Of a DNA stretch of 64,000 nt, positions 1 through 64,000 are shown piece after piece. The stretch's first letter is position 1, and each line of letters opens with the position of its first letter. Origin of the DNA: Nocardioidaceae bacterium (GTDB taxonomy: Bacteria; Actinomycetota; Actinomycetes; Propionibacteriales; Nocardioidaceae). Where the stretch lies: NCBI GenBank assembly GCA_017744365.1, contig JAGIBL010000001.1, positions 1 through 64,000 of the forward strand. Direction: 5' to 3'. The notes beneath the pieces are model-generated. The model saw nothing but the letters and a program-made list of their open reading frames with translations, did no database searches and was not told the origin of the DNA. Made by a program: the position numbers and the translations under genes.

Positions 1-162
1 TTCGGCGAGGCCGTCCCGGCCCAGGCGCTGGCCCAGGTCTGCGAGCTCACCTGGCAGCTACGCGGCCAGGCCGAGGGCCGCCAGGTCGAGAACGCGAAGG
101 TCGGCATCACCGCCAACCAGGGCCTGTTCGGGCACGGCTCCTCGGTCATCCTCGCCCGCTAA
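1..162 (+). CDS. C-terminal end of a thiolase-like acyltransferase (5' truncated)
   Basis: This is the last 53 codons of a reading frame that enters from the left edge and stops with TAA at 160-162. The visible peptide resembles the C-terminus of thiolases and lipid-transfer-protein thiolases: a helix with a LRGQAEGRQV stretch, then a glycine-containing strand ending GHGSSVILAR. In that family this region forms part of the active-site fold and the final beta strand. Such enzymes cleave or condense acyl-CoA, often in lipid or sterol breakdown. The catalytic residues lie upstream of the window, so substrate and subclass cannot be judged. Confidence 0.65.
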   Translation, partial: FGEAVPAQALAQVCELTWQLRGQAEGRQVENAKVGITANQGLFGHGSSVILAR

Positions 163-192
163 CCCCACGGGGTCCGTATCGTTGTCCAGGAC

Positions 193-636
193 ATGCGACT
201 CCTCCCCGCGGTCGCGCTGATCCTGCTCCTCGGACTGCTCGGCGCGGCGCCCGCGCTCGCCGACGACATCCCGCCTCCGGTGTTCCCCTCGGGGCTCCCG
301 GGGCCCGACGACGTGCCCGGCGGTGGGGGCACCCCGAAGAGCACCCCAGGTCCGACGTACGTGGTCGACCCGGCCTCGCCGGGGACCACCCTGCCCGCCC
401 CCGGCCGCACGCCCACGACCAAGGCGCCCGCGGCGCGGACGCCCGCGAAGCAACCCGTCACGACGCCGGCCCCGGTCGGACGGAAGCGGGCGACCCAGGT
501 CGCCGCGCCGATCGCCGCGGTCAGTGCCCCGATCGAGGACGGGACCGACTGGTGGCTGATCGGCGCGGGCGCGTTCCTGGGGCTGATGCTGGTCGAGGCG
601 CGCCGCGTCACCGGCAGCATCGCGCGCCGTCCGTGA
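193..636 (+). CDS. Small Pro/Thr-rich exported membrane-anchored protein, unknown function
   Basis: A 147-residue protein with an N-terminal signal peptide (hydrophobic residues about 4-23, ending in an ALA-type cleavage site), a long Pro/Thr/Gly-rich low-complexity middle (about 25-105), and one predicted membrane helix near residues 118-135 followed by a basic tail. This is the layout of a surface protein with a flexible extracellular stalk held by a C-terminal helix. I recognise no domain. It sits 30 bp after the thiolase stop. A TATCGT hexamer at 177-182 may be a -10 element. The function is not inferable. Confidence 0.7.
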   Translation: MRLLPAVALILLLGLLGAAPALADDIPPPVFPSGLPGPDDVPGGGGTPKSTPGPTYVVDPASPGTTLPAPGRTPTTKAPAARTPAKQPVTTPAPVGRKRATQVAAPIAAVSAPIEDGTDWWLIGAGAFLGLMLVEARRVTGSIARRP

Positions 637-665
637 CCCGAGACGCAGCGTCTCGTTAGGGGTTC

Positions 666-2162
666 ATGCGACGTACCGCCGCCCTCCTTGCCACGCTCGC
701 CCTCGGCGCCACGGCCCTGGTCGCCTCGGACGTGACCACCGCGAGCGCCGCGCCCGACCCGCTACGCGACGTCATGTTCGTCGGCAACAACTGGGCCGGC
801 ACCGCCACCATCGTGGACGCCCACACCCGGCAGGTGCTGCGGACCGGGGTGAACCTGATCCCGGACAAGGCCCAGGAGCTCGCCGACATCTACAAGGCGC
901 CGGACCGGCTCGCCTTCTACCTGCTCATCCAGCAGGGGCCGGGCGAGGGCCACGACCAGTACGTCGACGACATGTTCACCACCAACGACGGCCGCTACGT
1001 CGCGGTCTCGCGGCCCAGCTTCGGTGACGTGGTCTGGATCGACATCGCCAAGGCCGCGGCGGGGCAGACGGACAGCATCGTCCGCGAGCAGTCGATGGAC
1101 GGCTTCCGCACCGACCACATGGGGCTCTCCCCGGACGGGCGCCGGCTGCTGGTCAGCGACTCCACCAAGGCGCAGGTGATCGAGTACTCGATGGTCAACG
1201 AGGTCGTCGGCCTGAAGATCATCAAGATGGGCGACCGGCTGCGCACGTTCCCGTCGGGGGAGACCCCGCACGAGAACAACTACTCGCCGGACGGCACGAA
1301 GATCTACCACGCCTCCATCGGCAAGGTGTACCTGCCGGGCGACGAGCACTCCATCGGCCCGGTCAAGATCGGCCCGCTGCACGACGCGCTCAAGGGCGAC
1401 CGCTGGTACCAGATCGTCAACAACAGCGACTTCTCCATCGACAAGCGCTGGGATATGGGCAAGGAGCTGGCCGAGGCCGGGTACGACGGGATGAGCGCGG
1501 CAGTCCGGCCGATGGCGGTCGCGCCCGACCAGCGGTTCCTCTACTTCCAGGTCTCCTACTTCCACGGCATCGTCGAGTTCGACACCCAGGCGCCGGACAT
1601 CGACTCCCAAGTCACCTACACCGCGGGCGGCATCGCGGAGCCGCGGGTCGGCCGGGTCACCCGGCTCATCACGCTGCCGAACCGGGTGCCCAACCTGCCC
1701 CTGGAGGACTACGTCAACGACTCCGCGCACCACGGCCTGTCGATGAACAGCCAGGGCACCACCCTGTGCGCGGCCGGGACCATGGACGACTACGCGGCGC
1801 TGGTCGACCGGGCCACCGGTGCGCCGACGATCTTCGACACCGCCACCACCGGGCACGGCTACCTCAAGCCGTACTGGACCACCGAGGGGCTCGACGACAC
1901 CTGCTGGATCTCGCTGAGCGAGTCCGACTCGGTCGCCGTGATCGACTTCGACACCAAGCAGGAGATCGCGTACCTGCCCGTCGGCGACCACCCGCAGCGG
2001 GTCCGGCACGGGTACGTGCCCGAGTCCGTGGTGGCCGCCTGGGGCCCGCCGGCCGGAGGCGGCGGGATCGACAACCCGGGCAGCGGCGGGCTCATCAACA
2101 CCGTGTCCAGCCTGATCGGCCTGGTACTCTCGCTGGTGAACCCGATCCTTCCTGTACGTTGA
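666..2162 (+). CDS. Secreted beta-propeller (YncE/YVTN-like) protein
   Basis: A 498-residue protein with a Sec signal peptide (residues 1-28, cleavage after ASA). The body has repeated strand-rich segments typical of beta-propeller proteins of the YncE/40-residue YVTN type: DARTRQVL-like, SPDGRRLLVSD, SPDGTKIYHAS, APDQRFLYF and DSVAVIDFDTKQEIAYLPVGDHPQ. Such proteins bind ligands or serve as scaffolds outside the membrane. After a Gly/Pro linker (about 465-475) the chain ends in a hydrophobic stretch without a basic stop-transfer anchor. There is no lipobox. A short palindrome (640-654) lies just upstream. The ligand is unknown. Confidence 0.75.
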   Translation: MRRTAALLATLALGATALVASDVTTASAAPDPLRDVMFVGNNWAGTATIVDAHTRQVLRTGVNLIPDKAQELADIYKAPDRLAFYLLIQQGPGEGHDQYVDDMFTTNDGRYVAVSRPSFGDVVWIDIAKAAAGQTDSIVREQSMDGFRTDHMGLSPDGRRLLVSDSTKAQVIEYSMVNEVVGLKIIKMGDRLRTFPSGETPHENNYSPDGTKIYHASIGKVYLPGDEHSIGPVKIGPLHDALKGDRWYQIVNNSDFSIDKRWDMGKELAEAGYDGMSAAVRPMAVAPDQRFLYFQVSYFHGIVEFDTQAPDIDSQVTYTAGGIAEPRVGRVTRLITLPNRVPNLPLEDYVNDSAHHGLSMNSQGTTLCAAGTMDDYAALVDRATGAPTIFDTATTGHGYLKPYWTTEGLDDTCWISLSESDSVAVIDFDTKQEIAYLPVGDHPQRVRHGYVPESVVAAWGPPAGGGGIDNPGSGGLINTVSSLIGLVLSLVNPILPVR

Positions 2163-2166
2163 CCCG

Positions 2167-2535
2167 GTGCGCTGGTCTGTCGTCGTCGGAGGCGTGCTGG
2201 CCTCGGTGACGCTGTCCCCGATCCTGGTCGGCTGCGGCCAGGCCGACATCCCCACGAACGCCTCCACCAGGGACTTCTGCGGCGAGGGGGAGAAGTTCTC
2301 CGCCTCGACCAGCTTCAAGGAGGGGGTCGCGGCGGCCGAGAAGCTCGGCGAGGTGGGCACGCCGAAGAACATCACCGCGGGCGCCCGGGCCGGCTTCGTC
2401 GAGCTCGTCGAGCGGGTCACGGGGTCCGACAGCGGCGCGGACTTCAAGAAGAAGCAGGCCAAGCTCACCAAGGCCGAGGCGACTCACCTGGCCGACCTCA
2501 ACGAGTACATCCAGAAGACCTGCGACCTCAGCTGA
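2167..2535 (+). CDS. Putative lipoprotein, unknown function
   Basis: A 122-residue protein with a signal peptide ending in the lipobox LVGC, so the mature protein should be lipid-anchored at the Cys near residue 23. The remainder is charged, Lys/Glu/Ala-rich and helical, with no recognised domain. The GTG start is supported by a TACGTT hexamer at 2155-2160, six bases upstream, with no Shine-Dalgarno sequence, which fits leaderless transcription. Its last eight bases overlap the 3' end of the convergent YchJ gene. Confidence 0.7.
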   Translation: MRWSVVVGGVLASVTLSPILVGCGQADIPTNASTRDFCGEGEKFSASTSFKEGVAAAEKLGEVGTPKNITAGARAGFVELVERVTGSDSGADFKKKQAKLTKAEATHLADLNEYIQKTCDLS

Positions 2536-2890
2536 GCCGGCCTTCGACGTACACCCAGCGTCCGGCCCGCTGCTCGAAACGGCTGCGCTCGTGCAGCACG
2601 CCTTCGCCGTGGGGGGACCGCCAGTGCGCCCGGAACTCGACCACGTCGCCCTCGGCCTCGAGGATCTCCAGCCCGGTCCAGGTCAGCTGTGGGTCGATGC
2701 TCAGGTCCTCGGGCCGGGTGCGCGGGTGCCAGGTCCGGAACAGGTGGTCGACGTCGCCCACGGCGTACGCCGAGTAGCGCGACCGCATCAGCTCCTCGGG
2801 CGTCGCGGCCGGCCGCTCCTGACGGTGCACGGGCCCGCAGCAGGCGTCGTAGGCAGTGCCCGACCCGCACGGGCAGTCGCGAGCGAACAT
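2528..2890 (-). CDS. YchJ/UPF0225 family protein with SEC-C zinc motif
   Basis: A 120-residue protein starting with a SEC-C type metal-binding motif (CPCGSG with a following CC pair, residues 7-18), then the NTF2-like YchJ fold with the conserved LMRSRYSAYAVGDVDHLF segment and FRAHW strand. Length and layout match the UPF0225/YchJ family, whose biochemical role is not settled. The ATG is preceded by TAGGGT (reading the minus strand; 2897-2902) six bases away, so it probably has a leaderless transcript divergent from the ATPase gene at 2946. Confidence 0.85.
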   Translation of the reverse strand: MFARDCPCGSGTAYDACCGPVHRQERPAATPEELMRSRYSAYAVGDVDHLFRTWHPRTRPEDLSIDPQLTWTGLEILEAEGDVVEFRAHWRSPHGEGVLHERSRFEQRAGRWVYVEGRLS

Positions 2891-2945
2891 GCGACGACCC
2901 TACAAACCGGAGGCCCCCTCTGGATCGGGTGAGTAGATTTCCTGT

Positions 2946-4346
2946 GTGACCTCTGCACCCACTGCCGCACCGCTTGCCTCGACCGTCGGCGAGCTGCGTG
3001 CCTCCGGGCACCAGCACAAGGACCTGCGCACCGAGATCCGCGACAACCTGCTGGCCGCCCTGCGCGAGGGCCGCGACCCGTGGCCGGGCCTGCACGGCTT
3101 CGAGAGCACGGTGATCCCGCAGGTCGAGCGAGCCCTGCTCGCCGGGCACGACATCGTGCTGCTGGGTGAGCGGGGCCAGGGCAAGACCCGCCTGCTGCGC
3201 AGCCTGGTCGGCCTGCTCGACGAGTGGACGCCGGTCATCGAGGGCGCCGAGCTGGGCGAGCACCCCTACGCCCCGATCACGCACGCCTCGAAGCGCCGCG
3301 CCGCCGAGCTCGGCGACGACCTCCCGGTGGCCTGGCGGCACCGCGACGAACGGTACGCCGAGAAGCTGGCCACCCCGGACACGAGCGTGGCCGACCTGAT
3401 CGGCGACGTGGACCCGATGAAGGTCGCCGAGGGCCGCACCCTGGGCGACCCGGAGACGATCCACTTCGGGCTGATCCCGCGCAGCCACCGCGGCATCGTG
3501 GCGATCAACGAGCTGCCCGACCTGGCCGAGCGCATCCAGGTGGCGATGCTCAACGTCATGGAGGAGCGCGACATCCAGATCCGCGGGTACGTGCTGCGGC
3601 TGCCGCTGGACACGCTCGTGGTGGCCAGCGCGAACCCGGAGGACTACACGAATCGCGGCCGGATCATCACCCCGCTCAAGGACCGGTTCGGCGCCGAGAT
3701 CCGGACGCACTACCCGCAGCGGATCGACGACGAGGTCGCGGTCATCCGGCAGGAGGCGCACCTGGTCGCCGACGTGCCGGACCACCTCGTCGAGATCCTG
3801 GCGCGGTTCACCCGGAACCTGCGCGAGAGCCAGTCGGTCGACCAGCGCTCGGGGGTGAGCGCGCGGTTCGCCATCGCCGGCGCCGAGACCATCGCCGCGG
3901 CCGCGCTGCACCGGGCCACCGCCCAGGGCGAGGACGAGGCGGTCGCCCGGGTCGTCGACCTGCAGACCGCGGTGGACGTGCTCGGCGGCAAGATCGAGTT
4001 CGAGACCGGGGAGGAGGGCCGCGAGGAGGAGATCCTCACCCACCTGCTCCGCACCGCCACCGCGGAGACCGTGCGTGCCCACCTGGCCGGGATCGACCTG
4101 GGGCTGCTCGTCGCCGCGCTCGAGGAGGGGCACGCGATCACCACCGGCGAGCAGGTCACCGCCCGCGACTTCCTCACCGGGCTGCCGGTGCTGGGCGAGT
4201 CCGAGCTGTACGACGACGTCTGCGACCGGCTCGGCGCGACCACCGACGGCGCCCGGGCCGGAGCGATCGAGCTGGCCCTCGAGGGGCTCTATCTGGCCCG
4301 GAAGGTGGGCAAGGAGACGGAGGACGGCGAAACGGTCTATGGCTGA
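2946..4346 (+). CDS. MoxR/magnesium-chelatase-like AAA+ ATPase
   Basis: A 466-residue AAA+ ATPase. A Walker A P-loop (GERGQGKT) is near residues 75-82, a Walker B-like AINELPDL follows, and sensor segments (ASANPEDYTNRGRIITPLKDRFGAEI) resemble ChlI/BchI and MoxR proteins. Members act as chaperone-like remodelers with VWA partners, and the next gene encodes such a partner with an 8-bp overlap, so the two are probably translationally coupled. The pair resembles M. tuberculosis Rv0958/Rv0959. GTG start: TAGATT at 2934-2939 lies six bases upstream and no Shine-Dalgarno sequence is seen. No chlorophyll or cobalamin genes are nearby, so a chelatase role is not supported. Confidence 0.85.
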   Translation: MTSAPTAAPLASTVGELRASGHQHKDLRTEIRDNLLAALREGRDPWPGLHGFESTVIPQVERALLAGHDIVLLGERGQGKTRLLRSLVGLLDEWTPVIEGAELGEHPYAPITHASKRRAAELGDDLPVAWRHRDERYAEKLATPDTSVADLIGDVDPMKVAEGRTLGDPETIHFGLIPRSHRGIVAINELPDLAERIQVAMLNVMEERDIQIRGYVLRLPLDTLVVASANPEDYTNRGRIITPLKDRFGAEIRTHYPQRIDDEVAVIRQEAHLVADVPDHLVEILARFTRNLRESQSVDQRSGVSARFAIAGAETIAAAALHRATAQGEDEAVARVVDLQTAVDVLGGKIEFETGEEGREEEILTHLLRTATAETVRAHLAGIDLGLLVAALEEGHAITTGEQVTARDFLTGLPVLGESELYDDVCDRLGATTDGARAGAIELALEGLYLARKVGKETEDGETVYG

Positions 4347-6393
4347 TCGGCACCGGTCCCGCTACCGCCGCTACGCCGGCGGTGATCCGCTCGCGCCCCC
4401 GGTCGACCTGGCCGAGGCGCTCGAGCACATCGGCGAGGACGTGATGGCCGGGTACACCCCGGAGCGCGCCCTCCAGGAGTTCCTGCGCCGTGGCGGCCAG
4501 GACCGGCGCGGGCTCGACGAGCTGGCCCGCGACGTGGCCCGCAAGCGCCAGGAGCTGCTGCAGCGGCACAGCCTGGACGGCACCCTCAACGAGGTCCGCG
4601 AGCTGCTCGACTCCGCCGTGCTCGAGGAGCGCAAGGAGCTGGCCCGCGACGCCATGATGGACGACTCCGACCGGGCGTTCCGGGAGCTGCAGCTGGAGAA
4701 CCTGCCCGCTTCCACGGCGGCCGCGGTCACCGAGCTCTCGTCGTACGACTGGAGGAGCCCGCAGGCGCGCGCCGACTACGAGAAGATCAAGGACCTGCTC
4801 GGCCGCGAGGTCCTCGACCAGCGGTTCAAGGGCATGAAGCAGGCGCTGGAGAACGCCACCGACGAGGACCGCGCCGCGGTCAACGAGATGCTCTCCGATC
4901 TCAACGACCTGCTCGACAAGCGCCGCCTGGGCACCGACACCCAGGAGGACTTCGAGGAGTTCATGGCCCAGCACGGGGACTTCTTCCCGGAGAACCCGCA
5001 GAACCTCGACGAGCTCATGGACGCTCTCGCGCAGCGGTCGGCGGCGGCCCAGCGGATGCTCAACTCGATGTCTCCCGAGCAGCGCCAGGAGCTGATGGAG
5101 CTCTCCGCGCAGGCCTTCGGCTCGCCCGAGCTGATGGAGGGCCTCAACCGGCTCGACGCCAACCTGCAGGCGCTGCGCCCGGGCGAGGACTGGGGCGGCT
5201 CGGAGCAGTTCGGCGGCGACGAGGGCCTGGGCCTGGGCGACGGCACCGGGGTGCTGCAGGACCTGGCCGAGCTGGACGACCTCGCCGAGCAGCTCTCCCA
5301 GTCGTACGGCGGCGCCCGGATGGACGACGTCGACCTGGACAAGCTGGCCCGCCAGCTCGGCGACCAGGCCGCGGTGGACGCGCGCACGCTGCAGGAGCTG
5401 GAGCGGGCGCTGCGCGACTCCGGCTACCTCAAGCGCACTTCCGACGGCAACCTGCGGCTCTCCCCGAAGGCGATGCGCCAGCTGGGCAAGGCGCTGCTGC
5501 GCGACGTGGCCACCCGGCTGTCCGGGCGCCAGGGCCAGCGCGACCTGCGCCAGGCGGGGGCGGCCGGCGAGCTCAGCGGGTCCAGCCGGGAGTGGGCGTA
5601 CGGCGACACCGAGCCCTGGGACATCCCGCGCACGGTGCTCAACGCCGTACGCCGCAAGGCCGCGGACGGGGACACGTCCGGGCGGCTGTTCGAGATGCAG
5701 GACATCGAGGTGATGGAGACCGAGGCGCGCACCCAGGCCGCGGTCGCGCTGCTGGTGGACACCTCGTTCTCGATGGCGATGGACGGTCGCTGGGTGCCGA
5801 TGAAGCGGACCGCGCTCGCGCTGCACCAGCTGATCACCTCGCGGTTCCGCGGCGACCACCTCAAGCTGATCGGCTTCGGCCGGTATGCCGAGGAGATGGA
5901 GATCGAGGAGCTCACCGCGCTGGACGCGATGTGGGCCAAGGGGACCAACCTCCACCACGCGCTGCTGCTGGCCAACCGGCACTTCCGCAAGCACCCGAAC
6001 GCGCAGCCGGTGCTGCTCGTCGTCACCGACGGCGAGCCGACCTCGCACCTGGAGCCGGACGGGGAGGTCTACTTCGCCTACCCGCCGCACCCGCTGACCA
6101 TCGCGTACTCGGTCCGCGAGCTCGACAACGCCGGCCGGCTCGGTGCACAGACCACGTTCTTCCGGCTCGGCGACGACCCCGGCCTGGCCCGGTTCGTCGA
6201 CCAGATGGCCAAGCGGGTCGACGGCCGCGTGGTCGCCCCCGAGCTCGACGACCTCGGCGCCGCCGTGGTCGGCTCGTACCTGGGCTCCCGCGGCGGCGCC
6301 GGCCGCTCCCCGGTCGCCGACGACCTCGGCTTCGGGGGTTTCGGGGGCTTCGGGGGCTGGTATGGCGGCAACCGAGGCTTCTGGGTCGGCTGA
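4339..6393 (+). CDS. VWA domain protein, partner of the MoxR-like ATPase
   Basis: A 684-residue protein. The N-terminal two thirds is helical and strongly charged, with many Glu/Leu/Arg heptad-like stretches. A C-terminal von Willebrand A domain carries a complete MIDAS: D-T-S-F-S starting at Asp474, then further conserved Thr and Asp (KGTNLHH, VTDGEPT). The tail is a Gly/Phe repeat (GFGGFGGFGGW). MIDAS domains bind a divalent ion and contact partner proteins, here presumably the ATPase encoded just upstream. I chose the ATG at 4339 because it overlaps the upstream stop; a longer in-frame upstream extension has no coding character. The glycine tail is unusual and may mediate assembly. Confidence 0.82.
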   Translation: MADRHRSRYRRYAGGDPLAPPVDLAEALEHIGEDVMAGYTPERALQEFLRRGGQDRRGLDELARDVARKRQELLQRHSLDGTLNEVRELLDSAVLEERKELARDAMMDDSDRAFRELQLENLPASTAAAVTELSSYDWRSPQARADYEKIKDLLGREVLDQRFKGMKQALENATDEDRAAVNEMLSDLNDLLDKRRLGTDTQEDFEEFMAQHGDFFPENPQNLDELMDALAQRSAAAQRMLNSMSPEQRQELMELSAQAFGSPELMEGLNRLDANLQALRPGEDWGGSEQFGGDEGLGLGDGTGVLQDLAELDDLAEQLSQSYGGARMDDVDLDKLARQLGDQAAVDARTLQELERALRDSGYLKRTSDGNLRLSPKAMRQLGKALLRDVATRLSGRQGQRDLRQAGAAGELSGSSREWAYGDTEPWDIPRTVLNAVRRKAADGDTSGRLFEMQDIEVMETEARTQAAVALLVDTSFSMAMDGRWVPMKRTALALHQLITSRFRGDHLKLIGFGRYAEEMEIEELTALDAMWAKGTNLHHALLLANRHFRKHPNAQPVLLVVTDGEPTSHLEPDGEVYFAYPPHPLTIAYSVRELDNAGRLGAQTTFFRLGDDPGLARFVDQMAKRVDGRVVAPELDDLGAAVVGSYLGSRGGAGRSPVADDLGFGGFGGFGGWYGGNRGFWVG

Positions 6394-6400
6394 CCCTACT

Positions 6401-6607
6401 CCGCCGAAACCGGCCTTCTGGCCCCTCGAAACCGGCTTCGTGGTCCGCCGAATCCGGCCCTCTGGCCCCTCGAAACCGGCCTTGTGGTCCGCCGAAACCG
6501 GCCTTGTGGTCCGCCGAAACCGGCCTTGTGGTCGGCGAGCCAGAGCACCCGATTCGGCGAGCCAGAAGGCCTGATTCGGTGAGCCAGAAGGCCTGATTCG
6601 GTCAGCC
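6401..6607. repeat. Tandem 22-bp repeat array that reverses orientation
   Basis: Six contiguous 22-bp units run from 6401 to 6532; units 5 and 6 (6489-6532) are identical and the others differ by a few bases. From 6533 the same unit continues in inverted orientation for three copies (6533-6554, 6555-6576, 6577-6598) plus a 9-base partial that runs into the stop codon of the convergent transporter gene. The transcript from either side could form several alternative hairpins. It fills the whole gap between two convergent genes, so a bidirectional terminator role is plausible. Confidence 0.85.
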
Positions 6608-8041
6608 GTCGGAGAGCTCGTGGGTCTGGGGCGTCCGCAGGCCGATCAGGGCGCCGGCGAGCATGAAGATGCTGCCCACCAGTAGCCCGCGCTGGAATCC
6701 GTGCACGAGCGCGTCCGGCGGGAGAGCGCCCGATTCCAGCCGGTCGTTCGTCAGCGAGGTCGCGATCGCCGAGAGGACAGCGAGGCCGAGTGCCCCGCCC
6801 ACCTGCTGCGAGGAGTTCAGCAGGGCCGCGGCCAGGCCGGCCTGCTCGGCCGGGACCCCCGCGTTCGCGCCGTTGATGACCGCCACGAACACCGCTCCCA
6901 TCCCGAGCGACATCACGACCATCCCAGGCAGCAGGTCGCCGACGTACGAGCCTCCGACCGAGATCTGCGAGAACAGCGCGATCCCCGCTGCCGCGACCAC
7001 CCCGCCGATGACGACCAGCGGGCGGGTGCCGACCTTCGCGATCAGCTGCGTGGCCACGCCGGCGGAGACACCGATCACCACGCAGACCGGCAGGTAGGCC
7101 AGCCCGGTCTCGATCGGGGTGTAGCCGAGCACGTTCTGCATGTAGAGGGTGAGGAAGAAGAACATCGCCAGGAACCCGGCGAACGCGATCAGCTGGGTCG
7201 CGTTCGCGGCGCCGAGCCCGCGCACCCGGAAGATCGACAGCGGCATCAGCGGGTTGCGGTGCCGGGTCTCGTTGACCAGGAAGCCGAGCAGCAGCACGCC
7301 GGCGAGCACGAGTGCGCCGACGGTCCGGGCCGAGCCCCAGCCCTCGTCGGGCGCCTCGACGAGTCCGTAGACCAGCACCAGCATCCCGGCGGTGGCCAGG
7401 AACGCCCCGGTCAGGTCGAACCCGGCCCGCTCGGCCGCCGGCTCGTCGCGGGGGATCAGCCGCGCGATCGCGGGCAGCAGCAGCACGCAGATCACCGGGT
7501 TGATGAACATCACCCAGCGCCAGCCCGGACCCTCGGTGAGCAGCCCGCCGGCGAGCACGCCGACTGCCGAGGCGAGCCCGCCGACCCCGGCCCAGACGCC
7601 GAGCGCCTTGTGCCGGTCCGGGCCGTCGGTGAACGTCGTGGTGAGCAGCGAGAGCGTCGCCGGCAGCGTCATCGCGCCGCCGACGCCCTGGGCCAGCCGC
7701 GAGCCGACCAGGACTGCCGAGGAATCGGCGAAACCACCCACCAGCGAGGAGATCCCGAAGACGACGATGCCCGCCAGCAGCATCCGCTTGCGGCCGAGCA
7801 TGTCCGCGGCCCGGCCGCCGAGCAGCATGAAGCCGCCGTAGGTGAGCAGGTAACCGCTGGGCACCCACTGCAGCTCCTGGACGGAGAAGCCGAGGTCGTC
7901 GCGGATCGCGGGGAGGGCCACGTTGACGATGGTCGCGTCGACGAAGTCGAGGAAGCCGACGGCGCAGAGAAGGACGAGGACGAGCCTGCCCCGGGGGGTC
8001 GCGAGCGCCGAGGGCGTCGCGGCGAGCGTGCTGGTGGTCAT
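6602..8041 (-). CDS. MFS drug efflux transporter, DHA2 (EmrB/QacA) family
   Basis: A 479-residue transporter with about 14 hydrophobic segments. The first helix carries DFVDATIVNVALPAI and the first loop GGRAADMLGRKRML, hallmarks of proton-driven DHA2 multidrug exporters. The ATG at 8041 is chosen because GGAGAG lies at the right distance upstream; a TTG twelve bases earlier is less likely. It is divergent from a TetR gene, with two TGAG-N6-CTCA palindromes between them, so it is probably repressed by that regulator and induced by its ligand. The 3' end abuts the 22-bp repeat array. The substrate is unknown. Confidence 0.88.
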   Translation of the reverse strand: MTTSTLAATPSALATPRGRLVLVLLCAVGFLDFVDATIVNVALPAIRDDLGFSVQELQWVPSGYLLTYGGFMLLGGRAADMLGRKRMLLAGIVVFGISSLVGGFADSSAVLVGSRLAQGVGGAMTLPATLSLLTTTFTDGPDRHKALGVWAGVGGLASAVGVLAGGLLTEGPGWRWVMFINPVICVLLLPAIARLIPRDEPAAERAGFDLTGAFLATAGMLVLVYGLVEAPDEGWGSARTVGALVLAGVLLLGFLVNETRHRNPLMPLSIFRVRGLGAANATQLIAFAGFLAMFFFLTLYMQNVLGYTPIETGLAYLPVCVVIGVSAGVATQLIAKVGTRPLVVIGGVVAAAGIALFSQISVGGSYVGDLLPGMVVMSLGMGAVFVAVINGANAGVPAEQAGLAAALLNSSQQVGGALGLAVLSAIATSLTNDRLESGALPPDALVHGFQRGLLVGSIFMLAGALIGLRTPQTHELSDG

Positions 8042-8057
8042 GCGTCTCTCCAATTCC

Positions 8058-8071
8058 TGAGTGTTTGCTCA
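8058..8071. promoter_or_regulatory. Candidate TetR operator O1 (TGAG-N6-CTCA)
   Basis: TGAGTGTTTGCTCA, extended to a 16-bp palindrome when the flanking C and G are counted (8057-8072). It lies 17 bp upstream of the transporter start, where it would block transcription start or leader elongation. It shares its architecture with the second site at 8092-8105; the centres are 34 bp apart. Confidence 0.65.
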
Positions 8072-8091
8072 GAAAGGACGATCGCATATCC

Positions 8092-8105
8092 TGAGCCAGA
8101 ACTCA
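8092..8105. promoter_or_regulatory. Candidate TetR operator O2 (TGAG-N6-CTCA)
   Basis: TGAGCCAGAACTCA has the same four-base half-sites and spacer length as the site at 8058-8071. It lies about 20 bp upstream of the TAGGGT hexamer (8126-8131) that appears to drive the leaderless TetR gene, so it would cover the -35 area and allow autorepression. Confidence 0.65.
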
Positions 8106-8137
8106 ATAAATATCCGCGCGCAGGCTAGGGTGCGGGG

Positions 8138-8746
8138 GTGACGTCGACCGAGAAGCGCCGGGGCCGGCCGCCCTCGGGGGGCCGGGAGGAGATCCTCAAG
8201 GCCACCCTCGAGCTGCTGCGTGAGCGCGGCATGGCCCGGCTCACCACCCGCGAGGTGGCCAGCCGTGCCGGGGTGTCCGAGGGCAGCGTCTTCTACCACT
8301 TCGAGGACCGGTTCGGGCTGCTCAAGGCGGTCTTCGAGCGCTCCCTGGAGCCGCTCCACCTGCAGATGACTCCGTCGGACGCCGACGACCTGGCCGCGAC
8401 CGTCACGCAGCTCTCCGAGGTCATCGAGCGCTTCCTGACCGCCAGCGTGGACGTGATGATGGCGGCGCAGTCGGACGCCGAGCTCCGCGACGCCCTGCAC
8501 GCCTTCATGGCCGACGTCGACTACGGCCCGCACCGCGGCATCGCCAGCATCGCCGGCTACGTCGCCGTCCAGCAGCAGCGCGGCATCGTGCGCGCCGACG
8601 TGGACGCCAAGGTGATCGCCTCGATCGTCGTCAACGACGCCTTCCAGCGTGCGACGGTGCCCAAGCTGGTCGGCAACCGCAAGGGCATCCAGCCACGGGC
8701 GACGTTCGTGGAGACCCTGACCGCGATGCTTCAGCCGAAGAGCTGA
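8138..8746 (+). CDS. TetR family transcriptional regulator
   Basis: A 202-residue regulator. The N-terminal helix-turn-helix (about residues 15-60) reads GMARLTTREVASRAGVSEGSVFYHFEDRFGLL, standard for TetR. The C-terminal part is a helical ligand-binding domain. It is divergent from the DHA2 efflux gene and two matching palindromes lie between them, so it most likely represses the pump and itself. The GTG start has TAGGGT (8126-8131) six bases upstream and no Shine-Dalgarno sequence, which suggests a leaderless mRNA. Its 3' end overlaps the convergent SnoaL-like gene by 16 bp. Confidence 0.88.
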   Translation: MTSTEKRRGRPPSGGREEILKATLELLRERGMARLTTREVASRAGVSEGSVFYHFEDRFGLLKAVFERSLEPLHLQMTPSDADDLAATVTQLSEVIERFLTASVDVMMAAQSDAELRDALHAFMADVDYGPHRGIASIAGYVAVQQQRGIVRADVDAKVIASIVVNDAFQRATVPKLVGNRKGIQPRATFVETLTAMLQPKS

Positions 8747-9120
8747 CGCGCCATCGCCGCGATGACCGCCTCCAGCGCCTTGAACGGCCGGATCATCACC
8801 GTGAACTCCTCGATGAGGCCGTCGGCGTCCCAGCGGATGAGGTCGATGCCCTCGACCCGCAGCCCGTCGACCTCCGCGGTGAAGCGCAGCACCGCGTCGC
8901 GCTCGCGGACCCATTCGTCGTGGTACGCGAGCGTCGGGCCCAGCACCGCGAACGCCGCGCCGAGGTAGCCGACCACGAGGTCGCGGCCCTCCTGCGGCGT
9001 GTGCACCGCGGGCGAGCGGAAGACCGCGTCCGCGGCGACCAGGGCGGGCAGGCCGGCGGTGTCCTGGGCGGTGACGGCCTGGTGCCAGCGGGCGAGCCCG
9101 ATCTCGGCTGCCGTGCTCAT
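8731..9120 (-). CDS. SnoaL-like (NTF2-fold) protein
   Basis: A 129-residue protein with the NTF2/SnoaL-like pattern: an N-terminal helix with RWHQAV, LVAADAVFRSPAVH, a central GYLGAAFAVL segment and C-terminal strands ending EEFTVMIRPFKALEAV. Such small folds act as isomerases, hydratases or ligand-binding modules; no catalytic Asp/His set is clear enough to assign an activity. Its ATG overlaps the stop codon of the metalloprotease gene (ATGA at 9117-9120), so the two are probably translated as a coupled pair. Confidence 0.8.
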   Translation of the reverse strand: MSTAAEIGLARWHQAVTAQDTAGLPALVAADAVFRSPAVHTPQEGRDLVVGYLGAAFAVLGPTLAYHDEWVRERDAVLRFTAEVDGLRVEGIDLIRWDADGLIEEFTVMIRPFKALEAVIAAMARQLFG

Positions 9121-10547
9121 CGCAGCACCCGGAACCGCACCAGGAACGGCTGGCTGTTCGTCCCGCCGGCGTTGCTCGTGGTCACCACCACGGCGCTCAC
9201 CCGGCGCGGGTTGAAGCTGACGACCCGGCTCCCGTCGCCGCGTCCGTTCAGCGGCACGGAGGCATAGCCCACCGCGCCGGTACGCAGCCGCACCTGGACC
9301 AGGGCGACCGGGGCGGTGGCCGCGGCGGGACCGTTGACGCTGATCCGGAGCCGGGCGGTGCGCGGCGTGGTCCGGGCCGGGCGGACCAGGCTGTTCGCGC
9401 TGCTCAGGTGGTTGAGCACGAACCGCCGCCAGCCCGAGTCGGCACCGGGCCTGGTCATCGTGAGGACGAGGTTCCAGGCGGTGGCCGGGAACAGCGCTCG
9501 GTCGCCGTACGAGCCGCTGGGCTTGGTGTTCCAGGCCGCGAAGCGGGCGAACGAGGTGGCGAAGCCGCGGTGCCGCACGGCCAGTGCGGTCCGGACCGCC
9601 TGGAGCGCGGTGCGCCCGGTCGAGGCGTCGGCGTAGGTCCAGACCTGCCGGATCACGCCGGGATCGCGCAGCGACTCGGAGAGGAACTTGAAGAACAGCA
9701 CCGCGCCGTAGTGCCAGGGCGACTGGCTCAGGTCGACGGACAGCCCGGGGTGCCGGATCGCGCTGAACGGCAGGTACTGCAGGTAGTCGTTGATCTGCGG
9801 GAAGACGACGTCCTCCATCCAGACAGCGCTGCCCTCCATCAGCCAGCTCTGCTGGTCGGCGTCGTACGCGAACTGGATGGCGTGGAAGAACTCGTGCGCC
9901 GCCGTCACCGCCAGCGAGCTCTCCGGTGGCGCACCGAACTCGCGCACCGAGAAGTCGTTGTCCAGCACGCAGAACGCACTCGACTTCGCGGCCGGGTGGT
10001 CGGTGGTGCAGTAGCCGTAGTAGCCCTGGTCGCCGAGCTGCTGCAGGTACACGTCGAAGAGGCCGTCGCTGTCGGGCAGCGGGGCCCGGTAGCCGAGCCG
10101 GTTGACCTCGGTCGCGAACACCTGCTCGAGCACCGCCGAGGTCCGCCGTGCCCAGTCCGCGGAGCCGCCGCTGGCGTAGTGCACGCAGAAGTGCGCGCTC
10201 TTCACCACCGGCGGGGAGAGCAGCCCGGTGCTGCACTTCTCGCTGCCGTTGGGCCGGCTCAGCACCAGGTCGGCCTGAGCCTGCCCGCGCGCGGACAGGT
10301 GACTGCGCTCGACCCGCAGCCGGCGCAGCAGCAGGGTGGCGTCGCGGCGCGGTGCCACCCCGTCCGTACGACGGTGAGCGCTGCCCGGGGTGAGCGCGGC
10401 CTGGACCTGGGCGAGCAGCGCCTCGGCGCGGGCCCGGTCGCGGTCGGTGGCGCGGTCGGTGGCGGACGCCGGAGCTCCGCCGGTGAGGGCAGCGGAGAGC
10501 AGCAGGGCAGCCGGCACGGCCAGGGACACGACGCGGGAGGGGCGCAC
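9117..10547 (-). CDS. Secreted MXAN_6640-type zinc metalloprotease
   Basis: A 476-residue secreted protein. A signal peptide (residues about 1-30, ending PASA) is followed by a propeptide-like Arg/Ala region, then a catalytic domain with HEFFH (His218, Glu219, His222) and a downstream MEGSAVWMED that would supply the third zinc ligand. This layout matches MXAN_6640-family putative metalloproteases. Three or more Cys in the mature part suggest disulfides. A C-terminal beta-rich domain (about 385-476) may bind substrate. The GTG start is chosen because TACGCT (minus strand, 10554-10559) lies six bases upstream and the signal peptide begins there. The SnoaL-like gene follows with a 4-bp overlap. 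Confidence 0.78.
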   Translation of the reverse strand: MRPSRVVSLAVPAALLLSAALTGGAPASATDRATDRDRARAEALLAQVQAALTPGSAHRRTDGVAPRRDATLLLRRLRVERSHLSARGQAQADLVLSRPNGSEKCSTGLLSPPVVKSAHFCVHYASGGSADWARRTSAVLEQVFATEVNRLGYRAPLPDSDGLFDVYLQQLGDQGYYGYCTTDHPAAKSSAFCVLDNDFSVREFGAPPESSLAVTAAHEFFHAIQFAYDADQQSWLMEGSAVWMEDVVFPQINDYLQYLPFSAIRHPGLSVDLSQSPWHYGAVLFFKFLSESLRDPGVIRQVWTYADASTGRTALQAVRTALAVRHRGFATSFARFAAWNTKPSGSYGDRALFPATAWNLVLTMTRPGADSGWRRFVLNHLSSANSLVRPARTTPRTARLRISVNGPAAATAPVALVQVRLRTGAVGYASVPLNGRGDGSRVVSFNPRRVSAVVVTTSNAGGTNSQPFLVRFRVLR

Positions 10548-10581
10548 CCCAGCAGCGTAGACGGGGTAGCGTCGGCCCGCG

Positions 10582-11838
10582 ATGACCATGTCCATGGTTC
10601 TGCCCGAGGGCGCTGCCGATGCCGTACGGCGGCGCCGGCTGCGCGCGATGCGCTCCCTGGCGGTCGGCCTGCTCGTGCTCGCGGCGGTCGTCTACCTGCT
10701 CACCCTCGACGCCGGCGGCTTCTGGGGCTACGTGAACGCCGGCGCCGAGGCCAGCATGGTCGGTGCCATCGCGGACTGGTTCGCGGTCACGGCCCTGTTC
10801 AAGCACCCGCTCGGCCTGCCGATCCCGCACACCGCGCTGGTGCCCAAGCGCAAGGACGAGTTCGGCAAGAGCCTGGAGTCCTTCGTGCAGGAGAACTTCC
10901 TGCAGGAGGGCGTGATCCGCGACCGGCTCGCGGTCGCCTCGGTCTCCGCGCGGGCAGGGGAGTGGCTCAGCGATCCCGCCAACGCGGCCCGGGTGGTCGC
11001 CGAGGCCTCCTCGCTGCTCACCGTCGGGCTGGAGAAGCTGCGCGACAGCGACGTCGAGGCGCTGGTCGCCGAGGTGCTGATCCCGCGGCTCAAGGAGGAG
11101 CCGATCGCCCCGATCGCCGGCAACCTGCTCGCCGAGATCCTCACCGACGACGCCCACCACGGCCTGGTCGACCTGGCCCTGGAGGAGGGCTACCACTGGC
11201 TGGTGCACAACCAGGAGACGTTCACCGCGGTGCTCGGCGAGCGGGCGCCGTGGTGGGCACCGGACCGTCTCAACGAGCTGGTCACCGAGCGGGTGCACCT
11301 GGAGGCGGTCCGCTGGGTGGCCGACATCCGCGCCGACCCGCAGCACCGGGCTCGTCAGGCGTTCGACAGCCTGCTGCGCCAGCTCGCCGACGACCTGCTC
11401 TCCCGCCCGGAGACCCAGGAGCGGGCCGAGCGGCTCAAGGTGCGGCTGCTGGAGCACCCGCAGCTGCTGGCCAGCGGGATGGCCGTCTTCGACGCGTTCA
11501 AGAAGGCCCTGCGCGACGCTCTCGCCGACGACCAGGGCCCGCTGCGCGAGCGCGCCCGCGACGAGCTGGTCGCCTTCGGGGGCCGGCTGCGCACCGACGC
11601 CGCGCTGCGGGCGAGGCTGGACGGGACCGCCGCCGACGCGGCCGTCTTCGTGGTGCGCCGCTACGGCGGTGAGCTGACCGCGGTCATCACGCACACCGTC
11701 GAGCGCTGGGACGGGCGCGAGGCGGCCCGGCGGATCGAGCTCCAGGTGGGCCGCGACCTGCAGTTCATCCGGATCAACGGCACCATCGTCGGCGGCCTCG
11801 TCGGCGTCCTCATCCACGCCATCACGGGGGTCATGTGA
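10582..11838 (+). CDS. DUF445 (YheB-type) membrane protein
   Basis: A 418-residue DUF445 protein. A membrane helix near residues 27-47 is followed by the family signature GAEASMVGAIADWFAVTALFKHPLGLPIPHTALVP. A long helical middle and a C-terminal hydrophobic segment (INGTIVGGLVGVLIHAI) complete the usual two-anchor layout. The family's function is unknown. The gene is divergent from the metalloprotease gene. TAGCGT at 10567-10572, nine bases before the ATG, may be the -10 of a leaderless promoter. The next gene overlaps by four bases. Confidence 0.85.
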   Translation: MTMSMVLPEGAADAVRRRRLRAMRSLAVGLLVLAAVVYLLTLDAGGFWGYVNAGAEASMVGAIADWFAVTALFKHPLGLPIPHTALVPKRKDEFGKSLESFVQENFLQEGVIRDRLAVASVSARAGEWLSDPANAARVVAEASSLLTVGLEKLRDSDVEALVAEVLIPRLKEEPIAPIAGNLLAEILTDDAHHGLVDLALEEGYHWLVHNQETFTAVLGERAPWWAPDRLNELVTERVHLEAVRWVADIRADPQHRARQAFDSLLRQLADDLLSRPETQERAERLKVRLLEHPQLLASGMAVFDAFKKALRDALADDQGPLRERARDELVAFGGRLRTDAALRARLDGTAADAAVFVVRRYGGELTAVITHTVERWDGREAARRIELQVGRDLQFIRINGTIVGGLVGVLIHAITGVM

Positions 11839-12053
11839 GAGAGATCGAGATCCGCGACGAGAGCATCCGCCTGGGCCAGCTGCTCAAGCTCGCCGACCTG
11901 ATCGAGGCGGGCAGCGACGCCAAGGACGTGCTCGCCTCCGGCGACGTGCTGGTCAACGGCGAGCCGGAGACACGCCGAGGGCGGCAGCTGGTTCCCGGAG
12001 ACACGGTCACCGCGCTGGGCGAGACCGTTGGCATCGTCGCGCGCGGACACTAA
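11835..12053 (+). CDS. Small S4-domain RNA-binding protein
   Basis: A 72-residue protein that is essentially one S4 domain: SIRLGQLLKLADLIEAGSDAKDVLASGDVLVNGEPETRRGRQLVPGDTV. It resembles YaaA/YbcJ-type small S4 proteins, which bind structured RNA such as rRNA. The GTG start overlaps the stop of the DUF445 gene (GTGA), so it is likely translated by coupling. The RNA target is unknown. Confidence 0.85.
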   Translation: MREIEIRDESIRLGQLLKLADLIEAGSDAKDVLASGDVLVNGEPETRRGRQLVPGDTVTALGETVGIVARGH

Positions 12054-12063
12054 GGTCCGGATC

Positions 12064-12510
12064 ATGAGGATCAGCGAGGTGCTCGCCGGCAAGGCCAGCC
12101 ACGAGATCGTGACGATCAGTCCCGACGCGACCGTCCGCGAGCTCATCGCCCTGCTCGCCCGGTTCAACATCGGTGCGGCCGTGGTCAGCGCCGACGGGAA
12201 CACCGTGGCCGGCATCGTGAGCGAGCGCGACGTGGTCCGCCGGCTGGTCGACGACGACGGGCTGCTCGGGGCCGCGGTCTCCGCGATCATGACCGCCGAG
12301 GTGCAGACCTGCGGCCCGGGGGACTCGCTCGACGAGGTCCGCGAGACCATGACCGCCGGCCGCTTCCGGCACCTCCCGGTCGTCGACGACGGCACGCTGG
12401 TGGGCGTCATCAGCATCGGCGACGTGGTGAAGAGCCACATCGACCAGCTCCAGTTCGAGCGGGACCAGCTGGACTCTTACGTGCACCAGACGGAGAGGGC
12501 CGCGCACTGA
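12064..12510 (+). CDS. Tandem CBS-domain protein
   Basis: A 148-residue protein made of two CBS domains (about residues 8-65 and 75-130), with GIVSERDVVRRL and GVISIGDVVKS as the repeated motifs. Stand-alone CBS pairs bind adenosine nucleotides or NADH and sense energy state. I chose the ATG at 12064 because TAAGGT at 12051-12056 lies seven bases upstream, as expected for a leaderless start, while an upstream GTG would add twelve uncharacteristic residues overlapping the preceding S4 gene. The partner protein is not evident. Confidence 0.87.
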   Translation: MRISEVLAGKASHEIVTISPDATVRELIALLARFNIGAAVVSADGNTVAGIVSERDVVRRLVDDDGLLGAAVSAIMTAEVQTCGPGDSLDEVRETMTAGRFRHLPVVDDGTLVGVISIGDVVKSHIDQLQFERDQLDSYVHQTERAAH

Positions 12511-12529
12511 GGTCGTAGGCTTCTGCCTC

Positions 12530-12901
12530 ATGAGCGAGAAGCCCGAGATCGACTTCCCCGACGGCCCGCCCCCCACCGACCTCGAGGTCACCGACCTCAC
12601 CGTCGGCGACGGGGACGAGGCGACCGCCGGCGCCACCGTGTCGGTGCACTACGTCGGGGTGGCCCACTCCACCGGCGAGGAGTTCGACGCCTCCTACAAC
12701 CGGGGCAACCCGCTCGACTTCCGTCTCGGCGTCGGCCAGGTCATCGCCGGCTGGGACCAGGGCGTCCAGGGCATGAAGGTCGGCGGCCGCCGCCGGCTGG
12801 TCATCCCGCCGCACCTCGGCTACGGGGACCGCGGCGCCGGCGGCGTGATCAAGCCGGGCGAGACGCTGATCTTCGTGGTGGACCTGCTCGCTGTCCGGTG
12901 A
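12530..12901 (+). CDS. FKBP-type peptidyl-prolyl cis-trans isomerase
   Basis: A 123-residue single-domain FKBP. Diagnostic segments are TVSVHYVGV, FDASYNRGNPLDFRLGVGQVIAGWDQGVQGMKVGGRRRLVIPPHLGYG and LIFVVDLL, which supply the aromatic active-site pocket. It has no signal peptide, so it should be cytoplasmic and help fold proteins. TAGGCT at 12516-12521 is eight bases before the ATG. A small membrane-protein gene follows after seven bases. Confidence 0.93.
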   Translation: MSEKPEIDFPDGPPPTDLEVTDLTVGDGDEATAGATVSVHYVGVAHSTGEEFDASYNRGNPLDFRLGVGQVIAGWDQGVQGMKVGGRRRLVIPPHLGYGDRGAGGVIKPGETLIFVVDLLAVR

Positions 12902-12908
12902 CGTCACG

Positions 12909-13250
12909 ATGAGCAGCAGTCAGCCCCCGGTGCGGCGGGCCAAGCACCTGATCGACCCGAGCGCCCCGCCGCGTCGCCAGGATCCGATGAGCCTGACCCG
13001 GGTGCAGCGCTGGGTGATGTCGGTGCTGGCGACGACCACGATCTTCCACCTGTCCGCCGGCATCGTCCTCGCGGCGGTGCTGCCGGACCACATGAAGACG
13101 GGCTCGCGGATCGGACTGTGCGTGATCGCCGCCGCCTTCGGGGTGATCGCGGTCGCCTGCGGGATGCTCATCCACGGCAAGAAGCTGCCGTCGCCGTGGC
13201 TGCTGCTCGGCACCATCCCGGGGATCGTCGGAGTACTGCTCGTTCTCTGA
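12909..13250 (+). CDS. Small two-helix membrane protein, unknown function
   Basis: A 113-residue protein with a basic soluble N-terminus (about residues 1-35) and hydrophobic helices near 38-58, 68-84 and possibly 92-112. No domain is recognised. It follows the FKBP gene by seven bases, so it is probably cotranscribed. Its stop is seven bases from the convergent hisN stop, leaving no room for a terminator between them. Confidence 0.7.
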   Translation: MSSSQPPVRRAKHLIDPSAPPRRQDPMSLTRVQRWVMSVLATTTIFHLSAGIVLAAVLPDHMKTGSRIGLCVIAAAFGVIAVACGMLIHGKKLPSPWLLLGTIPGIVGVLLVL

Positions 13251-13257
13251 CGAGGGA

Positions 13258-14142
13258 CTAGTCCTCGGGGTCCTCGGCCAGCCGACGGCGCTCGGCGAGG
13301 TCGTGCACCTGGCCGACTCCGGAGCCGCCACCGCGCTGGGCGCGGGACTCCTCGTCCACGGTCCCCAGGAACGCCAGCGCCTGGTCGTGCAGCTTGCCGT
13401 TGGTGGCCAGCGCGTTGCCGCCGAGCGGACCCGGTTCGCCGTCCAGCGAGGTGAAGATGCCGCCTGCCTCGCGCACGATCACGTCCAGGGCGGCCATGTC
13501 GTAGAGCTCCAGCTCGGGCTCGGCGGCGATGTCCACCGCCCCCTCGGCGACCAGCATGTAGGACCAGAAGTCGCCGTACGCGCGGGTGCGCCAGCAGCGC
13601 CGCGACAGCGCCAGGAAGTCGTCGAGACGGCCGCGCTCCTCCCAGCCGCCGAACGAGGCGTAGGACAGCGAGGCGTCCTCGATCCGGGAGACGTCGGAGA
13701 CCTGGCAGGCGGCGGCGCGCAGCAGGGACTTGCCGGTCCAGGCGCCGCCGTCCTTCATCGCCCACCAGCGCCGGTTCAGCTGCGGCGCCGAGACGACCCC
13801 GACCACGACCTCGTCGTCGACCATGAGCGCGATCAGCGTGGCCCACACCGGCACGCCGCGCACGAAGTTCTTGGTGCCGTCGATCGGGTCGACCACCCAG
13901 CGGCGCTGGCTGTGCCCGGTCGAGCCCTCCTCCTCGCCGAGCACCGCGTCGCGCGGCCGGGCGCGGGACAGGGTGCGGCGGATGCCCTCCTCCACGGCCT
14001 GGTCCGCGTCCGTCACCGGGGTCAGGTCCGGCTTGGTCATCACGTGCAGGTCGAGCGCCTTGAACCGCGACGTGGTCAGCGCGTCCGCATCGTCGGCGAG
14101 CACGTGCGCGAGCCGGAGGTCGTCGGTGTAGTCGAGGGGCAT
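13258..14142 (-). CDS. hisN: Histidinol-phosphatase, inositol-monophosphatase type
   Basis: A 294-residue IMPase-fold phosphatase. The metal-site motifs are present: GEEEGSTG, WVVDPIDGTKNFVRG, and a C-terminal YDMAALDVIVREAGG in place of the usual WD-x-AA. In actinobacteria this subgroup next to rsgA and aroA is the HisN enzyme that removes phosphate from histidinol phosphate in histidine synthesis. A general inositol phosphatase is the alternative. The ATG is set by TAGCCT (minus strand, 14150-14155) seven bases upstream, although the rsgA stop is only 20 bp away. The last 30 or so residues are a charged extension. Confidence 0.78.
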   Translation of the reverse strand: MPLDYTDDLRLAHVLADDADALTTSRFKALDLHVMTKPDLTPVTDADQAVEEGIRRTLSRARPRDAVLGEEEGSTGHSQRRWVVDPIDGTKNFVRGVPVWATLIALMVDDEVVVGVVSAPQLNRRWWAMKDGGAWTGKSLLRAAACQVSDVSRIEDASLSYASFGGWEERGRLDDFLALSRRCWRTRAYGDFWSYMLVAEGAVDIAAEPELELYDMAALDVIVREAGGIFTSLDGEPGPLGGNALATNGKLHDQALAFLGTVDEESRAQRGGGSGVGQVHDLAERRRLAEDPED

Positions 14143-14162
14143 GGGGCACAGGCTAGTGCGGG

Positions 14163-15146
14163 CTAGTAGTCGGTCGACTCGCGGCTGGCGAGGAGCCGTC
14201 GGAACGACTCCACCCGCTCGGCCTGCTCGCCGGTCGCCTCGTCCAGCCCGCACTCCGGCTCGCCGTACCCGTGGGTGCACCCGCGCGGGCACTCGGCGGT
14301 CAGCTCCTCCAGGTCCGCGAAGGCGTGGATCAGGTGGTTCGGGTCCACGTGCGCGAGACCGAACGAGCGGATGCCCGGGGTGTCCACGATCCAGCCCTGG
14401 TCATCGGGCAGCGGCAGCATCAGCGCGTTGGTCGAGGTGTGCCGGCCGCGCCCGGTCACCGCGTTCACCTCGCCCACCGAGCGGTCCGCGTCCGGGACCA
14501 GTGCGTTGACCAGGGTGGACTTGCCGACGCCGCTGTGCCCGACCAGCACGCTGGTCCGCCCGGCGAGGCGCTCGCGCACCGGGCCGACGTCGGCACCGCG
14601 CTGGGTGACCACGAACGGGACGCCGAGCGGCCGGTAGGCGCGCACCAGCGGCTCCGGGTCGGCGAGGTCGGCCTTGGTCAGGCAGAGCAGGGGCTCCATG
14701 CCCGCGTCGTAGGCCGCCACCAGGGCCCGGTCGATCAGCCGCGGCCGGGGTTCGGGATCGGCCAGCGCGGTCACCACGACGAGCTGGTCGGCGTTGGCGA
14801 CGATCACCCGTTCCACGGGGTCGGTGTCGTCCGCCGTACGGCGCAGCACCGTGGTGCGCTCGTCCACGGTGACGATCCGGGCCAGGCTGCCGGGGGTGCC
14901 GCTGACGTCGCCGACCAGCCGGACCCGGTCGCCGACCACGACGCCCTTGCGGCCCAGCGGGCGGGCCTTCATCGCCAGGACCGGGGTGCCGTCGTCGAGC
15001 AGGCAGGTCAGCCGGCCGCGGTCCACGGTGACCACCACGGCGGGCACCGCGTCGTCGTACGACGGGCGCTCCTTGGTCCGGGGACGGGTGCGGCGGCGCG
15101 GCCTCTCGTAGGACTCCGGGTCGTGCTCGTCGTACCGGCCACTCAT
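14163..15146 (-). CDS. rsgA: Ribosome small-subunit-dependent GTPase A
   Basis: A 327-residue circularly permuted GTPase. An OB fold (about 35-105) precedes the G domain, in which the G4 motif LTKAD comes before the P-loop GHSGVGKST and then the G3 motif DTPGI. The zinc knuckle reads [14 protein letters not shown]. This order is specific to RsgA, which checks late 30S ribosome assembly. The first 35 residues are a charged Arg/Glu extension. Its ATG overlaps the aroA stop (ATGA at 15143-15146), so aroA and rsgA are coupled. Confidence 0.94.
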
Positions 15147-16438
15147 CCGCGCGCCGCGTCCTCGAACAGCCGGGCCCAGACCCGCTCGAAGCCGGGGAAC
15201 GTCTTCGCCGTGGTGCCGACGTCCTCGACCAGCACGCCCTCGACCGCGGACCCGACCACCACCGCGGCCTGGGCCATCCGGTGGTCGGCGTACGTGGCGA
15301 AGGTGCCGCCGTGCAGCCTCGCCGGCCGGATCGCCAGCCCGTCCTCGGTCTCGGTCACGTCCGCGCCCAGGCCGCCCAGCTCGGTGGCCAGGGCGGCGAG
15401 ACGGTCCGTCTCGTGGCCGCGGATGTGCGCGATGCCGCGCAGCGTCGAGGGGGAGTCAGCCAGGGCGGCCAGGGCGGCCACGGCCGGGGCCAGCTCGCCG
15501 ACGTCGTGGAGGTCGGTGTCGATGCCGGCGACGGTGCCGGAGCCCTGCACGGTGAGGCCGTCGGCGTCCAGCGAGACGGTCCCGCCCATCTCCGCCAGGA
15601 TGCCGCGCAGCGCGTCTCCGGCCTGGGTGGTCGCGAAGGGCCAGCCGGGCACGGTCACCGTGCCGCCGCTGGTGAGCGCGAGCATGAGGAAGGGCGCCGC
15701 GTTGGACAGGTCCGGCTCGATCTCGACGTCGCGTGCGGCGATCGGGCCGGGGTGGACCCGCCAGCGGTTCGGCTCGGCGTCGACCCTCACGCCGCGGCCG
15801 CGCAGGCAGGCAGTCGTCATCTCGATGTGCGGCAGCGACGGCACCGGCGCGCCCTCGTGGCGCACGTCGATGCCCTCGTCGAACCGGGGCGCGGCCAGCA
15901 GCAGCGCGGAGACGAACTGGCTCGAGGCCGAGGCGTCGATGGTCACCGCGCCGCCGCGCACCGACCCGTGCCCGGCGACCGTGAACGGCAGTGTGTCCGT
16001 GGCGCTGGTGACCTCCACGCCGAGGCGGCGCAGCGCACCGAGCACGCCCGCCATCGGCCGCGTCCGTGCGTGCGGGTCACCGTCGAACTCGCTCGGCCCG
16101 CCGCGCAGCGCGGCCACCGGCGGGACGAACCGCATCACCGTGCCGGCCAGCCCGCAGTCGACGGCCGTCGGCGTGGTCACGCCCGGCCCGATCCCGGGCG
16201 AGACCGACCAGTCCGGTCCGTCGGTGGAGACAGGAGAGCCGAGCGCGGTCAGGGCGGCCGCCATCAGCTCGGTGTCCCGCGATCGCAGCGCGCGTCGTAC
16301 CAGGCCCGGGCCGTCGGCCAGCGCGGCCAGCACCAGCTCGCGGTTGGTCAGCGACTTGGAGCCGGGCAGCTCGACGCGCACGTCGACGGGTCCGCGCGCG
16401 GTGGGCGCGGGCCACAGGTCAGCGGCGATCTCGGTCAC
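15143..16438 (-). CDS. aroA: 5-enolpyruvylshikimate-3-phosphate synthase
   Basis: A 431-residue EPSP synthase, which joins phosphoenolpyruvate and shikimate 3-phosphate on the way to chorismate and aromatic amino acids. Visible signatures are [16 protein letters not shown] at the N-terminus, a [12 protein letters not shown] active-site loop, [17 protein letters not shown], and [13 protein letters not shown] near the C-terminus. GTG start, with TAGCCT (minus strand, 16445-16450) six bases upstream, so aroA probably has its own leaderless promoter in the 23-bp gap after the sigma-factor fusion gene. Confidence 0.95.
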
Positions 16439-16461
16439 CCACGAAGGCTATCGAGAGCCGG

Positions 16462-18045
16462 TCACAGCAGGCCGAGCAGCAGGCTGTCGGAGTTGTTGCG
16501 CAGGTCGGGGTCCTCGACCTTGTCCGGGACGGCGACCTCGGCCATCGCGGAGACCGGGAGCCCCTGCAGCTTGAACTTCAGGGTGCCGTCGGCGCCCACC
16601 GTGCAGATCATCTTGAGGCCCTGCTGTGCACAGGTCCCGGCCTTGCCGGCGGTGCGTGCCGCGGTCGGCGCCGTGCTCAGCGGCTCCAGGGTGCCACCGA
16701 GGACCTGCAGGCTGATCGTGGTCAGCTGTCCGGCCGGGACGCCGGTGACGGTGGCCTCCAGGTTGCCCAGGGTGCCGCTGTTCGGGTCGAGCAGGCCGAG
16801 CCCGCCGCGGAAGGCGAGCTGTACCCGCATGTCGGAGCGCGGCGTGACCGGCGGACTCGTGGGCGGTGTGGTCGGGGGCGTCGTCGGCGGTGTGGTCGGC
16901 GGCGTCTGCGGCTCGGTGACCGGCGGCTTCGGGGTGCTCGACGGTGTGGTCGGCACCGGGGTGCCCGGGCCGCTCGACGGCGTGCCGCCCGGGTTGTCCG
17001 GGGTCGCCACCGGCGGCTCGACCGACGGCGGTGGCTGCGTGGGCTTGGGCGGTCCGGGGACCTGGGTGCTGATGCTCGGCGGCGGGCCCTCCGCGGTGGG
17101 CGGCGTCGAGCCGCCTCCGGTGACCGCGAGCGCGATCGCGGTCAGGGTGGCCACGCCGACCGCACCGGCGACGCCGGCGACGACCTGGCCGTTGGCCTTG
17201 GCGGTGTCGCGCAGCCGGATGATCGCGGCGGCGAGCGCGCTGTTCGGTCCGGCGGATGCGGCCGAGAGGTAGCCGGTGGCGGCACTGCCCAGCACCAGCG
17301 GGCCGATCAGGCCGGACAGCGAGGCGTTGACCTCGGTGAGCTCCAGGTAGGCGGCCGTGCAGCTGCGGCAGCCGTCCAGGTGCGCCTCGACCTTGTTGGC
17401 GTCCCGGCGGGACAGGCCCTTGCGGACGTAGGCCCCGAGCCGGTCGTGGGTCCAGCGGCACTCCTCGCCGGCGAGGTCGGCGGCGTGCATCTGCAGGTAC
17501 GCCTGGCGCAGGCCCTCGCGGGCGCGGTAGGCGAGCGCGGAGACCGCGTTCGGGCTCATCCCGAGCAGCGGTGCCACGTCGGCCGGCTTCTGGTTCTCGA
17601 TCTCCAGGTGCCACAGCACCAGCTGCCAGCGCTCGGGCAGGCTCAGGAAGGCCTTCGCCGCGGCAGCGCCCTCGAACTCGGCGAGCGGGACGTCGGTGAA
17701 CTCCTCGCCCGGGTCGTAGGGCGTCAGGTCGTCGGTCGGGGTGGCCCGGGCCGTCGAGCGGATCTTGTCGACGTGCAGCCGTCGTACGGCGGTGAGCAGG
17801 TAGGCCCGGAAGGCGACGTCCGGACCGCCACCGCCGAGCAGGACGTTGAGCACCTTCGCGAAGGCCTCGGAGACCAGGTCGTCCGCGTCCGAGGGCGACA
17901 CCAGCTGCCGGGCGAGCCGGGTGGCCGCGTCCCGGTGCCGGGCGAAGAGGTCGCCGTACGCCGAGACGTCGCCACCGCGGACGCGCGAGATCAGCTCGGC
18001 GTCGCTGGCATCGCCCCGGCGGGACTGCAGATCGATATCGCTCAT
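16462..18045 (-). CDS. ECF sigma factor fused to a zf-HC2 anti-sigma domain, membrane helix and Pro/Thr-rich exterior
   Basis: A 527-residue protein. Residues about 25-95 form sigma region 2 (SDADDLVSEAFAKVLN) and about 130-185 region 4 (LPERWQLVLWHLE, GMSPNAVSALAYRAREGLRQAY). A zinc anti-sigma domain follows, with H-x3-C-x2-C at His222, Cys226 and Cys229. A membrane helix lies near 285-308, then a long Pro/Thr-rich stalk (about 309-410) and a beta-rich C-terminal domain with two Cys. Sigma factor, its inhibitor and a presumed external sensor are thus one chain. Release could need proteolysis or a conformational change; that is inference. A divergent GGDEF-like gene lies across a 255-bp promoter region, and aroA follows. 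Confidence 0.85.
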   Translation of the reverse strand: MSDIDLQSRRGDASDAELISRVRGGDVSAYGDLFARHRDAATRLARQLVSPSDADDLVSEAFAKVLNVLLGGGGPDVAFRAYLLTAVRRLHVDKIRSTARATPTDDLTPYDPGEEFTDVPLAEFEGAAAAKAFLSLPERWQLVLWHLEIENQKPADVAPLLGMSPNAVSALAYRAREGLRQAYLQMHAADLAGEECRWTHDRLGAYVRKGLSRRDANKVEAHLDGCRSCTAAYLELTEVNASLSGLIGPLVLGSAATGYLSAASAGPNSALAAAIIRLRDTAKANGQVVAGVAGAVGVATLTAIALAVTGGGSTPPTAEGPPPSISTQVPGPPKPTQPPPSVEPPVATPDNPGGTPSSGPGTPVPTTPSSTPKPPVTEPQTPPTTPPTTPPTTPPTSPPVTPRSDMRVQLAFRGGLGLLDPNSGTLGNLEATVTGVPAGQLTTISLQVLGGTLEPLSTAPTAARTAGKAGTCAQQGLKMICTVGADGTLKFKLQGLPVSAMAEVAVPDKVEDPDLRNNSDSLLLGLL

Positions 18046-18300
18046 TTGTCTAGATAACGGTGCAAGTAGGGAAGGGTGACGTCATCGTGACACGACCGGG
18101 CTCACCAGGGCGAACCTTGGCCAAACTGGCACGAATCACCCGCGTGTCGAGCGTGCAACTGGCTTAGACCAGTGGGGTCCCGATTGAGGAAAATGTTCCG
18201 AAATCGCGTCATGAACCGCGCCCCGCGTCGTTTCCTGCCTGAGTTCGGCAACGGGGGTGCCGAACCCACGAGGGGAAAGCTGGATGAGGAAGGAGTGGTG

Positions 18301-19041
18301 ATGGGCCTCTTCGCGACCAAGGCGACCAGGGCTGCCGCCACCCCCGGCAAGAGCCAGGAGATGCCCGAGAGCCTGCGGCAGTCGCTGCCCGCACGCTTCG
18401 AGGCAGTAGGGGAGGCTCTGCTCGCCGGTACCGACGTCCATGCCGCCTGTGCAGTGGTGGGCCGGGACCTGGCCCGCGACGGGATCGACCTGAGCGAGGC
18501 GCTCCACGGTCTCCGGTCCACCTTTGCACTGGTGGTACGACGCGAGCCCGACTTCGACTCCACCGAGGCGCTCGGCGTCGCGTGGAGCGACGAGACGCTG
18601 GGCTTCCTGCACCAGGTCTCCTGCGAGAACCCGCTGACCGGGCTGGCCACGCTGGCGCACCTGCGTGCCCGGGTCGCCGAGATCAACCGGGCCGCCGAGG
18701 AGTACGGCGCGGACGCCGTACCGGAGCACGTGCTGGTGGTCATCGACCAGCCCACCTACCACCGGGACGAGAGCCTCAACCGCGCGCTCACCATGGCCCG
18801 GCTGGCCGACCGCGCCCGGATGGTCTTCGCCGGTGCCGAGACGATCGGCGAGGCCACCCCGAGCCGGTTGCTGGTGCTGGCCGAGCGCAACGAGACCCTG
18901 GGCAACCGGATCGCGGTGCTCAACGACCTGATCGCCGCCGGGACCCCGGTCGGCCGCCCCACCGCACGGGTGTGGATCGAGGGAGTGCCGACCACGCCGG
19001 CCGCCTCGGCCGCCGTGCTCGACGAGCTCGCCCGGTCCTGA
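18301..19041 (+). CDS. Cytoplasmic protein with possible degenerate GGDEF domain
   Basis: A 246-residue protein with no membrane segment. Residues about 100-246 contain ENPLTGLATLAHLRARVAEI, which resembles the DPLTGLxNR start of GGDEF domains, then VLVVID and later SRLLVLAERNETL where GGDEF would normally sit. The catalytic GGDEF residues are absent, so it should not make cyclic-di-GMP. This assignment is tentative. The ATG at 18301 is chosen for its AAGGAG five bases upstream; in-frame codons back to 18172 lie in the divergent promoter region. The neighbouring divergent gene is the sigma/anti-sigma fusion. Confidence 0.6.
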   Translation: MGLFATKATRAAATPGKSQEMPESLRQSLPARFEAVGEALLAGTDVHAACAVVGRDLARDGIDLSEALHGLRSTFALVVRREPDFDSTEALGVAWSDETLGFLHQVSCENPLTGLATLAHLRARVAEINRAAEEYGADAVPEHVLVVIDQPTYHRDESLNRALTMARLADRARMVFAGAETIGEATPSRLLVLAERNETLGNRIAVLNDLIAAGTPVGRPTARVWIEGVPTTPAASAAVLDELARS

Positions 19042-19067
19042 CCGGCGCGCTGGCTACCCTGACTCGC

Positions 19068-19832
19068 ATGTGTGGCCGGTATGCCTCGAGCGTGGACCCC
19101 GAGGACATCGTCGAGGAGTTCGAGCTCCATACCGCGCTGCCCGACCTGCCCCGGCTCGAGCCCGACTACAACGTCGCGCCGACCAAGGAGGTCTACGCGG
19201 TCCTCGAGCGGCCGCCGCGCCGGGAGTCGCCGGAGGCCCCGGAGCTGCCCGCCGAGCGCCAGCTGCGGATCCTGACCTGGGGCCTGGTGCCGTCGTGGGC
19301 CAAGGACGTCAAGATCGCCAGCCGGCTGATCAACGCGCGGATGGAGACGATCGCGGAGAAGCCGGCCTTCCGGCGGGCCTTCGAGAAGCGCCGGGCGATC
19401 CTGCCCGCGGACGGCTACTACGAGTGGTACGTCACCGAGCAGCTGACGAAGGCCGGCAAACCGAAGAAGCAGCCGTTCTTCATCCGCCCGAAGGACGGCT
19501 CGATGCTGGCGATGGCCGGCCTCTACGAGCTCTGGCGCGACCCGGACCGCGCCGACGACGACCCGCTGCGGTGGAAGTGGACCAGCACGGTCATCACCAC
19601 CACGGCCACCGACGACCTCGGCCGCATCCACGACCGGATGCCGCTGATGCTGCCCCGGGACGCGTACGACGCGTGGCTGGACCCGACGAACACCGACAAG
19701 ACCGAGCTGCTCGGCCTGCTGCGGCCGGCGGTGCCCGGCCAGCTGGAGGCGTACCCGGTCTCGACGCTGGTCTCCAACGTCGAGAACAACGGTCCCGAGC
19801 TGGTCGAGCCCCTGCCGCTGGAGGACCTGTGA
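19068..19832 (+). CDS. SRAP (YedK/HMCES) abasic-site DNA-protein crosslink protein
   Basis: A 254-residue SOS-response-associated-peptidase protein. It begins Met-Cys-Gly-Arg-Tyr; Cys2, exposed after Met removal, forms the thiazolidine crosslink to abasic sites in single-stranded DNA. Further family motifs are YNVAPT, WGLVPSWAKD, NARMETIAEKPAFR, GYYEW and IHDRMPLML, which carries the active-site His. It protects replication from abasic sites. TACCCT at 19055-19060, seven bases before the ATG, indicates a leaderless transcript. The following hydrolase gene overlaps by four bases. Confidence 0.93.
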   Translation: MCGRYASSVDPEDIVEEFELHTALPDLPRLEPDYNVAPTKEVYAVLERPPRRESPEAPELPAERQLRILTWGLVPSWAKDVKIASRLINARMETIAEKPAFRRAFEKRRAILPADGYYEWYVTEQLTKAGKPKKQPFFIRPKDGSMLAMAGLYELWRDPDRADDDPLRWKWTSTVITTTATDDLGRIHDRMPLMLPRDAYDAWLDPTNTDKTELLGLLRPAVPGQLEAYPVSTLVSNVENNGPELVEPLPLEDL

Positions 19833-20467
19833 CCGCTGAACGGATGGTGCCGACCCCGCAGGGGGACGCCCGGCTGGTGACCCACCGCGCCCGAACCCCG
19901 GTCGCCACCCTGGTGCTGACCCACGGCGCCGGCGGCGGCATCGACGCGGCCGACCTGGTCGCGCTGGCCGCCGCGCTGCCCAAGCACGGGATCAGCGTCA
20001 CGCTGGTGGAGATGCCCTGGCGGGTGGCCGGCAAGAAGCTCGCCCCGCGCCCGGAGCTGATCGACCAGGCCTACCGGATCGTGCTCACCGCGGTGAAGCC
20101 GCGCACCCCGCTGGTGGTCGGGGGCCGTAGCGCCGGCGCCCGCTCGGCCTGCCGGGTCGGTGCCGAGCACGGCGCCGCCGGGGTGGTGGCGCTGGCCTTC
20201 CCGCTGCACCCGCCCGGCAAGCCGGACTCGTCGCGGATCGAGGAGCTGGAGCGGGCCGGGGTGCCCGCTCTCGTGGTCCAGGGGGAGCGGGACCCGTTCG
20301 GGACGCCGGAGGAGTTCCCCGCCGACGTCGACCTCGCGGTGGTGCCCTCGGCGGACCACGCCCTCCGGGTACCCAAGAAGGCGCCCGTGACCCAGGAGGA
20401 GGCGCACGCCATCGTGGTCGAGGCCGTCCTGGAGTGGATCGTCCGGGAGGTCGTGGGAATCTCCTGA
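19829..20467 (+). CDS. Alpha/beta-hydrolase, KANL3/Tex30-like
   Basis: A 212-residue small alpha/beta hydrolase. The nucleophile elbow reads GGRSAGAR, the acid lies in GERDPFG and the His in SADHALR, a complete triad. The N-terminal LTHGAGGG oxyanion loop matches the KANL3/Tex30 and dienelactone-hydrolase-like group. The substrate is unknown. The GTG overlaps the SRAP stop (GTGA), so the two genes are coupled. The -35 element of the downstream sigR promoter lies inside its last codons. Confidence 0.83.
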
Positions 20468-20481
20468 ACGGCGTGCGTGTT
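20456..20481 (+). promoter_or_regulatory. SigR-type autoregulatory promoter (sigRp2-like)
   Basis: GGAAT at 20456-20460 and GTT at 20479-20481 are separated by exactly 18 bases, the consensus of Streptomyces SigR promoters. Transcription should begin near 20488, giving a leader of about 70 nt before the sigR ATG. A second, housekeeping-type start is suggested by TACCCT at 20546-20551. Confidence 0.8.
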
Positions 20482-20559
20482 GGGAGAATCGTGCTCGCCG
20501 TACTCGACCGTCCCACGTCAGTCCCCGCGGTTGACGGTGCGCCGGTACCCTGGGGTGCG

Positions 20560-21207
20560 ATGACCGAGTCTGCTGACACCCCTGTCGAGGAGCCCACCGA
20601 GGCCCCCGTCGACCTGGCGACCGAGACCGAGGCGGAGCGCCAGCTCCGGTTCGAGACCGACGCCCTTCCCTACCTGGACCAGCTCTACTCCGCGGCGATG
20701 CGCATGACGCGCAACCCGCAGGACGCCGAGGACCTGGTGCAGGAGACCTTCGCGAAGGCGTTCGCCGCGTTCCACCAGTTCAAGCCCGGGACCAACCTGA
20801 AGGCCTGGCTGTACCGGATCCTGACGAACACGTTCATCAACACCTACCGCAAGAAGCAGCGCGAGCCCCAGCAGTCGATGGCCGAGGACGTCGAGGACTG
20901 GCAGCTGGCGCGCGCGGAGTCGCACACCTCCGGCGGCCTGAAGTCGGCGGAGATGCAGGCGCTGGAGCACCTCCCGGACTCGGACGTCAAGGAGGCCCTG
21001 CAGCGGCTGCCCGAGGACTTCCGGCTCGCGGTCTACCTCGCCGACGTCGAGGGTTTCCCGTACAAGGAGATCGCGGAGATCATGGACACCCCGATCGGCA
21101 CCGTGATGTCCCGGCTGCATCGCGGCCGCCGCCAGCTGCGCGAGATGCTCTCGGACTACGTGCGCGACAACGACCTGCTTCCGTCCGCCTCCCGGAGCGC
21201 CTCATGA
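20560..21207 (+). CDS. sigR: Redox-stress ECF sigma factor SigR/SigH
   Basis: A 215-residue sigma factor of the SigR (Streptomyces)/SigH (Mycobacterium) group, which drives thiol and heat stress genes. Region 2 contains [43 protein letters not shown]-type sequence and region 4 contains [44 protein letters not shown]. Its anti-sigma factor gene follows with an ATGA overlap. Two promoters are visible: a SigR-type one (20456-20481) and a TACCCT hexamer eight bases before the ATG. An in-frame GTG at 20491, after a GGGAG, could give a form extended by 23 residues, similar to the long unstable isoform known in Streptomyces. Confidence 0.93.
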
Positions 21208-21476
21208 GCCACCACGAGCACGACAGCACCGACTGTTCGAAGGTCATCCACCAGATCCTGACCTTCATCGACAACGAGCTCGACGACGCCGACTGCTCGG
21301 TGATCCAGAAGCACCTCGACGAGTGCGGCCCCTGCCTGGCCCGCTACGACCTCGAGCGGACCGTGAAGTCGCTGGTGGCGCGGTCGTGCTCGGAGAAGGC
21401 GCCTGAGGAGCTGCGCGAGAAGGTCATGGTGCGGATCCGCCAGGTGCAGGTGACGATCACCGAGTCCGAGGGCTGA
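21204..21476 (+). CDS. rsrA: Zinc-containing redox-sensing anti-sigma factor RsrA
   Basis: A 90-residue ZAS-family anti-sigma factor. Cys11, Cys31, His37, Cys41, Cys44 and Cys62 all occur at the positions reported for Streptomyces RsrA. His37, Cys41 and Cys44 form the H-x3-C-x2-C motif. In that family reduced, zinc-bound RsrA holds SigR, while oxidation forms a disulfide, expels zinc and frees the sigma factor. The ATG overlaps the sigR stop, ensuring balanced synthesis. Confidence 0.94.
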
Positions 21477-21566
21477 TTTCTCCTTCGCCGTACGTCGGTG
21501 AGAGGATGTGCGCTGCGCTCCGCTGAAACCGCGCGGAGCCGAACGAGCTTTGACGAGGAGGACCAG

Positions 21567-21641
21567 ATGGGCAAGACCGGCCGCAAGCGCCGCGCGCGCA
21601 AGAAGAAGGGCGCGAACCACGGCAAGCGCCCCAACGCCTGA
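21567..21641 (+). CDS. bL37-like mini ribosomal protein (24 residues)
   Basis: A 24-residue, extremely basic protein, MGKTGRKRRARKKKG followed by ANHGKRPNA. The C-terminal ANHGKRPN block and the size match the mycobacterial large-subunit protein bL37, as I recall it from ribosome structures. A strong GAGGAGG Shine-Dalgarno sequence precedes the ATG. The gene lies 90 bp after rsrA. Such tiny genes are routinely missed. The family assignment is from memory of the motif and was not searched. Confidence 0.75.
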   Translation: MGKTGRKRRARKKKGANHGKRPNA

Positions 21642-21661
21642 AGCCCGTCTGCGAGTCAGAC

Positions 21662-22048
21662 GTGTCTGAAGGCTTTCCCGAGCTCCTGGGTCGATCATCG
21701 ACCCGGGAGTTCGTCGTTTCTTCGGGTGATACCGCCCGTGCCGTCGGCTCGGGGAGCCTGCAGGTCCTCGGCACCCCCGTCCTGCTGGCCTGGTGCGAAG
21801 CCGTCACCTGCGCCGTCCTGGACCTGCCCGCCGGCTCGACCAGCGTCGGCACCCGGGTCGCCCTCGAGCACCTGGCCGCCTCGAAGGTCGGTGCCGGGGT
21901 GACGGTGACCGCGACGGTCGCGTACGTCGACGGCCGGCTGGTCCGCTTCCAGGTCGAGGCCCGCGACCCCGCCTCCCAGAAGCTCCTGGGCCAGGGCGAG
22001 ATCACCCGCGTCATCGTCGACGAGACCCGCTTCCTCTCCCGCCTGTAA
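21662..22048 (+). CDS. FlK-like hotdog-fold thioesterase
   Basis: A 128-residue single hotdog domain. GTPVLLAWCEAVTCAVLDLPAGSTSVGTRVALEHLAAS holds the Thr, Glu and His that in the fluoroacetyl-CoA thioesterase FlK and relatives form the catalytic set. Most members of this group hydrolyse unknown acyl-CoA thioesters, so substrate cannot be assigned. The GTG start follows the mini ribosomal protein gene by 20 bases. A hairpin (22089-22116) lies after its stop. Confidence 0.82.
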   Translation: MSEGFPELLGRSSTREFVVSSGDTARAVGSGSLQVLGTPVLLAWCEAVTCAVLDLPAGSTSVGTRVALEHLAASKVGAGVTVTATVAYVDGRLVRFQVEARDPASQKLLGQGEITRVIVDETRFLSRL

Positions 22049-22088
22049 CGCCGAGCGGGCAGTTCGTACGCGCGAGAACGACGCGATC

Positions 22089-22116
22089 GGGCAGTTTGGC
22101 CCCGTACAAACTGCCC
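22089..22116. terminator. Hairpin terminator between convergent genes
   Basis: A perfect 9-bp stem (GGGCAGTTT with AAACTGCCC) closes a 10-base loop. It sits between the convergent thioesterase and acetolactate-synthase-like genes and can serve both strands. A further direct copy of GGGCAGTT occurs at 22056-22063, so the region also has repeat character. No clear U tract follows, as is common in actinobacteria. Confidence 0.65.
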
Positions 22117-22123
22117 TGTCGGG

Positions 22124-23782
22124 TCAGATGCCGAAGGTGTTGCGCGGGTAGGCGGCGTTGACGTCGGTGATGACGTTCACCAGGTAGGGCACGTTCGCGG
22201 CGAAGGCGCGGTCCAGGGCGGGGCCGATCTGGGCCGGGTCGGTGACCGTCTCGCCCGCGCCGCCGAGCGCCCTCACCACCTCGTCGTACCGGGTCTGCGG
22301 CGCCAGGTCCGCGGCGACGTCGTACCCGTAGAGCATCTGCATCGGGCCTTTCTCCAGCCCCCAGGCGGAGTTGTTGCCGCAGACCATCACCACCGGGAGG
22401 TCGTGGCGGACCAGGGTGTCCACGTCCATCAGCGACATCCCGGCGGCGCCGTCGCCGTACAGGAGCACCACCTGCGCCGAGGGCCGGTGCAGCCGGGCCG
22501 CGATGGCCGCGCCCAGGCCGGCGCCGAGGCAGCCGTACGGGCCCGGGTCGAGCCAGCCGCCCGGGCGCTTCGGCTCGACGAACTTCCCGGCGAACGAGAC
22601 GAAGTCGCCGCCGTCGCCGATCACGATCGCGTCCTCGGCCAGCCGGGGGACCAGCTCGCCGTAGATCCGCGCCGGGTGGATCGGGTCCGCGCTCGCGCCG
22701 AGCAGCTCGGCGTCCCGGGAGGTGGCCGCGGCGACCGTGTCCTGCAGCGCGCTCACCCACGGCGTCCAGTTCGTACGACGAGGCGCGCGCTCGACCGCCT
22801 CGCGCAGGCCGTCGAGCACGAGGGTCAGGTCGCCGGCGGCAGACCCGGCCAGGGTGGCGTGCGTGGAGACCTGCCCGGGGGAGTCGGCCAGGTGCACCGT
22901 CTTCGCCACCGGCGCACCCTCCTTGCCGCCGAAGACGCCGTAGGAGAGGCGGAAGTCCAGCGGGGTACCGACCACGACCACCAGGTCCGCGGTGCCGAGC
23001 GCCTGGCCGCGCGCCTTCGTCACCAGCAGCGGGTGGCCACCCGGGACCACGCCGCGGCCCATCCCGTTGGTGATCGCGGGGATGCCGAGCGCGTCGACGA
23101 ACCGGAGCGCGGCCTGTTCGGCCCGGTCGGCCCACACGTCGGTGCCGAGGACGACCACCGGGCGCTCGGCCTGGCTGAGCAGCACCGCCACCCCGGTCAG
23201 CGCGTCGGGATCCGGCGCGACCGGCTCGGCCGGCGCGACCACGGGCCGGACGCTGCTGGCGGTGTTGAACAGCTCGTCCATCGGCACGTCGACGAAGACC
23301 GGGCCGCGGTGCGAGGAGCCGGCCAGGGTGAACGCCTCGTGCATCCCGTCGGCCACCTCGGCGGCGGTGTGCAGGGTGCGGGCCGACTTCGAGACCGGCG
23401 CGAGGATCGGCGGCTGGTCGAGCTCCTGCAGCGAGCCGGAGCCCCAGCGGTTGGCCGGGGCACGGCCGCCGACCACGACCATCGGCGACCCGGAGAACTG
23501 CGCCTGCGCGACCGCACTGACCCCGTTGGTGACGCCCGGCCCGGCGGTGAGAACGGCCAGGCCCGGCGTGCGGGTGAGCTTGCCGGTGGCCTCGGCGGCG
23601 AACGCGGCGGTCTGCTCGTGACGTACGTCGAGCAGCCGCATCGGCGGGTCGGCGGTCACGGCGCCGTCGTACATCGGGAACACGTGCGCCCCGGAGAGGG
23701 TGAACATCGTCTCGACGCCGTGGGCGCGGGCGACCTCGACGGCGTGCTTGCCGGCATGGGCCTCGGCGGGGGTCTCGCTCAT
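22124..23782 (-). CDS. Thiamine-diphosphate-dependent enzyme, acetolactate-synthase-like
   Basis: A 552-residue ThDP enzyme with the three-domain layout of acetolactate synthase large subunits: an N-terminal PYR domain with the catalytic Glu in RHEQTAAFAAEATGK, a central domain, and a C-terminal PP domain with the GDGAAGMSLMDVDTLVRHDLPVVMVCGNNSAWG cofactor motif. No small regulatory subunit or other branched-chain genes are adjacent, so a different 2-oxo-acid substrate (for example oxalyl-CoA or glyoxylate carboligase type) is possible. TAGGTT (minus strand, 23790-23795) seven bases before the ATG fixes the start. Confidence 0.82.
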   Translation of the reverse strand: MSETPAEAHAGKHAVEVARAHGVETMFTLSGAHVFPMYDGAVTADPPMRLLDVRHEQTAAFAAEATGKLTRTPGLAVLTAGPGVTNGVSAVAQAQFSGSPMVVVGGRAPANRWGSGSLQELDQPPILAPVSKSARTLHTAAEVADGMHEAFTLAGSSHRGPVFVDVPMDELFNTASSVRPVVAPAEPVAPDPDALTGVAVLLSQAERPVVVLGTDVWADRAEQAALRFVDALGIPAITNGMGRGVVPGGHPLLVTKARGQALGTADLVVVVGTPLDFRLSYGVFGGKEGAPVAKTVHLADSPGQVSTHATLAGSAAGDLTLVLDGLREAVERAPRRTNWTPWVSALQDTVAAATSRDAELLGASADPIHPARIYGELVPRLAEDAIVIGDGGDFVSFAGKFVEPKRPGGWLDPGPYGCLGAGLGAAIAARLHRPSAQVVLLYGDGAAGMSLMDVDTLVRHDLPVVMVCGNNSAWGLEKGPMQMLYGYDVAADLAPQTRYDEVVRALGGAGETVTDPAQIGPALDRAFAANVPYLVNVITDVNAAYPRNTFGI

Positions 23783-23802
23783 GAGCGAGAACCTACTAGT
23801 CC

Positions 23803-24657
23803 CTAGTGCTGCCGGGGCGTCACGAAGTAGCCGGGATTGGTCGCGCGGAGCTGCTCCATGAGGACCAGGAGCAGGTCGGGGCGCACGGAGGGGTGCGCGC
23901 CCGTGGAGAGCGCGAGCTGGAGGTGCAGGCTGCGCAGGTAGCCCTGCACGTTCCCGGCCACCAGGAACGGGTTGCGGTCCACGCTGCCCCGGCCGCGGGC
24001 GCCGTTGGCCAGCCGGGCGATCCACGGCTCCAGCACGTCGAGGCCGAGGATGTCGCGGCGCAGCAGGTGCATCGTCGCGAACGCCAGCCGGTCGTCCTCG
24101 CCACAGACGAAGAACTCCTCGGTCGGGGTGAGCAGCCGGTCCGCGATCACGTCCAGGATCACGGTCAGCTCGAGCCGGCCGAAGTACGGCGAGCGAGCCA
24201 GCGCGCCGAGGGCGTCGGCGCCGTGGGCGATCGCGTGCGCCCAGCCCTTGCCCGGCACGAAGCCGCGTAGGTCCTGCTCGCGGGCCAGCCAGCCCATCAC
24301 CCGGTCGCCCCAGCGCAGCACCACGTCGGGGCCGCCGAGGATCGCCTTGCTGGACCGGTCGATGCACTCGGTGAGGATGAGCGCGGAGTAGCTGCGCCGG
24401 AAGACGGTGTCGGTGTCGCGCTCGCCCAGACCGACGTCGAGTCCGTGGCACATGCCGTCGCCGAGCCCGACCAGCAGGTCGTCGTACACGCCGTCGTCGA
24501 TCCAGGTCGCCATCGTCGGGAACGCGATCCCGTCGCGCACGTCCGGGTTCGGGTCGCCGAGCATCCGGGTGAGGTCTTCGGTCAACTCCACCAGCGAGCG
24601 CCCAGCAGGCACCCTCAAGCCGTCGGCGACGACCTGCTCCCAGAACCCCGAGGACAT
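23803..24657 (-). CDS. DUF2785 family protein
   Basis: A 284-residue soluble, helix-rich protein. The segment GWAHAIAHGADALGALARSPYFG is typical of DUF2785 proteins, whose function is unknown. No membrane segment or catalytic motif is visible. It lies 20 bp upstream of the ThDP enzyme gene on the same strand, although that gene seems to have its own promoter. It is divergent from pdtaS; only 71 bp separate the two starts. Confidence 0.75.
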   Translation of the reverse strand: MSSGFWEQVVADGLRVPAGRSLVELTEDLTRMLGDPNPDVRDGIAFPTMATWIDDGVYDDLLVGLGDGMCHGLDVGLGERDTDTVFRRSYSALILTECIDRSSKAILGGPDVVLRWGDRVMGWLAREQDLRGFVPGKGWAHAIAHGADALGALARSPYFGRLELTVILDVIADRLLTPTEEFFVCGEDDRLAFATMHLLRRDILGLDVLEPWIARLANGARGRGSVDRNPFLVAGNVQGYLRSLHLQLALSTGAHPSVRPDLLLVLMEQLRATNPGYFVTPRQH

Positions 24658-24728
24658 GGGTGCATTCTGGCATCCGGAAACGGGTGCTTCCGAACGGGCC
24701 GTCCCTGCCCGCGCTCTACGCTGGGGCC

Positions 24729-26198
24729 GTGCCCACCCTGCCCGAGATCGCCCGCGCCCAGACCGACCTCGGCGCCGACGACATCGCCTGGCTCGCGCTG
24801 CTGCAGGCAGACTGGCAGATCATCGCGGACCTGTCCTTCGCCGACCTGGTGCTCTGGCTGCCGGGCCGCGACGGCGGTGGGCTGTGGGCGGCCGGGCAGA
24901 TGCGTCCGACCACCGGCCCGACCGCCTTGATCGACGACGTGGTCGGCACCTTCGTGCCCGCCGGCCGGCGCCCGCTGCTCGACGCGGCGCTGCGCGACGG
25001 CCGGATCGCGCGCGAGGGCGACCCGGAGTGGCGCGACGACGTGCCGGTCCGCGTCGAGGCCATTCCCGTACGACGGGCAGGCCGGGTGATCGCCGTGGTC
25101 GGGCGCAACACCAACCTGCACGGTGTCCGGACCCCGAGCCGGCTCGAGCTCTCCTACCTGCAGACCGCCAGCGAGCTGACCCAGATGATCGCGCGCGGCA
25201 GCTTCCCGTACCCGGGCCAGCGCTCCGACCACGCCGACTCCCCGCGGGTGGGGGACGGGTTCGTGCGTATCGACGCCAGCGGCAAGGTCGTCTACGCCAG
25301 CCCGAACGCGCTCTCGGTCTACCGACGGCTCGGCCACGGCGGCGACCTCACCGACCAGGACCTGGCCGAGGTGACCCGCGCCCTGGTTCCGGCGGCGATG
25401 CGTCCCGACGAGGAGACGATCAGCGCGGTGCTGGGCGCCCGGATGCCACGCGACGTCGAGCTCGGCAACGGCGCCACCACGCTGATCCTGCGGTCGATCC
25501 CGCTGCGGCCCGAGGGCGAGCTGACCGGCGGGCTGATCCTGCTGCGCGACGTGACCGACCTGCGCAGCCGCGACCGCGAGCTGGTCACCAAGGACGCCAC
25601 CATCCGCGAGATCCACCACCGGGTGAAGAACAACCTGCAGACGGTGGCCGCGCTGCTGCGGCTGCAGGCGCGCCGGATCGGCTCGGTCAGCGGCCGGGAG
25701 GCGCTGGAGGAGGCGGTCCGGCGGGTGGGCGCGATCGCGGTGGTGCACGAGACGCTCAGCCAGACCTACGAGGAGGCGGTCCCGTTCGACGCGGTCGCCG
25801 ACCAGCTGATCGGCCTGGTCAGCGAGGTGGGCGCGCACGCGGGGTCGGTGCGCCTGCGTCGTACGGGCAGCTTCGGGGTGGTGGCCTCGGAGACGGCCAC
25901 CCCGCTCGCGATGGTGCTCACCGAGATCCTGCAGAACGCGATGGAGCACGGCTACCCCGAAGCGCGCTCGGGCGCGGTCGAGGTGGTCGCCGAGCCCGGC
26001 TACCGGGAGCTGGTGGTGCGCGTCGAGGACGACGGCATCGGGCTGCCCGAGGACTTCGACGCGAGCGCGACCAGCAGCCTGGGGCTCTCGATCGTGCGGA
26101 CGCTGGTCGGGGAGCTCGGCGGCTCGCTGGCGATCGGACCGCGTCCCGGCGGGGGGACCTCGGTGCGGTTCACGGTCGCCGCACGGGCGACCCGCTGA
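24729..26198 (+). CDS. pdtaS: PdtaS-type sensor histidine kinase
   Basis: A 489-residue cytosolic kinase. An N-terminal GAF domain (about 10-150) and a PAS domain (about 175-280) precede a HisKA_2 motif EIHHRVKNNLQTVAALLRLQARR, with the acceptor His at about residue 296-297, and a HATPase domain (DDGIGLPEDF, SLGLSIVRTLVGELGGSL). No membrane helices occur. In mycobacteria PdtaS phosphorylates the ANTAR-domain, RNA-binding regulator PdtaR; that partner is not in the window. The GTG at 24729 is set by TACGCT at 24717-24722. As in M. tuberculosis, it lies tail-to-tail with whiB1. Confidence 0.92.
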   Translation: MPTLPEIARAQTDLGADDIAWLALLQADWQIIADLSFADLVLWLPGRDGGGLWAAGQMRPTTGPTALIDDVVGTFVPAGRRPLLDAALRDGRIAREGDPEWRDDVPVRVEAIPVRRAGRVIAVVGRNTNLHGVRTPSRLELSYLQTASELTQMIARGSFPYPGQRSDHADSPRVGDGFVRIDASGKVVYASPNALSVYRRLGHGGDLTDQDLAEVTRALVPAAMRPDEETISAVLGARMPRDVELGNGATTLILRSIPLRPEGELTGGLILLRDVTDLRSRDRELVTKDATIREIHHRVKNNLQTVAALLRLQARRIGSVSGREALEEAVRRVGAIAVVHETLSQTYEEAVPFDAVADQLIGLVSEVGAHAGSVRLRRTGSFGVVASETATPLAMVLTEILQNAMEHGYPEARSGAVEVVAEPGYRELVVRVEDDGIGLPEDFDASATSSLGLSIVRTLVGELGGSLAIGPRPGGGTSVRFTVAARATR

Positions 26199-26205
26199 CG
26201 CAGGA

Positions 26206-26457
26206 TCAGGCGGTGCGGACCCGCGCCCGGGCGTTGCGCCGCTTGAGCGCGCGGCGCTCGTCCTCGCTCAGACCGCCCCAGACCCCGTGGTCCTGACCCG
26301 CTTCCAGCGCCCAGGCAAGGCACTGCTCGCGCACCTCGCAGCGACGGCACACCTGCTTGGCCTCCTCGATCTGGAGGATGGCCGGACCGGTGTTGCCGAT
26401 CGGGAAGAACAGCTCCGGGTCTTCGTCGAGACACGCAGAGCGGTGGCGCCAATCCAC
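26206..26457 (-). CDS. whiB1: WhiB1-type iron-sulfur regulator
   Basis: An 83-residue WhiB protein very close to mycobacterial WhiB1. Four cluster-binding Cys are present (one in RHRSACLDEDPELFFP, then CRRC and EQC), followed by the GVWGG turn and the basic tail RRALKRRNARARVRT that contacts DNA. WhiB1 binds the housekeeping sigma factor and its [4Fe-4S] cluster reacts with nitric oxide. The GTG start is supported by an AGGAG eight bases upstream and by homologue length; an ATG 42 bases earlier would bury a CRP-like site (26485-26500) in the coding region. Confidence 0.92.
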   Translation of the reverse strand: MDWRHRSACLDEDPELFFPIGNTGPAILQIEEAKQVCRRCEVREQCLAWALEAGQDHGVWGGLSEDERRALKRRNARARVRTA

Positions 26458-26484
26458 GGCGGGGACTCCTGTTTCTAGCAGCGT

Positions 26485-26500
26485 TGTGAACGAATTCACG
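26485..26500. promoter_or_regulatory. CRP-like binding site upstream of whiB1
   Basis: TGTGA-N6-TCACG, with GTGAA and TTCAC half-sites on either side of CGAA. It matches the CRP consensus TGTGA-N6-TCACA at nine of ten conserved positions. It lies 28-43 bp upstream of the chosen whiB1 start. Mycobacterial whiB1 is a known Crp target, which makes the site more credible. Its closeness to the start suggests it would overlap the core promoter. Confidence 0.55.
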
Positions 26501-26671
26501 AGGTCGGACCCGGCTCCGGGCCGAGATGGTCCGGGGCAGGGGGGCGTACTACGTCGGTCGATCAGGCGCAGTTACCCCACGATGCTGTCAACATCCACGC
26601 CCGGGCACAAGAGGTCAGCGTGGTCAGGTTGGTCACAAACGCCGGATTCACCCCCGGCTACCCTCCGTGTC

Positions 26672-27079
26672 GTGACTTCCCGCCCCGTGCCCCCGCCGCT
26701 CCTGGTCGCCGCCGCCCTCGTCCTGGTCGAAGGGCTGGTCGCGGTGATCTTCGGGGTCGCCGAGCTGGCCGACCTGGACGCCAAGCGGGTGGCGATGGGG
26801 GTGACCACCGCCGGCTTCTTCGTGGTCCTCGGGGTGGCCCTCGGGCTGTGCGCGTGGGGGCTGCGGGCGCTGCGCACCTGGGCGCGCGGGCCGGTGCTGC
26901 TCACCCAGCTGATCGCGCTCGGCCTGGCCTGGAACTTCCGCGGTGGCGAGACCTGGGGGATCTCCGTGGCGCTCGTCATCCCGGCGCTCGTGGTGCTGGC
27001 GGGGATGCTGCACCCGGCCACGATGGCGGCGCTCGAGGGCGAGGACGAGCGCGAGAGCGAGAACGGGGACCGCGACTAG
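26672..27079 (+). CDS. Four-helix integral membrane protein, unknown function
   Basis: A 135-residue protein with four hydrophobic helices (about residues 8-30, 40-62, 68-88 and 97-117) and a short acidic tail. It resembles the small membrane proteins found beside whiB1 in mycobacteria, but no function is known. The GTG start has TACCCT at 26659-26664 seven bases upstream and no Shine-Dalgarno sequence. Its stop codon overlaps the convergent sigF stop by four bases. Confidence 0.75.
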   Translation: MTSRPVPPPLLVAAALVLVEGLVAVIFGVAELADLDAKRVAMGVTTAGFFVVLGVALGLCAWGLRALRTWARGPVLLTQLIALGLAWNFRGGETWGISVALVIPALVVLAGMLHPATMAALEGEDERESENGDRD

Positions 27080-27840
27080 TCGATCGAGTCGCGCAGCCGG
27101 CGCAGCGTCTGGCTGAGCAGCCGGGAGACGTGCATCTGGGAGATGCCGATCTCCTCGGCGATCTGGGACTGGGTCTTCTGGTGGAAGAACCGCAGCACCA
27201 GGATCCGGCGCTCGCGGACCGGCAGGCTCTCCAGCAGCGGGCGCAGCGACTCGCGGATCTCGACGTGCTCGAGGCCGAAGTCGTCGGCGCCCATCGTCTC
27301 CAGCATCGAGGCGCCCTCGCCGTCCTCACCGGCGTCCAGGGACAGGGTCGCGTAGGCGTGCGCCGACTCGAGCCCCTCGAGCACCTCCTCGATGCCGAGG
27401 TCGAGCCGCTCGGCGATCTCGCGCGGCGTCGGGGAGCGGCCCAGCGACTGGCTCAGGTCGGCCGTGGTGGTGCTGATCGCCATCCGCAGCTCCTGCAGCC
27501 GCCGCGGTACCCGGATCGCCCAGCCCTTGTCGCGGAAGTGGCGCTTGATCTCGCCGAGGATCGTCGGGGTGGCGTACGTCGAGAACTCCACACCCCGGGC
27601 TGCGTCGAAACGGTCCACGGCCTTGATGAGCCCGATGGTGCCCACCTGGACCAGGTCCTCCAGCGGCTCGCCGCGGTTGCCGAACCGGCGGGCGCAGTGC
27701 TCGACCAGCGGCAGGTGCAGCTCGATCAGCGCGCCCCGTGCCTGCTCGCGCGCGTCGACGGTGCGCGCGTCCGCCATCTCCGCGAAGAGCGCGGCGCTGC
27801 GCTCCCGCGGCGTACCGCCGTTCTCGGGCCCTTCGAACAT
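27076..27840 (-). CDS. sigF: SigF/SigB-family RNA polymerase sigma factor
   Basis: A 254-residue group 3 sigma factor with regions 2, 3 and 4 but no region 1.1. Region 2 shows LIELHLPLVEHCARRFGNRGEPLEDLVQVGTIGLIKAVDRFD and GVEFSTYATPTILGEIKRHFRDKGW; region 4 ends with SQIAEEIGISQMHVSRLLSQTLRRLR. Such factors control general stress, stationary-phase or sporulation-like responses. The cognate anti-sigma kinase gene is immediately upstream with a two-base gap, the usual RsbW-SigB/UsfX-SigF order, so they form one operon. Confidence 0.92.
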   Translation of the reverse strand: MFEGPENGGTPRERSAALFAEMADARTVDAREQARGALIELHLPLVEHCARRFGNRGEPLEDLVQVGTIGLIKAVDRFDAARGVEFSTYATPTILGEIKRHFRDKGWAIRVPRRLQELRMAISTTTADLSQSLGRSPTPREIAERLDLGIEEVLEGLESAHAYATLSLDAGEDGEGASMLETMGADDFGLEHVEIRESLRPLLESLPVRERRILVLRFFHQKTQSQIAEEIGISQMHVSRLLSQTLRRLRDSID

Positions 27841-27842
27841 GC

Positions 27843-28226
27843 TCAGACCGTCGTGGCCGCGGCGTTCCTGGACACGGCGAGGCGGACCACGACGCGTCCG
27901 TCGGCGAGGTCCCCGCTGACGTCCTCGGCCGTGCTGGTCAGCACCTGCCAGGCGAAGGAGGCCGGATCCGGCGGGGTGTCGCGCGAGGTGTCGGCGCTGA
28001 CGTGCACCTCGATCCGGTCGGGGGACAGATGGAAGGCCGCCTCCAGGCTGCCTCCGGGGGCGGCGCCGTTCAGGGTCAGCGCGCACGCCTCGCCGACGGC
28101 CATCCTCAGGTCCTCGATGTCGTCGAGGGTGAAGTCGAGACGGGCGGCGATCGCGGCAGTCGCCATCCGGACGACCGCGACGTAGGCGGTGTCGGCAGGG
28201 ACGCGGACCTCGGCGTCGGGGTGCAT
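27843..28226 (-). CDS. rsbW: Anti-sigma F factor (RsbW/UsfX-type ATP-binding protein)
   Basis: A 127-residue GHKL-fold protein. The N-box-like DIEDLRMAVGEACALTLNGA corresponds to the region that binds ATP-Mg in SpoIIAB, RsbW and UsfX. Such proteins hold their sigma factor until an anti-anti-sigma protein takes over. No antagonist gene is nearby, so control must come from elsewhere. TAGGCT (minus strand, 28234-28239) seven bases before the ATG suggests a leaderless promoter for the rsbW-sigF pair. Confidence 0.87.
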   Translation of the reverse strand: MHPDAEVRVPADTAYVAVVRMATAAIAARLDFTLDDIEDLRMAVGEACALTLNGAAPGGSLEAAFHLSPDRIEVHVSADTSRDTPPDPASFAWQVLTSTAEDVSGDLADGRVVVRLAVSRNAAATTV

Positions 28227-28241
28227 GGGATCGAGCCTAAG

Positions 28242-28277
28242 CGAACGGGGCGCGGCCGGTCGGCCGCGCCCCGTTCG
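28242..28277. terminator. 16-bp perfect hairpin downstream of sodN
   Basis: A perfect 16-bp GC-rich stem (28242-28257 with 28262-28277) closed by a four-base loop. On the minus strand it follows sodN and precedes rsbW, so it most likely ends the sodN transcript. No U tract follows. Confidence 0.8.
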
Positions 28278-28285
28278 TCCGGTAT

Positions 28286-28309
28286 CAAGAAGGCCGTCAG
28301 GCCTTCTTG
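28286..28309. terminator. 10-bp hairpin with the sodN stop codon in its loop
   Basis: CAAGAAGGCC and GGCCTTCTTG pair perfectly around a four-base loop that contains the sodN stop codon (28297-28299). The last codons of sodN form one arm. It may stabilise the mRNA 3' end or act with the next hairpin (28242-28277). Confidence 0.65.
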
Positions 28310-28698
28310 GTCTCCCAGAAGATCGCCGCGATCTCGTCGATCTTCGCGAGCAGCTGGTCGGCCACCTCGGGGTCGAGGGTGCCCTTGGTGCCGGCGGCAC
28401 CGGCGAGCTTGGTCGCCTCGTTCACGAGCTGGTGCAGCTGCGGGTACTTCTCGAAGTGCGGGGGCTTGAAGTAGTCGGTCCACAGCACCCACAGGTGGTG
28501 CTTGACCAGCTCCGAGCGCTGCTCCTTGATCAGGATGGCGCGGGTGCGGAAGTCGGGGTCGTCGCTGTCGAGGGCCTTGGCGATGACGGCCTTGACCGAC
28601 TCGGCCTCGATGCGGGCCTGGGCCGGGTCGTAGACACCGCACGGCAGGTCGCAGTGCGCGGAGACCTCGACGGTGGGTGCGAACAGTCGCGCGAACAT
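28297..28698 (-). CDS. sodN: Nickel superoxide dismutase
   Basis: A 133-residue Ni-SOD precursor. A 14-residue leader is followed by the nickel hook, HCDLPCGVY; after cleavage His15 becomes residue 1 and, with Cys2 and Cys6, holds nickel. The rest is the four-helix bundle. It dismutates superoxide in the cytoplasm. The maturation protease gene is divergent, 54 bp away. GAGAGGA supplies the ribosome site. Ni-SOD genes are usually under the nickel regulator Nur, but I could not see a convincing Nur box. Confidence 0.96.
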   Translation of the reverse strand: MFARLFAPTVEVSAHCDLPCGVYDPAQARIEAESVKAVIAKALDSDDPDFRTRAILIKEQRSELVKHHLWVLWTDYFKPPHFEKYPQLHQLVNEATKLAGAAGTKGTLDPEVADQLLAKIDEIAAIFWETKKA

Positions 28699-28752
28699 CT
28701 TCGTCCTCTCTCGGATGGATCACTCGATGGTGCGGTTGCGACACTACTCCGC

Positions 28753-29079
28753 GTGCAGCAGCAGCGACGCTGGGGTCTCGCCGTGGTCAAGGGCCGGTCG
28801 ATGACCCCGACCCTCCGGCCGGGCGACCGGCTGCTCGTCGACTACCGGCGCACCCCGGTCGCCGGCGACCTGGTCCTGGCCCGGTTCCCGGACGGAGCGC
28901 TGGTCGTCAAGCGCGCGGTCCGAGCCCAGCCGACGGCCTCGGGACGGTCGGGGTGGTACCTGCTCAGCGACAACCCCGACGAGGGCGTCGACTCCCGGCA
29001 CCGGGGCCCGCTGCCCGCGGACACCGTGCTCGCCGTCGTACGGCGCCGGGTCTGGCCCTGGCGCAAGCGCTCTGTCTGA
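28753..29079 (+). CDS. sodX: Ni-SOD maturation protease SodX
   Basis: A 108-residue S26-type peptidase without a membrane helix. The Ser-Lys dyad is Ser16 in GRSMTPTLRPGD and Lys53 in GALVVKRAV. Small cytosolic enzymes of this type remove the SodN leader so nickel can bind. The gene is divergent from sodN, the common arrangement. The GTG start gives the expected length; no clear Shine-Dalgarno sequence is present. Confidence 0.9.
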   Translation: MQQQRRWGLAVVKGRSMTPTLRPGDRLLVDYRRTPVAGDLVLARFPDGALVVKRAVRAQPTASGRSGWYLLSDNPDEGVDSRHRGPLPADTVLAVVRRRVWPWRKRSV

Positions 29080-29258
29080 TCCGCCACATTCACCGGGCCG
29101 ATCCGCGTCGTTCATCCGACCTGTGAGACGATGGGCCCCGGGTCACCCCCGTCGGACTGGCACTCCACCGACTCACGCAAGGTCGGCGTCGAGCAGCCTC
29201 AGCGCCTCCGCACTCAGCACGACCCTTGCTTCCCCGATGTCACGAGAGAGCCAACCTC

Positions 29259-30473
29259 ATGGTTGCATTTGACCCGATGCCTGATCTGGAACCCGAGGCC
29301 GACGCCGAGCCCACGCGCGCGCAGGACCCCGTCTTCGAGCTGCACGCCGGCGGCAAGATGGAGATCGCCTCGACCGTCGCCCTGAACGGTCCCGCCGAGC
29401 TGTCGCTGGCGTACACCCCGGGCGTGGCCCGGGTCTGCGAGGCCATCGCCGAGGACCCGTCGATCTACGGCGAGTACACCTGGACCGCGAACACCGTCGC
29501 GGTCGTCACCGACGGCACCGCCGTGCTCGGTCTCGGCGACATCGGCCCCCGGGCCGCGATGCCGGTGATGGAGGGCAAGGCCGTGCTGTTCAAGCAGTTC
29601 GGCGGCATCGACGCGATCCCGATCTGCCTGGACACCACCGACGTCGACGAGATCGTCGAGACGGTGGCCCGGATGGCGCCCAGCTTCGGCGGCATCAACC
29701 TGGAGGACATCTCCGCGCCGCGCTGCTTCGAGGTCGAGGAGCGGCTCAAGCAGCGCCTGGACATCCCGGTCTTCCACGACGACCAGCACGGCACCGCCGT
29801 GGTCTCGCTGGCCGCGCTCGAGAACGCGATGAAGCTGACCGGCAAGTACCACGACACCGTGCGCATCGTCGTCTCCGGCGCGGGTGCGGCCGGTGTCGCA
29901 GTCACCCGGATCCTGCTCGCCGCCGGCTACCGCGACATCGCCGTCGTCGACCGCGCCGGCGTGCTGCACCGCGACCGCGACGACCTCAACCCGGTCAAGC
30001 GCGCGCTGGCCGCCGAGACCGCCGACACCACCGGCCGGTGGGGCTCGCTGGCCGCGGTGATGGACGGCGCCGACGTCTACATCGGTCTCTCCGGCGGCTC
30101 GGTGCCCGAGGACGTGGTCGCCTCGATGGCCCCCGAGCCGATCATCTTCGGGCTTGCGAACCCGACACCCGAGGTGCACCCCGACCTGGCGCACAAGTAC
30201 GCCCGCGTGGTCGCCACCGGCCGCTCGGACTTCCCGAACCAGATCAACAACGTGCTCGCCTTCCCGGGCATCTTCCGGGGCGCCTTCGACGCGCGCGCGA
30301 CCGCCATCACCGAGGGCATGAAGCTGGCCGCCGCGCAGGCGCTGGCCGCGATCGTCGCCGACGACCTGCGCGAGGACCTCATCATCCCCTCGCCCTTCGA
30401 CCCGCGGGTCGGCCCGTCGGTGGCAAGCGCCGTTGCCGAGGCCGCTCGCCGGGACGGAGTTGCTCGGCGGTAG
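29259..30473 (+). CDS. NAD(P)-dependent malic enzyme (decarboxylating)
   Basis: A 404-residue malic enzyme that converts malate to pyruvate and carbon dioxide. The N-terminal catalytic part includes [49 protein letters not shown] and [13 protein letters not shown]; the Rossmann part includes [17 protein letters not shown]. The size and sequence fit the short bacterial type without a phosphotransacetylase domain. The ATG has GAGAG upstream. The 179-bp gap before it probably holds its promoter. Cofactor preference cannot be read with confidence. Confidence 0.93.
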
Positions 30474-30483
30474 CGTCGGCCGC

Positions 30484-31452
30484 ATGTTCGCCGTCTACGC
30501 CTCCACGTTCAACGCCGACGACCCGCTGTCCGCCCTCGTGGTGGGCGAGCGCCCGGACCCGGAGGTCCCGGCCGGCTGGACCCGGGTGCAGGTCAAGGCC
30601 GCCTCGCTGAACCACCACGACCTGTGGTCGCTGCGTGGCGTCGGCCTGCGTGAGGAACAGCTCCCGATGATCCTCGGCTGCGACGCCGCCGGCCTGGACG
30701 AGGACGGCAACGAGGTCGTCGTGCACGCTGTCATCAACGACCCGTCCTGGACCGGCGACCAGACCCTGGACCCGAAGCGCTCGCTGCTCTCCGAGCGGCA
30801 CCAGGGCACCTTCGCGGACTACGTGGTGGTGCCGAAGGCGAACGTGATCCCGAAGCCGGCCTCGCTCTCCTTCGCCGAGGCGGCCACGCTGCCGACCGCC
30901 TGGCTCACGGCGTACCGGATGCTGTTCACCCGCGGGAACCTCAAGCCCGGCGACACGGTGCTGGTGCAGGGTGCCGGCGGCGGGGTGGCGACCGCGCTCA
31001 TCATGCTTGCCCGCGCGGGTGGGCTGCGCGTCCTGGCCACCAGCCGTGACGAGGCCAAGCGCGCCCGGGCCCTGGAGATCGGCGCCCACGAGGTGTACGA
31101 GTCCGGCGCCCGGCTGCCGGTCAAGGTGGACGCGGCGATGGAGACCGTCGGCCGGGCCACCTGGTCGCACTCGATCCGCGCGCTGCGCCCGGGCGGCTCG
31201 ATCGTGATCTCCGGGACGACCTCGGGCCCGAACCTGGACGACGCCGAGCTCACCCGCATCTTCTTCCTGCAGCTGCAGGTGATCGGCTCGACCATGGGCA
31301 CCTCCTCCGAGCTCGCCTCGCTGGTGAGTCTGCTCGACGCCACCGACACCCGGCCGCTGATCGACCGCGAGCTGCCGATGGAGGACGCCCGCGACGGCTT
31401 CGCCGCGATGGCCTCCGGCGACCTGTTCGGCAAGGTCGTCTTCACGCGGTGA
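30484..31452 (+). CDS. Zinc-type alcohol dehydrogenase/quinone oxidoreductase family protein
   Basis: A 322-residue MDR-family oxidoreductase. NHHDLWSLRG and GCDAAG mark the GroES-like domain; VLVQGAGGGVATALIMLARAGGLRVLATSRDEAK is the NADPH-binding Rossmann motif. The structural-zinc Cys cluster is absent, which suggests a quinone-oxidoreductase-like or enoyl-reductase member. The start is supported by TAGCGT at 30471-30476, seven bases before the ATG. The next gene overlaps by four bases. Confidence 0.85.
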   Translation: MFAVYASTFNADDPLSALVVGERPDPEVPAGWTRVQVKAASLNHHDLWSLRGVGLREEQLPMILGCDAAGLDEDGNEVVVHAVINDPSWTGDQTLDPKRSLLSERHQGTFADYVVVPKANVIPKPASLSFAEAATLPTAWLTAYRMLFTRGNLKPGDTVLVQGAGGGVATALIMLARAGGLRVLATSRDEAKRARALEIGAHEVYESGARLPVKVDAAMETVGRATWSHSIRALRPGGSIVISGTTSGPNLDDAELTRIFFLQLQVIGSTMGTSSELASLVSLLDATDTRPLIDRELPMEDARDGFAAMASGDLFGKVVFTR

Positions 31453-32081
31453 GGGTGCACCTCGTCACCGGCGCCGGCTCCGGGATCGGCCTGGCGCTGG
31501 CGGACCGGCTCGAGGCCCGCGGCGACAGGGTGCTCAGGCTGACCCGCGACGTCGTCGACCTCGCCGACGCGGACGCCGTACGACGCTGGGCCGACGGCCT
31601 CGGCGAGACCCGGCTGGACTCGGTGAGCCACGTCGCCGGCACCGTGGACCTGGGCACCGTCGCCGACCTGGACCTGGCCGCCTGGCGCCGGCAGCTGGAC
31701 GTGAACCTGACCGCCCCGGCGGTGCTGACGGCTGCTCTGCTGCCGGCTCTGCGCGCCGCCCGGGGGACCGTGGTCCTGGTGAACTCCTCGGCGGGCCTGA
31801 CCGCGCACGCCGGCTGGTCGGCCTACGCGGCCTCGAAGTACGGCCTGCGCGCGCTCGCGGACACGCTGCGCGCCGAGGAGGCCGAGCACGGCGTCCGGGT
31901 GACGACGGTGTTCCCGAGCCGGACCGCGACCCCGATGCAGGAGAAGGTGCACGAGCAGGAGGGGCGGACCTACGACTCCAGCCGGTGGATCCGGCCGGAG
32001 ACCGTGGTGGAGGCGATCGTGCACGTGCTCGACCTGCCCGCGGACGCGACCATCCCGGAGCTGGTGATCCGGCCCCGCTGA
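31449..32081 (+). CDS. Short-chain dehydrogenase/reductase
   Basis: A 210-residue classical SDR. TGAGSGIG binds the nicotinamide cofactor, and Ser in VNSSAG with YAASK supplies the catalytic Ser-Tyr-Lys. The length is at the short end of the family. The GTG overlaps the preceding dehydrogenase stop (GTGA), so the two redox enzymes are coupled and may act in one pathway. The substrate is unknown. Confidence 0.88.
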   Translation: MRVHLVTGAGSGIGLALADRLEARGDRVLRLTRDVVDLADADAVRRWADGLGETRLDSVSHVAGTVDLGTVADLDLAAWRRQLDVNLTAPAVLTAALLPALRAARGTVVLVNSSAGLTAHAGWSAYAASKYGLRALADTLRAEEAEHGVRVTTVFPSRTATPMQEKVHEQEGRTYDSSRWIRPETVVEAIVHVLDLPADATIPELVIRPR

Positions 32082-32126
32082 GCAGCTCGTCGGGCACGCG
32101 CGTCCGGCATTCGAAAAACTGTTCGA

Positions 32127-32152
32127 GGAATGTCGGTGGGGTCCTCTAGGTT
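32127..32152 (+). promoter_or_regulatory. Candidate SigR-type promoter for the downstream MFS gene
   Basis: GGAAT at 32127-32131 and GTT at 32150-32152 with an exact 18-base spacer, as in the sigR promoter at 20456-20481. It would start transcription near 32159, about 100 nt before the transporter ATG. Chance matches of this 8-base pattern are possible in 64 kb, so the assignment is moderate. Confidence 0.5.
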
Positions 32153-32257
32153 CTTTTTCAGTCGCCGGTGTCGTAAACGCCTCGCCTGGTTCGTCGTCTG
32201 GGTGAGAAGAGGTTGATGGCGGCGCGACACCGCCCTGATCTACGAAGGACTTCACAG

Positions 32258-33751
32258 ATGTCACACGAATCGACAGCCACCGCTCCGACGGCGGCCACCA
32301 CCGGGGACTACGCCGTGCTGAAGTGGCTCGTCGGCGCGACGTTCATCGTCATCCTCAACGAGACCATCATCATCAACGCCGTGCCGCGCCTCCAGGCGCA
32401 GTTCGACGTCTCCCAGCGCGCCGCGGGCTGGCTGACCACCGGGTTCATGCTCACCATGGCCGTGGTCATCCCGATCACCGGCTGGTTCCTCCAGCGGGTG
32501 ACCACCCGGCAGGCGTTCGCGCTCGCGATGACCGTCTTCGCGGCGGGCACGCTGCTCGCCGCGGTCGCGCCCGTCTTCTGGGTCCTCCTGGCCGCCCGCA
32601 TCGTGCAGGCCGCGGGCACCGCGGTGATGATGCCGCTGCTCATGACCACCCTGATGAACGTGGTGCCCGAGTCGGACCGCGGCCGGGTGATGGGCAACGT
32701 CACCATGGCGATCTCGGTGGCGCCGGCGCTCGGCCCGGCCACCTCGGGCATCGTGCTGCAGTACTTCTCCTGGCGCTGGATCTTCCTGTTCGTGCTGCCG
32801 CTGGCGGTGCTGATCACCGTGGCCGGCCTGCGCCGCCTGGGCAACGTGGGGGAGCCGACCGCCGGCTCGGTCGACGTGGTGAGCGTGGTCGTCTCGGCGC
32901 TCGGCTTCGGCTCGCTGGTCTACGGCCTGAGCCAGATCGGCGCCCCGGACCAGAGCGTCGCGCCCGGCTGGCTGATCGGCGCCGGCGTGCTCGTGCTCGC
33001 GGTGTTCGTCTGGCGGCAGCTGGTGCTGCAGCGCAGCGACCGCCCGCTGCTGGACCTGCGCGCCTTCACCCACCGCACCTTCGCGCTCTCGCTGCTGCTG
33101 ATGGCGGTCGCGTTCATGGCGTTCCTGAGCGTGCTGTTCCTGCTCCCGCAGTACCTGCAGGAGGCCCGCCACCTGAGCACGCTGAAGACCGGTCTGCTGC
33201 TGATCCCCGGCGGTCTGGCCATGGGCCTGCTCGGCCCGCGGGTCGGCGCGCTGTACGACCGGTTCGGCGGACGGCCGCTGGTCATCCCCGGCTCGATCGG
33301 CATCTTCGTCTCGCTGGTGCTCTTCACCCGGGTCGACCTGGGCACGCCCTACGCGGTCGTGATGGCGATGCACATCCTGATGATGGTCAGCCTGGCGCTG
33401 GTCTTCACGCCTGTCTTCACGCTGGGCCTGGGCGCCCTGCCGCAGAACCTGTACTCGCACGGCAGCTCGCTGCTGGGCGCGTTGCAGCAGGTCGCGGGCG
33501 CCGCCGGTGCCGCGGTCTCGGTGGCTGTCCTCTCGTCGAGGGCGACTGACCTGAAGGCGGCCGGCGCGACGGCCGAGTCCGCGTTTGCCGGCGGCATGGA
33601 GCGCGCCTTCGTGGTCGGCGCCGCGATCTCGCTGGTCGTCGTCGCGGTCGCAGTGATCCTGCCGGGCCGGCTGCCGGCGCCGGCGGACGACACCTGGGAG
33701 AACCGCGACGAGATCGACCTGGACGACGACGGGGTCGTGGTCCCCGCCTGA
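32258..33751 (+). CDS. MFS drug efflux transporter, DHA2 family
   Basis: A 497-residue, 14-helix-type exporter. Helix 1 has ILNETIIINAVPRLQAQFDVS and the following segment GWLTTGFMLTMAVVIPITGWFLQR, both standard for DHA2 drug pumps. The C-terminal tail is acidic. The ATG has AAGGA upstream. The leader contains a SigR-type promoter, so the pump may belong to the thiol-stress regulon. A strong hairpin (33792-33836) follows. The nearby TetR gene is convergent, and its operator seems to lie on its far side. Confidence 0.88.
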   Translation: MSHESTATAPTAATTGDYAVLKWLVGATFIVILNETIIINAVPRLQAQFDVSQRAAGWLTTGFMLTMAVVIPITGWFLQRVTTRQAFALAMTVFAAGTLLAAVAPVFWVLLAARIVQAAGTAVMMPLLMTTLMNVVPESDRGRVMGNVTMAISVAPALGPATSGIVLQYFSWRWIFLFVLPLAVLITVAGLRRLGNVGEPTAGSVDVVSVVVSALGFGSLVYGLSQIGAPDQSVAPGWLIGAGVLVLAVFVWRQLVLQRSDRPLLDLRAFTHRTFALSLLLMAVAFMAFLSVLFLLPQYLQEARHLSTLKTGLLLIPGGLAMGLLGPRVGALYDRFGGRPLVIPGSIGIFVSLVLFTRVDLGTPYAVVMAMHILMMVSLALVFTPVFTLGLGALPQNLYSHGSSLLGALQQVAGAAGAAVSVAVLSSRATDLKAAGATAESAFAGGMERAFVVGAAISLVVVAVAVILPGRLPAPADDTWENRDEIDLDDDGVVVPA

Positions 33752-33791
33752 GGACTGCCCTCGAGACTGCTCTGCCTGGAGCACCACCGGC

Positions 33792-33836
33792 CTGAGCGAG
33801 TCGGTCGCCCTTCCTTCGGGTGACCGGCTCGCTCAG
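33792..33836. terminator. 19-bp bidirectional hairpin terminator
   Basis: Arms 33792-33810 and 33818-33836 pair over 19 positions, with two G-U wobbles, around a seven-base loop TTCCTTC. It lies between the convergent MFS and TetR genes and would work on both transcripts. Confidence 0.8.
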
Positions 33837-33863
33837 TCGTTCCCGGGGTCCTTTCCGGGTGGC

Positions 33864-34475
33864 TCAGGTTCGCGAGCGCCAGTTGAGCGCGCCCACGATG
33901 ACCATGAGCAGCTGCGTGCGGGCCCGCTCCCGGAGCTCGGGCAGGTCGGGCTCGTCGGTGCGCAGGATCTCGTCGGCGGTGGTGATCATCGAGCCGACGA
34001 TCAGGTTGGACAGGGTGCGCAGGTCATCCGGGGACCAGTGGTCCATCGGCAGCCGGGCCAGGTCGGTGGCCAGCTCCCGCTCGAAGAGCTGGAACTCTCG
34101 TCGTACGGCGTCGCGGACCACCGCCGAGCCCCCGGACCGCTCGCGCGCGATGAACCCGAAGTGGGCCCGCGAGGCGCGGACGTGCTCGACCAGCACCTCC
34201 ACCGAGCGGTCGACGACCCGGCCCAGGGAAGGGTTGCCCTGCCGGACGTCGCGGATCATCGCGCGCAGCGAGGAGAACGACTCCTCGACCAGGGCCAGGC
34301 CGAGCTCGTCGATGGACTCGAAGTGCCGGTAGAACGCGGTCGGGACGATGCCGACCTCCTTGGCGACCTGGCGCAGCGACAGGCCGGCCAGCCCGGTGTC
34401 CTCGGTCAGCCGGAGCGCCGCGTCGAGGATCGCGCGCCGGGTGCGCTCCTTCTGCTCGCTGCGGGTCACCGTCAC
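33864..34475 (-). CDS. TetR family regulator of the desaturase operon
   Basis: A 203-residue TetR protein. The helix-turn-helix (about 12-58) reads GLAGLSLRQVAKEVGIVPTAFYRHFESIDELGL, with the VPTAFYRHF form seen in fatty-acid-related TetR regulators. The C-terminal domain is helical. It is divergent from the ferredoxin reductase/desaturase operon, and a perfect 18-bp palindrome (34588-34605) lies just before that operon, so it probably senses acyl-CoA or lipid state and represses the desaturase. TACCCT (minus strand, 34482-34487) six bases upstream fixes the GTG at 34475 over one 30 bases earlier. Confidence 0.85.
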   Translation of the reverse strand: MTVTRSEQKERTRRAILDAALRLTEDTGLAGLSLRQVAKEVGIVPTAFYRHFESIDELGLALVEESFSSLRAMIRDVRQGNPSLGRVVDRSVEVLVEHVRASRAHFGFIARERSGGSAVVRDAVRREFQLFERELATDLARLPMDHWSPDDLRTLSNLIVGSMITTADEILRTDEPDLPELRERARTQLLMVIVGALNWRSRT

Positions 34476-34587
34476 GGGCTCAGGGTATCCGGCTGCGCCG
34501 GTCACGAGATAGTGAACAGTTGTGCACCGTGGTGCGCATCACGGCCGGATCGCCTTGACCCGCGGCTGGCCCCCTCGCCATAGTTTC

Positions 34588-34605
34588 AGTGTACGTACGT
34601 ACACT
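34588..34605. promoter_or_regulatory. Perfect 18-bp palindromic operator of the desaturase operon
   Basis: AGTGTACGTACGTACACT reads the same on both strands. It ends 19 bp before the ferredoxin reductase ATG, immediately upstream of its GAGGAGG ribosome site, so bound protein would block initiation. The divergent TetR gene at 33864-34475 is the obvious candidate binder. Confidence 0.75.
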
Positions 34606-34624
34606 CAAACGAGAGGAGGTTCCG

Positions 34625-35722
34625 ATGAGCCTGGCCCAGAAGGTGCTCAGCTCCCCGGTCCTCGCGGCGCTCGCCTCGCCGCACTCGATGGACCGCTACC
34701 TCGAGGTGTTCAACCCGATGTGGGCGGCGACCGAGGTGCGCGCCCGCGTCGTCGACGTCACCCGCGAGACCGACGGTGTCGCCACCCTGACGTGTGAGCC
34801 GACCAGCACCTGGCGCGGCCACCGCGCCGGCCAGTACGTCCAGGTCGGTGTCGAGCTCCCCGGCTCCGCGAAGCGGCTGACCCGGTGCTTCTCGATCTCC
34901 TCGGCCGCCTCGGCGCCCGGTGAGCGGATCACGCTCACCATCCGCGCGCACGAGGAGGGCCAGGTGTCGAAGTACCTTGTCCACGAGGCGAAGCCGGGGC
35001 TGATGCTGCACCTGAGCCAGGCCGAGGGCGCGTTCACGCTCACCGAGAGCCCGGCCACGCCGACCAACAACCACCTGCTGATGATCTCCGGCGGCTCCGG
35101 CATCACCCCGGTGATGTCCCAGGTCCGGACCCTCCTGCGCGACGGCTACGACGGGAGGGCGGGCCGCAAGGTCACCTTCCTGCACTACGCCCGCTCCGAG
35201 CAGGACCAGATCTTCGCCGCCGAGCTGGCCGCGATCGCCGAGCAGGACAACGACGTGACCGTGCACCTGCGCTACGGCGAGCAGGTGTTCTCGGAGTTCG
35301 AGCTGCGCCGGCTGGTCCCGGACTTCCGAGAGGTCGACACCTGGGCCTGCGGGCCCGCCCCGATGATGGAGCTGGTCGCCGCGGCGTACGGGGTCAGGCC
35401 GACGGACACCGCCGGCTCCCGGCTGCGGACCGAGTTCTTCAAGCCGCCGGTGCTCACCGGCGGCAGCACCGAGGGCGAGATCGCCTTCACCCGCTCCGGT
35501 GTCGTGGCGGCCAACAGCGGCGCCAGCCTGCTGGAGCAGGCCGAGGCGCTCGGGCTGAAGCCCGAGTTCGGCTGCCGGATGGGCATCTGCTTCTCGTGCA
35601 CCGCCACCAAGACCAGCGGCACCGTCCGCAACGTGCTGACGGGGGAGACCTCGTCCCTGCCCGACGAAGACATCCGGATCTGCGTGAGCGCCCCCGAGGG
35701 CGACTGCCAAATCGATCTCTGA
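34625..35722 (+). CDS. Ferredoxin reductase with C-terminal 2Fe-2S domain
   Basis: A 365-residue electron-transfer protein. An FAD-binding domain (RLTRCFSISSA), an NAD(P)H domain (MISGGSGITPVMSQ, WACGPAPMM) and a plant-type [2Fe-2S] domain with C-x4-C-x2-C (CRMGICFSC) and a distant fourth Cys occur in that order. It should pass electrons from NAD(P)H to the desaturase encoded next, as Rv3230c does for DesA3 in M. tuberculosis. GGAGG precedes the ATG. The gene is under the palindrome at 34588-34605. Confidence 0.92.
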   Translation: MSLAQKVLSSPVLAALASPHSMDRYLEVFNPMWAATEVRARVVDVTRETDGVATLTCEPTSTWRGHRAGQYVQVGVELPGSAKRLTRCFSISSAASAPGERITLTIRAHEEGQVSKYLVHEAKPGLMLHLSQAEGAFTLTESPATPTNNHLLMISGGSGITPVMSQVRTLLRDGYDGRAGRKVTFLHYARSEQDQIFAAELAAIAEQDNDVTVHLRYGEQVFSEFELRRLVPDFREVDTWACGPAPMMELVAAAYGVRPTDTAGSRLRTEFFKPPVLTGGSTEGEIAFTRSGVVAANSGASLLEQAEALGLKPEFGCRMGICFSCTATKTSGTVRNVLTGETSSLPDEDIRICVSAPEGDCQIDL

Positions 35723-35824
35723 TCGATGGAAGCCGAGGCGGCGCAAATGGACCGGCGGAGCGAAGCGGGGGAGGACGGCCTGCGCCGCCTCGGCGCGCCA
35801 CCCACCTACCTGAAGGAGCAAGAC

Positions 35825-36934
35825 ATGAAGAACCAACTGACCAAGGAGCAGCTCGACGCCTTCGGCGCCGAGATGGACGCGCTGCGGCAGCGGATCATCG
35901 CCGACCTCGGCGAGGAGGATGCGACCTACATCCGCAACGTCGTCAAGCGGCAGCGCCAGCTCGAGATCGCCGGCCGGGCGCTGTTCTACCTGCCGCCGGC
36001 CTGGCCGCTGGCCGTCGCCGCGCTGTCGGTGAGCAAGATCCTCGACAACATGGAGATCGGCCACAACGTCATGCACGGCCAGTACGACTGGATGGGCGAC
36101 CCGGCGCTGAACTCGCGGATGTTCGACTGGGACACCGTCTGCCCGGGCGAGCAGTGGAAGTACAGCCACAACTACATCCACCACACCTTCACCAACATCC
36201 TCGGCAAGGACCGTGACATCGGGTACGGCGTGCTCCGGATGGACGAGGAGCAGGAGTGGCGGCCCTACTACCTGGGCAACCCGGTCTACGCGTTCCTGCT
36301 GATGGTGTTCTTCGAGTGGGGCGTCGCGCTGCACGACCTCGAGGTCGAGAACATCGTCGCCGGCAAGCGGAAGCTCGCCGACAACAAGCCGCTCTACCCG
36401 GGCCTGCTGCGCAAGATCAGGCGCCAGGCGGTCAAGGACTACCTGCTGTTCCCGGCGCTGACCGGGCCGCTGTTCCCGCTGACCTTCCTGGGCAACGCCA
36501 CCGCGAACCTGGTCCGCAACGTCTGGGCGTTCAACATCATCTTCTGCGGTCACTTCCCGGCCGGCGTCGAGTCGTTCTCCGAGGACGAGTGCTACGACGA
36601 GCATGGCGAGGAGACGCGTGGGCACTGGTACTACCGCCAGCTGCTCGGCTCGGCGAACATCACCGGCGGAAGGCTGTTCCACCTCATGAGCGGCAACCTG
36701 TCCCACCAGATCGAGCACCACCTGTTCCCGGACCTGCCCGCGCGGCGGTACCCGGAGATCGCGGTGGAGGTGCGCGAGATCTGCGAGCGCTACGGCCTGG
36801 AGTACAACACCGGCCGGCTGTCGAAGCAGCTGTTCAGCGTGGCTCGCAAGATCTTCCGGCTCGCGCTGCCCGGCAAGCCGACGTCCCCGGCTCCCGAGCC
36901 GGTCGCGGCCACCCCAGAGCCGGTGGCGGCGTGA
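35825..36934 (+). CDS. desA3: Membrane acyl-CoA delta-9 desaturase, DesA3-like
   Basis: A 369-residue membrane di-iron desaturase. The three His boxes are GHNVMHG, HNYIHH and HQIEHH, and several hydrophobic stretches surround them. It inserts a double bond into saturated acyl chains to adjust membrane fluidity, using electrons from the reductase encoded just upstream. The ATG has AAGGAG seven bases upstream. The C-terminus ends in a Pro/Ala/Glu-Pro-Val repeat. A cyclic-nucleotide-binding gene overlaps its stop codon. The double-bond position is inferred from resemblance to DesA3, not seen. Confidence 0.9.
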   Translation: MKNQLTKEQLDAFGAEMDALRQRIIADLGEEDATYIRNVVKRQRQLEIAGRALFYLPPAWPLAVAALSVSKILDNMEIGHNVMHGQYDWMGDPALNSRMFDWDTVCPGEQWKYSHNYIHHTFTNILGKDRDIGYGVLRMDEEQEWRPYYLGNPVYAFLLMVFFEWGVALHDLEVENIVAGKRKLADNKPLYPGLLRKIRRQAVKDYLLFPALTGPLFPLTFLGNATANLVRNVWAFNIIFCGHFPAGVESFSEDECYDEHGEETRGHWYYRQLLGSANITGGRLFHLMSGNLSHQIEHHLFPDLPARRYPEIAVEVREICERYGLEYNTGRLSKQLFSVARKIFRLALPGKPTSPAPEPVAATPEPVAA

Positions 36935-37383
36935 GCGGCCCGAACCGGAGCATGCGGTCCACCGGCCCGGTCCCCGGGCCGGACCGGGCCGCGGTCGACG
37001 ACGCCGTACGGCGGCTGCGCGAGCTCGGCACCTTCCCCGGGGCCAGCGAGGCCGACCTGCGCGGCATCGTCTCGGCCGGTCGCATCGTCACGGTCCCGTC
37101 GGGCTGGTCGCTGATCTGGGACAAGACCCCCGCGGACAAGGCGTACGTGATCCTCGCCGGCAGCGTCGAGGTGCGCCGCGGTACCGAGGTGGTCGCCACC
37201 CTGCACGCCGGGGACGTGATCGGCGAGCTGGCCATCCTGCACCGCAAGCTGCGCTCGGCCTCGGTCACCGCCGCGTCGGCGCTGACCGTGCTGCACTTCG
37301 AGCGCGAGGCGGTCGAGCGCCTGTACGACGAGGTGCCGGCCGTCCGCGAGGCCCTGGACGCCACTGCCGCCGAGCGGTCCTGA
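36931..37383 (+). CDS. Single cyclic-nucleotide-binding (cNMP) domain protein
   Basis: A 150-residue protein with a basic, disordered-looking N-terminus (about 1-30) and one cNMP beta-roll (about 45-135): GWSLIWDKTPADKAYVILAGSVEVRRGTEVVATLHAGDVIGELAILHRKLRSASVTA. The GELAIL phosphate-binding cassette is present, although the usual Arg near it is displaced. There is no DNA-binding or catalytic domain. The GTG overlaps the desaturase stop (GTGA), so it is made together with that enzyme, possibly to regulate it. Confidence 0.83.
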   Translation: MSGPNRSMRSTGPVPGPDRAAVDDAVRRLRELGTFPGASEADLRGIVSAGRIVTVPSGWSLIWDKTPADKAYVILAGSVEVRRGTEVVATLHAGDVIGELAILHRKLRSASVTAASALTVLHFEREAVERLYDEVPAVREALDATAAERS

Positions 37384-37432
37384 GACCGCGCTCACGTTGC
37401 CGAGTGAGCCGGTCGCAACCGAGACTCTTCGC

Positions 37433-37675
37433 ATGAAGGACCACATCAGCAAGGCCGAGATCCGCAAGGACGCCATCCAGGACGGCGTCGAGGCCACCAC
37501 GCATGCGGTCGGTCAGGCGACCAACATCGTCATCGGTGCGGTCTCCGACATCGCCAAGACCGTCGGCGGGCTCGCCACCGACCTCTTCGAGATCCGCGAG
37601 GCGGCCAAGCGCGCCTCCGCGGACGGCGCCTCGCCGCTCCCTCCCGAGCCGGACGCTCCTGGCCAGGACGCCTGA
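37433..37675 (+). CDS. Small amphipathic helical protein, unknown function
   Basis: An 80-residue protein with a charged N-terminus, a central alternating small-residue/hydrophobic stretch (about 18-50, THAVGQATNIVIGAVSDIAKTVGG) and a Pro/Ala-rich acidic tail. The central part could be an amphipathic or membrane-associated helix. No family is recognised. It follows the cNMP gene by 49 bp on the same strand and ends just before a large inverted repeat. The ATG lacks a clear Shine-Dalgarno sequence. Confidence 0.6.
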   Translation: MKDHISKAEIRKDAIQDGVEATTHAVGQATNIVIGAVSDIAKTVGGLATDLFEIREAAKRASADGASPLPPEPDAPGQDA

Positions 37676-37706
37676 CGCGCCGCCGACCTCTCGCCCACCC
37701 GGCTTG

Positions 37707-37794
37707 AAAGTGCACGTGTTGACGCTGACCTGGCGCAAAAACGCACGTAGCACGTGCGCTTTTGCGCCAGGTCAGCGCAATTACGTGCACCTTT
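37707..37794. repeat. 88-bp nested palindrome between convergent genes
   Basis: A 25-bp stem (37724-37748 with 37752-37776) has one A-C mismatch and a three-base loop. An outer 8-bp stem (37710-37717 with 37783-37790) encloses it, with small unpaired stretches between. Both arms contain related copies of a GCAAAA-ACGCACGT-like phrase. It fills the gap between a plus-strand and a minus-strand gene and could end both transcripts, but it is larger than needed for that. Confidence 0.88.
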
Positions 37795-37808
37795 GCGCCG
37801 GGTCGGGG

Positions 37809-38438
37809 TCAGCCGAAGGACATCCGGAAGTCGGCCTGGCGGAAGCTGGCGAGTGACCGCTTGCCGGTCAGCCAGCCGAGCGGGCCGTCCGGTGCGAAGG
37901 TCCAGCGGGACCGGGCGGGAAGGGCCTTCGAGGACCCGCTGAGCAGGGCGGTCACCTCCTCGCCGTCGGCGCGCTGCTGCCAGGTCCGGCCCTTGAACCC
38001 CAGCCGGGGCGCCGCCCGGGACACGTCGGTGAACGTGGCCGACACGATCGGGCGCCCGTCGAGGGAGACGCCCCACGATGCGTGCGTGAGCGGGCCGCGG
38101 GTGCGCACCGAGATGTCGAAGTCGCCCAGGTCCTTCGGGATGGCCCACAGGTCGCGGCCGCCGGCCACCGAGTTCGGCGAGTCCACCCAGATGTCGGTGA
38201 TGGTCACGCCCTTGACCGGCTCCTTCACCGGGCGGGCCACCAGCAGCTCGCCGTAGGTCAGCGGGCTCGGGTCCTCGTACTTGACCAGGGCGACGCCGTA
38301 GACGCCCGGCGAACGCTCGGGGTGGTCGCCCTCGCGGACCCGGAACAGCGAGAGCCACAGCTGGCCGTGCATGTTCCAGGGTGCCGGGGGATAGGTGGTG
38401 TCGACGCCGGTGGGGAGGGGCATGTGACCGGTACTCAT
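37809..38438 (-). CDS. Acetoacetate-decarboxylase-superfamily protein
   Basis: A 209-residue protein with the ADC-like beta-barrel pattern: an early PAPWNMHGQLW segment, GVYGVALVKYEDPSPLTYGELLVARPV, then VDSPNSVAGGRDLWAIPKDLGDF. In true acetoacetate decarboxylase a Lys forms the Schiff base; a Lys is present in AIPKDLG, near the expected place, but activity cannot be assured. TACTCT (minus strand, 38445-38450) six bases before the ATG suggests a leaderless transcript. Confidence 0.75.
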   Translation of the reverse strand: MSTGHMPLPTGVDTTYPPAPWNMHGQLWLSLFRVREGDHPERSPGVYGVALVKYEDPSPLTYGELLVARPVKEPVKGVTITDIWVDSPNSVAGGRDLWAIPKDLGDFDISVRTRGPLTHASWGVSLDGRPIVSATFTDVSRAAPRLGFKGRTWQQRADGEEVTALLSGSSKALPARSRWTFAPDGPLGWLTGKRSLASFRQADFRMSFG

Positions 38439-38464
38439 GCCCGAAGAGTAGAACAGGTTCTCGG

Positions 38465-39553
38465 TCACTGGAACGGGCCGGTCGCGGGCGTCCAGCCCCA
38501 GACCCGGCGCGCCATGCCGTCGACCACGACCAGCTGGTCGCCCGCCCAGACCGCCGGTCCGGGGGACTCCGAGGCGCCACCCGGACGCGGGACCGGGTGC
38601 CAGCGCGCGCCGTCGAAGAGGTAGCCCTCGCTCGCGATCAGGTGGGCACCGGCGGCGTCGACCGGCCAGCCTCCGGTGCGTTCCTTCGGAGCGTGTGGCA
38701 GCCGGGCCCAGGTGCCGGTGGCCGGATCCAGGACGCCGCCGTACGGAATGCTGCGCCCGTAGTTGTTCGTCTCGCCGCCGTCGGCACCGCCGAGGGTGGT
38801 GTCGACCAGCCGGTTCCCGAGCCAGGCCCAGCGCCAGCCACCGAGCTGGTCGGAGGTCGGGAGGGTCCGCCACCGGTTCGTGCTGCGATCCAGCACCGCG
38901 GCCCGGACGAGCGACGGCTTGACGCCCGGGTCCGGCACCAGGCGTTTCGCGGTCAGGACCAGGCCCGCCGGGGTCGGGGTCAGCGCGCGGTCGTACGAGG
39001 GGCCGAGCGGGTCGTCCGGCAGCGCCGACCAGCGAGCTTGCCGCACGTCGTACGCCAGGTCCGGCGCGGTGCCGTTCTCGTCGGAGCCCAGGACGAGCAG
39101 CAGCCGGTCGCCGTCGGCCACCAGCTGGCGCGGGTCGACGCGGCGCTCGAGCGTGCGCCAGCGGTCGTGGGCGACGTCGTAGTCGAGCACGCTGTCGCCG
39201 GCCTGGACGAACAGGTGGCCGGCGACCAGCGCCGACGGGGCCAGGTCGGCGATGTCCCTCGGCGCGTCCGTCAGCCGGCGCCACTGGCCGGTCCGCGGGT
39301 CGAGGGCAGCCCCGTCCCGGGCGAGCTCGCGCATCGCGCAGTCGGCGTTCGCCGGGCACGGGTGCGGGTTGCCGCCGATCGCGAGCACCTCGGACCCGGT
39401 CCAGGCGAGCACCGGTCCCTCACGTGCGGGCAGCGGGAAGTCCGCGAGTCGCTCCCAGTGCGTCGGCGCGGGTGGCTGCGGATGGCCGGCGACGACCCGG
39501 TCGCCGCAGCCGGCGAGCAGGAGCAGCACGAGCAGGGGAGCGAGGCGGCGCAT
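38465..39553 (-). CDS. Kelch-like beta-propeller lipoprotein
   Basis: A 362-residue lipoprotein. The signal peptide ends in the lipobox LAGC (Cys16). The mature protein has repeated Kelch-type strands such as GSEVLAIGG, DPRTGQWRRLTDAP, DRSTNRWRTLP and DPATGTWARLPHAPKERTGG. Such propellers bind partners or carbohydrates at the cell surface. The gene lies 36 bp after the DUF6104 gene on the same strand. The partner is unknown. Confidence 0.8.
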   Translation of the reverse strand: MRRLAPLLVLLLLAGCGDRVVAGHPQPPAPTHWERLADFPLPAREGPVLAWTGSEVLAIGGNPHPCPANADCAMRELARDGAALDPRTGQWRRLTDAPRDIADLAPSALVAGHLFVQAGDSVLDYDVAHDRWRTLERRVDPRQLVADGDRLLLVLGSDENGTAPDLAYDVRQARWSALPDDPLGPSYDRALTPTPAGLVLTAKRLVPDPGVKPSLVRAAVLDRSTNRWRTLPTSDQLGGWRWAWLGNRLVDTTLGGADGGETNNYGRSIPYGGVLDPATGTWARLPHAPKERTGGWPVDAAGAHLIASEGYLFDGARWHPVPRPGGASESPGPAVWAGDQLVVVDGMARRVWGWTPATGPFQ

Positions 39554-39589
39554 GCCCCTGGGACGTCAGCGACCGTCGTACGGTTCCGG

Positions 39590-39775
39590 TCAGTCCAGGT
39601 CCTCGTCCGGGTCGTCCGCCCGGGCCAGCCAGGTCGCGAACCGCTCGATGGCGTCCTCGAAGTCCGGCTGCACGTCCACGAAGGCGCGCAGCTGGTCGGC
39701 GAGCCACGCCAGGGTGACCTCCTCGTCACCCCGGCGCTTCTCGAGCTCCTCGATGCCGCGATCCGTGAAGTACAC
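39590..39775 (-). CDS. DUF6104 family small protein
   Basis: A 61-residue acidic protein starting MYFTDRGIEELEKRRGDEEVTL, the conserved opening of DUF6104 proteins, which are often found beside the 2-oxoglutarate dehydrogenase gene in actinobacteria. The function is unknown. It begins 13 bases after the kgd stop, so it is almost surely cotranscribed with kgd. GTG start. Confidence 0.8.
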   Translation of the reverse strand: MYFTDRGIEELEKRRGDEEVTLAWLADQLRAFVDVQPDFEDAIERFATWLARADDPDEDLD

Positions 39776-39788
39776 GACGGACGGGGCC

Positions 39789-43490
<3,702 letters not shown>

Positions 43491-43726
43491 GGCCTTGATT
43501 CGCCTCTTCCGATGCTTCGCGTGTAGGGGCGTCCCGCATGACGCCGCAGCCAAGGCTAGTCCGCGCGCCTGAAGGATGCAGCACGCGGAGTGAGAGTTTG
43601 GTCTCGCCGTCGAGATGGGCCGTCGCCGGATGGCCCCGTTGCGCTATTGCGAGACCCACCCGGCGGGCGCAGAGTCGGAACCGGTCTCGGACCTGACGAC
43701 GACCCGACGACGCTGGAGGCGGGGGC

Positions 43727-45088
43727 ATGGGCACGGAGTTCCGCGGGACGGTCATCACGCCGCACGATGCCGGGTACGACGAGGCGCGGTCGGTCTTCAA
43801 CGGCCTCATCGACCACAAGCCCGAGCGGCTGATGCGCTGCACCGGTGCCGAGGATGTGGCCGCGGCGATCGCGACCGCCCGCGCCGAGGGTCTGCCGGTC
43901 TCGGTGTACGGCGGCGGGCACGGCGTGACCGGCTCGGCGGTGGTCGACGGCGGTGTCTGCGTCGACCTGCGCGGGATCGACCACGTCGAGGTCGACCCCG
44001 AGGCCCGGCTGGTCCGGGTCGGTGGCGGCGCCACCTGGGGGAAGGTGGACGCCGCCACCCAGGAGCACGGCCTCGCGGTCACCGGCGGCCGGGTCTCCAC
44101 CACCGGGGTGGGCGGGCTGACCCTGGGCAGCGGCAGCGGGTGGACCGAGCGCGCGTTCGGCTTCACCACCGACAACCTGGTCTCCGCGCAGGTCGTGACC
44201 GCGGACTCGCGGATCGTGACCGCGTCCGAGGAGGAGCACCCCGACCTGTTCTGGGCGATCCGCGGTGGCGGCGGCAACTTCGGCGTCGTCACCGAGTTCA
44301 CCCTGCGGCTGCACCCGATCGGCCCGATCGTGTACGGCGGGATGCTGCTGTACCCGGGCAACATGGCGGCCGAGGTGCTCAAGAACTGGCGCGACTTCAT
44401 GCTCACCGCCCCGGACGAGGTCGGCAGCGGAGTCGCGATGATCACCGCGCCGCCGGAGGAGTTCGTGCCCGAGCCAGCGCGCGGCCAGCCCTGCGTCGGG
44501 GTGATCCTGTGCTTCGCCGGCGACCCGGAGGAGGGGGCCAGGGTGCTCGCGCCCCTGACCGGCTTCGGGCCGCCGGCGGCGAACCTGGTCGGTCCGATGC
44601 CGTACGTCGCCGTGCAGCAGCTCATCGACCCGGCGAACCCGAAGGGGATGCACAACTACTGGACCGGCGACTTCCTCACCGAGTTCCCCGACGAGGCGGT
44701 CGACGCGTGGGTCTCGAACGTGTTCCCGCCGGTCTCGCCGCTGACCCAGATGATCGTGGTGGCCGGGGGTGGCGCGATCGCCCGGGTCGCGGACGAGGCG
44801 ACCGCGTTCGGCAACCGGACCTCGCCGTTCAACCTGCACCTGCTCTCGATGTGGCCGCCGGACCCGACCCAGGACCAGGCCAACATCGACAAGACTCGGG
44901 CCATCGCGGCCGCGATGAAGCCGTGGACCACCGGCAGCGTCTACCTGAACTTCATCGGCGACGAGGGCCTGACCCGGGTCGAGGCCGCGTTCGGGCCGGA
45001 GAAGTACGCGCGCCTGCGCAAGATCAAGCGGGTCTGGGACCCGGAGAACGTGTTCCGGCACAACCAGAACATCCCGCCGGCGGACTAG
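43727..45088 (+). CDS. FAD-linked oxidoreductase with BBE domain
   Basis: A 453-residue PCMH-type flavoprotein. VYGGGHGVTG includes the His that can bind FAD covalently; GGLTLGSGSGW follows but lacks the second Cys of bicovalent members. The Rossmann-like GGGGNFGVVTEF and the C-terminal berberine-bridge segment YLNFIGDEG and VWDPENVFRHNQNI are present. Members oxidise sugars, alkaloids or small alcohols. The ATG has GGAGG upstream. Its last four bases overlap the convergent DUF4287 gene. The substrate is unknown. Confidence 0.88.
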   Translation: MGTEFRGTVITPHDAGYDEARSVFNGLIDHKPERLMRCTGAEDVAAAIATARAEGLPVSVYGGGHGVTGSAVVDGGVCVDLRGIDHVEVDPEARLVRVGGGATWGKVDAATQEHGLAVTGGRVSTTGVGGLTLGSGSGWTERAFGFTTDNLVSAQVVTADSRIVTASEEEHPDLFWAIRGGGGNFGVVTEFTLRLHPIGPIVYGGMLLYPGNMAAEVLKNWRDFMLTAPDEVGSGVAMITAPPEEFVPEPARGQPCVGVILCFAGDPEEGARVLAPLTGFGPPAANLVGPMPYVAVQQLIDPANPKGMHNYWTGDFLTEFPDEAVDAWVSNVFPPVSPLTQMIVVAGGGAIARVADEATAFGNRTSPFNLHLLSMWPPDPTQDQANIDKTRAIAAAMKPWTTGSVYLNFIGDEGLTRVEAAFGPEKYARLRKIKRVWDPENVFRHNQNIPPAD

Positions 45089-45306
45089 CTCTCGTCTCGT
45101 CGCAGGGCGTGGGCGACGAGCGCGTTCGCGTGCCCGTGGCCGAGGCCGTGCTCGGCCTTGAGCCAGGCCACCAGCTCGCCGTGCCGGGCCAGCGGGCTGG
45201 CCTCGATGAGCTCCAGCCAGTACCGCACCGGGTGGCCGTACCGCTTCTCGATGGAGGGGAAGTAGGTCGCGGGTCCGTGCACCTTCTCGCCGCGCTGCTC
45301 GGTCAT
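45085..45306 (-). CDS. DUF4287 small protein
   Basis: A 73-residue protein with the DUF4287 pattern: FPSIEKRYGHPVRYWLELI followed by ARHGELVAWLKAEHGLGHGHANALVAHALR, which looks like a small helical nucleic-acid-binding fold. The function is unknown. AAGGAG lies seven bases before the ATG. The stop overlaps the convergent FAD enzyme gene. Confidence 0.82.
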   Translation of the reverse strand: MTEQRGEKVHGPATYFPSIEKRYGHPVRYWLELIEASPLARHGELVAWLKAEHGLGHGHANALVAHALRRDES

Positions 45307-45368
45307 CGTCGTACTCCTTCGCAGGGTGGGTTCACCCGTACGACGAACAGCGACCGGGGATTTCGACA

Positions 45369-46130
45369 TCAGTCCGGACGGACCGCGATCACCGTCCGGT
45401 GGTCCGAGGGGGTGTGCACCAGGCGGACCTCGCTGGCGGGCCCCGGTCCGTGCACGTCGTCGAGCTTGCGGATCCGCGAGCCGATCGTGCCCGGGCCGTC
45501 CTCGCGCCCGGCCCAGGCCGAGGTGAGCCCGGCCAGGTGCTGCAGGTCGAAGTTCGAGTCGCCGGCGGCGTACACGACGTGCCCGGCCCGCTGCAGCTCG
45601 GCGACCAGCGCCTCGAGCCGGCGGACCTCCTCGCGGTGCCGGGCCTCCAGCAGCGGCCGGGAGACGATGTAGGCGCCGGCCTTCTCCACGCCCGGGGAGA
45701 GGTGGTAGCCGAGGATCGCCACGGTCCGGTCCGCGTGCCGGTCCGCGTAGACGCCCACGGTCACCAGGCGGGGCGGCTCGGTGGAGAGGAACCGGTCCGG
45801 GCGGTCGGAGCGGCCGATCCCGCTGAGCAGCACGTGCCGGGCCTGGAGCAGGTCGAACCGGTCCGCGCGGGCGCCGACCACGTTGCCGCAGGCCAGCGAG
45901 GCGACCCAGTGGAAGCGCGGCGGGCGGCGCCGGGGGAGCAGCGGTGGCAGCGGCAGGCCCGGGACCGTCCGGACCGTCCCGGTCTCGCGGAGCACCGAGA
46001 GCCGGGACGGGTACCACTCCTGGAGCGCGACCAGGTCCGGCTCCTGCTCGAGCACCTGGCGCAGCGCCGTACGGGCATCGCGCCAGCCGAGCTTGAAGAG
46101 GATGTTCGCCGAGGCGACCGTCGTCGTCAT
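45369..46130 (-). CDS. Endonuclease/exonuclease/phosphatase (EEP) family protein
   Basis: A 253-residue EEP-fold hydrolase. Metal and catalytic motifs are visible: the Glu in DLVALQEW, GDSNFD, and the terminal SDHRTVI. There is no signal peptide, so it should act in the cytoplasm, on DNA, RNA or a phosphoester. Its strand order and lengths match the fold. The start is the first ATG after the promoter region shared with the divergent secreted-protein genes. Confidence 0.8.
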   Translation of the reverse strand: MTTTVASANILFKLGWRDARTALRQVLEQEPDLVALQEWYPSRLSVLRETGTVRTVPGLPLPPLLPRRRPPRFHWVASLACGNVVGARADRFDLLQARHVLLSGIGRSDRPDRFLSTEPPRLVTVGVYADRHADRTVAILGYHLSPGVEKAGAYIVSRPLLEARHREEVRRLEALVAELQRAGHVVYAAGDSNFDLQHLAGLTSAWAGREDGPGTIGSRIRKLDDVHGPGPASEVRLVHTPSDHRTVIAVRPD

Positions 46131-46253
46131 GAGGAGCAGTGTGCCGGGTGTCTGGACCACCCCGGTGAACCTCTGCGGAACCCGCGGGTTTCTGTTAAGC
46201 CTGGCGATGGCCGCTTGCTTCGCACCTCCATCCCCTCCCAGGAGCTGGTCCTC

Positions 46254-47438
46254 ATGAAGCGTTCCCTGCTGCGAACCCTGGCCCTTCTCGGGCTCGTCCT
46301 CCCCGGTGCGGTCGTCCTCGCCGCGCCCTCCTCCGCCGACCCGGAGCTCTCGACCGGGTGCACCAGCCTGCACCTCAACGAGGCCTCGACCCTCAGCTCG
46401 ACCGGCGACATCGTCATCAACGGCGACTTCACGGCCGGCGAGCAGGTCCGGTTCACCATGACCACGCCCGGCACACCCGCGCTCGTCGTCGTCGCCCCCC
46501 AGTTCGGTGGAGACGTCGTGCAGGGCACGAGCGGTCAGCCGATGCGCTACACGATCAGCACCTCCGGCAGCCATGCCTTCCGGCTGACCACGTCGCAGTC
46601 CCCGCAGTCCGGGACCCTGGCCTGCGGGATCCCGCCGACCGTCGCCGTGAGCGCGCCGGCGCCGGGTGCGACGTACGCCGCGGGTCAGTCGGTGGCCACG
46701 TCGTTCACCTGTACGGCGGGCACGAACGCGGTCGCGGCCTGTGACGGCCCGGCCTCGGTCGACACCGCGACCGCCGGCGCCCACCAGCTGACCGTGGTCG
46801 CCACCGACACCGCCGGGCTGCGGTCGGTGCGGACAGTCAGCTACACCGTGGCGAAGAAGCCGCAGACGATCACCTTCCCCGACGCCCCGGCCGGCCTGGT
46901 GTGGGGCCGGGACCGGATCCCGCTGACCGCGTACTCCTCCTCCGGGCTGCCGGTCACCTACGCGCTGGACCCGGCCTCGACCGGCTGCAGCGGGCCGTAC
47001 CCGTACTTCTTCAACCAGGCCGTCGGCATCGAGCGGCCCGGCACCTGCATCGTCCACGCCGACCAGGCCGGCAACGACGAGTACGACGCGGCGCCGACCC
47101 AGCAGATGAGCTTCACCATCGGCAAGCGGCCGAGCTACCTGGCGGCCGCCAAGGTCACCAAGGGGCTGCTCAACCTGTTCCCGACCACGTTCAAGGCGAC
47201 GCTGCGGGTCGACGACGTGATGGGGCCGGGCTCGGTGGTCCGCCCGCACGCCGGCCAGCCGGTGGTCTTCACGGTCGACGGCGACGTCGTGTGCACCGGC
47301 ACCACTGACGTCAACGGCGAGGCCCGCTGCACCACCAAGCTCGGCTGGACCAAGACCGTCAACGCCACCGGCTACACCGCGACCTGGGCCGGCGACGACC
47401 TCTGGGCCGCCAGCACCGCGACAGGAGTCCTGAAGTGA
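46254..47438 (+). CDS. Secreted multi-domain Ig-like protein
   Basis: A 394-residue exported protein. A signal peptide (residues 1-28) precedes three beta-rich units: about 30-125, a PKD/Ig-like unit (about 125-200), then a unit with the DQAGNDEYDAAPTQQMSFTIG phrase common in bacterial surface Ig repeats (about 203-290) and a final Cys-paired unit (about 295-394). Several Cys pairs suggest disulfides. It has no wall-anchor motif. AGGAG lies upstream of the ATG. The next gene is a shorter paralog and overlaps its stop. Confidence 0.78.
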   Translation: MKRSLLRTLALLGLVLPGAVVLAAPSSADPELSTGCTSLHLNEASTLSSTGDIVINGDFTAGEQVRFTMTTPGTPALVVVAPQFGGDVVQGTSGQPMRYTISTSGSHAFRLTTSQSPQSGTLACGIPPTVAVSAPAPGATYAAGQSVATSFTCTAGTNAVAACDGPASVDTATAGAHQLTVVATDTAGLRSVRTVSYTVAKKPQTITFPDAPAGLVWGRDRIPLTAYSSSGLPVTYALDPASTGCSGPYPYFFNQAVGIERPGTCIVHADQAGNDEYDAAPTQQMSFTIGKRPSYLAAAKVTKGLLNLFPTTFKATLRVDDVMGPGSVVRPHAGQPVVFTVDGDVVCTGTTDVNGEARCTTKLGWTKTVNATGYTATWAGDDLWAASTATGVLK

Positions 47439-48166
47439 AGATCATCCGCATCCTGGCCGCTCTCGGCCTCGCCGTCCCGGTGATCGCCCTCGCGGTCGCC
47501 CTCCCGATCGCCGGGCCCGCCTCCGCCGAGGGGGAGAAGCTGCCGCAGACGCTGCACTTCACCTCCGACGTGCCCACCGGCATCGTCGCGTTCGCGCGGT
47601 ACGGCGCCGCCGTCACCGCCGAGTCGTCCTCCGGGCTGCCGGTGACGCTGTCCGTCGAACCGGGCAACCCGGTGTGCTCGGTCGGCCCGGAGCCGCCGTT
47701 CATCCACGGCAACGTCGGCATCGGCCATGCCGGCACCTGCACCGTCTACGCCGACCAGGCCGGGGACGACCAGTACGCCCCCGCCGAGCGGATCGAGATG
47801 TCCTTCGAGGTCGGCCGGGTGCCGACGGGACTGTTCGCGGCCAAGGCCTCGAAGGGGGCGCTCGGGCTCACGCCGACCACGTTCCGGGCGGCGCTGAGGT
47901 ACGACGGATGGTTCGGTCCGAACGAGGCCACGCTGCCGTTCCCCGGCCAGCTCGTCACCTTCTCGGTCGCCGGGAAGACGATGTGCTCGGCCACGACCGT
48001 CTACGTCCAGGACGACACCGTGTTCGGCGAGTTCTTCGGCTCCGCGATCGCGACCTGCAAGGCCCCGATCGGGCTCGCCAACGCGCTGAAGCAGTCCACC
48101 TACACCGCGACCTTCGCGGGCACGCCGGACTACCTGCCGTCCACCGCGACCGGGGTCCTGAAGTAG
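47435..48166 (+). CDS. Secreted paralog of the upstream Ig-like protein
   Basis: A 243-residue exported protein with a signal peptide (1-31). It corresponds to the last two units of the preceding protein: SSGLPVT, a Cys followed by GTC, DQAGDDQY, MSFEVG, then PTTFRAALRYD, and both proteins end TATGVLK. This shows tandem duplication followed by loss of N-terminal units. The GTG overlaps the upstream stop (GTGA), so both are made together. The function is unknown. Confidence 0.8.
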   Translation: MKIIRILAALGLAVPVIALAVALPIAGPASAEGEKLPQTLHFTSDVPTGIVAFARYGAAVTAESSSGLPVTLSVEPGNPVCSVGPEPPFIHGNVGIGHAGTCTVYADQAGDDQYAPAERIEMSFEVGRVPTGLFAAKASKGALGLTPTTFRAALRYDGWFGPNEATLPFPGQLVTFSVAGKTMCSATTVYVQDDTVFGEFFGSAIATCKAPIGLANALKQSTYTATFAGTPDYLPSTATGVLK

Positions 48167-48221
48167 CGGATCAGCCTCAGGTCTGACGCGCGGTCCACCC
48201 GGGCACCTCTACCGTGACCGG

Positions 48222-49385
48222 GTGGACCTGCCGCTTCCGTCTCCGCAGCGCTGGCGCCTCGGACCTCGCGGACGGCGCTGGTTCGACGTGCTGCTGGTGG
48301 CCACCCTGCTGGTGCCGGTGGCGACCTTCCCGTTCCTGACCAGCTGGACCTGGGCGGTCCTCGGCGTCGCCCAGATCGTGCCGCTGCTGTGGCGACGCGA
48401 GCACCCGGTGCCGTCGTTCGCCGCGATCACGGTCGCGACCGGGGTGCAGCCGCTGGTGCTGGACGCGCCCCTGTGGAGCCAGGTCGCGTTCCCGATCGCG
48501 ACGTACTCGGTGGCCCGCTACGCCGGGACCGGCTGGGGCCTGGGCGCGCTCGCCGTCGGCGTCGCGGGTGCGGTGGTGGGCTCGCTGACCTGGCTGGCCG
48601 GCTTCGAGGCGGAGCTGACCGCGGCCACCTTCACGCCGTACTTCGTCACGATCGCGACCCTCGTGCTCGCCGCCTGGGCGCTCGGCACGCTGGGCCGGAC
48701 CCGGCAGGCGTACGTCGACGCGCTGATCGACCGGGGTGAGCGGATCGCGCACGAGGCCGCCCAGCAGGTCGAGCTCGCCGCCGCCGCCGAGCGCGCCCGG
48801 ATCGCCCGGGAGATGCACGACGTGGTCGCGCACGGGCTCTCGGTGATCGTCGTCCAGGCCGACGGCGCCCGGTACGCCGCGGCCCGGCAGCCCGAGCTGG
48901 CCACGAGCACGCTGGCCACCATCGGCGAGACCGGCCGGGAGGCGCTCACCGAGATGCGCCGGCTGCTCGGACTGCTTCGCGACGGCGGTCCGGCCGGCTC
49001 CCGGCCGCAGCCCGGTCTCGGCGACCTGCGGCTGCTGGTCGAGGAGGCCACGGCGACCGGGACCCGGGTGCGCGCCTCGCTGCCCGACGTGGCGACGACC
49101 GTGCCGGCCGGGGTCGGGCTCACCGCGTACCGGGTCGTCCAGGAGGCTCTGTCGAACGTGCGCAAGCACGCCGGGCCGGAAGCGGTCGCCGACGTGCGGG
49201 TGCTCGTCGGCGACGAGGTTCGGGTAGAGGTCGACGACGACGGCCGCGGGGCCAGCGCCCCCGACGACGGCCGTGGGCTGGGCCTGCGCGGGATGGCCGA
49301 GCGGGTGACGATCCACGGCGGCGCGCTGGAGGCCGGACCGCGCCCGGGTGGCGGCTACCGGGTGTGCGCGAGGATCCCGCTGTGA
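48222..49385 (+). CDS. NarL-type sensor histidine kinase
   Basis: A 387-residue membrane kinase. About five N-terminal hydrophobic segments (residues about 20-170) are followed by a HisKA_3 motif ERARIAREMHDVVAHGLSVIVVQADGARY, with the acceptor His in EMHDV, and a HATPase domain ending DDGRGLGLRGMAERVTIHGG. Few residues lie outside the membrane, so it likely senses the membrane itself or a transporter partner. TACCGT at 48210-48215 is six bases before the GTG. A response regulator overlaps its stop. Confidence 0.9.
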   Translation: MDLPLPSPQRWRLGPRGRRWFDVLLVATLLVPVATFPFLTSWTWAVLGVAQIVPLLWRREHPVPSFAAITVATGVQPLVLDAPLWSQVAFPIATYSVARYAGTGWGLGALAVGVAGAVVGSLTWLAGFEAELTAATFTPYFVTIATLVLAAWALGTLGRTRQAYVDALIDRGERIAHEAAQQVELAAAAERARIAREMHDVVAHGLSVIVVQADGARYAAARQPELATSTLATIGETGREALTEMRRLLGLLRDGGPAGSRPQPGLGDLRLLVEEATATGTRVRASLPDVATTVPAGVGLTAYRVVQEALSNVRKHAGPEAVADVRVLVGDEVRVEVDDDGRGASAPDDGRGLGLRGMAERVTIHGGALEAGPRPGGGYRVCARIPL

Positions 49386-50056
49386 GTGAGGAGTCGATCC
49401 GGGTCTTCCTCGTCGACGACCAGGAGATGGTCCGCGCGGGGTTCCGGATGCTGGTGGAGTCGCAGCCGGACCTGACCGTGGTCGGCGAGGCGTCCGACGG
49501 TGCCGCGGCGGTGCAGCAGCTCGCGGTCACCAGGGCCGACGTGGTGCTGATGGACGTGCGGATGCCGCGGCTCGACGGCGTCGAGGCGACCCGGCAGCTC
49601 AGCGCGCGCGGCCCGGTACCGCGGGTGATCGTGCTGACCACCTTCGACCTCGACGAGTACGCGTTCGCCGCGATCAAGGCGGGTGCGGCGGCGTTCCTGC
49701 TCAAGGACGCCACCCCGCCCGCGCTGCTCGGCGCGATCCGCTCGGTGCACGCCGGCGACGCGGTGGTCGCGCCGAGCACGACCCGGCGGCTGCTCGACCA
49801 CTTCGCCGCCACGCTGCCCGACGCCGCGGCCGACGCCGCGTCTCCTGCCGAGGACGACCGGCTCGCGGACCTCACCGAGCGCGAGCGCGAGGTGCTGCTC
49901 CTGGTCGCGAGCGGGCTGTCCAACGCCGAGATCGCCGCCGAGCTGGTCGTCGCCGAGGCGACCGTGAAGACCCACGTCGGCCGGCTTCTGGCCAAGACCG
50001 GGTCGCGGGACCGGGTGCAGCTGGTGGTGCTCTCCTACGAGGCCGGCCTGGTCTGA
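49382..50056 (+). CDS. LuxR/NarL-type response regulator
   Basis: A 224-residue regulator with a receiver domain (Asp pair in LVDDQ, phosphoacceptor Asp in VLMDVRMP, Lys in LLKDATPP) and a C-terminal LuxR helix-turn-helix (LTEREREVLLLVASGLSNAEIAAELVVAEATVKTHVGRLLAKTGSRDRVQLVV). Its GTG overlaps the kinase stop, and an ABC exporter follows after 103 bp, which it probably controls. Confidence 0.93.
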   Translation: MSEESIRVFLVDDQEMVRAGFRMLVESQPDLTVVGEASDGAAAVQQLAVTRADVVLMDVRMPRLDGVEATRQLSARGPVPRVIVLTTFDLDEYAFAAIKAGAAAFLLKDATPPALLGAIRSVHAGDAVVAPSTTRRLLDHFAATLPDAAADAASPAEDDRLADLTEREREVLLLVASGLSNAEIAAELVVAEATVKTHVGRLLAKTGSRDRVQLVVLSYEAGLV

Positions 50057-50159
50057 GGCACGGGTCTGATCCCGGGTCATCCTCCGGTCGTACGTGCCGC
50101 CCGGCGGACCAGCCCGCAGGGGGACGAACGGGAGCCCCTCCCCACCGAAGACTCGGGGC

Positions 50160-50909
50160 ATGACCCAGACACTCCCTGAGACCGCCCTCGGCGTTGCCGC
50201 CAGCGCCCGATCCCTGACCCGTACCTACGGCACCGGCGACACCGCCGTCGCGGCCCTGCGCGGCGTCGACCTCGACATCCCGGCCGGCCGGTTCACCGCG
50301 ATCATGGGACCGTCCGGCTCCGGCAAGTCCACCCTGATGCACTGCCTGGCCGGCCTCGACCAGCCGACGTCGGGAACCGTGACGGTCGCCGGCACCGAGC
50401 TGCACGACCTCGACGACGACGCACTGACCCGGTTCCGCCGCGAGCGCGTCGGGTTCGTCTTCCAGGCCTTCAACCTGCTCCCGATGCTGACCGCCGCGCA
50501 GAACATCGCGCTGCCGCTCGAGCTGGCCGGGCGCGAGCTGGACCGGGCCCGCTTCGACGCCCTGGTGCGGACCCTGGGCCTGGCGGACCGGCTCGGGCAC
50601 CGGCCCTCGGAGCTGTCCGGCGGTCAGCAGCAGCGGGTCGCGATCGCCCGCGCCCTGGTGCACGCGCCCGCGATCGTCTTCGCCGACGAGCCGACCGGCA
50701 ACCTGGACAGCCGCTCGTCCGCGGAGGTGCTCGGCCAGCTGCGCCGCTCGGTGCGCGAGCACCAGCAGACCGTGGTGATGGTGACCCACGAGATCGAGGC
50801 CGCGACCTACGCCGACGAGGTGGTCGTCATCGCCGACGGCACGGTCCGGACCCGGCTCGTCGCGCCGGCGACCGACGAGCTGGTGGCCGCTCTCGGGGGT
50901 GACCGATGA
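50160..50909 (+). CDS. MacB/LolD-type ABC transporter ATP-binding protein
   Basis: A 249-residue ATPase with Walker A GPSGSGKST, the signature LSGGQQQRVAIARAL, Walker B IVFADEPTGNLDS and the H-loop MVTHE. The subfamily is that of MacB/FtsE/LolD, which works with FtsX-type permeases in export of peptides, lipids or antibiotics, or in mechanotransmission. It is coupled to the permease gene by an ATGA overlap and is likely regulated by the kinase/regulator pair upstream. Confidence 0.93.
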   Translation: MTQTLPETALGVAASARSLTRTYGTGDTAVAALRGVDLDIPAGRFTAIMGPSGSGKSTLMHCLAGLDQPTSGTVTVAGTELHDLDDDALTRFRRERVGFVFQAFNLLPMLTAAQNIALPLELAGRELDRARFDALVRTLGLADRLGHRPSELSGGQQQRVAIARALVHAPAIVFADEPTGNLDSRSSAEVLGQLRRSVREHQQTVVMVTHEIEAATYADEVVVIADGTVRTRLVAPATDELVAALGGDR

Positions 50910-53335
50910 GGACGGTGCTGCTCGCCTCGGTCCGCACCTACCTGCGCCGCTACGTCGCCGGGGTGCTCGCCGTGGCGGCCGGCGTGGCCTTCGTGGTCAT
51001 CACCAACGGGCTCGCCTCGGCCGCGCGCGACGGCCTGGTCTCCGGGGTGGACCTGCCTTACCGCAATGCCGACCTGGTCGTCTCCGACCTCGACGGCAGC
51101 GAGGCCGCCACGGTGGTGGAACGGGCCCGCCGGCACCACGACGCAGCCGCCGTGCTGGGCTGGACGATGCAGCCGGTCTCCGGCTCCGGCCTGGTCTCGC
51201 GTCGTACGGACGTCGGGGTGATGGCCGATGCCCCGAGCCTGCGCTGGCAGCGGGTCGAGCAGGGCCGCTTCCCGCGGACGGCGGGCGAGGCGGTGGTCGA
51301 CGTGAACGCCGCCAAGACGCTCGGTCTCGAGGTCGGCGACCGGATCAGGGTCGGTGCCGGTGCGCGCGCCGCCGAGGTCGTCGTGGTCGGCGCGGTGGAC
51401 AGCCCGTCGGCCAGCGTGGGTGCGTCCCTCTACCTGCCCTGGCAGACGGTCGCGCGCTGGGCCTCGGGCCTGTACGTCGACAGCGTCGCGTACGCCGCCC
51501 GAGGTACGACCCAGGGCACCGAGGCGGGCCTGGCCGCGGCCCTGCGTGCCGACAGCGGCGGCACCGTGCGGACCGCGGACGCCTTCGTCGAGCACCGCAC
51601 CGTCGAGCTCTCCCAGGGTGTCGACATCGTCGGCTACGTGCTCCTGCTCTTCGCCGCGATCGCGTTCTTCGTCGCGGTGCTGGTGGTCACGAACACCTTC
51701 GCGATCCTGTTCGCGCAGCGCGGCCGCGACTTCGCGCTGCTGCGCTGCGTGGGCAGCACCCGCGGCCAGCTGCTGCGCGCGATCCGGCTGGAGGCGCTCG
51801 CGCTCGGGCTCGCCTCCTCGCTGCTCGGCCTGGCGACCGGCGCCGGCCTCGGGCTGGGTGCCGTGGCCGTCGTCCGGGCGGTGGTCCCGCAGGCACGGCT
51901 CGGCTCGGTGTCCTACAGCCCGGCCTGGTTCCTCGCGGCCCTGGTCGTCGGCACCGGCGTCACCCTGGTCGCGTCCTGGCTGCCGACCCGGCGGGTGGTG
52001 CTGGTCGGACCGCTGGCCGCGCTGCGACCCGAGGGCGCGGCCGCGACCACGCCGAGCGGCCGGCGCCGGGTCCTGGCCGGTCTGGTCCTGGCCGCTCTCG
52101 GCACGATGCTGCTCGGTCTCGCCGTGGCGACCTCGGCCGCGCCGGTGCTGGTGATGGGTGGTGCGGTCTCGTTCACCGGCGTGCTGCTGCTCGGTCCGGT
52201 GCTGGTGCCCGCGCTGGTCCGGGCGTTCGGTCGCGCCGGGCGCCGGCTGGCGGGGCGGTCGCTCGGCTCCTCGCTCGACCTCGCCGCGGGAAACGCGGTC
52301 CGCAACCCCCGTCGTACGGCGACCACGACGGCCTCCCTGGTCGTCGGCGTCACGCTCACCACGGCGGTGCTGACCGGGGTGGCCAGCGCGCGCCAGTCGG
52401 TGGACCGGGAGATGGACGAGCAGTACCCGGTGGACGTGGCCCTCGTCGCCGGCACGTCCGGGTTCGGGGACACGGTGCTCGCCGACGTACGGAAGACCCG
52501 GCAGGTCGCCGCGGCGGCCGCGATCCCCGGGGTGCTCACCGAGGTCTCCGGTGGCGTCGGCACGCTGGACGTGCTCGTGGCGCCGCGCACCACCGACGTC
52601 GTGCGGGCGGCGCTGCCACGACCGCGGCCGGGCGAGATCGTGCTGCCCGACGACGCCGCGGGTGACCGGCACCGGGTCCGGGTCACCGTCGGGGATCGCT
52701 CGGTGGTACTGCGGGTCCGTCGCGGGGAAGGGTTCGGCACCGTGGGCCTGGTCGCGCCCCGGACGCTCGCCCGCCTCGGTGGCGCCGAGGGGATCCGCGC
52801 GGTGTGGGTGCGCGCGGCCGGGGGAGCCGATGCCGAGGACCTGACCGGTGACCTGGGCGCGATCGTCACGCCCTACCAGGCGGACGTCGAGAGCGGCCTG
52901 CAGAACAGGGCGTTCGTGGACCGCCAGCTGACCGTGCTCACCTCGGCGGTGGTCGGCCTGCTCGCGGTGGCCGTCGTGATCGCGCTGGTCGGCATCGGCA
53001 ACACGCTCGGGCTGTCCGTGCTCGAGCGCGGTCGGGAGCACGCCCTGCTCCGCGCCCTCGGGCTGACCCGGCGCGGACTGCGCACGACCCTCGCGTTCGA
53101 GGCAGTGCTGCTCTCGCTCGTCGCGACCGTGGTGGGTGTGCTTCTCGGCGTCGGCTACGCGTGGGTGGGCACCGAGACGCTGGTCGCGCCGGTGGCCGGC
53201 GGCGGGGTGCGGGTGCCCTGGGACCAGCTGCTCGCGACGGTAGTGGTCGCCGGCCTCGCCGGCCTGGCCGCCTGTGTCCTGCCCGCCCGCAAGGCGGTCC
53301 GGGTCAGCCCGGGAGCGGGTCTCGCGATGGACTGA
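50906..53335 (+). CDS. FtsX/MacB-type ABC transporter permease
   Basis: An 809-residue permease with two FtsX-like modules. The first has an N-terminal helix (about 15-35), a large external domain, then three helices (about 245-375); helices near 395-440 link to the second, with its own external domain and C-terminal helices (about 680-795). It forms the membrane part of the exporter with the ATPase upstream. Its last 32 bases overlap the convergent homocysteine methyltransferase gene. Confidence 0.9.
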   Translation: MRTVLLASVRTYLRRYVAGVLAVAAGVAFVVITNGLASAARDGLVSGVDLPYRNADLVVSDLDGSEAATVVERARRHHDAAAVLGWTMQPVSGSGLVSRRTDVGVMADAPSLRWQRVEQGRFPRTAGEAVVDVNAAKTLGLEVGDRIRVGAGARAAEVVVVGAVDSPSASVGASLYLPWQTVARWASGLYVDSVAYAARGTTQGTEAGLAAALRADSGGTVRTADAFVEHRTVELSQGVDIVGYVLLLFAAIAFFVAVLVVTNTFAILFAQRGRDFALLRCVGSTRGQLLRAIRLEALALGLASSLLGLATGAGLGLGAVAVVRAVVPQARLGSVSYSPAWFLAALVVGTGVTLVASWLPTRRVVLVGPLAALRPEGAAATTPSGRRRVLAGLVLAALGTMLLGLAVATSAAPVLVMGGAVSFTGVLLLGPVLVPALVRAFGRAGRRLAGRSLGSSLDLAAGNAVRNPRRTATTTASLVVGVTLTTAVLTGVASARQSVDREMDEQYPVDVALVAGTSGFGDTVLADVRKTRQVAAAAAIPGVLTEVSGGVGTLDVLVAPRTTDVVRAALPRPRPGEIVLPDDAAGDRHRVRVTVGDRSVVLRVRRGEGFGTVGLVAPRTLARLGGAEGIRAVWVRAAGGADAEDLTGDLGAIVTPYQADVESGLQNRAFVDRQLTVLTSAVVGLLAVAVVIALVGIGNTLGLSVLERGREHALLRALGLTRRGLRTTLAFEAVLLSLVATVVGVLLGVGYAWVGTETLVAPVAGGGVRVPWDQLLATVVVAGLAGLAACVLPARKAVRVSPGAGLAMD

Positions 53336-54224
53336 CGCCCCAGAGGGCGGCCACGTGCCGGCTGTCGGTGCCGCAGCACCCGCCCAGGACCGTGATGGAC
53401 CCGACCCGCTCCCGCAGCGTCCCGGTGGTCGAGGTGAGCAGGCCGAGGTCCCCGGCGTCGAGCTCCTCCATCTCGTCCAGCTCGGCGTGGGAGAGCGTGG
53501 ACGCGTTGGGCCGGAAGAAGACCAGCCGCTGCTGCCAGGCACCGCCGTCGAGGGCGGGGGCCAGGTGCGTCGGGTGCGCGCAGTTCACGCCGTACCAGTC
53601 CGCCGGCGCCTGCTCCTCGACGACGCCGATCGCCTCGGCCAGCGTGCTGCCGTCGGGCAGGCGGCCGTCGGTCTCGACGGTGAAGGAGATCGCCACCGGG
53701 AGCCCGGCCGCCCGCGCGGCGCGGACCACGCCGATCGCCTCGGCCGGCTCGGTCATCGTCGTCGCGTGGACCAGGTCGACGCCCTCGGACGCGAACGACC
53801 CGACCTGGCTCGCGTGGTACGAGGCCGCCTCGTCGGGGTCGGCGCCCGCGGCCAGGTAGCCGTCCCCGCGGGGGCCGACCACGCCGCTGACCCGGGTCTC
53901 GTCCAGGCCGGACTCGGCCGCGACCTGCCGTACCAGCGCGACCGCCGCCCGGTTGACCCGGTCGAGTGCCGGCTCGTCGTACCCGAGCTTGCGAGCCCAG
54001 TCCGGGTTCGCCCGCCAGGTCGGCGTCTCCAGCAGCAGACCGGCGCCGGCGAGACCGGCGACGGCGGCGTACTCGCGGTAGTAGTCGGCCAGCGTCTGCG
54101 GGGCGTGGTCGACGAGGGGGAAGGACGCGAACTCGGGAAGGTCCAGGCCGTGGTTGAAGATCAGGTCGGTCTCGAGGCCACCATCGGTGACCCAGGACCC
54201 TGCGAGCGGGTCGGGCGACGCCAT
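53304..54224 (-). CDS. mmuM: Homocysteine S-methyltransferase
   Basis: A 306-residue zinc-dependent methyltransferase. The zinc ligands appear as GVNCAHP and GGCCGTDSRHV; the N-terminal TDGGLETDLIF and LLLETPTW match MmuM. It makes methionine from homocysteine using S-methylmethionine or S-adenosylmethionine. TACCAT (minus strand, 54231-54236) six bases before the ATG fixes the start; an upstream ATG would lie inside the tRNA gene. Confidence 0.9.
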   Translation of the reverse strand: MASPDPLAGSWVTDGGLETDLIFNHGLDLPEFASFPLVDHAPQTLADYYREYAAVAGLAGAGLLLETPTWRANPDWARKLGYDEPALDRVNRAAVALVRQVAAESGLDETRVSGVVGPRGDGYLAAGADPDEAASYHASQVGSFASEGVDLVHATTMTEPAEAIGVVRAARAAGLPVAISFTVETDGRLPDGSTLAEAIGVVEEQAPADWYGVNCAHPTHLAPALDGGAWQQRLVFFRPNASTLSHAELDEMEELDAGDLGLLTSTTGTLRERVGSITVLGGCCGTDSRHVAALWGVSPSRDPLPG

Positions 54225-54248
54225 CTGACGATGGTAGGACCAGGTGGG

Positions 54249-54321
54249 CGCCTCCGGCAGGATTCGAACCTGCGACACCTGGTACCGGAAACCAGTGCTC
54301 TATCCCCTGAGCTACGGAGGC
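54249..54321 (-). tRNA. tRNA-Arg (anticodon CCG)
   Basis: Read on the minus strand, a 73-nt cloverleaf: acceptor GCCTCCG/CGGAGGC with discriminator G, D stem GCTC/GAGC, anticodon stem CTGGT/ACCAG with loop TTCCGGT, and T arm GCAGG-TTCGAAT-CCTGC. The anticodon CCG reads the Arg codon CGG. CCA is not encoded. The gene lies 88 bp from argS on the opposite strand, an arrangement also known in mycobacteria. A TAAGGT at 54353-54358 (minus strand) may be its -10 element. Confidence 0.97.
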
Positions 54322-54409
54322 CTGGCGCCACCCGGGGGCGGCGCGATCCCGAACCTTACCGGTCGAAACTGGTGAGAAGGAAACCGGGAGCCGCCGATAC
54401 GCTTGCCCG

Positions 54410-56104
54410 GTGAATCCCGAGCAGCTCTCCGCCACCGTTGTCGACGCTCTCACCGCCCTGGTCGGTGAGGGTGTGCTCGACCTGCCGGACGGTGTTCCGG
54501 CGGAGGTGACGATCGAGCGCCCGCGCCAGAAGGGGCACGGCGACTACGCGACCAACGTGGCGCTGCAGCTGGCCAAGAGGGCAGGGACGAATCCCCGCGC
54601 ACTAGGCGAGCTCCTGGCCGCCAAGCTGGAGCAGGCCAACGGCATCAGCGCGGTCGAGGTGGCCGGCCCCGGCTTCCTCAACATCACCGTCGAGGCGGGC
54701 GCGCAGGGCCAGGTGGCCGCGGACGTCGTCGCCGCCGGTGCGTCGTACGGGCACGCGGACCTGCTGGCCGGGCAGAAGATCAACGTCGAGTTCATCTCCG
54801 CCAACCCGACCGGTCCCCTGCACCTGGGGCACACCCGCTGGGCGGTGCTCGGCGACGCGATCGGCCGGGTGCTCAGCGCGGCCGGCGCGGAGGTGACCCG
54901 GGAGTTCTACATCAACGACCGCGGCGTGCAGATGAACCACTTCGCGGACTCGATCGTCGCCGCCGCGCTCGGCGAGCCGGCCCCGGAGGACGGCTACCAG
55001 GGCGAGTACATCGCCGACCTGGCCAAGGCGGTCGAAGCGGCCAGCCCGGGCATCTTCGAGCTGCCCGCCGAGGAGCGGCGGATCGCGGTGCGGGAGAAGG
55101 GCTACGAGATCCAGCTGCGCGAGCAGCAGGAGCAGCTGGAGAACTTCCACACCCACTTCGACGTCTGGTTCTCCGAGCGCTCGCTGCACGAGGCCGGCCC
55201 CGGAAAGACATCGGTCCCCGAGACTCTCCAGCGGCTCAAGGACCTCGGGCACGTCTACGAGCAGGACGGCGCGCTCTGGATGCGCACCACCGACTTCGGC
55301 GACGACAAGGACCGGGTGCTCATCAAGTCCGACGGCGAGCTGACCTACTTCGCCTCGGACACCGCCTACTACCTCGACAAGCGCTCCCGCGGCTTCGACC
55401 ACTGCATCTACCTGCTCGGCGCCGACCACCACGGGTACGTCGGGCGGCTGCGCGCGATGGCCGCCTGCGTCGGCGACGACCCGGACAAGACGCTGGACGT
55501 GCTGATCGGGCAGCTGGTCAAGATCCTGCGCGACGGCGAGGAGCTCAAGCTCTCCAAGCGGGCCGGCACCATCGTGACCCTCGACGAGCTGGTCGAGGAG
55601 ATCGGCGTGGACGCGCTGCGGTACTCGCTGGCCCGCTACCCGGCGGACTCGCCGCTGGTGCTCGACGTCGCGGAGATCACCAAGGCGTCCAACGACAACC
55701 CGGTCTACTACGTCCAGTACGGGCACGCCCGGACCTGCCGGATGATGGAGAACGCCGCCGACCTGGGCATGAAGCTGCCCGAGACCCTCCTGAACGGCAC
55801 CTGGGACCCCTCCTTGCTCAGCCACGAGCGCGAGGGCGAGCTGCTGCGCGCGCTGGCCGAGTACCCGCGGGTGGTCGCCAGCGCCGCCGAGCTCCGCGAG
55901 CCGCACCGGATCGCGCGCTACCTGGAGGACACCACCGCGGTGTTCAACAAGTGGTACGACACCAAGGAGTGCCGGATGCTGCCGCAGGGCGACGAGCCGG
56001 TGGCCCCGATCAACGAGGCCCGGCTGATGCTCACCGTCGCGGCCCGGACCGTGCTCGCCAACGGCCTCGACCTGCTCGGCGTGACCGCGCCCGAGCGGAT
56101 GTGA
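54410..56104 (+). CDS. argS: Arginyl-tRNA synthetase
   Basis: A 564-residue class I synthetase that charges tRNA-Arg. The HIGH-type motif is HLGH in NPTGPLHLGHTRWAVLGDAIGR and the KMSK-like loop is KLSKRAGTIV. An N-terminal additional domain and a C-terminal DALR anticodon-binding domain ending APERM complete it. The GTG start has TACGCT at 54398-54403 six bases upstream and no Shine-Dalgarno sequence. It begins the argS-lysA-hom-thrC-thrB gene run. Confidence 0.96.
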   Translation: MNPEQLSATVVDALTALVGEGVLDLPDGVPAEVTIERPRQKGHGDYATNVALQLAKRAGTNPRALGELLAAKLEQANGISAVEVAGPGFLNITVEAGAQGQVAADVVAAGASYGHADLLAGQKINVEFISANPTGPLHLGHTRWAVLGDAIGRVLSAAGAEVTREFYINDRGVQMNHFADSIVAAALGEPAPEDGYQGEYIADLAKAVEAASPGIFELPAEERRIAVREKGYEIQLREQQEQLENFHTHFDVWFSERSLHEAGPGKTSVPETLQRLKDLGHVYEQDGALWMRTTDFGDDKDRVLIKSDGELTYFASDTAYYLDKRSRGFDHCIYLLGADHHGYVGRLRAMAACVGDDPDKTLDVLIGQLVKILRDGEELKLSKRAGTIVTLDELVEEIGVDALRYSLARYPADSPLVLDVAEITKASNDNPVYYVQYGHARTCRMMENAADLGMKLPETLLNGTWDPSLLSHEREGELLRALAEYPRVVASAAELREPHRIARYLEDTTAVFNKWYDTKECRMLPQGDEPVAPINEARLMLTVAARTVLANGLDLLGVTAPERM

Positions 56105-56111
56105 GCACGTC

Positions 56112-57527
56112 GTGAGAGCCCACGAGGCCGGCTGGGCGCACGCGGCCGTCTCCGTCCGCGGACCGGCCTGGCTGCGCGAGCCCGCCGACGCCAACGCGCT
56201 GGTGCCGCAGCTCTGGTCGGGCACCGCACGCAAGGTCGACGGCGTCCTCGAGGTCGGGGGAGTCAAGCTCACCGACCTGGTCGCCGAGCACGGCTCGCCG
56301 GCGTACGTGCTCGACGAGGCCGACTTCCGGGCCCGTGCCCGTGCCTTCCGGGACGCCTTCGACAGCTACGACGTCTACTACGCCGGCAAGGCCTTCCTCT
56401 GCACGACGGTCGCGCGCTGGGTCGTCGAGGAGGGCCTGTTCCTCGACGTCTGCTCCGGCGGCGAGCTCGCGGTCGCCGAGCGGGCGGGCGTGCCGGCCGA
56501 GCGGATCGGCTTCCACGGCAACAACAAGTCGTACGGCGAGCTGGAGCGCGCGGTGGAGCTCGGGGTCGGGCGGATCATCGTGGACTCCTTCCACGAGATC
56601 GAGCGGCTGGCCTCGGTCACGCGCGAGCTGGGTCGCACCGCGCGCGTCCTGATCCGGGTGACCGCCGGCGTCGAGGCGCACACCCATGAGTACATCGCCA
56701 CCGCGCACGAGGACCAGAAGTTCGGCTTCTCGATCAGCAGCGGCGACGCCCTCGATGCCGCCGGGCAGATCGCCGCCACCGACGGCCTGAAGCTGCTCGG
56801 CCTGCACAGCCACATCGGCTCGCAGATCTTCGACTCCGCCGGCTTCGAGGTCGCCGCCCGCCGGGTGCTCGCCCTGCACGCCCAGATCGCCGACGAGGTC
56901 GGGGTGACCCTGCCCGAGCTGGACCTGGGCGGCGGCTTCGGCATCGCCTACACCACCCAGGACGACCCCTCGGACCCCGCGCAGCTGGCGACCGAGCTGA
57001 CCAAGATCGTCACCGAGGAGTGCAAGGCCCGCGACCTCGAGGTGCCCCGCCTCTCCATCGAGCCCGGGCGAGCGATCGTCGGTCCGGCCATGTGCACGGT
57101 CTACGAGGTCGGCACGGTCAAGGCCGTCGAGCTCGACGGTGGGGCCGTGCGCACCTACGTCAGCGTCGACGGCGGGATGAGCGACAACATCCGCACGGCG
57201 CTCTACGACGCGGACTACTCCGCGACCCTGGCGTCACGCCCCTCCGACGCCCCGGCGCTGCTGACCCGGATCGTCGGCAAGCACTGCGAAGCCGGCGACA
57301 TCGTGGTCAAGGACGAGTTCCTGCCCGGCGACGTCGCGCCGGGCGACCTGGTCGCGGTTCCCGGCACCGGCGCCTACTGCCGCTCGATGGCGAGCAACTA
57401 CAACCACGTCCCGCGCCCGCCGGTGGTCGCGGTCGCCGACGGCACCTCCCGCGTCGTCGTCCGGCGCGAGGAGGTCGACGACCTGCTGAGACTGGACGTG
57501 GATCCCGACGGACGAGTGCGAGACTGA
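56112..57527 (+). CDS. lysA: Diaminopimelate decarboxylase
   Basis: A 471-residue PLP-dependent fold III decarboxylase that makes L-lysine from meso-diaminopimelate. The PLP Lys is Lys93 in YYAGKAFLC; the HGNNK, HSHIGSQIFD, GGGFGI and EPGRAIVG motifs and the second-subunit Cys in KHCEAGDIV are all present. The GTG start is seven bases after the argS stop. The first 30 or so residues precede the usual barrel entry. Confidence 0.96.
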   Translation: MRAHEAGWAHAAVSVRGPAWLREPADANALVPQLWSGTARKVDGVLEVGGVKLTDLVAEHGSPAYVLDEADFRARARAFRDAFDSYDVYYAGKAFLCTTVARWVVEEGLFLDVCSGGELAVAERAGVPAERIGFHGNNKSYGELERAVELGVGRIIVDSFHEIERLASVTRELGRTARVLIRVTAGVEAHTHEYIATAHEDQKFGFSISSGDALDAAGQIAATDGLKLLGLHSHIGSQIFDSAGFEVAARRVLALHAQIADEVGVTLPELDLGGGFGIAYTTQDDPSDPAQLATELTKIVTEECKARDLEVPRLSIEPGRAIVGPAMCTVYEVGTVKAVELDGGAVRTYVSVDGGMSDNIRTALYDADYSATLASRPSDAPALLTRIVGKHCEAGDIVVKDEFLPGDVAPGDLVAVPGTGAYCRSMASNYNHVPRPPVVAVADGTSRVVVRREEVDDLLRLDVDPDGRVRD

Positions 57528-57534
57528 GGCCGCC

Positions 57535-58851
57535 ATGAAGGAGTCAGACAAGCAGCAGCCCATCCGCGTCGCCATGCTCGGCTGCGGGGTCGTCGGCAGC
57601 CAGGTGGCCCGGCTGATCCACGAGCAGGCCGGCGACCTGGCCGCGCGCATCGGAGCCCCCGTCGAGCTGGTCGGCGTCGCCGTACGGCGTCTCGGCCTGG
57701 CCCGGGACGCGGACCTACCGGCCGACCTGTTCACCACGGATGCCGAGGCGCTGGTCGCCCGCGAGGACGTGGACGTGGTCGTCGAGGTGATCGGCGGCAT
57801 CGAGCCGGCCCGCGGCCTGATCCTCTCCGCGCTGGAGCACGGCGCCAGCGTGGTCACCGCGAACAAGGCGCTGCTCGCCGAGGACGGCGCGACCCTCTTC
57901 GCCGGCGCCGAGCAGGCGGGCCGCGACCTCTACTACGAGGCCGCCGTCGCCGGCGCGATCCCGATCCTGCGGCCGCTGCGCGAGTCGCTCGCGGGCGACA
58001 AGGTCACCCGGGTGCTCGGCATCGTCAACGGCACCACGAACTTCATCCTCGACAAGATGGACACCTCCGGCGCCGGGTTCACCGAGGCGCTCGAGGAGGC
58101 CCAGGCGCTGGGCTACGCCGAGGCGGACCCGACCGCGGACGTGGAGGGCTTCGACGCCGCCGCCAAGGCCGCGATCCTGGCCAGCCTCGCGTTCCACACC
58201 CGGGTCACCGCCGCGGACGTCTACCGCGAGGGCATCGCCGAGGTGACCGCGAGCGACGTGGCCTCGGCCCGGGAGATGGGCAGCGTGGTCAAGCTGCTCG
58301 CCATCTGCGCGCTCGCCGAGGGCCCCGACGGCCCGGCGGTCAGCGCCCGGGTGCATCCCGCGATGATCCCGAGGTCGCACCCGCTGGCCAGCGTCCGGGA
58401 GGCCTACAACGCGGTCTTCGTGGAGAGCGAGGCCGCCGGCCAGCTCATGTTCTACGGGCCCGGCGCGGGCGGTGCCCCGACGGCGAGCGCCGTGCTCGGC
58501 GACCTGGTCACGGTGGCCCGCAACCGCCTCGGCGAGGTCCGCGGCGCGGGCGAGTCGTCGTACGCGGACCTGCCGGTGCTCTCGATGGGCAGCACCGAGA
58601 CCCGCTACCACGTCTCCATCGACGTCGACGACAAGGCGGGCGTGCTCGCCGCGGTCGCGCAGGCCTTCGCCGAGCACGACGTCTCCATCCAGACCGTCCG
58701 CCAGGAGGGCCGCGGCGACGACGCCCAGCTGGTCGTGGTCACCCACACCGCCAGCGACGCGGACCTGTCCGCCTGCGTCGAGTCGATCCGCCGGATGGCC
58801 TTCGTGCGCGAGGTCTCCAGCGTCATGCGTGTGGAAGGGGCGGGCGAGTGA
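57535..58851 (+). CDS. hom: Homoserine dehydrogenase
   Basis: A 438-residue enzyme that reduces aspartate semialdehyde to homoserine. It has an N-terminal Rossmann domain ([15 protein letters not shown]), the catalytic domain ([59 protein letters not shown]) and a C-terminal ACT domain (about 355-438) that in relatives mediates threonine feedback. It follows lysA by seven bases. thrC overlaps its stop. Confidence 0.96.
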
Positions 58852-59912
58852 CGCACCAGTGGCTCGGCGTCATCGAGGAGTACCGGGACCGGCTGCCGCT
58901 GCCGGAGGGCACCCCGACGATCACGCTGCGCGAGGGCGGCACCCCGATGGTGCGCTCCGACTGGCTCTCCGGGCTGACCGGCGCCGAGGTCTGGCTCAAG
59001 GTCGAGGGCGACAACCCGACCGGTTCCTTCAAGGACCGCGGCATGACCGTGGCGCTCTCGGTCGCGGTCGGCCAGGGTGCCAAGGCGGTCGTCTGCGCCT
59101 CGACCGGCAACACCTCGGCGTCGATGGCCGCGTACGCCGCCCGCGCGGGGATCAAGCCGCTGGTGCTGGTGCCGCAGGGCAAGATCGCCGCGGGCAAGCT
59201 GGCCCAGGCGATCCTGCACGGCGCCCAGGTGATCATGGTGCGCGGCAACTTCGACGACTGCTTGCGAATGTCGCGCGGGCTCGCCGAGGAGTACCCGGTC
59301 GCCCTGGTGAACTCGGTGAACCCGATGCGCCTGGAGGGCCAGAAGACCGCCGCCTTCGAGATCGTCGACTTCCTCGGCGAGGCCCCGGACGTGCACGTGC
59401 TGCCGACCGGGAACGCCGGCAACATCTCGGCGTACTGGAAGGGCTACCAGGAGTACGTCGAGTCCGGTGAGGCCACCCGCACCCCGGTGATGCGGGGCTG
59501 GCAGGCCGCCGGCGCCGCGCCCCTGGTCCTCGGCCGGCCGGTGCCCGACCCGGAGACGGTCGCCTCGGCGATCCGGATCGGCAACCCGGCCTCCTGGGAC
59601 CTGGCGGTCGCCGCCGCGAGCGAGTCCGGTGGGCTGTTCCGCAAGGTCACCGACGAGGCGATCCTGGCCGCGCAGCGCGAGCTGGCCGCCCGCGACGGCG
59701 TCTTCGTGGAGCCGGCCTCCGCGGCCGGGGTGGCCGGGCTGCTCACCGAGCACGCCGAGGGCGCCGACCTGCACGGCAAGACCGCCGTGGTCACCGTGAC
59801 CGGGCACGGCCTCAAGGACATCGACACCGCGCTGTCCACCTTCACCGACCTGGTCGACACCGTCGTGGACGCCGACGTGGTCGCCGCGGCGCGCGCGGCC
59901 GGGCTGGAATGA
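58848..59912 (+). CDS. thrC: Threonine synthase
   Basis: A 354-residue PLP enzyme that turns phosphohomoserine into threonine. Lys62 in GSFKDRGMT binds PLP, and [13 protein letters not shown] forms the phosphate-binding loop. The size fits the short actinobacterial/archaeal class. The GTG overlaps the hom stop (GTGA) and the thrB ATG overlaps its own stop, so hom-thrC-thrB is a tightly coupled operon. Confidence 0.96.
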
Positions 59913-60805
59913 CCTTCGAGAAGGGACCGGTCACCGTCGCGGTGCCGGCCACCAGCGCCAACCTGGGTCCGGGCTACGACTGCCTCGGGCTCGCCCTCGA
60001 CCTGTACGACGACCTGACCGGCGAGGTGATCGACGGCAGCCTCGAGATCGAGATCGAGGGCGAGGGCGCCGACACGCTGCCCCGCGACGAGACCCACCTG
60101 GTGGTGCGGTCGATGCGCCGTGCGTTCGACGCCGCCGGCGTCGCTCCGAGCGGGCTGCGACTGCGCTTCGTCAACCGGATCCCGCAGGCCCGGGGGATGG
60201 GCTCGTCCTCGGCCGCCATCGTCGGCGGCCTGGCCCTCGCCCGGGCGCTGCTGACCGATCCGGCCGTGCTGACGGACGCCGATCTGCTCCGCCTCGCGAA
60301 CGAGATCGAGGGGCACCCCGACAACGTCGCCCCGGCGCTCTTCGGCGGGTTCGTCGTCTGCGGGCAGAACGACGAGGATGTCTGGGCCGACCAGGCGCCG
60401 ATCCACCCGGACGTCCGGGCGGTCGTCTTCGTGCCCCCGGACGGCGTCAGCACCGAGGCGGCCCGGGGCCTGCTGCCCGCCGAGGTCCCGCACGCGGTCG
60501 CCGCCGCGAACACCGGCCGCGCCGCCCTGCTGGTGACCGCGCTCGGACAGGCCCCCGAGCGGCTGCACCGGGCCACCGAGGACTTCCTGCACCAGTCCTT
60601 CCGCGCGCCCGCGATGCCGGCGTCGTACGGGCTGGTCACCGAGCTGCGCGCGGAGGGGCACGCCGCCGTCATCTCCGGCGCCGGACCCACGGTGCTCGTG
60701 CTGACGACCGGGAATGCCGCGGCCCTGCTCGGGCGTTGTCCCTCCGGATGGGCTGCCGCCGTCCGTCGTGTGGACGGCTCGGGTGTGCGGGTTGTCACTC
60801 GCTGA
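59909..60805 (+). CDS. thrB: Homoserine kinase
   Basis: A 298-residue GHMP-family kinase that phosphorylates homoserine. [23 protein letters not shown] and the ATP-binding [20 protein letters not shown] are diagnostic, as is the C-terminal [12 protein letters not shown]. It ends the threonine operon; a 196-bp region with a candidate promoter and hairpin precedes rho. Confidence 0.95.
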
Positions 60806-60815
60806 ACGATCGGAG

Positions 60816-60824
60816 TGCTACTCT
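60816..60824 (+). promoter_or_regulatory. Candidate extended -10 of the rho promoter
   Basis: TGCTACTCT combines an extended -10 (TGC) with a TANNNT hexamer. No good -35 is found at 17-18 bases; a TTGTCA is 21 bases upstream. Transcription from here would give a leader of about 170 nt. Confidence 0.4.
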
Positions 60825-60905
60825 GGGCTCAGCGTCCAGCCGGATCGCACGGCTCACTCGTTGACCAGCGCGACACCCAGACGCCCTTCTCCCGATTGAT
60901 TTCCT

Positions 60906-60933
60906 CCGGTTCGCTGCTCCTGCACCGAACCGG
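60906..60933 (+). promoter_or_regulatory. Hairpin in the rho leader
   Basis: CCGGTTCG (60906-60913) pairs perfectly with CGAACCGG (60926-60933) around a 12-base loop, about 70 nt before the rho ATG. Rho genes are often autoregulated in their leaders, so the structure may contribute, but that is inference. Confidence 0.5.
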
Positions 60934-61001
60934 GGCCTGATCGGGTAACCGCAGAACGCCGACGCATCGACGTACGGCTCACCAATGGGGAAGGACCCCG
61001 C

Positions 61002-62777
61002 ATGACCGAATCCACCGAGACCACCGCAGCACCCGAGGCAGCCGGCAACGGCGCCGCGAAGCGTGGTGGCGGGCTGAGCAGCATGCTGCTGCCGGAGCTC
61101 AAGCAGGTGGCCGGCGGCCTGGGCATCAAGGCCACCGGTATGAAGAAGGCAGACCTCGTCGCTGCCATCCGTGCCGCCCAGAGCGGCGGCAACCAGAACC
61201 GGGGCGGCTCCCAGGCCGACGCCCCGAAGCAGGAGGCCCGCGCCAGCGAGGCCCCGAGGAATGAGGCTCCGCAGCAGGAGGCGCCGCGCACCGAGGCCCC
61301 CCAGCAGGAGGCCCCCAAGAACGAGAACCGCGAGAACGAGAACCGGGACCGCGGCGAGCACAAGAACCGCCAGGACCGGCAGGACCGCCAGGACCGCCAG
61401 GACCGCCAGGACCGCCAGGACCAGGGCGGCGGCAACCGTCAGCAGAACCAGGACCGGCAGAACCGGCAGGACCAGGGCAACCGCAACCAGAACCAGGGCG
61501 GCGGCGACGAGGGTGGCCGCCGCAACCGGCGCCGCCGGGGTCGTGACCGCGACCGCCAGGGCGGCGGCGGAGGCGGGGGCGGCCAGCAGGGTGGCCGCGG
61601 CAACCGCAACGAGCCGGACCTGAACATCCTCGAGGACGACGTCCTCACCCCGTGCGCGGGCATCCTGGACGTCCTCGACAACTACGCGTTCGTCCGGACC
61701 AGCGGCTACCTGCCGGGCACCGACGACGTGTACGTGTCGCTGTCGATGGTCCGCAAGTACGGCTTGCGCCGCGGTGACGCGATCACCGGCCAGGTGCGCC
61801 AGCCGCGCGAGGGCGAGCGCAAGGAGAAGTTCAACCCGCTCGTCAAGCTCGACTCCGTGAACGGGGCCGACCCGGAGGAGGCCAAGGGCCGGGTCGAGTT
61901 CAGCAAGCTGACCCCGCTGTACCCGGCCGAGCGGCTCCGCCTGGAGACCACCTCGACCAACCTGACCGGCCGGGTCATCGACATCGTCGCCCCGATCGGC
62001 AAGGGCCAGCGTGGCCTCATCGTCTCGCCGGCCAAGGCGGGCAAGACGATGATCATGCAGTCGATCGCGAACTCGATCACCACCAACAACCCCGAGTGCC
62101 ACCTCATGGTCGTGCTCGTCGACGAGCGCCCGGAGGAGGTCACCGACTTCGAGCGCTCGGTCAAGGGCGAGGTCATCTCCTCGACCTTCGACCGCCCGGC
62201 CAGCGACCACACCACGGTCGCCGAGCTGGCCATCGAGCGCGCCAAGCGGCTGGTCGAGCTCGGCCACGACGTCGTGGTGCTGCTCGACGGCATCACCCGC
62301 CTGGGCCGCGCCTACAACCTGGCCGCCCCGGCCAGCGGCCGGATCCTGTCCGGTGGTGTCGACTCGGCCGCGCTGTACCCGCCGAAGCGGTTCTTCGGTG
62401 CCGCCCGGAACATCGAGGACGGCGGCTCGCTGACCATCCTCGCCACCGCGCTCATCGAGAGCGGCTCGAAGATGGACGAGGTCATCTTCGAGGAGTTCAA
62501 GGGCACCGGAAACCTGGAGATCCGGCTGCGCCGCGACTTCGCGGAGAAGCGGATCTACCCGGCCATCGACGCGGTGCAGTCGAGCACGCGTCGCGAGGAG
62601 CTGCTGATGAGCAAGGAGGAGCTCTCCATCATCTGGAAGCTCCGCCGGGTGCTCTCCGCGCTGGACGGCCAGCAGGCCCTGGAGCTGCTGCTCGAGCGGC
62701 TGAAGAAGTCGCAGAACAACATCGAGTTCCTGATGCAGGTCCAGAAGACCACTCCTGGGACAAACCAGGACGGCTGA
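61002..62777 (+). CDS. rho: Transcription termination factor Rho with large disordered insert
   Basis: A 591-residue Rho. An N-terminal helical domain (about 20-52, [28 protein letters not shown]) is followed by an insert of about 150 residues rich in Arg, Asn, Gln, Asp, Glu and Gly, including six RQD-type repeats and RGG-like runs, then the RNA-binding cold-shock domain (about 205-280) and the hexameric ATPase (PAKAGKT P-loop, [28 protein letters not shown]). Such inserts occur in actinobacterial Rho and add RNA affinity. AAGGA precedes the ATG. A hairpin (62806-62823) follows. Confidence 0.96.
61368..61421 (+). repeat. Six tandem 9-bp repeats inside rho
   Basis: CGCCAGGAC is repeated six times without interruption, the second copy with one change. 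It encodes six RQD triplets. The in-frame unit means copy number can change by slippage without breaking the frame. Confidence 0.9.
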
Positions 62778-62805
62778 GCGGGGCGCTGGCTATGCTGTCC
62801 GCCAC

Positions 62806-62823
62806 GGGCGTTGGGGAACGCCC
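62806..62823 (+). terminator. Hairpin after rho
   Basis: GGGCGTT and AACGCCC pair perfectly around GGGG, 28 bp after the rho stop. It probably separates rho from the response-regulator gene, whose start is 30 bp further on. Confidence 0.65.
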
Positions 62824-62853
62824 ATCACGAACACCAGAACGAGGGGGGTCGCC

Positions 62854-63222
62854 ATGGCGCGCATCGTGATCGCCGACGACGACGCTGACATCCGCGAGCT
62901 GGTGGTGTTCAAGCTTCGTCACGCCGGCCACGAGGTGCAGCCGGTCGCCGATGGTGCCGCTGCCGTGGAGGCCTGCCTGGCCAACAAGCCGGACCTGCTG
63001 ATCCTGGACGTGATGATGCCCGGGATGAGCGGCCTGGAGGCGGCCCGCGCGATCCGGGAGAACCCGGCGATGGCCGGCGTCCCGATCATCATGCTCACCG
63101 CCCGGGCGCAGGAGTCCGACGTGGAGCAGGGCTTCGACGCCGGCGCGGACGACTACGTGGTCAAGCCGTTCAGCCCGCGCGAGCTGGCCACCCGCGTCGC
63201 CGCGGTCCTCGGCGAGGACTGA
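62854..63222 (+). CDS. Single-domain response regulator (receiver only)
   Basis: A 122-residue receiver domain with nothing attached. The acidic cluster is IADDDAD, the phosphoacceptor Asp lies in LLILDVMMPGM, Thr in IIMLTARAQ and Lys in VVKPFSP, so all functional residues are intact. It could be a phosphate shuttle or bind a partner directly. No kinase is adjacent. It interrupts the rho-rpmE order known from mycobacteria. A purine-rich GAGGGGGGT precedes the ATG. Confidence 0.88.
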   Translation: MARIVIADDDADIRELVVFKLRHAGHEVQPVADGAAAVEACLANKPDLLILDVMMPGMSGLEAARAIRENPAMAGVPIIMLTARAQESDVEQGFDAGADDYVVKPFSPRELATRVAAVLGED

Positions 63223-63321
63223 TTTCGCTCAGCGCCCCGCGGCTGGCACAATCATTCGTTGGCTCCGGTTCACGTCTGCGCCCGCAGGCGACCCGGCGGC
63301 CGTGATCGGAGAAGAGGAACC

Positions 63322-63543
63322 ATGAAGAAGGACATCCACCCGGACTACGTGGTGACCGAGGTGACCTGCACCTGCGGCAACACGTTCACCACCCGCAGCA
63401 CCTCGGCGAACGGCTCCCTGCACGCCGACGTGTGCTCGAACTGCCACCCGTTCTACACGGGCAAGCAGAAGATCCTCGACACCGGCGGCCGCGTTGCCCG
63501 CTTCGAGGCCCGTTACGCCAAGAAGGCTGCCGACAAGAAGTAG
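63322..63543 (+). CDS. rpmE: 50S ribosomal protein L31, zinc type
   Basis: A 73-residue L31 starting [16 protein letters not shown]. Four Cys (CTC, then CSNC after 20 residues) make this the zinc-holding C+ form. [24 protein letters not shown] is the conserved end. AGAGGAA precedes the ATG. A hairpin (63551-63587) lies after the stop. Confidence 0.97.
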
Positions 63544-63550
63544 CTTTCCC

Positions 63551-63587
63551 GAACGCCGGTCGCGCCCCCGTGGTGTGGCCGGCGTTC
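63551..63587 (+). terminator. Hairpin after rpmE
   Basis: GAACGCCGG (63551-63559) pairs with CCGGCGTTC (63579-63587) around a 19-base loop, then a short T-containing stretch. It probably ends or attenuates the rpmE transcript before prfA. Confidence 0.6.
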
Positions 63588-63621
63588 TGCCTTGTCCGCC
63601 CGCCCTCACCAGGAGCCCCGC

Positions 63622-64000
63622 ATGTTCGACGCCGTCGACGCCCTGATCGCCGAGCACACCGAGCTCGAGCACACCCTGGCCGACCCGGCGGTGCACGCGG
63701 ACCAGGCCCGGGCACGCAAGCTCAACCAGCGCTACGCCGAGCTCTCCGCGATCGTGCGCACCTACCGGGAGTGGCAGCAGCTCGGCGACGACGTCGAGGC
63801 CGCCCGCGAGCTGGCGGCCGAGGACGAGTCCTTCGCTGAGGAGGCGGAGAGTCTGGCCGAGCGCCGGGTCGCCACCGAGGAGCGGCTGCGGCACCTGCTG
63901 ATCCCGCGCGACCCGAGCGACTCCAAGGACGCGCTGCTCGAGATCAAGTCCGGCGAGGGTGGCGAGGAGTCGGCGCTCTTCGCCGGCGACCTGTTCCGGA
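63622..64000 (+). CDS. prfA: Peptide chain release factor 1 (3' truncated by window)
   Basis: The first 126 codons of RF1. The helical domain 1 (MFDAVDALIAEHTELEHTLADPAVHAD) leads into LLIPRDPSDSKDALLEIKSGEGGEESALFAGDLFR, a conserved release-factor segment. The GGQ and PxT motifs lie beyond the window edge, so RF1 rather than RF2 is judged from the N-terminal sequence and the conserved rho-rpmE-prfA order. AGGAG precedes the ATG. Confidence 0.94.
   Translation, partial: MFDAVDALIAEHTELEHTLADPAVHADQARARKLNQRYAELSAIVRTYREWQQLGDDVEAARELAAEDESFAEEAESLAERRVATEERLRHLLIPRDPSDSKDALLEIKSGEGGEESALFAGDLFR

Follow-up and report, generated by a model that had tools for sequence, protein, structure and literature searches.

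Genes and features at the locus

The stretch of DNA analysed here, referred to as the window, comprises the first 64,000 nucleotides of contig JAGIBL010000001.1 from a Nocardioidaceae bacterium, a soil actinobacterium. Within it, a gene for a GGDEF-like protein and a gene for an ECF sigma factor fused to an anti-sigma domain lie head-to-head, followed on the GGDEF side by an SRAP gene:

16462 to 18045, minus strand: sigma/anti-sigma fusion gene, 527 aa, ECF sigma plus zinc-finger anti-sigma domain
18046 to 18300: intergenic region between the GGDEF gene and the fused sigma gene, 255 bp, head-to-head
18301 to 19041, plus strand: degenerate GGDEF gene, 246 aa, ATG at 18301 and stop at 19041
19068 to 19832, plus strand: SRAP (YedK/HMCES-like) gene, Pfam SRAP E 3.3e-73

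The span 18046-19041, to which an earlier note on this DNA had drawn attention, is made up of the intergenic region and the gene, and is thus a promoter region plus the gene behind it. The note had described a gene divergent from the fused sigma factor across a 255-bp shared region, and its coordinates are exact. The longest start-codon ORF of the GGDEF gene opens upstream, at 18172; we chose the start at 18301 because a purine-rich stretch, ggaaggagtggtg, directly precedes this ATG and because the resulting N-terminus is conserved in close homologues. No membrane segment is predicted in the product (best 19-residue Kyte-Doolittle mean 1.37), in agreement with the soluble protein that the note had proposed.

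The SRAP gene starts 26 bp 3' of the GGDEF gene and lies downstream on the same strand in 72/75 loci of the Nocardioidaceae locus set; in the window's lineage the two genes are probably on one transcript. Three genes downstream of the GGDEF gene, at 20434-21473, the window encodes another sigma factor together with its own anti-sigma gene, of zinc-finger type. We take the two to be a SigR/RsrA-like pair, and the sigma gene stays close by in most of the longer Nocardioidaceae loci.

The fused sigma factor exceeds the Pfam cut-offs for Sigma70_r2 and zf-HC2 (residues 196-229), with Sigma70_r4_2 sub-threshold, and over residues 29-182 it is above the cut-off of TIGR02937, the general NCBI model for ECF sigma factors. 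One hydrophobic segment near residues 288-306 is followed by a proline-rich stretch and a C-terminal outer domain, and the chain as a whole (sigma2, sigma4, zf-HC2, membrane segment and proline-rich extension) is like that of ECF52 and ECF53 proteins; no C-terminal carbohydrate-binding domain was found with Pfam at E 10. The window's genome has five fused-sigma matches, the partner of the GGDEF gene included. Paralogues on three other contigs (C11, C9 and C8; loci L139-L141) are 46-50% identical to the partner, and within the 7 kb examined at these loci there is no pseudo-GGDEF gene.

A GGDEF fold with a ruined signature

The GGDEF-like protein can be divided into two domains, the second of which carries the motifs discussed below:

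18358 to 18621, plus strand: N-terminal helical domain, about residues 20-107 (AlphaFold2 models; fold searches weak)
18604 to 19038, plus strand: GGDEF-like domain, about residues 102-246 (profile matches and structural comparison)
18628 to 18645, plus strand: NPLTGL opening motif, residues 110-115 (52-homologue alignment)
18856 to 18870, plus strand: former GGDEF signature, T-P-S-R-L, residues 186-190 (hhalign and 52-homologue alignment)

The window protein by itself matches no Pfam or NCBIfam family even at E 10. When 52 homologues were scanned member by member, the Pfam and NCBIfam matches were weak, being GGDEF-like wherever more than one member matched and belonging to unrelated families where single members matched here and there. 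PF00990 (GGDEF) matches 5/52 homologues at E up to 1 (best 6e-4), the window protein not being among the curated-family matches, and the weak NCBIfam matches with several members are SiaD (12 of 52), DibA (4), GGDEF (2) and DgcN (2). The profile of the 52 sequences aligns with 15 bona fide GGDEF domains, taken from the window's genome and its relatives, at an hhalign probability of 95.5 (E 1.3e-8); in this alignment CEDPLTGL falls on xxDxLTGL, and the ETI...R stretch on D...GGDE. Among the solved structures of the PDB, the profile matches FimX best, through its degenerate GGDEF domain (E 0.0068), after which come three other diguanylate cyclase or GGDEF proteins (E 0.17-1.5), interspersed with unrelated chains.

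An AlphaFold2 model made from six sequences, of modest confidence (mean pLDDT 64.6), gives the GGDEF-like domain the order alpha-beta-alpha-beta-beta-alpha-beta-alpha, which is the GGDEF order minus the last strand. The earlier note had suggested checking a predicted structure against GGDEF folds, and this led to GGDEF-domain proteins rather than to an unrelated fold: they fill the 50 VIA-align rows listed (Z 9.1-11.2, rmsd 2.8-3.9, 117-136 residues aligned) and the top rows of Foldseek (best E 0.012, none below 0.001). Sequence, profile and predicted structure together establish a GGDEF fold for the modelled protein, which is almost certainly a degenerate member of that group.

The alignment of the 52 homologues has a core, SCEDPLTGLAS, and six invariant residues (Gly61, Pro83, Trp95, Cys108, Thr113 and Pro230). 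The DxLTGL-type opening motif is kept, as NPLTGL in the window protein; its first position, residue 110, is N in the window and D in 46/52, and its Thr is present in 52/52. The GG(D/E)EF signature with its catalytic Glu is absent from the window protein, which has T-P-S-R-L in its place, and Arg189, at the position of the catalytic Glu, is Arg in 49/52 homologues. The note's description of a degenerate GGDEF protein with a DPLTGL-like opening and no catalytic GGDEF therefore fits both the window protein and its relatives. Elsewhere in the active site, the first Gly of the signature is still Gly in 31/52, and position 149, in the place of the metal-binding Asp of the first strand, is Glu in 26 and Asp in 20 of 52. 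In the inhibitory I-site (RxxD), with the register read by eye, the place of the Asp is taken by Glu180 (Glu in 46/52), and no Arg is kept at the Arg position.

Since neither the I-site nor the GTP-site motifs are kept, canonical binding of c-di-GMP or GTP is doubtful. Judged from these residues, binding of c-di-GMP at a canonical I-site is unlikely and diguanylate cyclase activity very unlikely, and it is highly probable that the protein is a non-catalytic pseudo-diguanylate cyclase. Cys108 (window 18622-18624), two residues ahead of (D/N)PLTGL, is invariant in 52/52 homologues, and we know of no role for a cysteine at this position. The fixed Arg189 and the invariant Cys108 suggest that the site has been reused rather than left to decay.

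Folded alone, the N-terminal domain reaches a mean pLDDT of 73.7. Its best VIA-align match has a Z of 5.2 (Cre recombinase) and its best Foldseek match an E of 4.1, and because these searches are so weak we claim no solved relative. Five low VIA-align rows are helical domains of cobalamin proteins (Z 3.8-4.2), which we mention as a lead only. At another locus (L134, 2339-3070, minus strand), a protein that shares mainly the N-terminal helical domain (37 bits) is divergent from a paralogous fused sigma gene, an arrangement which hints that the link to the sigma factor may run through the N-terminal domain rather than the GGDEF part.

We also considered whether the protein might be a fragment of a PucR/CdaR-type regulator, with an RsbRD_N-like helical domain and a GGDEF_2 domain but missing the helix-turn-helix. 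In Pfam scans GGDEF_2 matches 4/52 homologues (best 5.4e-4) and RsbRD_N one of the 52 (0.033), as such an origin would predict. However, PF00990 matches just as strongly, in five homologues, the NCBIfam models matched weakly by several members are those of c-di-GMP enzymes, and the Thr of xPLTGL is universal; furthermore, the chain stops after the GGDEF-like domain, with no helix-turn-helix or other DNA-binding domain behind it in the sequence or the model. We regard a PucR-type origin as quite improbable and have set it aside. RsbRD_N was also looked for in seven genomes, the window's own and those of six relatives, and turned up in none of them.

Conservation of the divergent pair

Homologues of the GGDEF-like protein are present in 94/149 genomes sampled from the family, the window's own included. 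In the order sample, 89/196 genomes pass E 0.001, some of them with weak matches to seemingly ordinary GGDEF proteins; in the class sample, 19/246 pass 1e-10, again including the window's own, and 8 of these lie outside the window's order. An alignment search of the phylum sample found 2/296 genomes, the window's own and one of its family. The loci collected from these searches (117 rows) reduce to 97 distinct sequences: 71 from the 97 family-sample matches, 8 from the 38 first copies in a large-genome genus, g28, 5 second copies from the same genus, 5 order-sample loci and 8 class-sample loci.

By script, 86 of these 97 distinct homologues are divergent from a fused sigma gene, although the genomes are related and such counts are not independent. 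Three more are divergent by other evidence: L057, which the script did not score because its start is misplaced, is divergent when the locus is read and has the promoter box described below; L106, which has a weak sigma match, is likewise divergent on reading; and L051, cut by a contig end, shows a divergent sigma fragment. The earlier note had asked whether the divergent pair is conserved, and far from being absent, the linkage is the prevailing arrangement.

In L053 the gene is in tandem with the sigma gene, on the same strand, one copy having been inverted yet remaining adjacent with its promoter kept; in L068 the sigma gene lies about 14 kb away; and in L071 the gene is convergent with a paralogous sigma gene. 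The five second copies in g28 (L089-L093) have no sigma gene within the 10 kb examined. Downstream of two of them (L089 and L092) are genes that we named by eye as a von Willebrand-domain protein and a protein kinase.

In many Nocardioidaceae loci the whole stretch rsgA-aroA-sigma-GGDEF-SRAP-sigR is collinear. The pair is also kept in 8/8 loci from four other families of the class (in one with a weak sigma match), and within the 4.8-10.5 kb examined these loci showed neither SRAP nor aroA nor any of the other neighbours. Conversely, four genomes (L119, L120, L121 and L123) have the sigma orthologue with no GGDEF gene beside it, so that sigma faces SRAP; the protein is thus not needed for the sigma factor to persist.

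A conserved promoter-like motif faces the GGDEF gene

The intergenic region carries a motif with the layout of an ECF-type promoter:

18206 to 18234, plus strand: ECF-type promoter facing the GGDEF gene, GCGTCAT at 18206-18212, 16-bp spacer, CGTTTC at 18229-18234

The motif was found by aligning 15 intergenic regions, which yielded a GCGTCAT block, 16 bp and CGTT. Its exact form, GCGTCAY-N16-(C/T)GT, is present in 81/86 divergent regions versus 3/1720 dinucleotide shuffles, and in 67/71 when the 15 discovery regions are left out. Of the regions that lack it, L013, L023, L043 and L085 are one base off each, and in L070 the box runs into the beginning of the protein match and so is cut off. On a looser 11-point score, 66/86 regions score 11 and 20/86 score 10, whereas shuffles reach 11 in 4/860 and at least 10 in 109/860. 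Ties in spacing were settled for 16 in this scoring; when the spacing was rechecked without the tie rule, 16 was the sole best in 67/86 regions, tied in 18 and beaten in 1. The information content is 1.8-2.0 bits at six positions of the first box and 2.0 at the GT of the second, and stays below 0.7 over most of the spacer. Boxes near 2 bits per base around a variable spacer are what would be expected of a promoter, and are not explained by shared ancestry alone.

The promoter also stays with copies of the gene that have been uncoupled from sigma. All five g28 second copies, with no sigma gene nearby, have GCGTCAT-N16-CGTCTCAG, and a perfect motif lies upstream of the copy whose sigma gene is some 14 kb away, of the tandem copy and of the copy at the contig end; the motif is absent from L071 (convergent, paralogous sigma) and L106 (weak sigma match). 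Within g28 it lies 191-410 bp before the protein match in 37/38 genomes, and the 38th (L085) has one base of the -10 box changed. In two of the four genomes from which the GGDEF gene is absent (G071 and G089), a strict motif is found 86 and 85 bp from the start of the sigma match, pointing away from sigma and to SRAP.

The promoter retained at uncoupled copies is the strongest evidence that we have. Given a promoter of the same layout at nearly all divergent homologues and at unlinked copies, the gene would be the best-conserved member of the regulon that we found. It is very probably the core target of the sigma factor, and the motif data give good reason to believe that the divergent sigma transcribes it. 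That the protein could be a target of the sigma factor, as the earlier note suggested, gains strong support from a predicted promoter that faces the gene in 81/86 regions. As pairing and matching promoter recur together across many related bacteria, the two genes probably work together.

The sigma-facing motif and the wider regulon

On the opposite strand, a weaker copy of the motif faces the sigma gene:

18052 to 18082, minus strand: candidate promoter facing the sigma gene, ACGTCAC, 16-bp spacer, CGTTAT, 10/11 pattern positions

This copy, with the same spacing, occurs in 39/86 regions at 55-112 bases before the sigma match, a distance window that was fixed after the data had been seen, compared with 20/1720 shuffles; it is missing or weak in about half of the regions. 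In the window it ends beside the sigma start codon, which would make the transcript nearly leaderless. A similar motif faces the sigma gene at one of the paralogous loci in the window's genome (L140).

The strict pattern GCGTCAY-N16-CGTYNC has four sites in the window's genome, one of which is the promoter of the GGDEF gene, and its reversed control has one. Given the three other sites, the regulon would not be the GGDEF gene alone. One of them (L156; genome G000, contig C7, 581153-581181, minus strand) is located 163 bp upstream of a 77-aa zinc-ribbon-like gene that is divergent from a gyrase/topoisomerase B-like gene, all named by eye, and may be a true promoter. Strict sites average 2.91 per genome in genomes with the gene and 1.09 in those without, a comparison in which the first figure takes in the gene's own site and the reversed-pattern control (0.22 and 0.29) is imperfect.

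Other genes, too, are preceded by the motif in genus g19. Since so short a sequence may turn up by chance or be read by a different sigma factor, we leave these sites out of our model. Two strict sites recur 3.4 kb apart in six g19 genomes; in L189, L190 and L191 the genes behind them encode a 195-aa protein and a McrB-like AAA ATPase (named by eye), and it is possible that such paired sites are further targets of the sigma factor, tied to defence or DNA handling. In five genomes (L192-L196) the motif precedes a protein with an anti-sigma-like, membrane-anchored look, presumably DUF5667-like. The spacer at these sites contains CGTAAC, which we take to resemble a BldN-type -35 box, so that another sigma may act there. 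In L197, L198 and L199 the motif begins 118 bp upstream of a dihydroorotate dehydrogenase gene (named by eye). Finally, the other recurrent match in g28 has a nearly constant spacer and may be conserved coding sequence.

Proposed function

Based on these comparisons we can offer an outline of how the pair might operate. The fused sigma would be held at the membrane by its own zinc-finger anti-sigma domain until a signal from outside releases the sigma part; the release would probably be proteolytic, following the scheme proposed for ECF48, ECF52 and ECF53 (PMC8999054). The freed sigma would then transcribe the pseudo-GGDEF gene, and probably its own gene too. The pseudo-GGDEF protein would act without catalysis, through partner binding, its likeliest partner being the sigma factor or its anti-sigma part, which would close a feedback loop. 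Taken as a whole, the explanation that we favour, with some reserve, is that the pseudo-GGDEF protein is a member of the sigma regulon that acts non-catalytically, likeliest by feedback on sigma. The feedback step taken by itself, which leans on analogy, is a tentative proposal. More doubtful still is the fullest form of the idea, in which the dead cyclase is both the core output and a feedback regulator of a self-inhibited membrane ECF sigma, setting how long sigma stays free, perhaps through a ligand at a site rebuilt around Arg189 and Cys108.

The main competitor is that the protein is a downstream effector, induced by the sigma factor but acting elsewhere, for example as a scaffold or as the nucleotide sensor that the earlier note had considered, and leaving sigma untouched. 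The second copies that keep the promoter with no sigma gene near suit an effector as well as a feedback partner, sigma orthologues persist in genomes that have no GGDEF gene, and a set of strongly kept residues (Cys108, Arg173, Arg189, Arg196 and Glu227) could form a binding site. Yet the canonical site motifs for c-di-GMP and GTP are not kept, and a near-constant head-to-head placement over large distances suggests more than membership of a regulon. We would put an effector role at somewhat short of an even chance, about as likely as feedback, with the unlinked copies favouring the effector somewhat.

Two further readings would loosen the tie between the neighbours altogether. The promoter might be read by another ECF sigma, the divergent one being a mere neighbour: there are several paralogous fused sigmas per genome, the motif alone does not tell which of them reads it, and genomes without the GGDEF gene still exceed the reversed control in strict sites (1.09 versus 0.29 per genome). 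Against this, pair and promoter travel together across families, the sigma gene is itself faced by a matching motif, and strict sites are commoner where the gene is present, even if that count includes the gene's own site; we consider such a reading improbable. Alternatively, the gene order might simply be inherited with no functional link, as the collinear Nocardioidaceae stretch and the relatedness of the genomes would allow, but four other families keep the pair joined at loci that, over the stretch examined, showed none of the flanking genes, the copy inverted in L053 has remained adjacent with its promoter, and unlinked copies keep theirs. Inheritance without function thus seems very improbable.

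Actinobacterial fused ECF sigma factors have been little characterised so far. With a precise promoter and one dominant target available from comparative data, signal, sigma and output could be studied here with a single reporter. If the combined reading of core output and feedback were true, the pair would represent a class of signalling systems whose sigma factor produces a dead second-messenger enzyme on demand.

Comparison with known systems

What is new here is a conserved ECF-type promoter and a degenerate GGDEF protein whose promoter and location tie it to a fused ECF sigma/anti-sigma factor. The combination had appeared undescribed to the earlier note, and in the open-access literature that we searched we found no paper on such a pair; the main ECF classification paper lies outside that coverage, so an earlier mention is possible. 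With FimX and other degenerate GGDEF domains the window protein shares the GGDEF fold and a ruined signature. FimX carries further domains, including an EAL domain, whereas the window protein has a helical domain in front only. Among sigma factors, those of ECF41 type have a SnoaL-like extension and not a zinc finger with a membrane anchor, and their promoters read TGTCACA-N16-CGTC; the 16-bp spacing and a CGTC-like -10 box are shared with the motif described here, but the -35 box differs.

Closer in architecture are ECF52 and ECF53, which likewise combine sigma domains, a zinc finger, a membrane segment and a proline-rich outer part in one actinobacterial protein, and for which autoregulation has been put forward as possible (PMC5826349 and PMC8999054). 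The fused sigma of the window differs from ECF52 in having no carbohydrate-binding module. SCO4117 is described as the first ECF52 member to be studied, its promoter signature being still theoretical (PMC5826349); the signature proposed there, CSGYN-17bps-SRHA, differs from the GCGTCAY-N16-YGT found here, and the word GGDEF is absent from the main text of that paper.

The nearest functional precedent is RmdB of Streptomyces, whose inactive GGDEF domain binds sigma-WhiG and keeps the anti-sigma RsiG off (PMC13232838). As in our locus, an inactive GGDEF domain is tied to a sigma/anti-sigma switch in an actinomycete; however, RmdB has a working EAL domain and targets sigma-WhiG, which has a separate, c-di-GMP-dependent anti-sigma, RsiG (PMC13232838). 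The window protein is a stand-alone pseudo-GGDEF protein, and its sigma is of ECF type and fused to the anti-sigma. If this dead GGDEF protein does bind its sigma, GGDEF domains would have been turned into sigma-factor regulators a second time, independently of RmdB.
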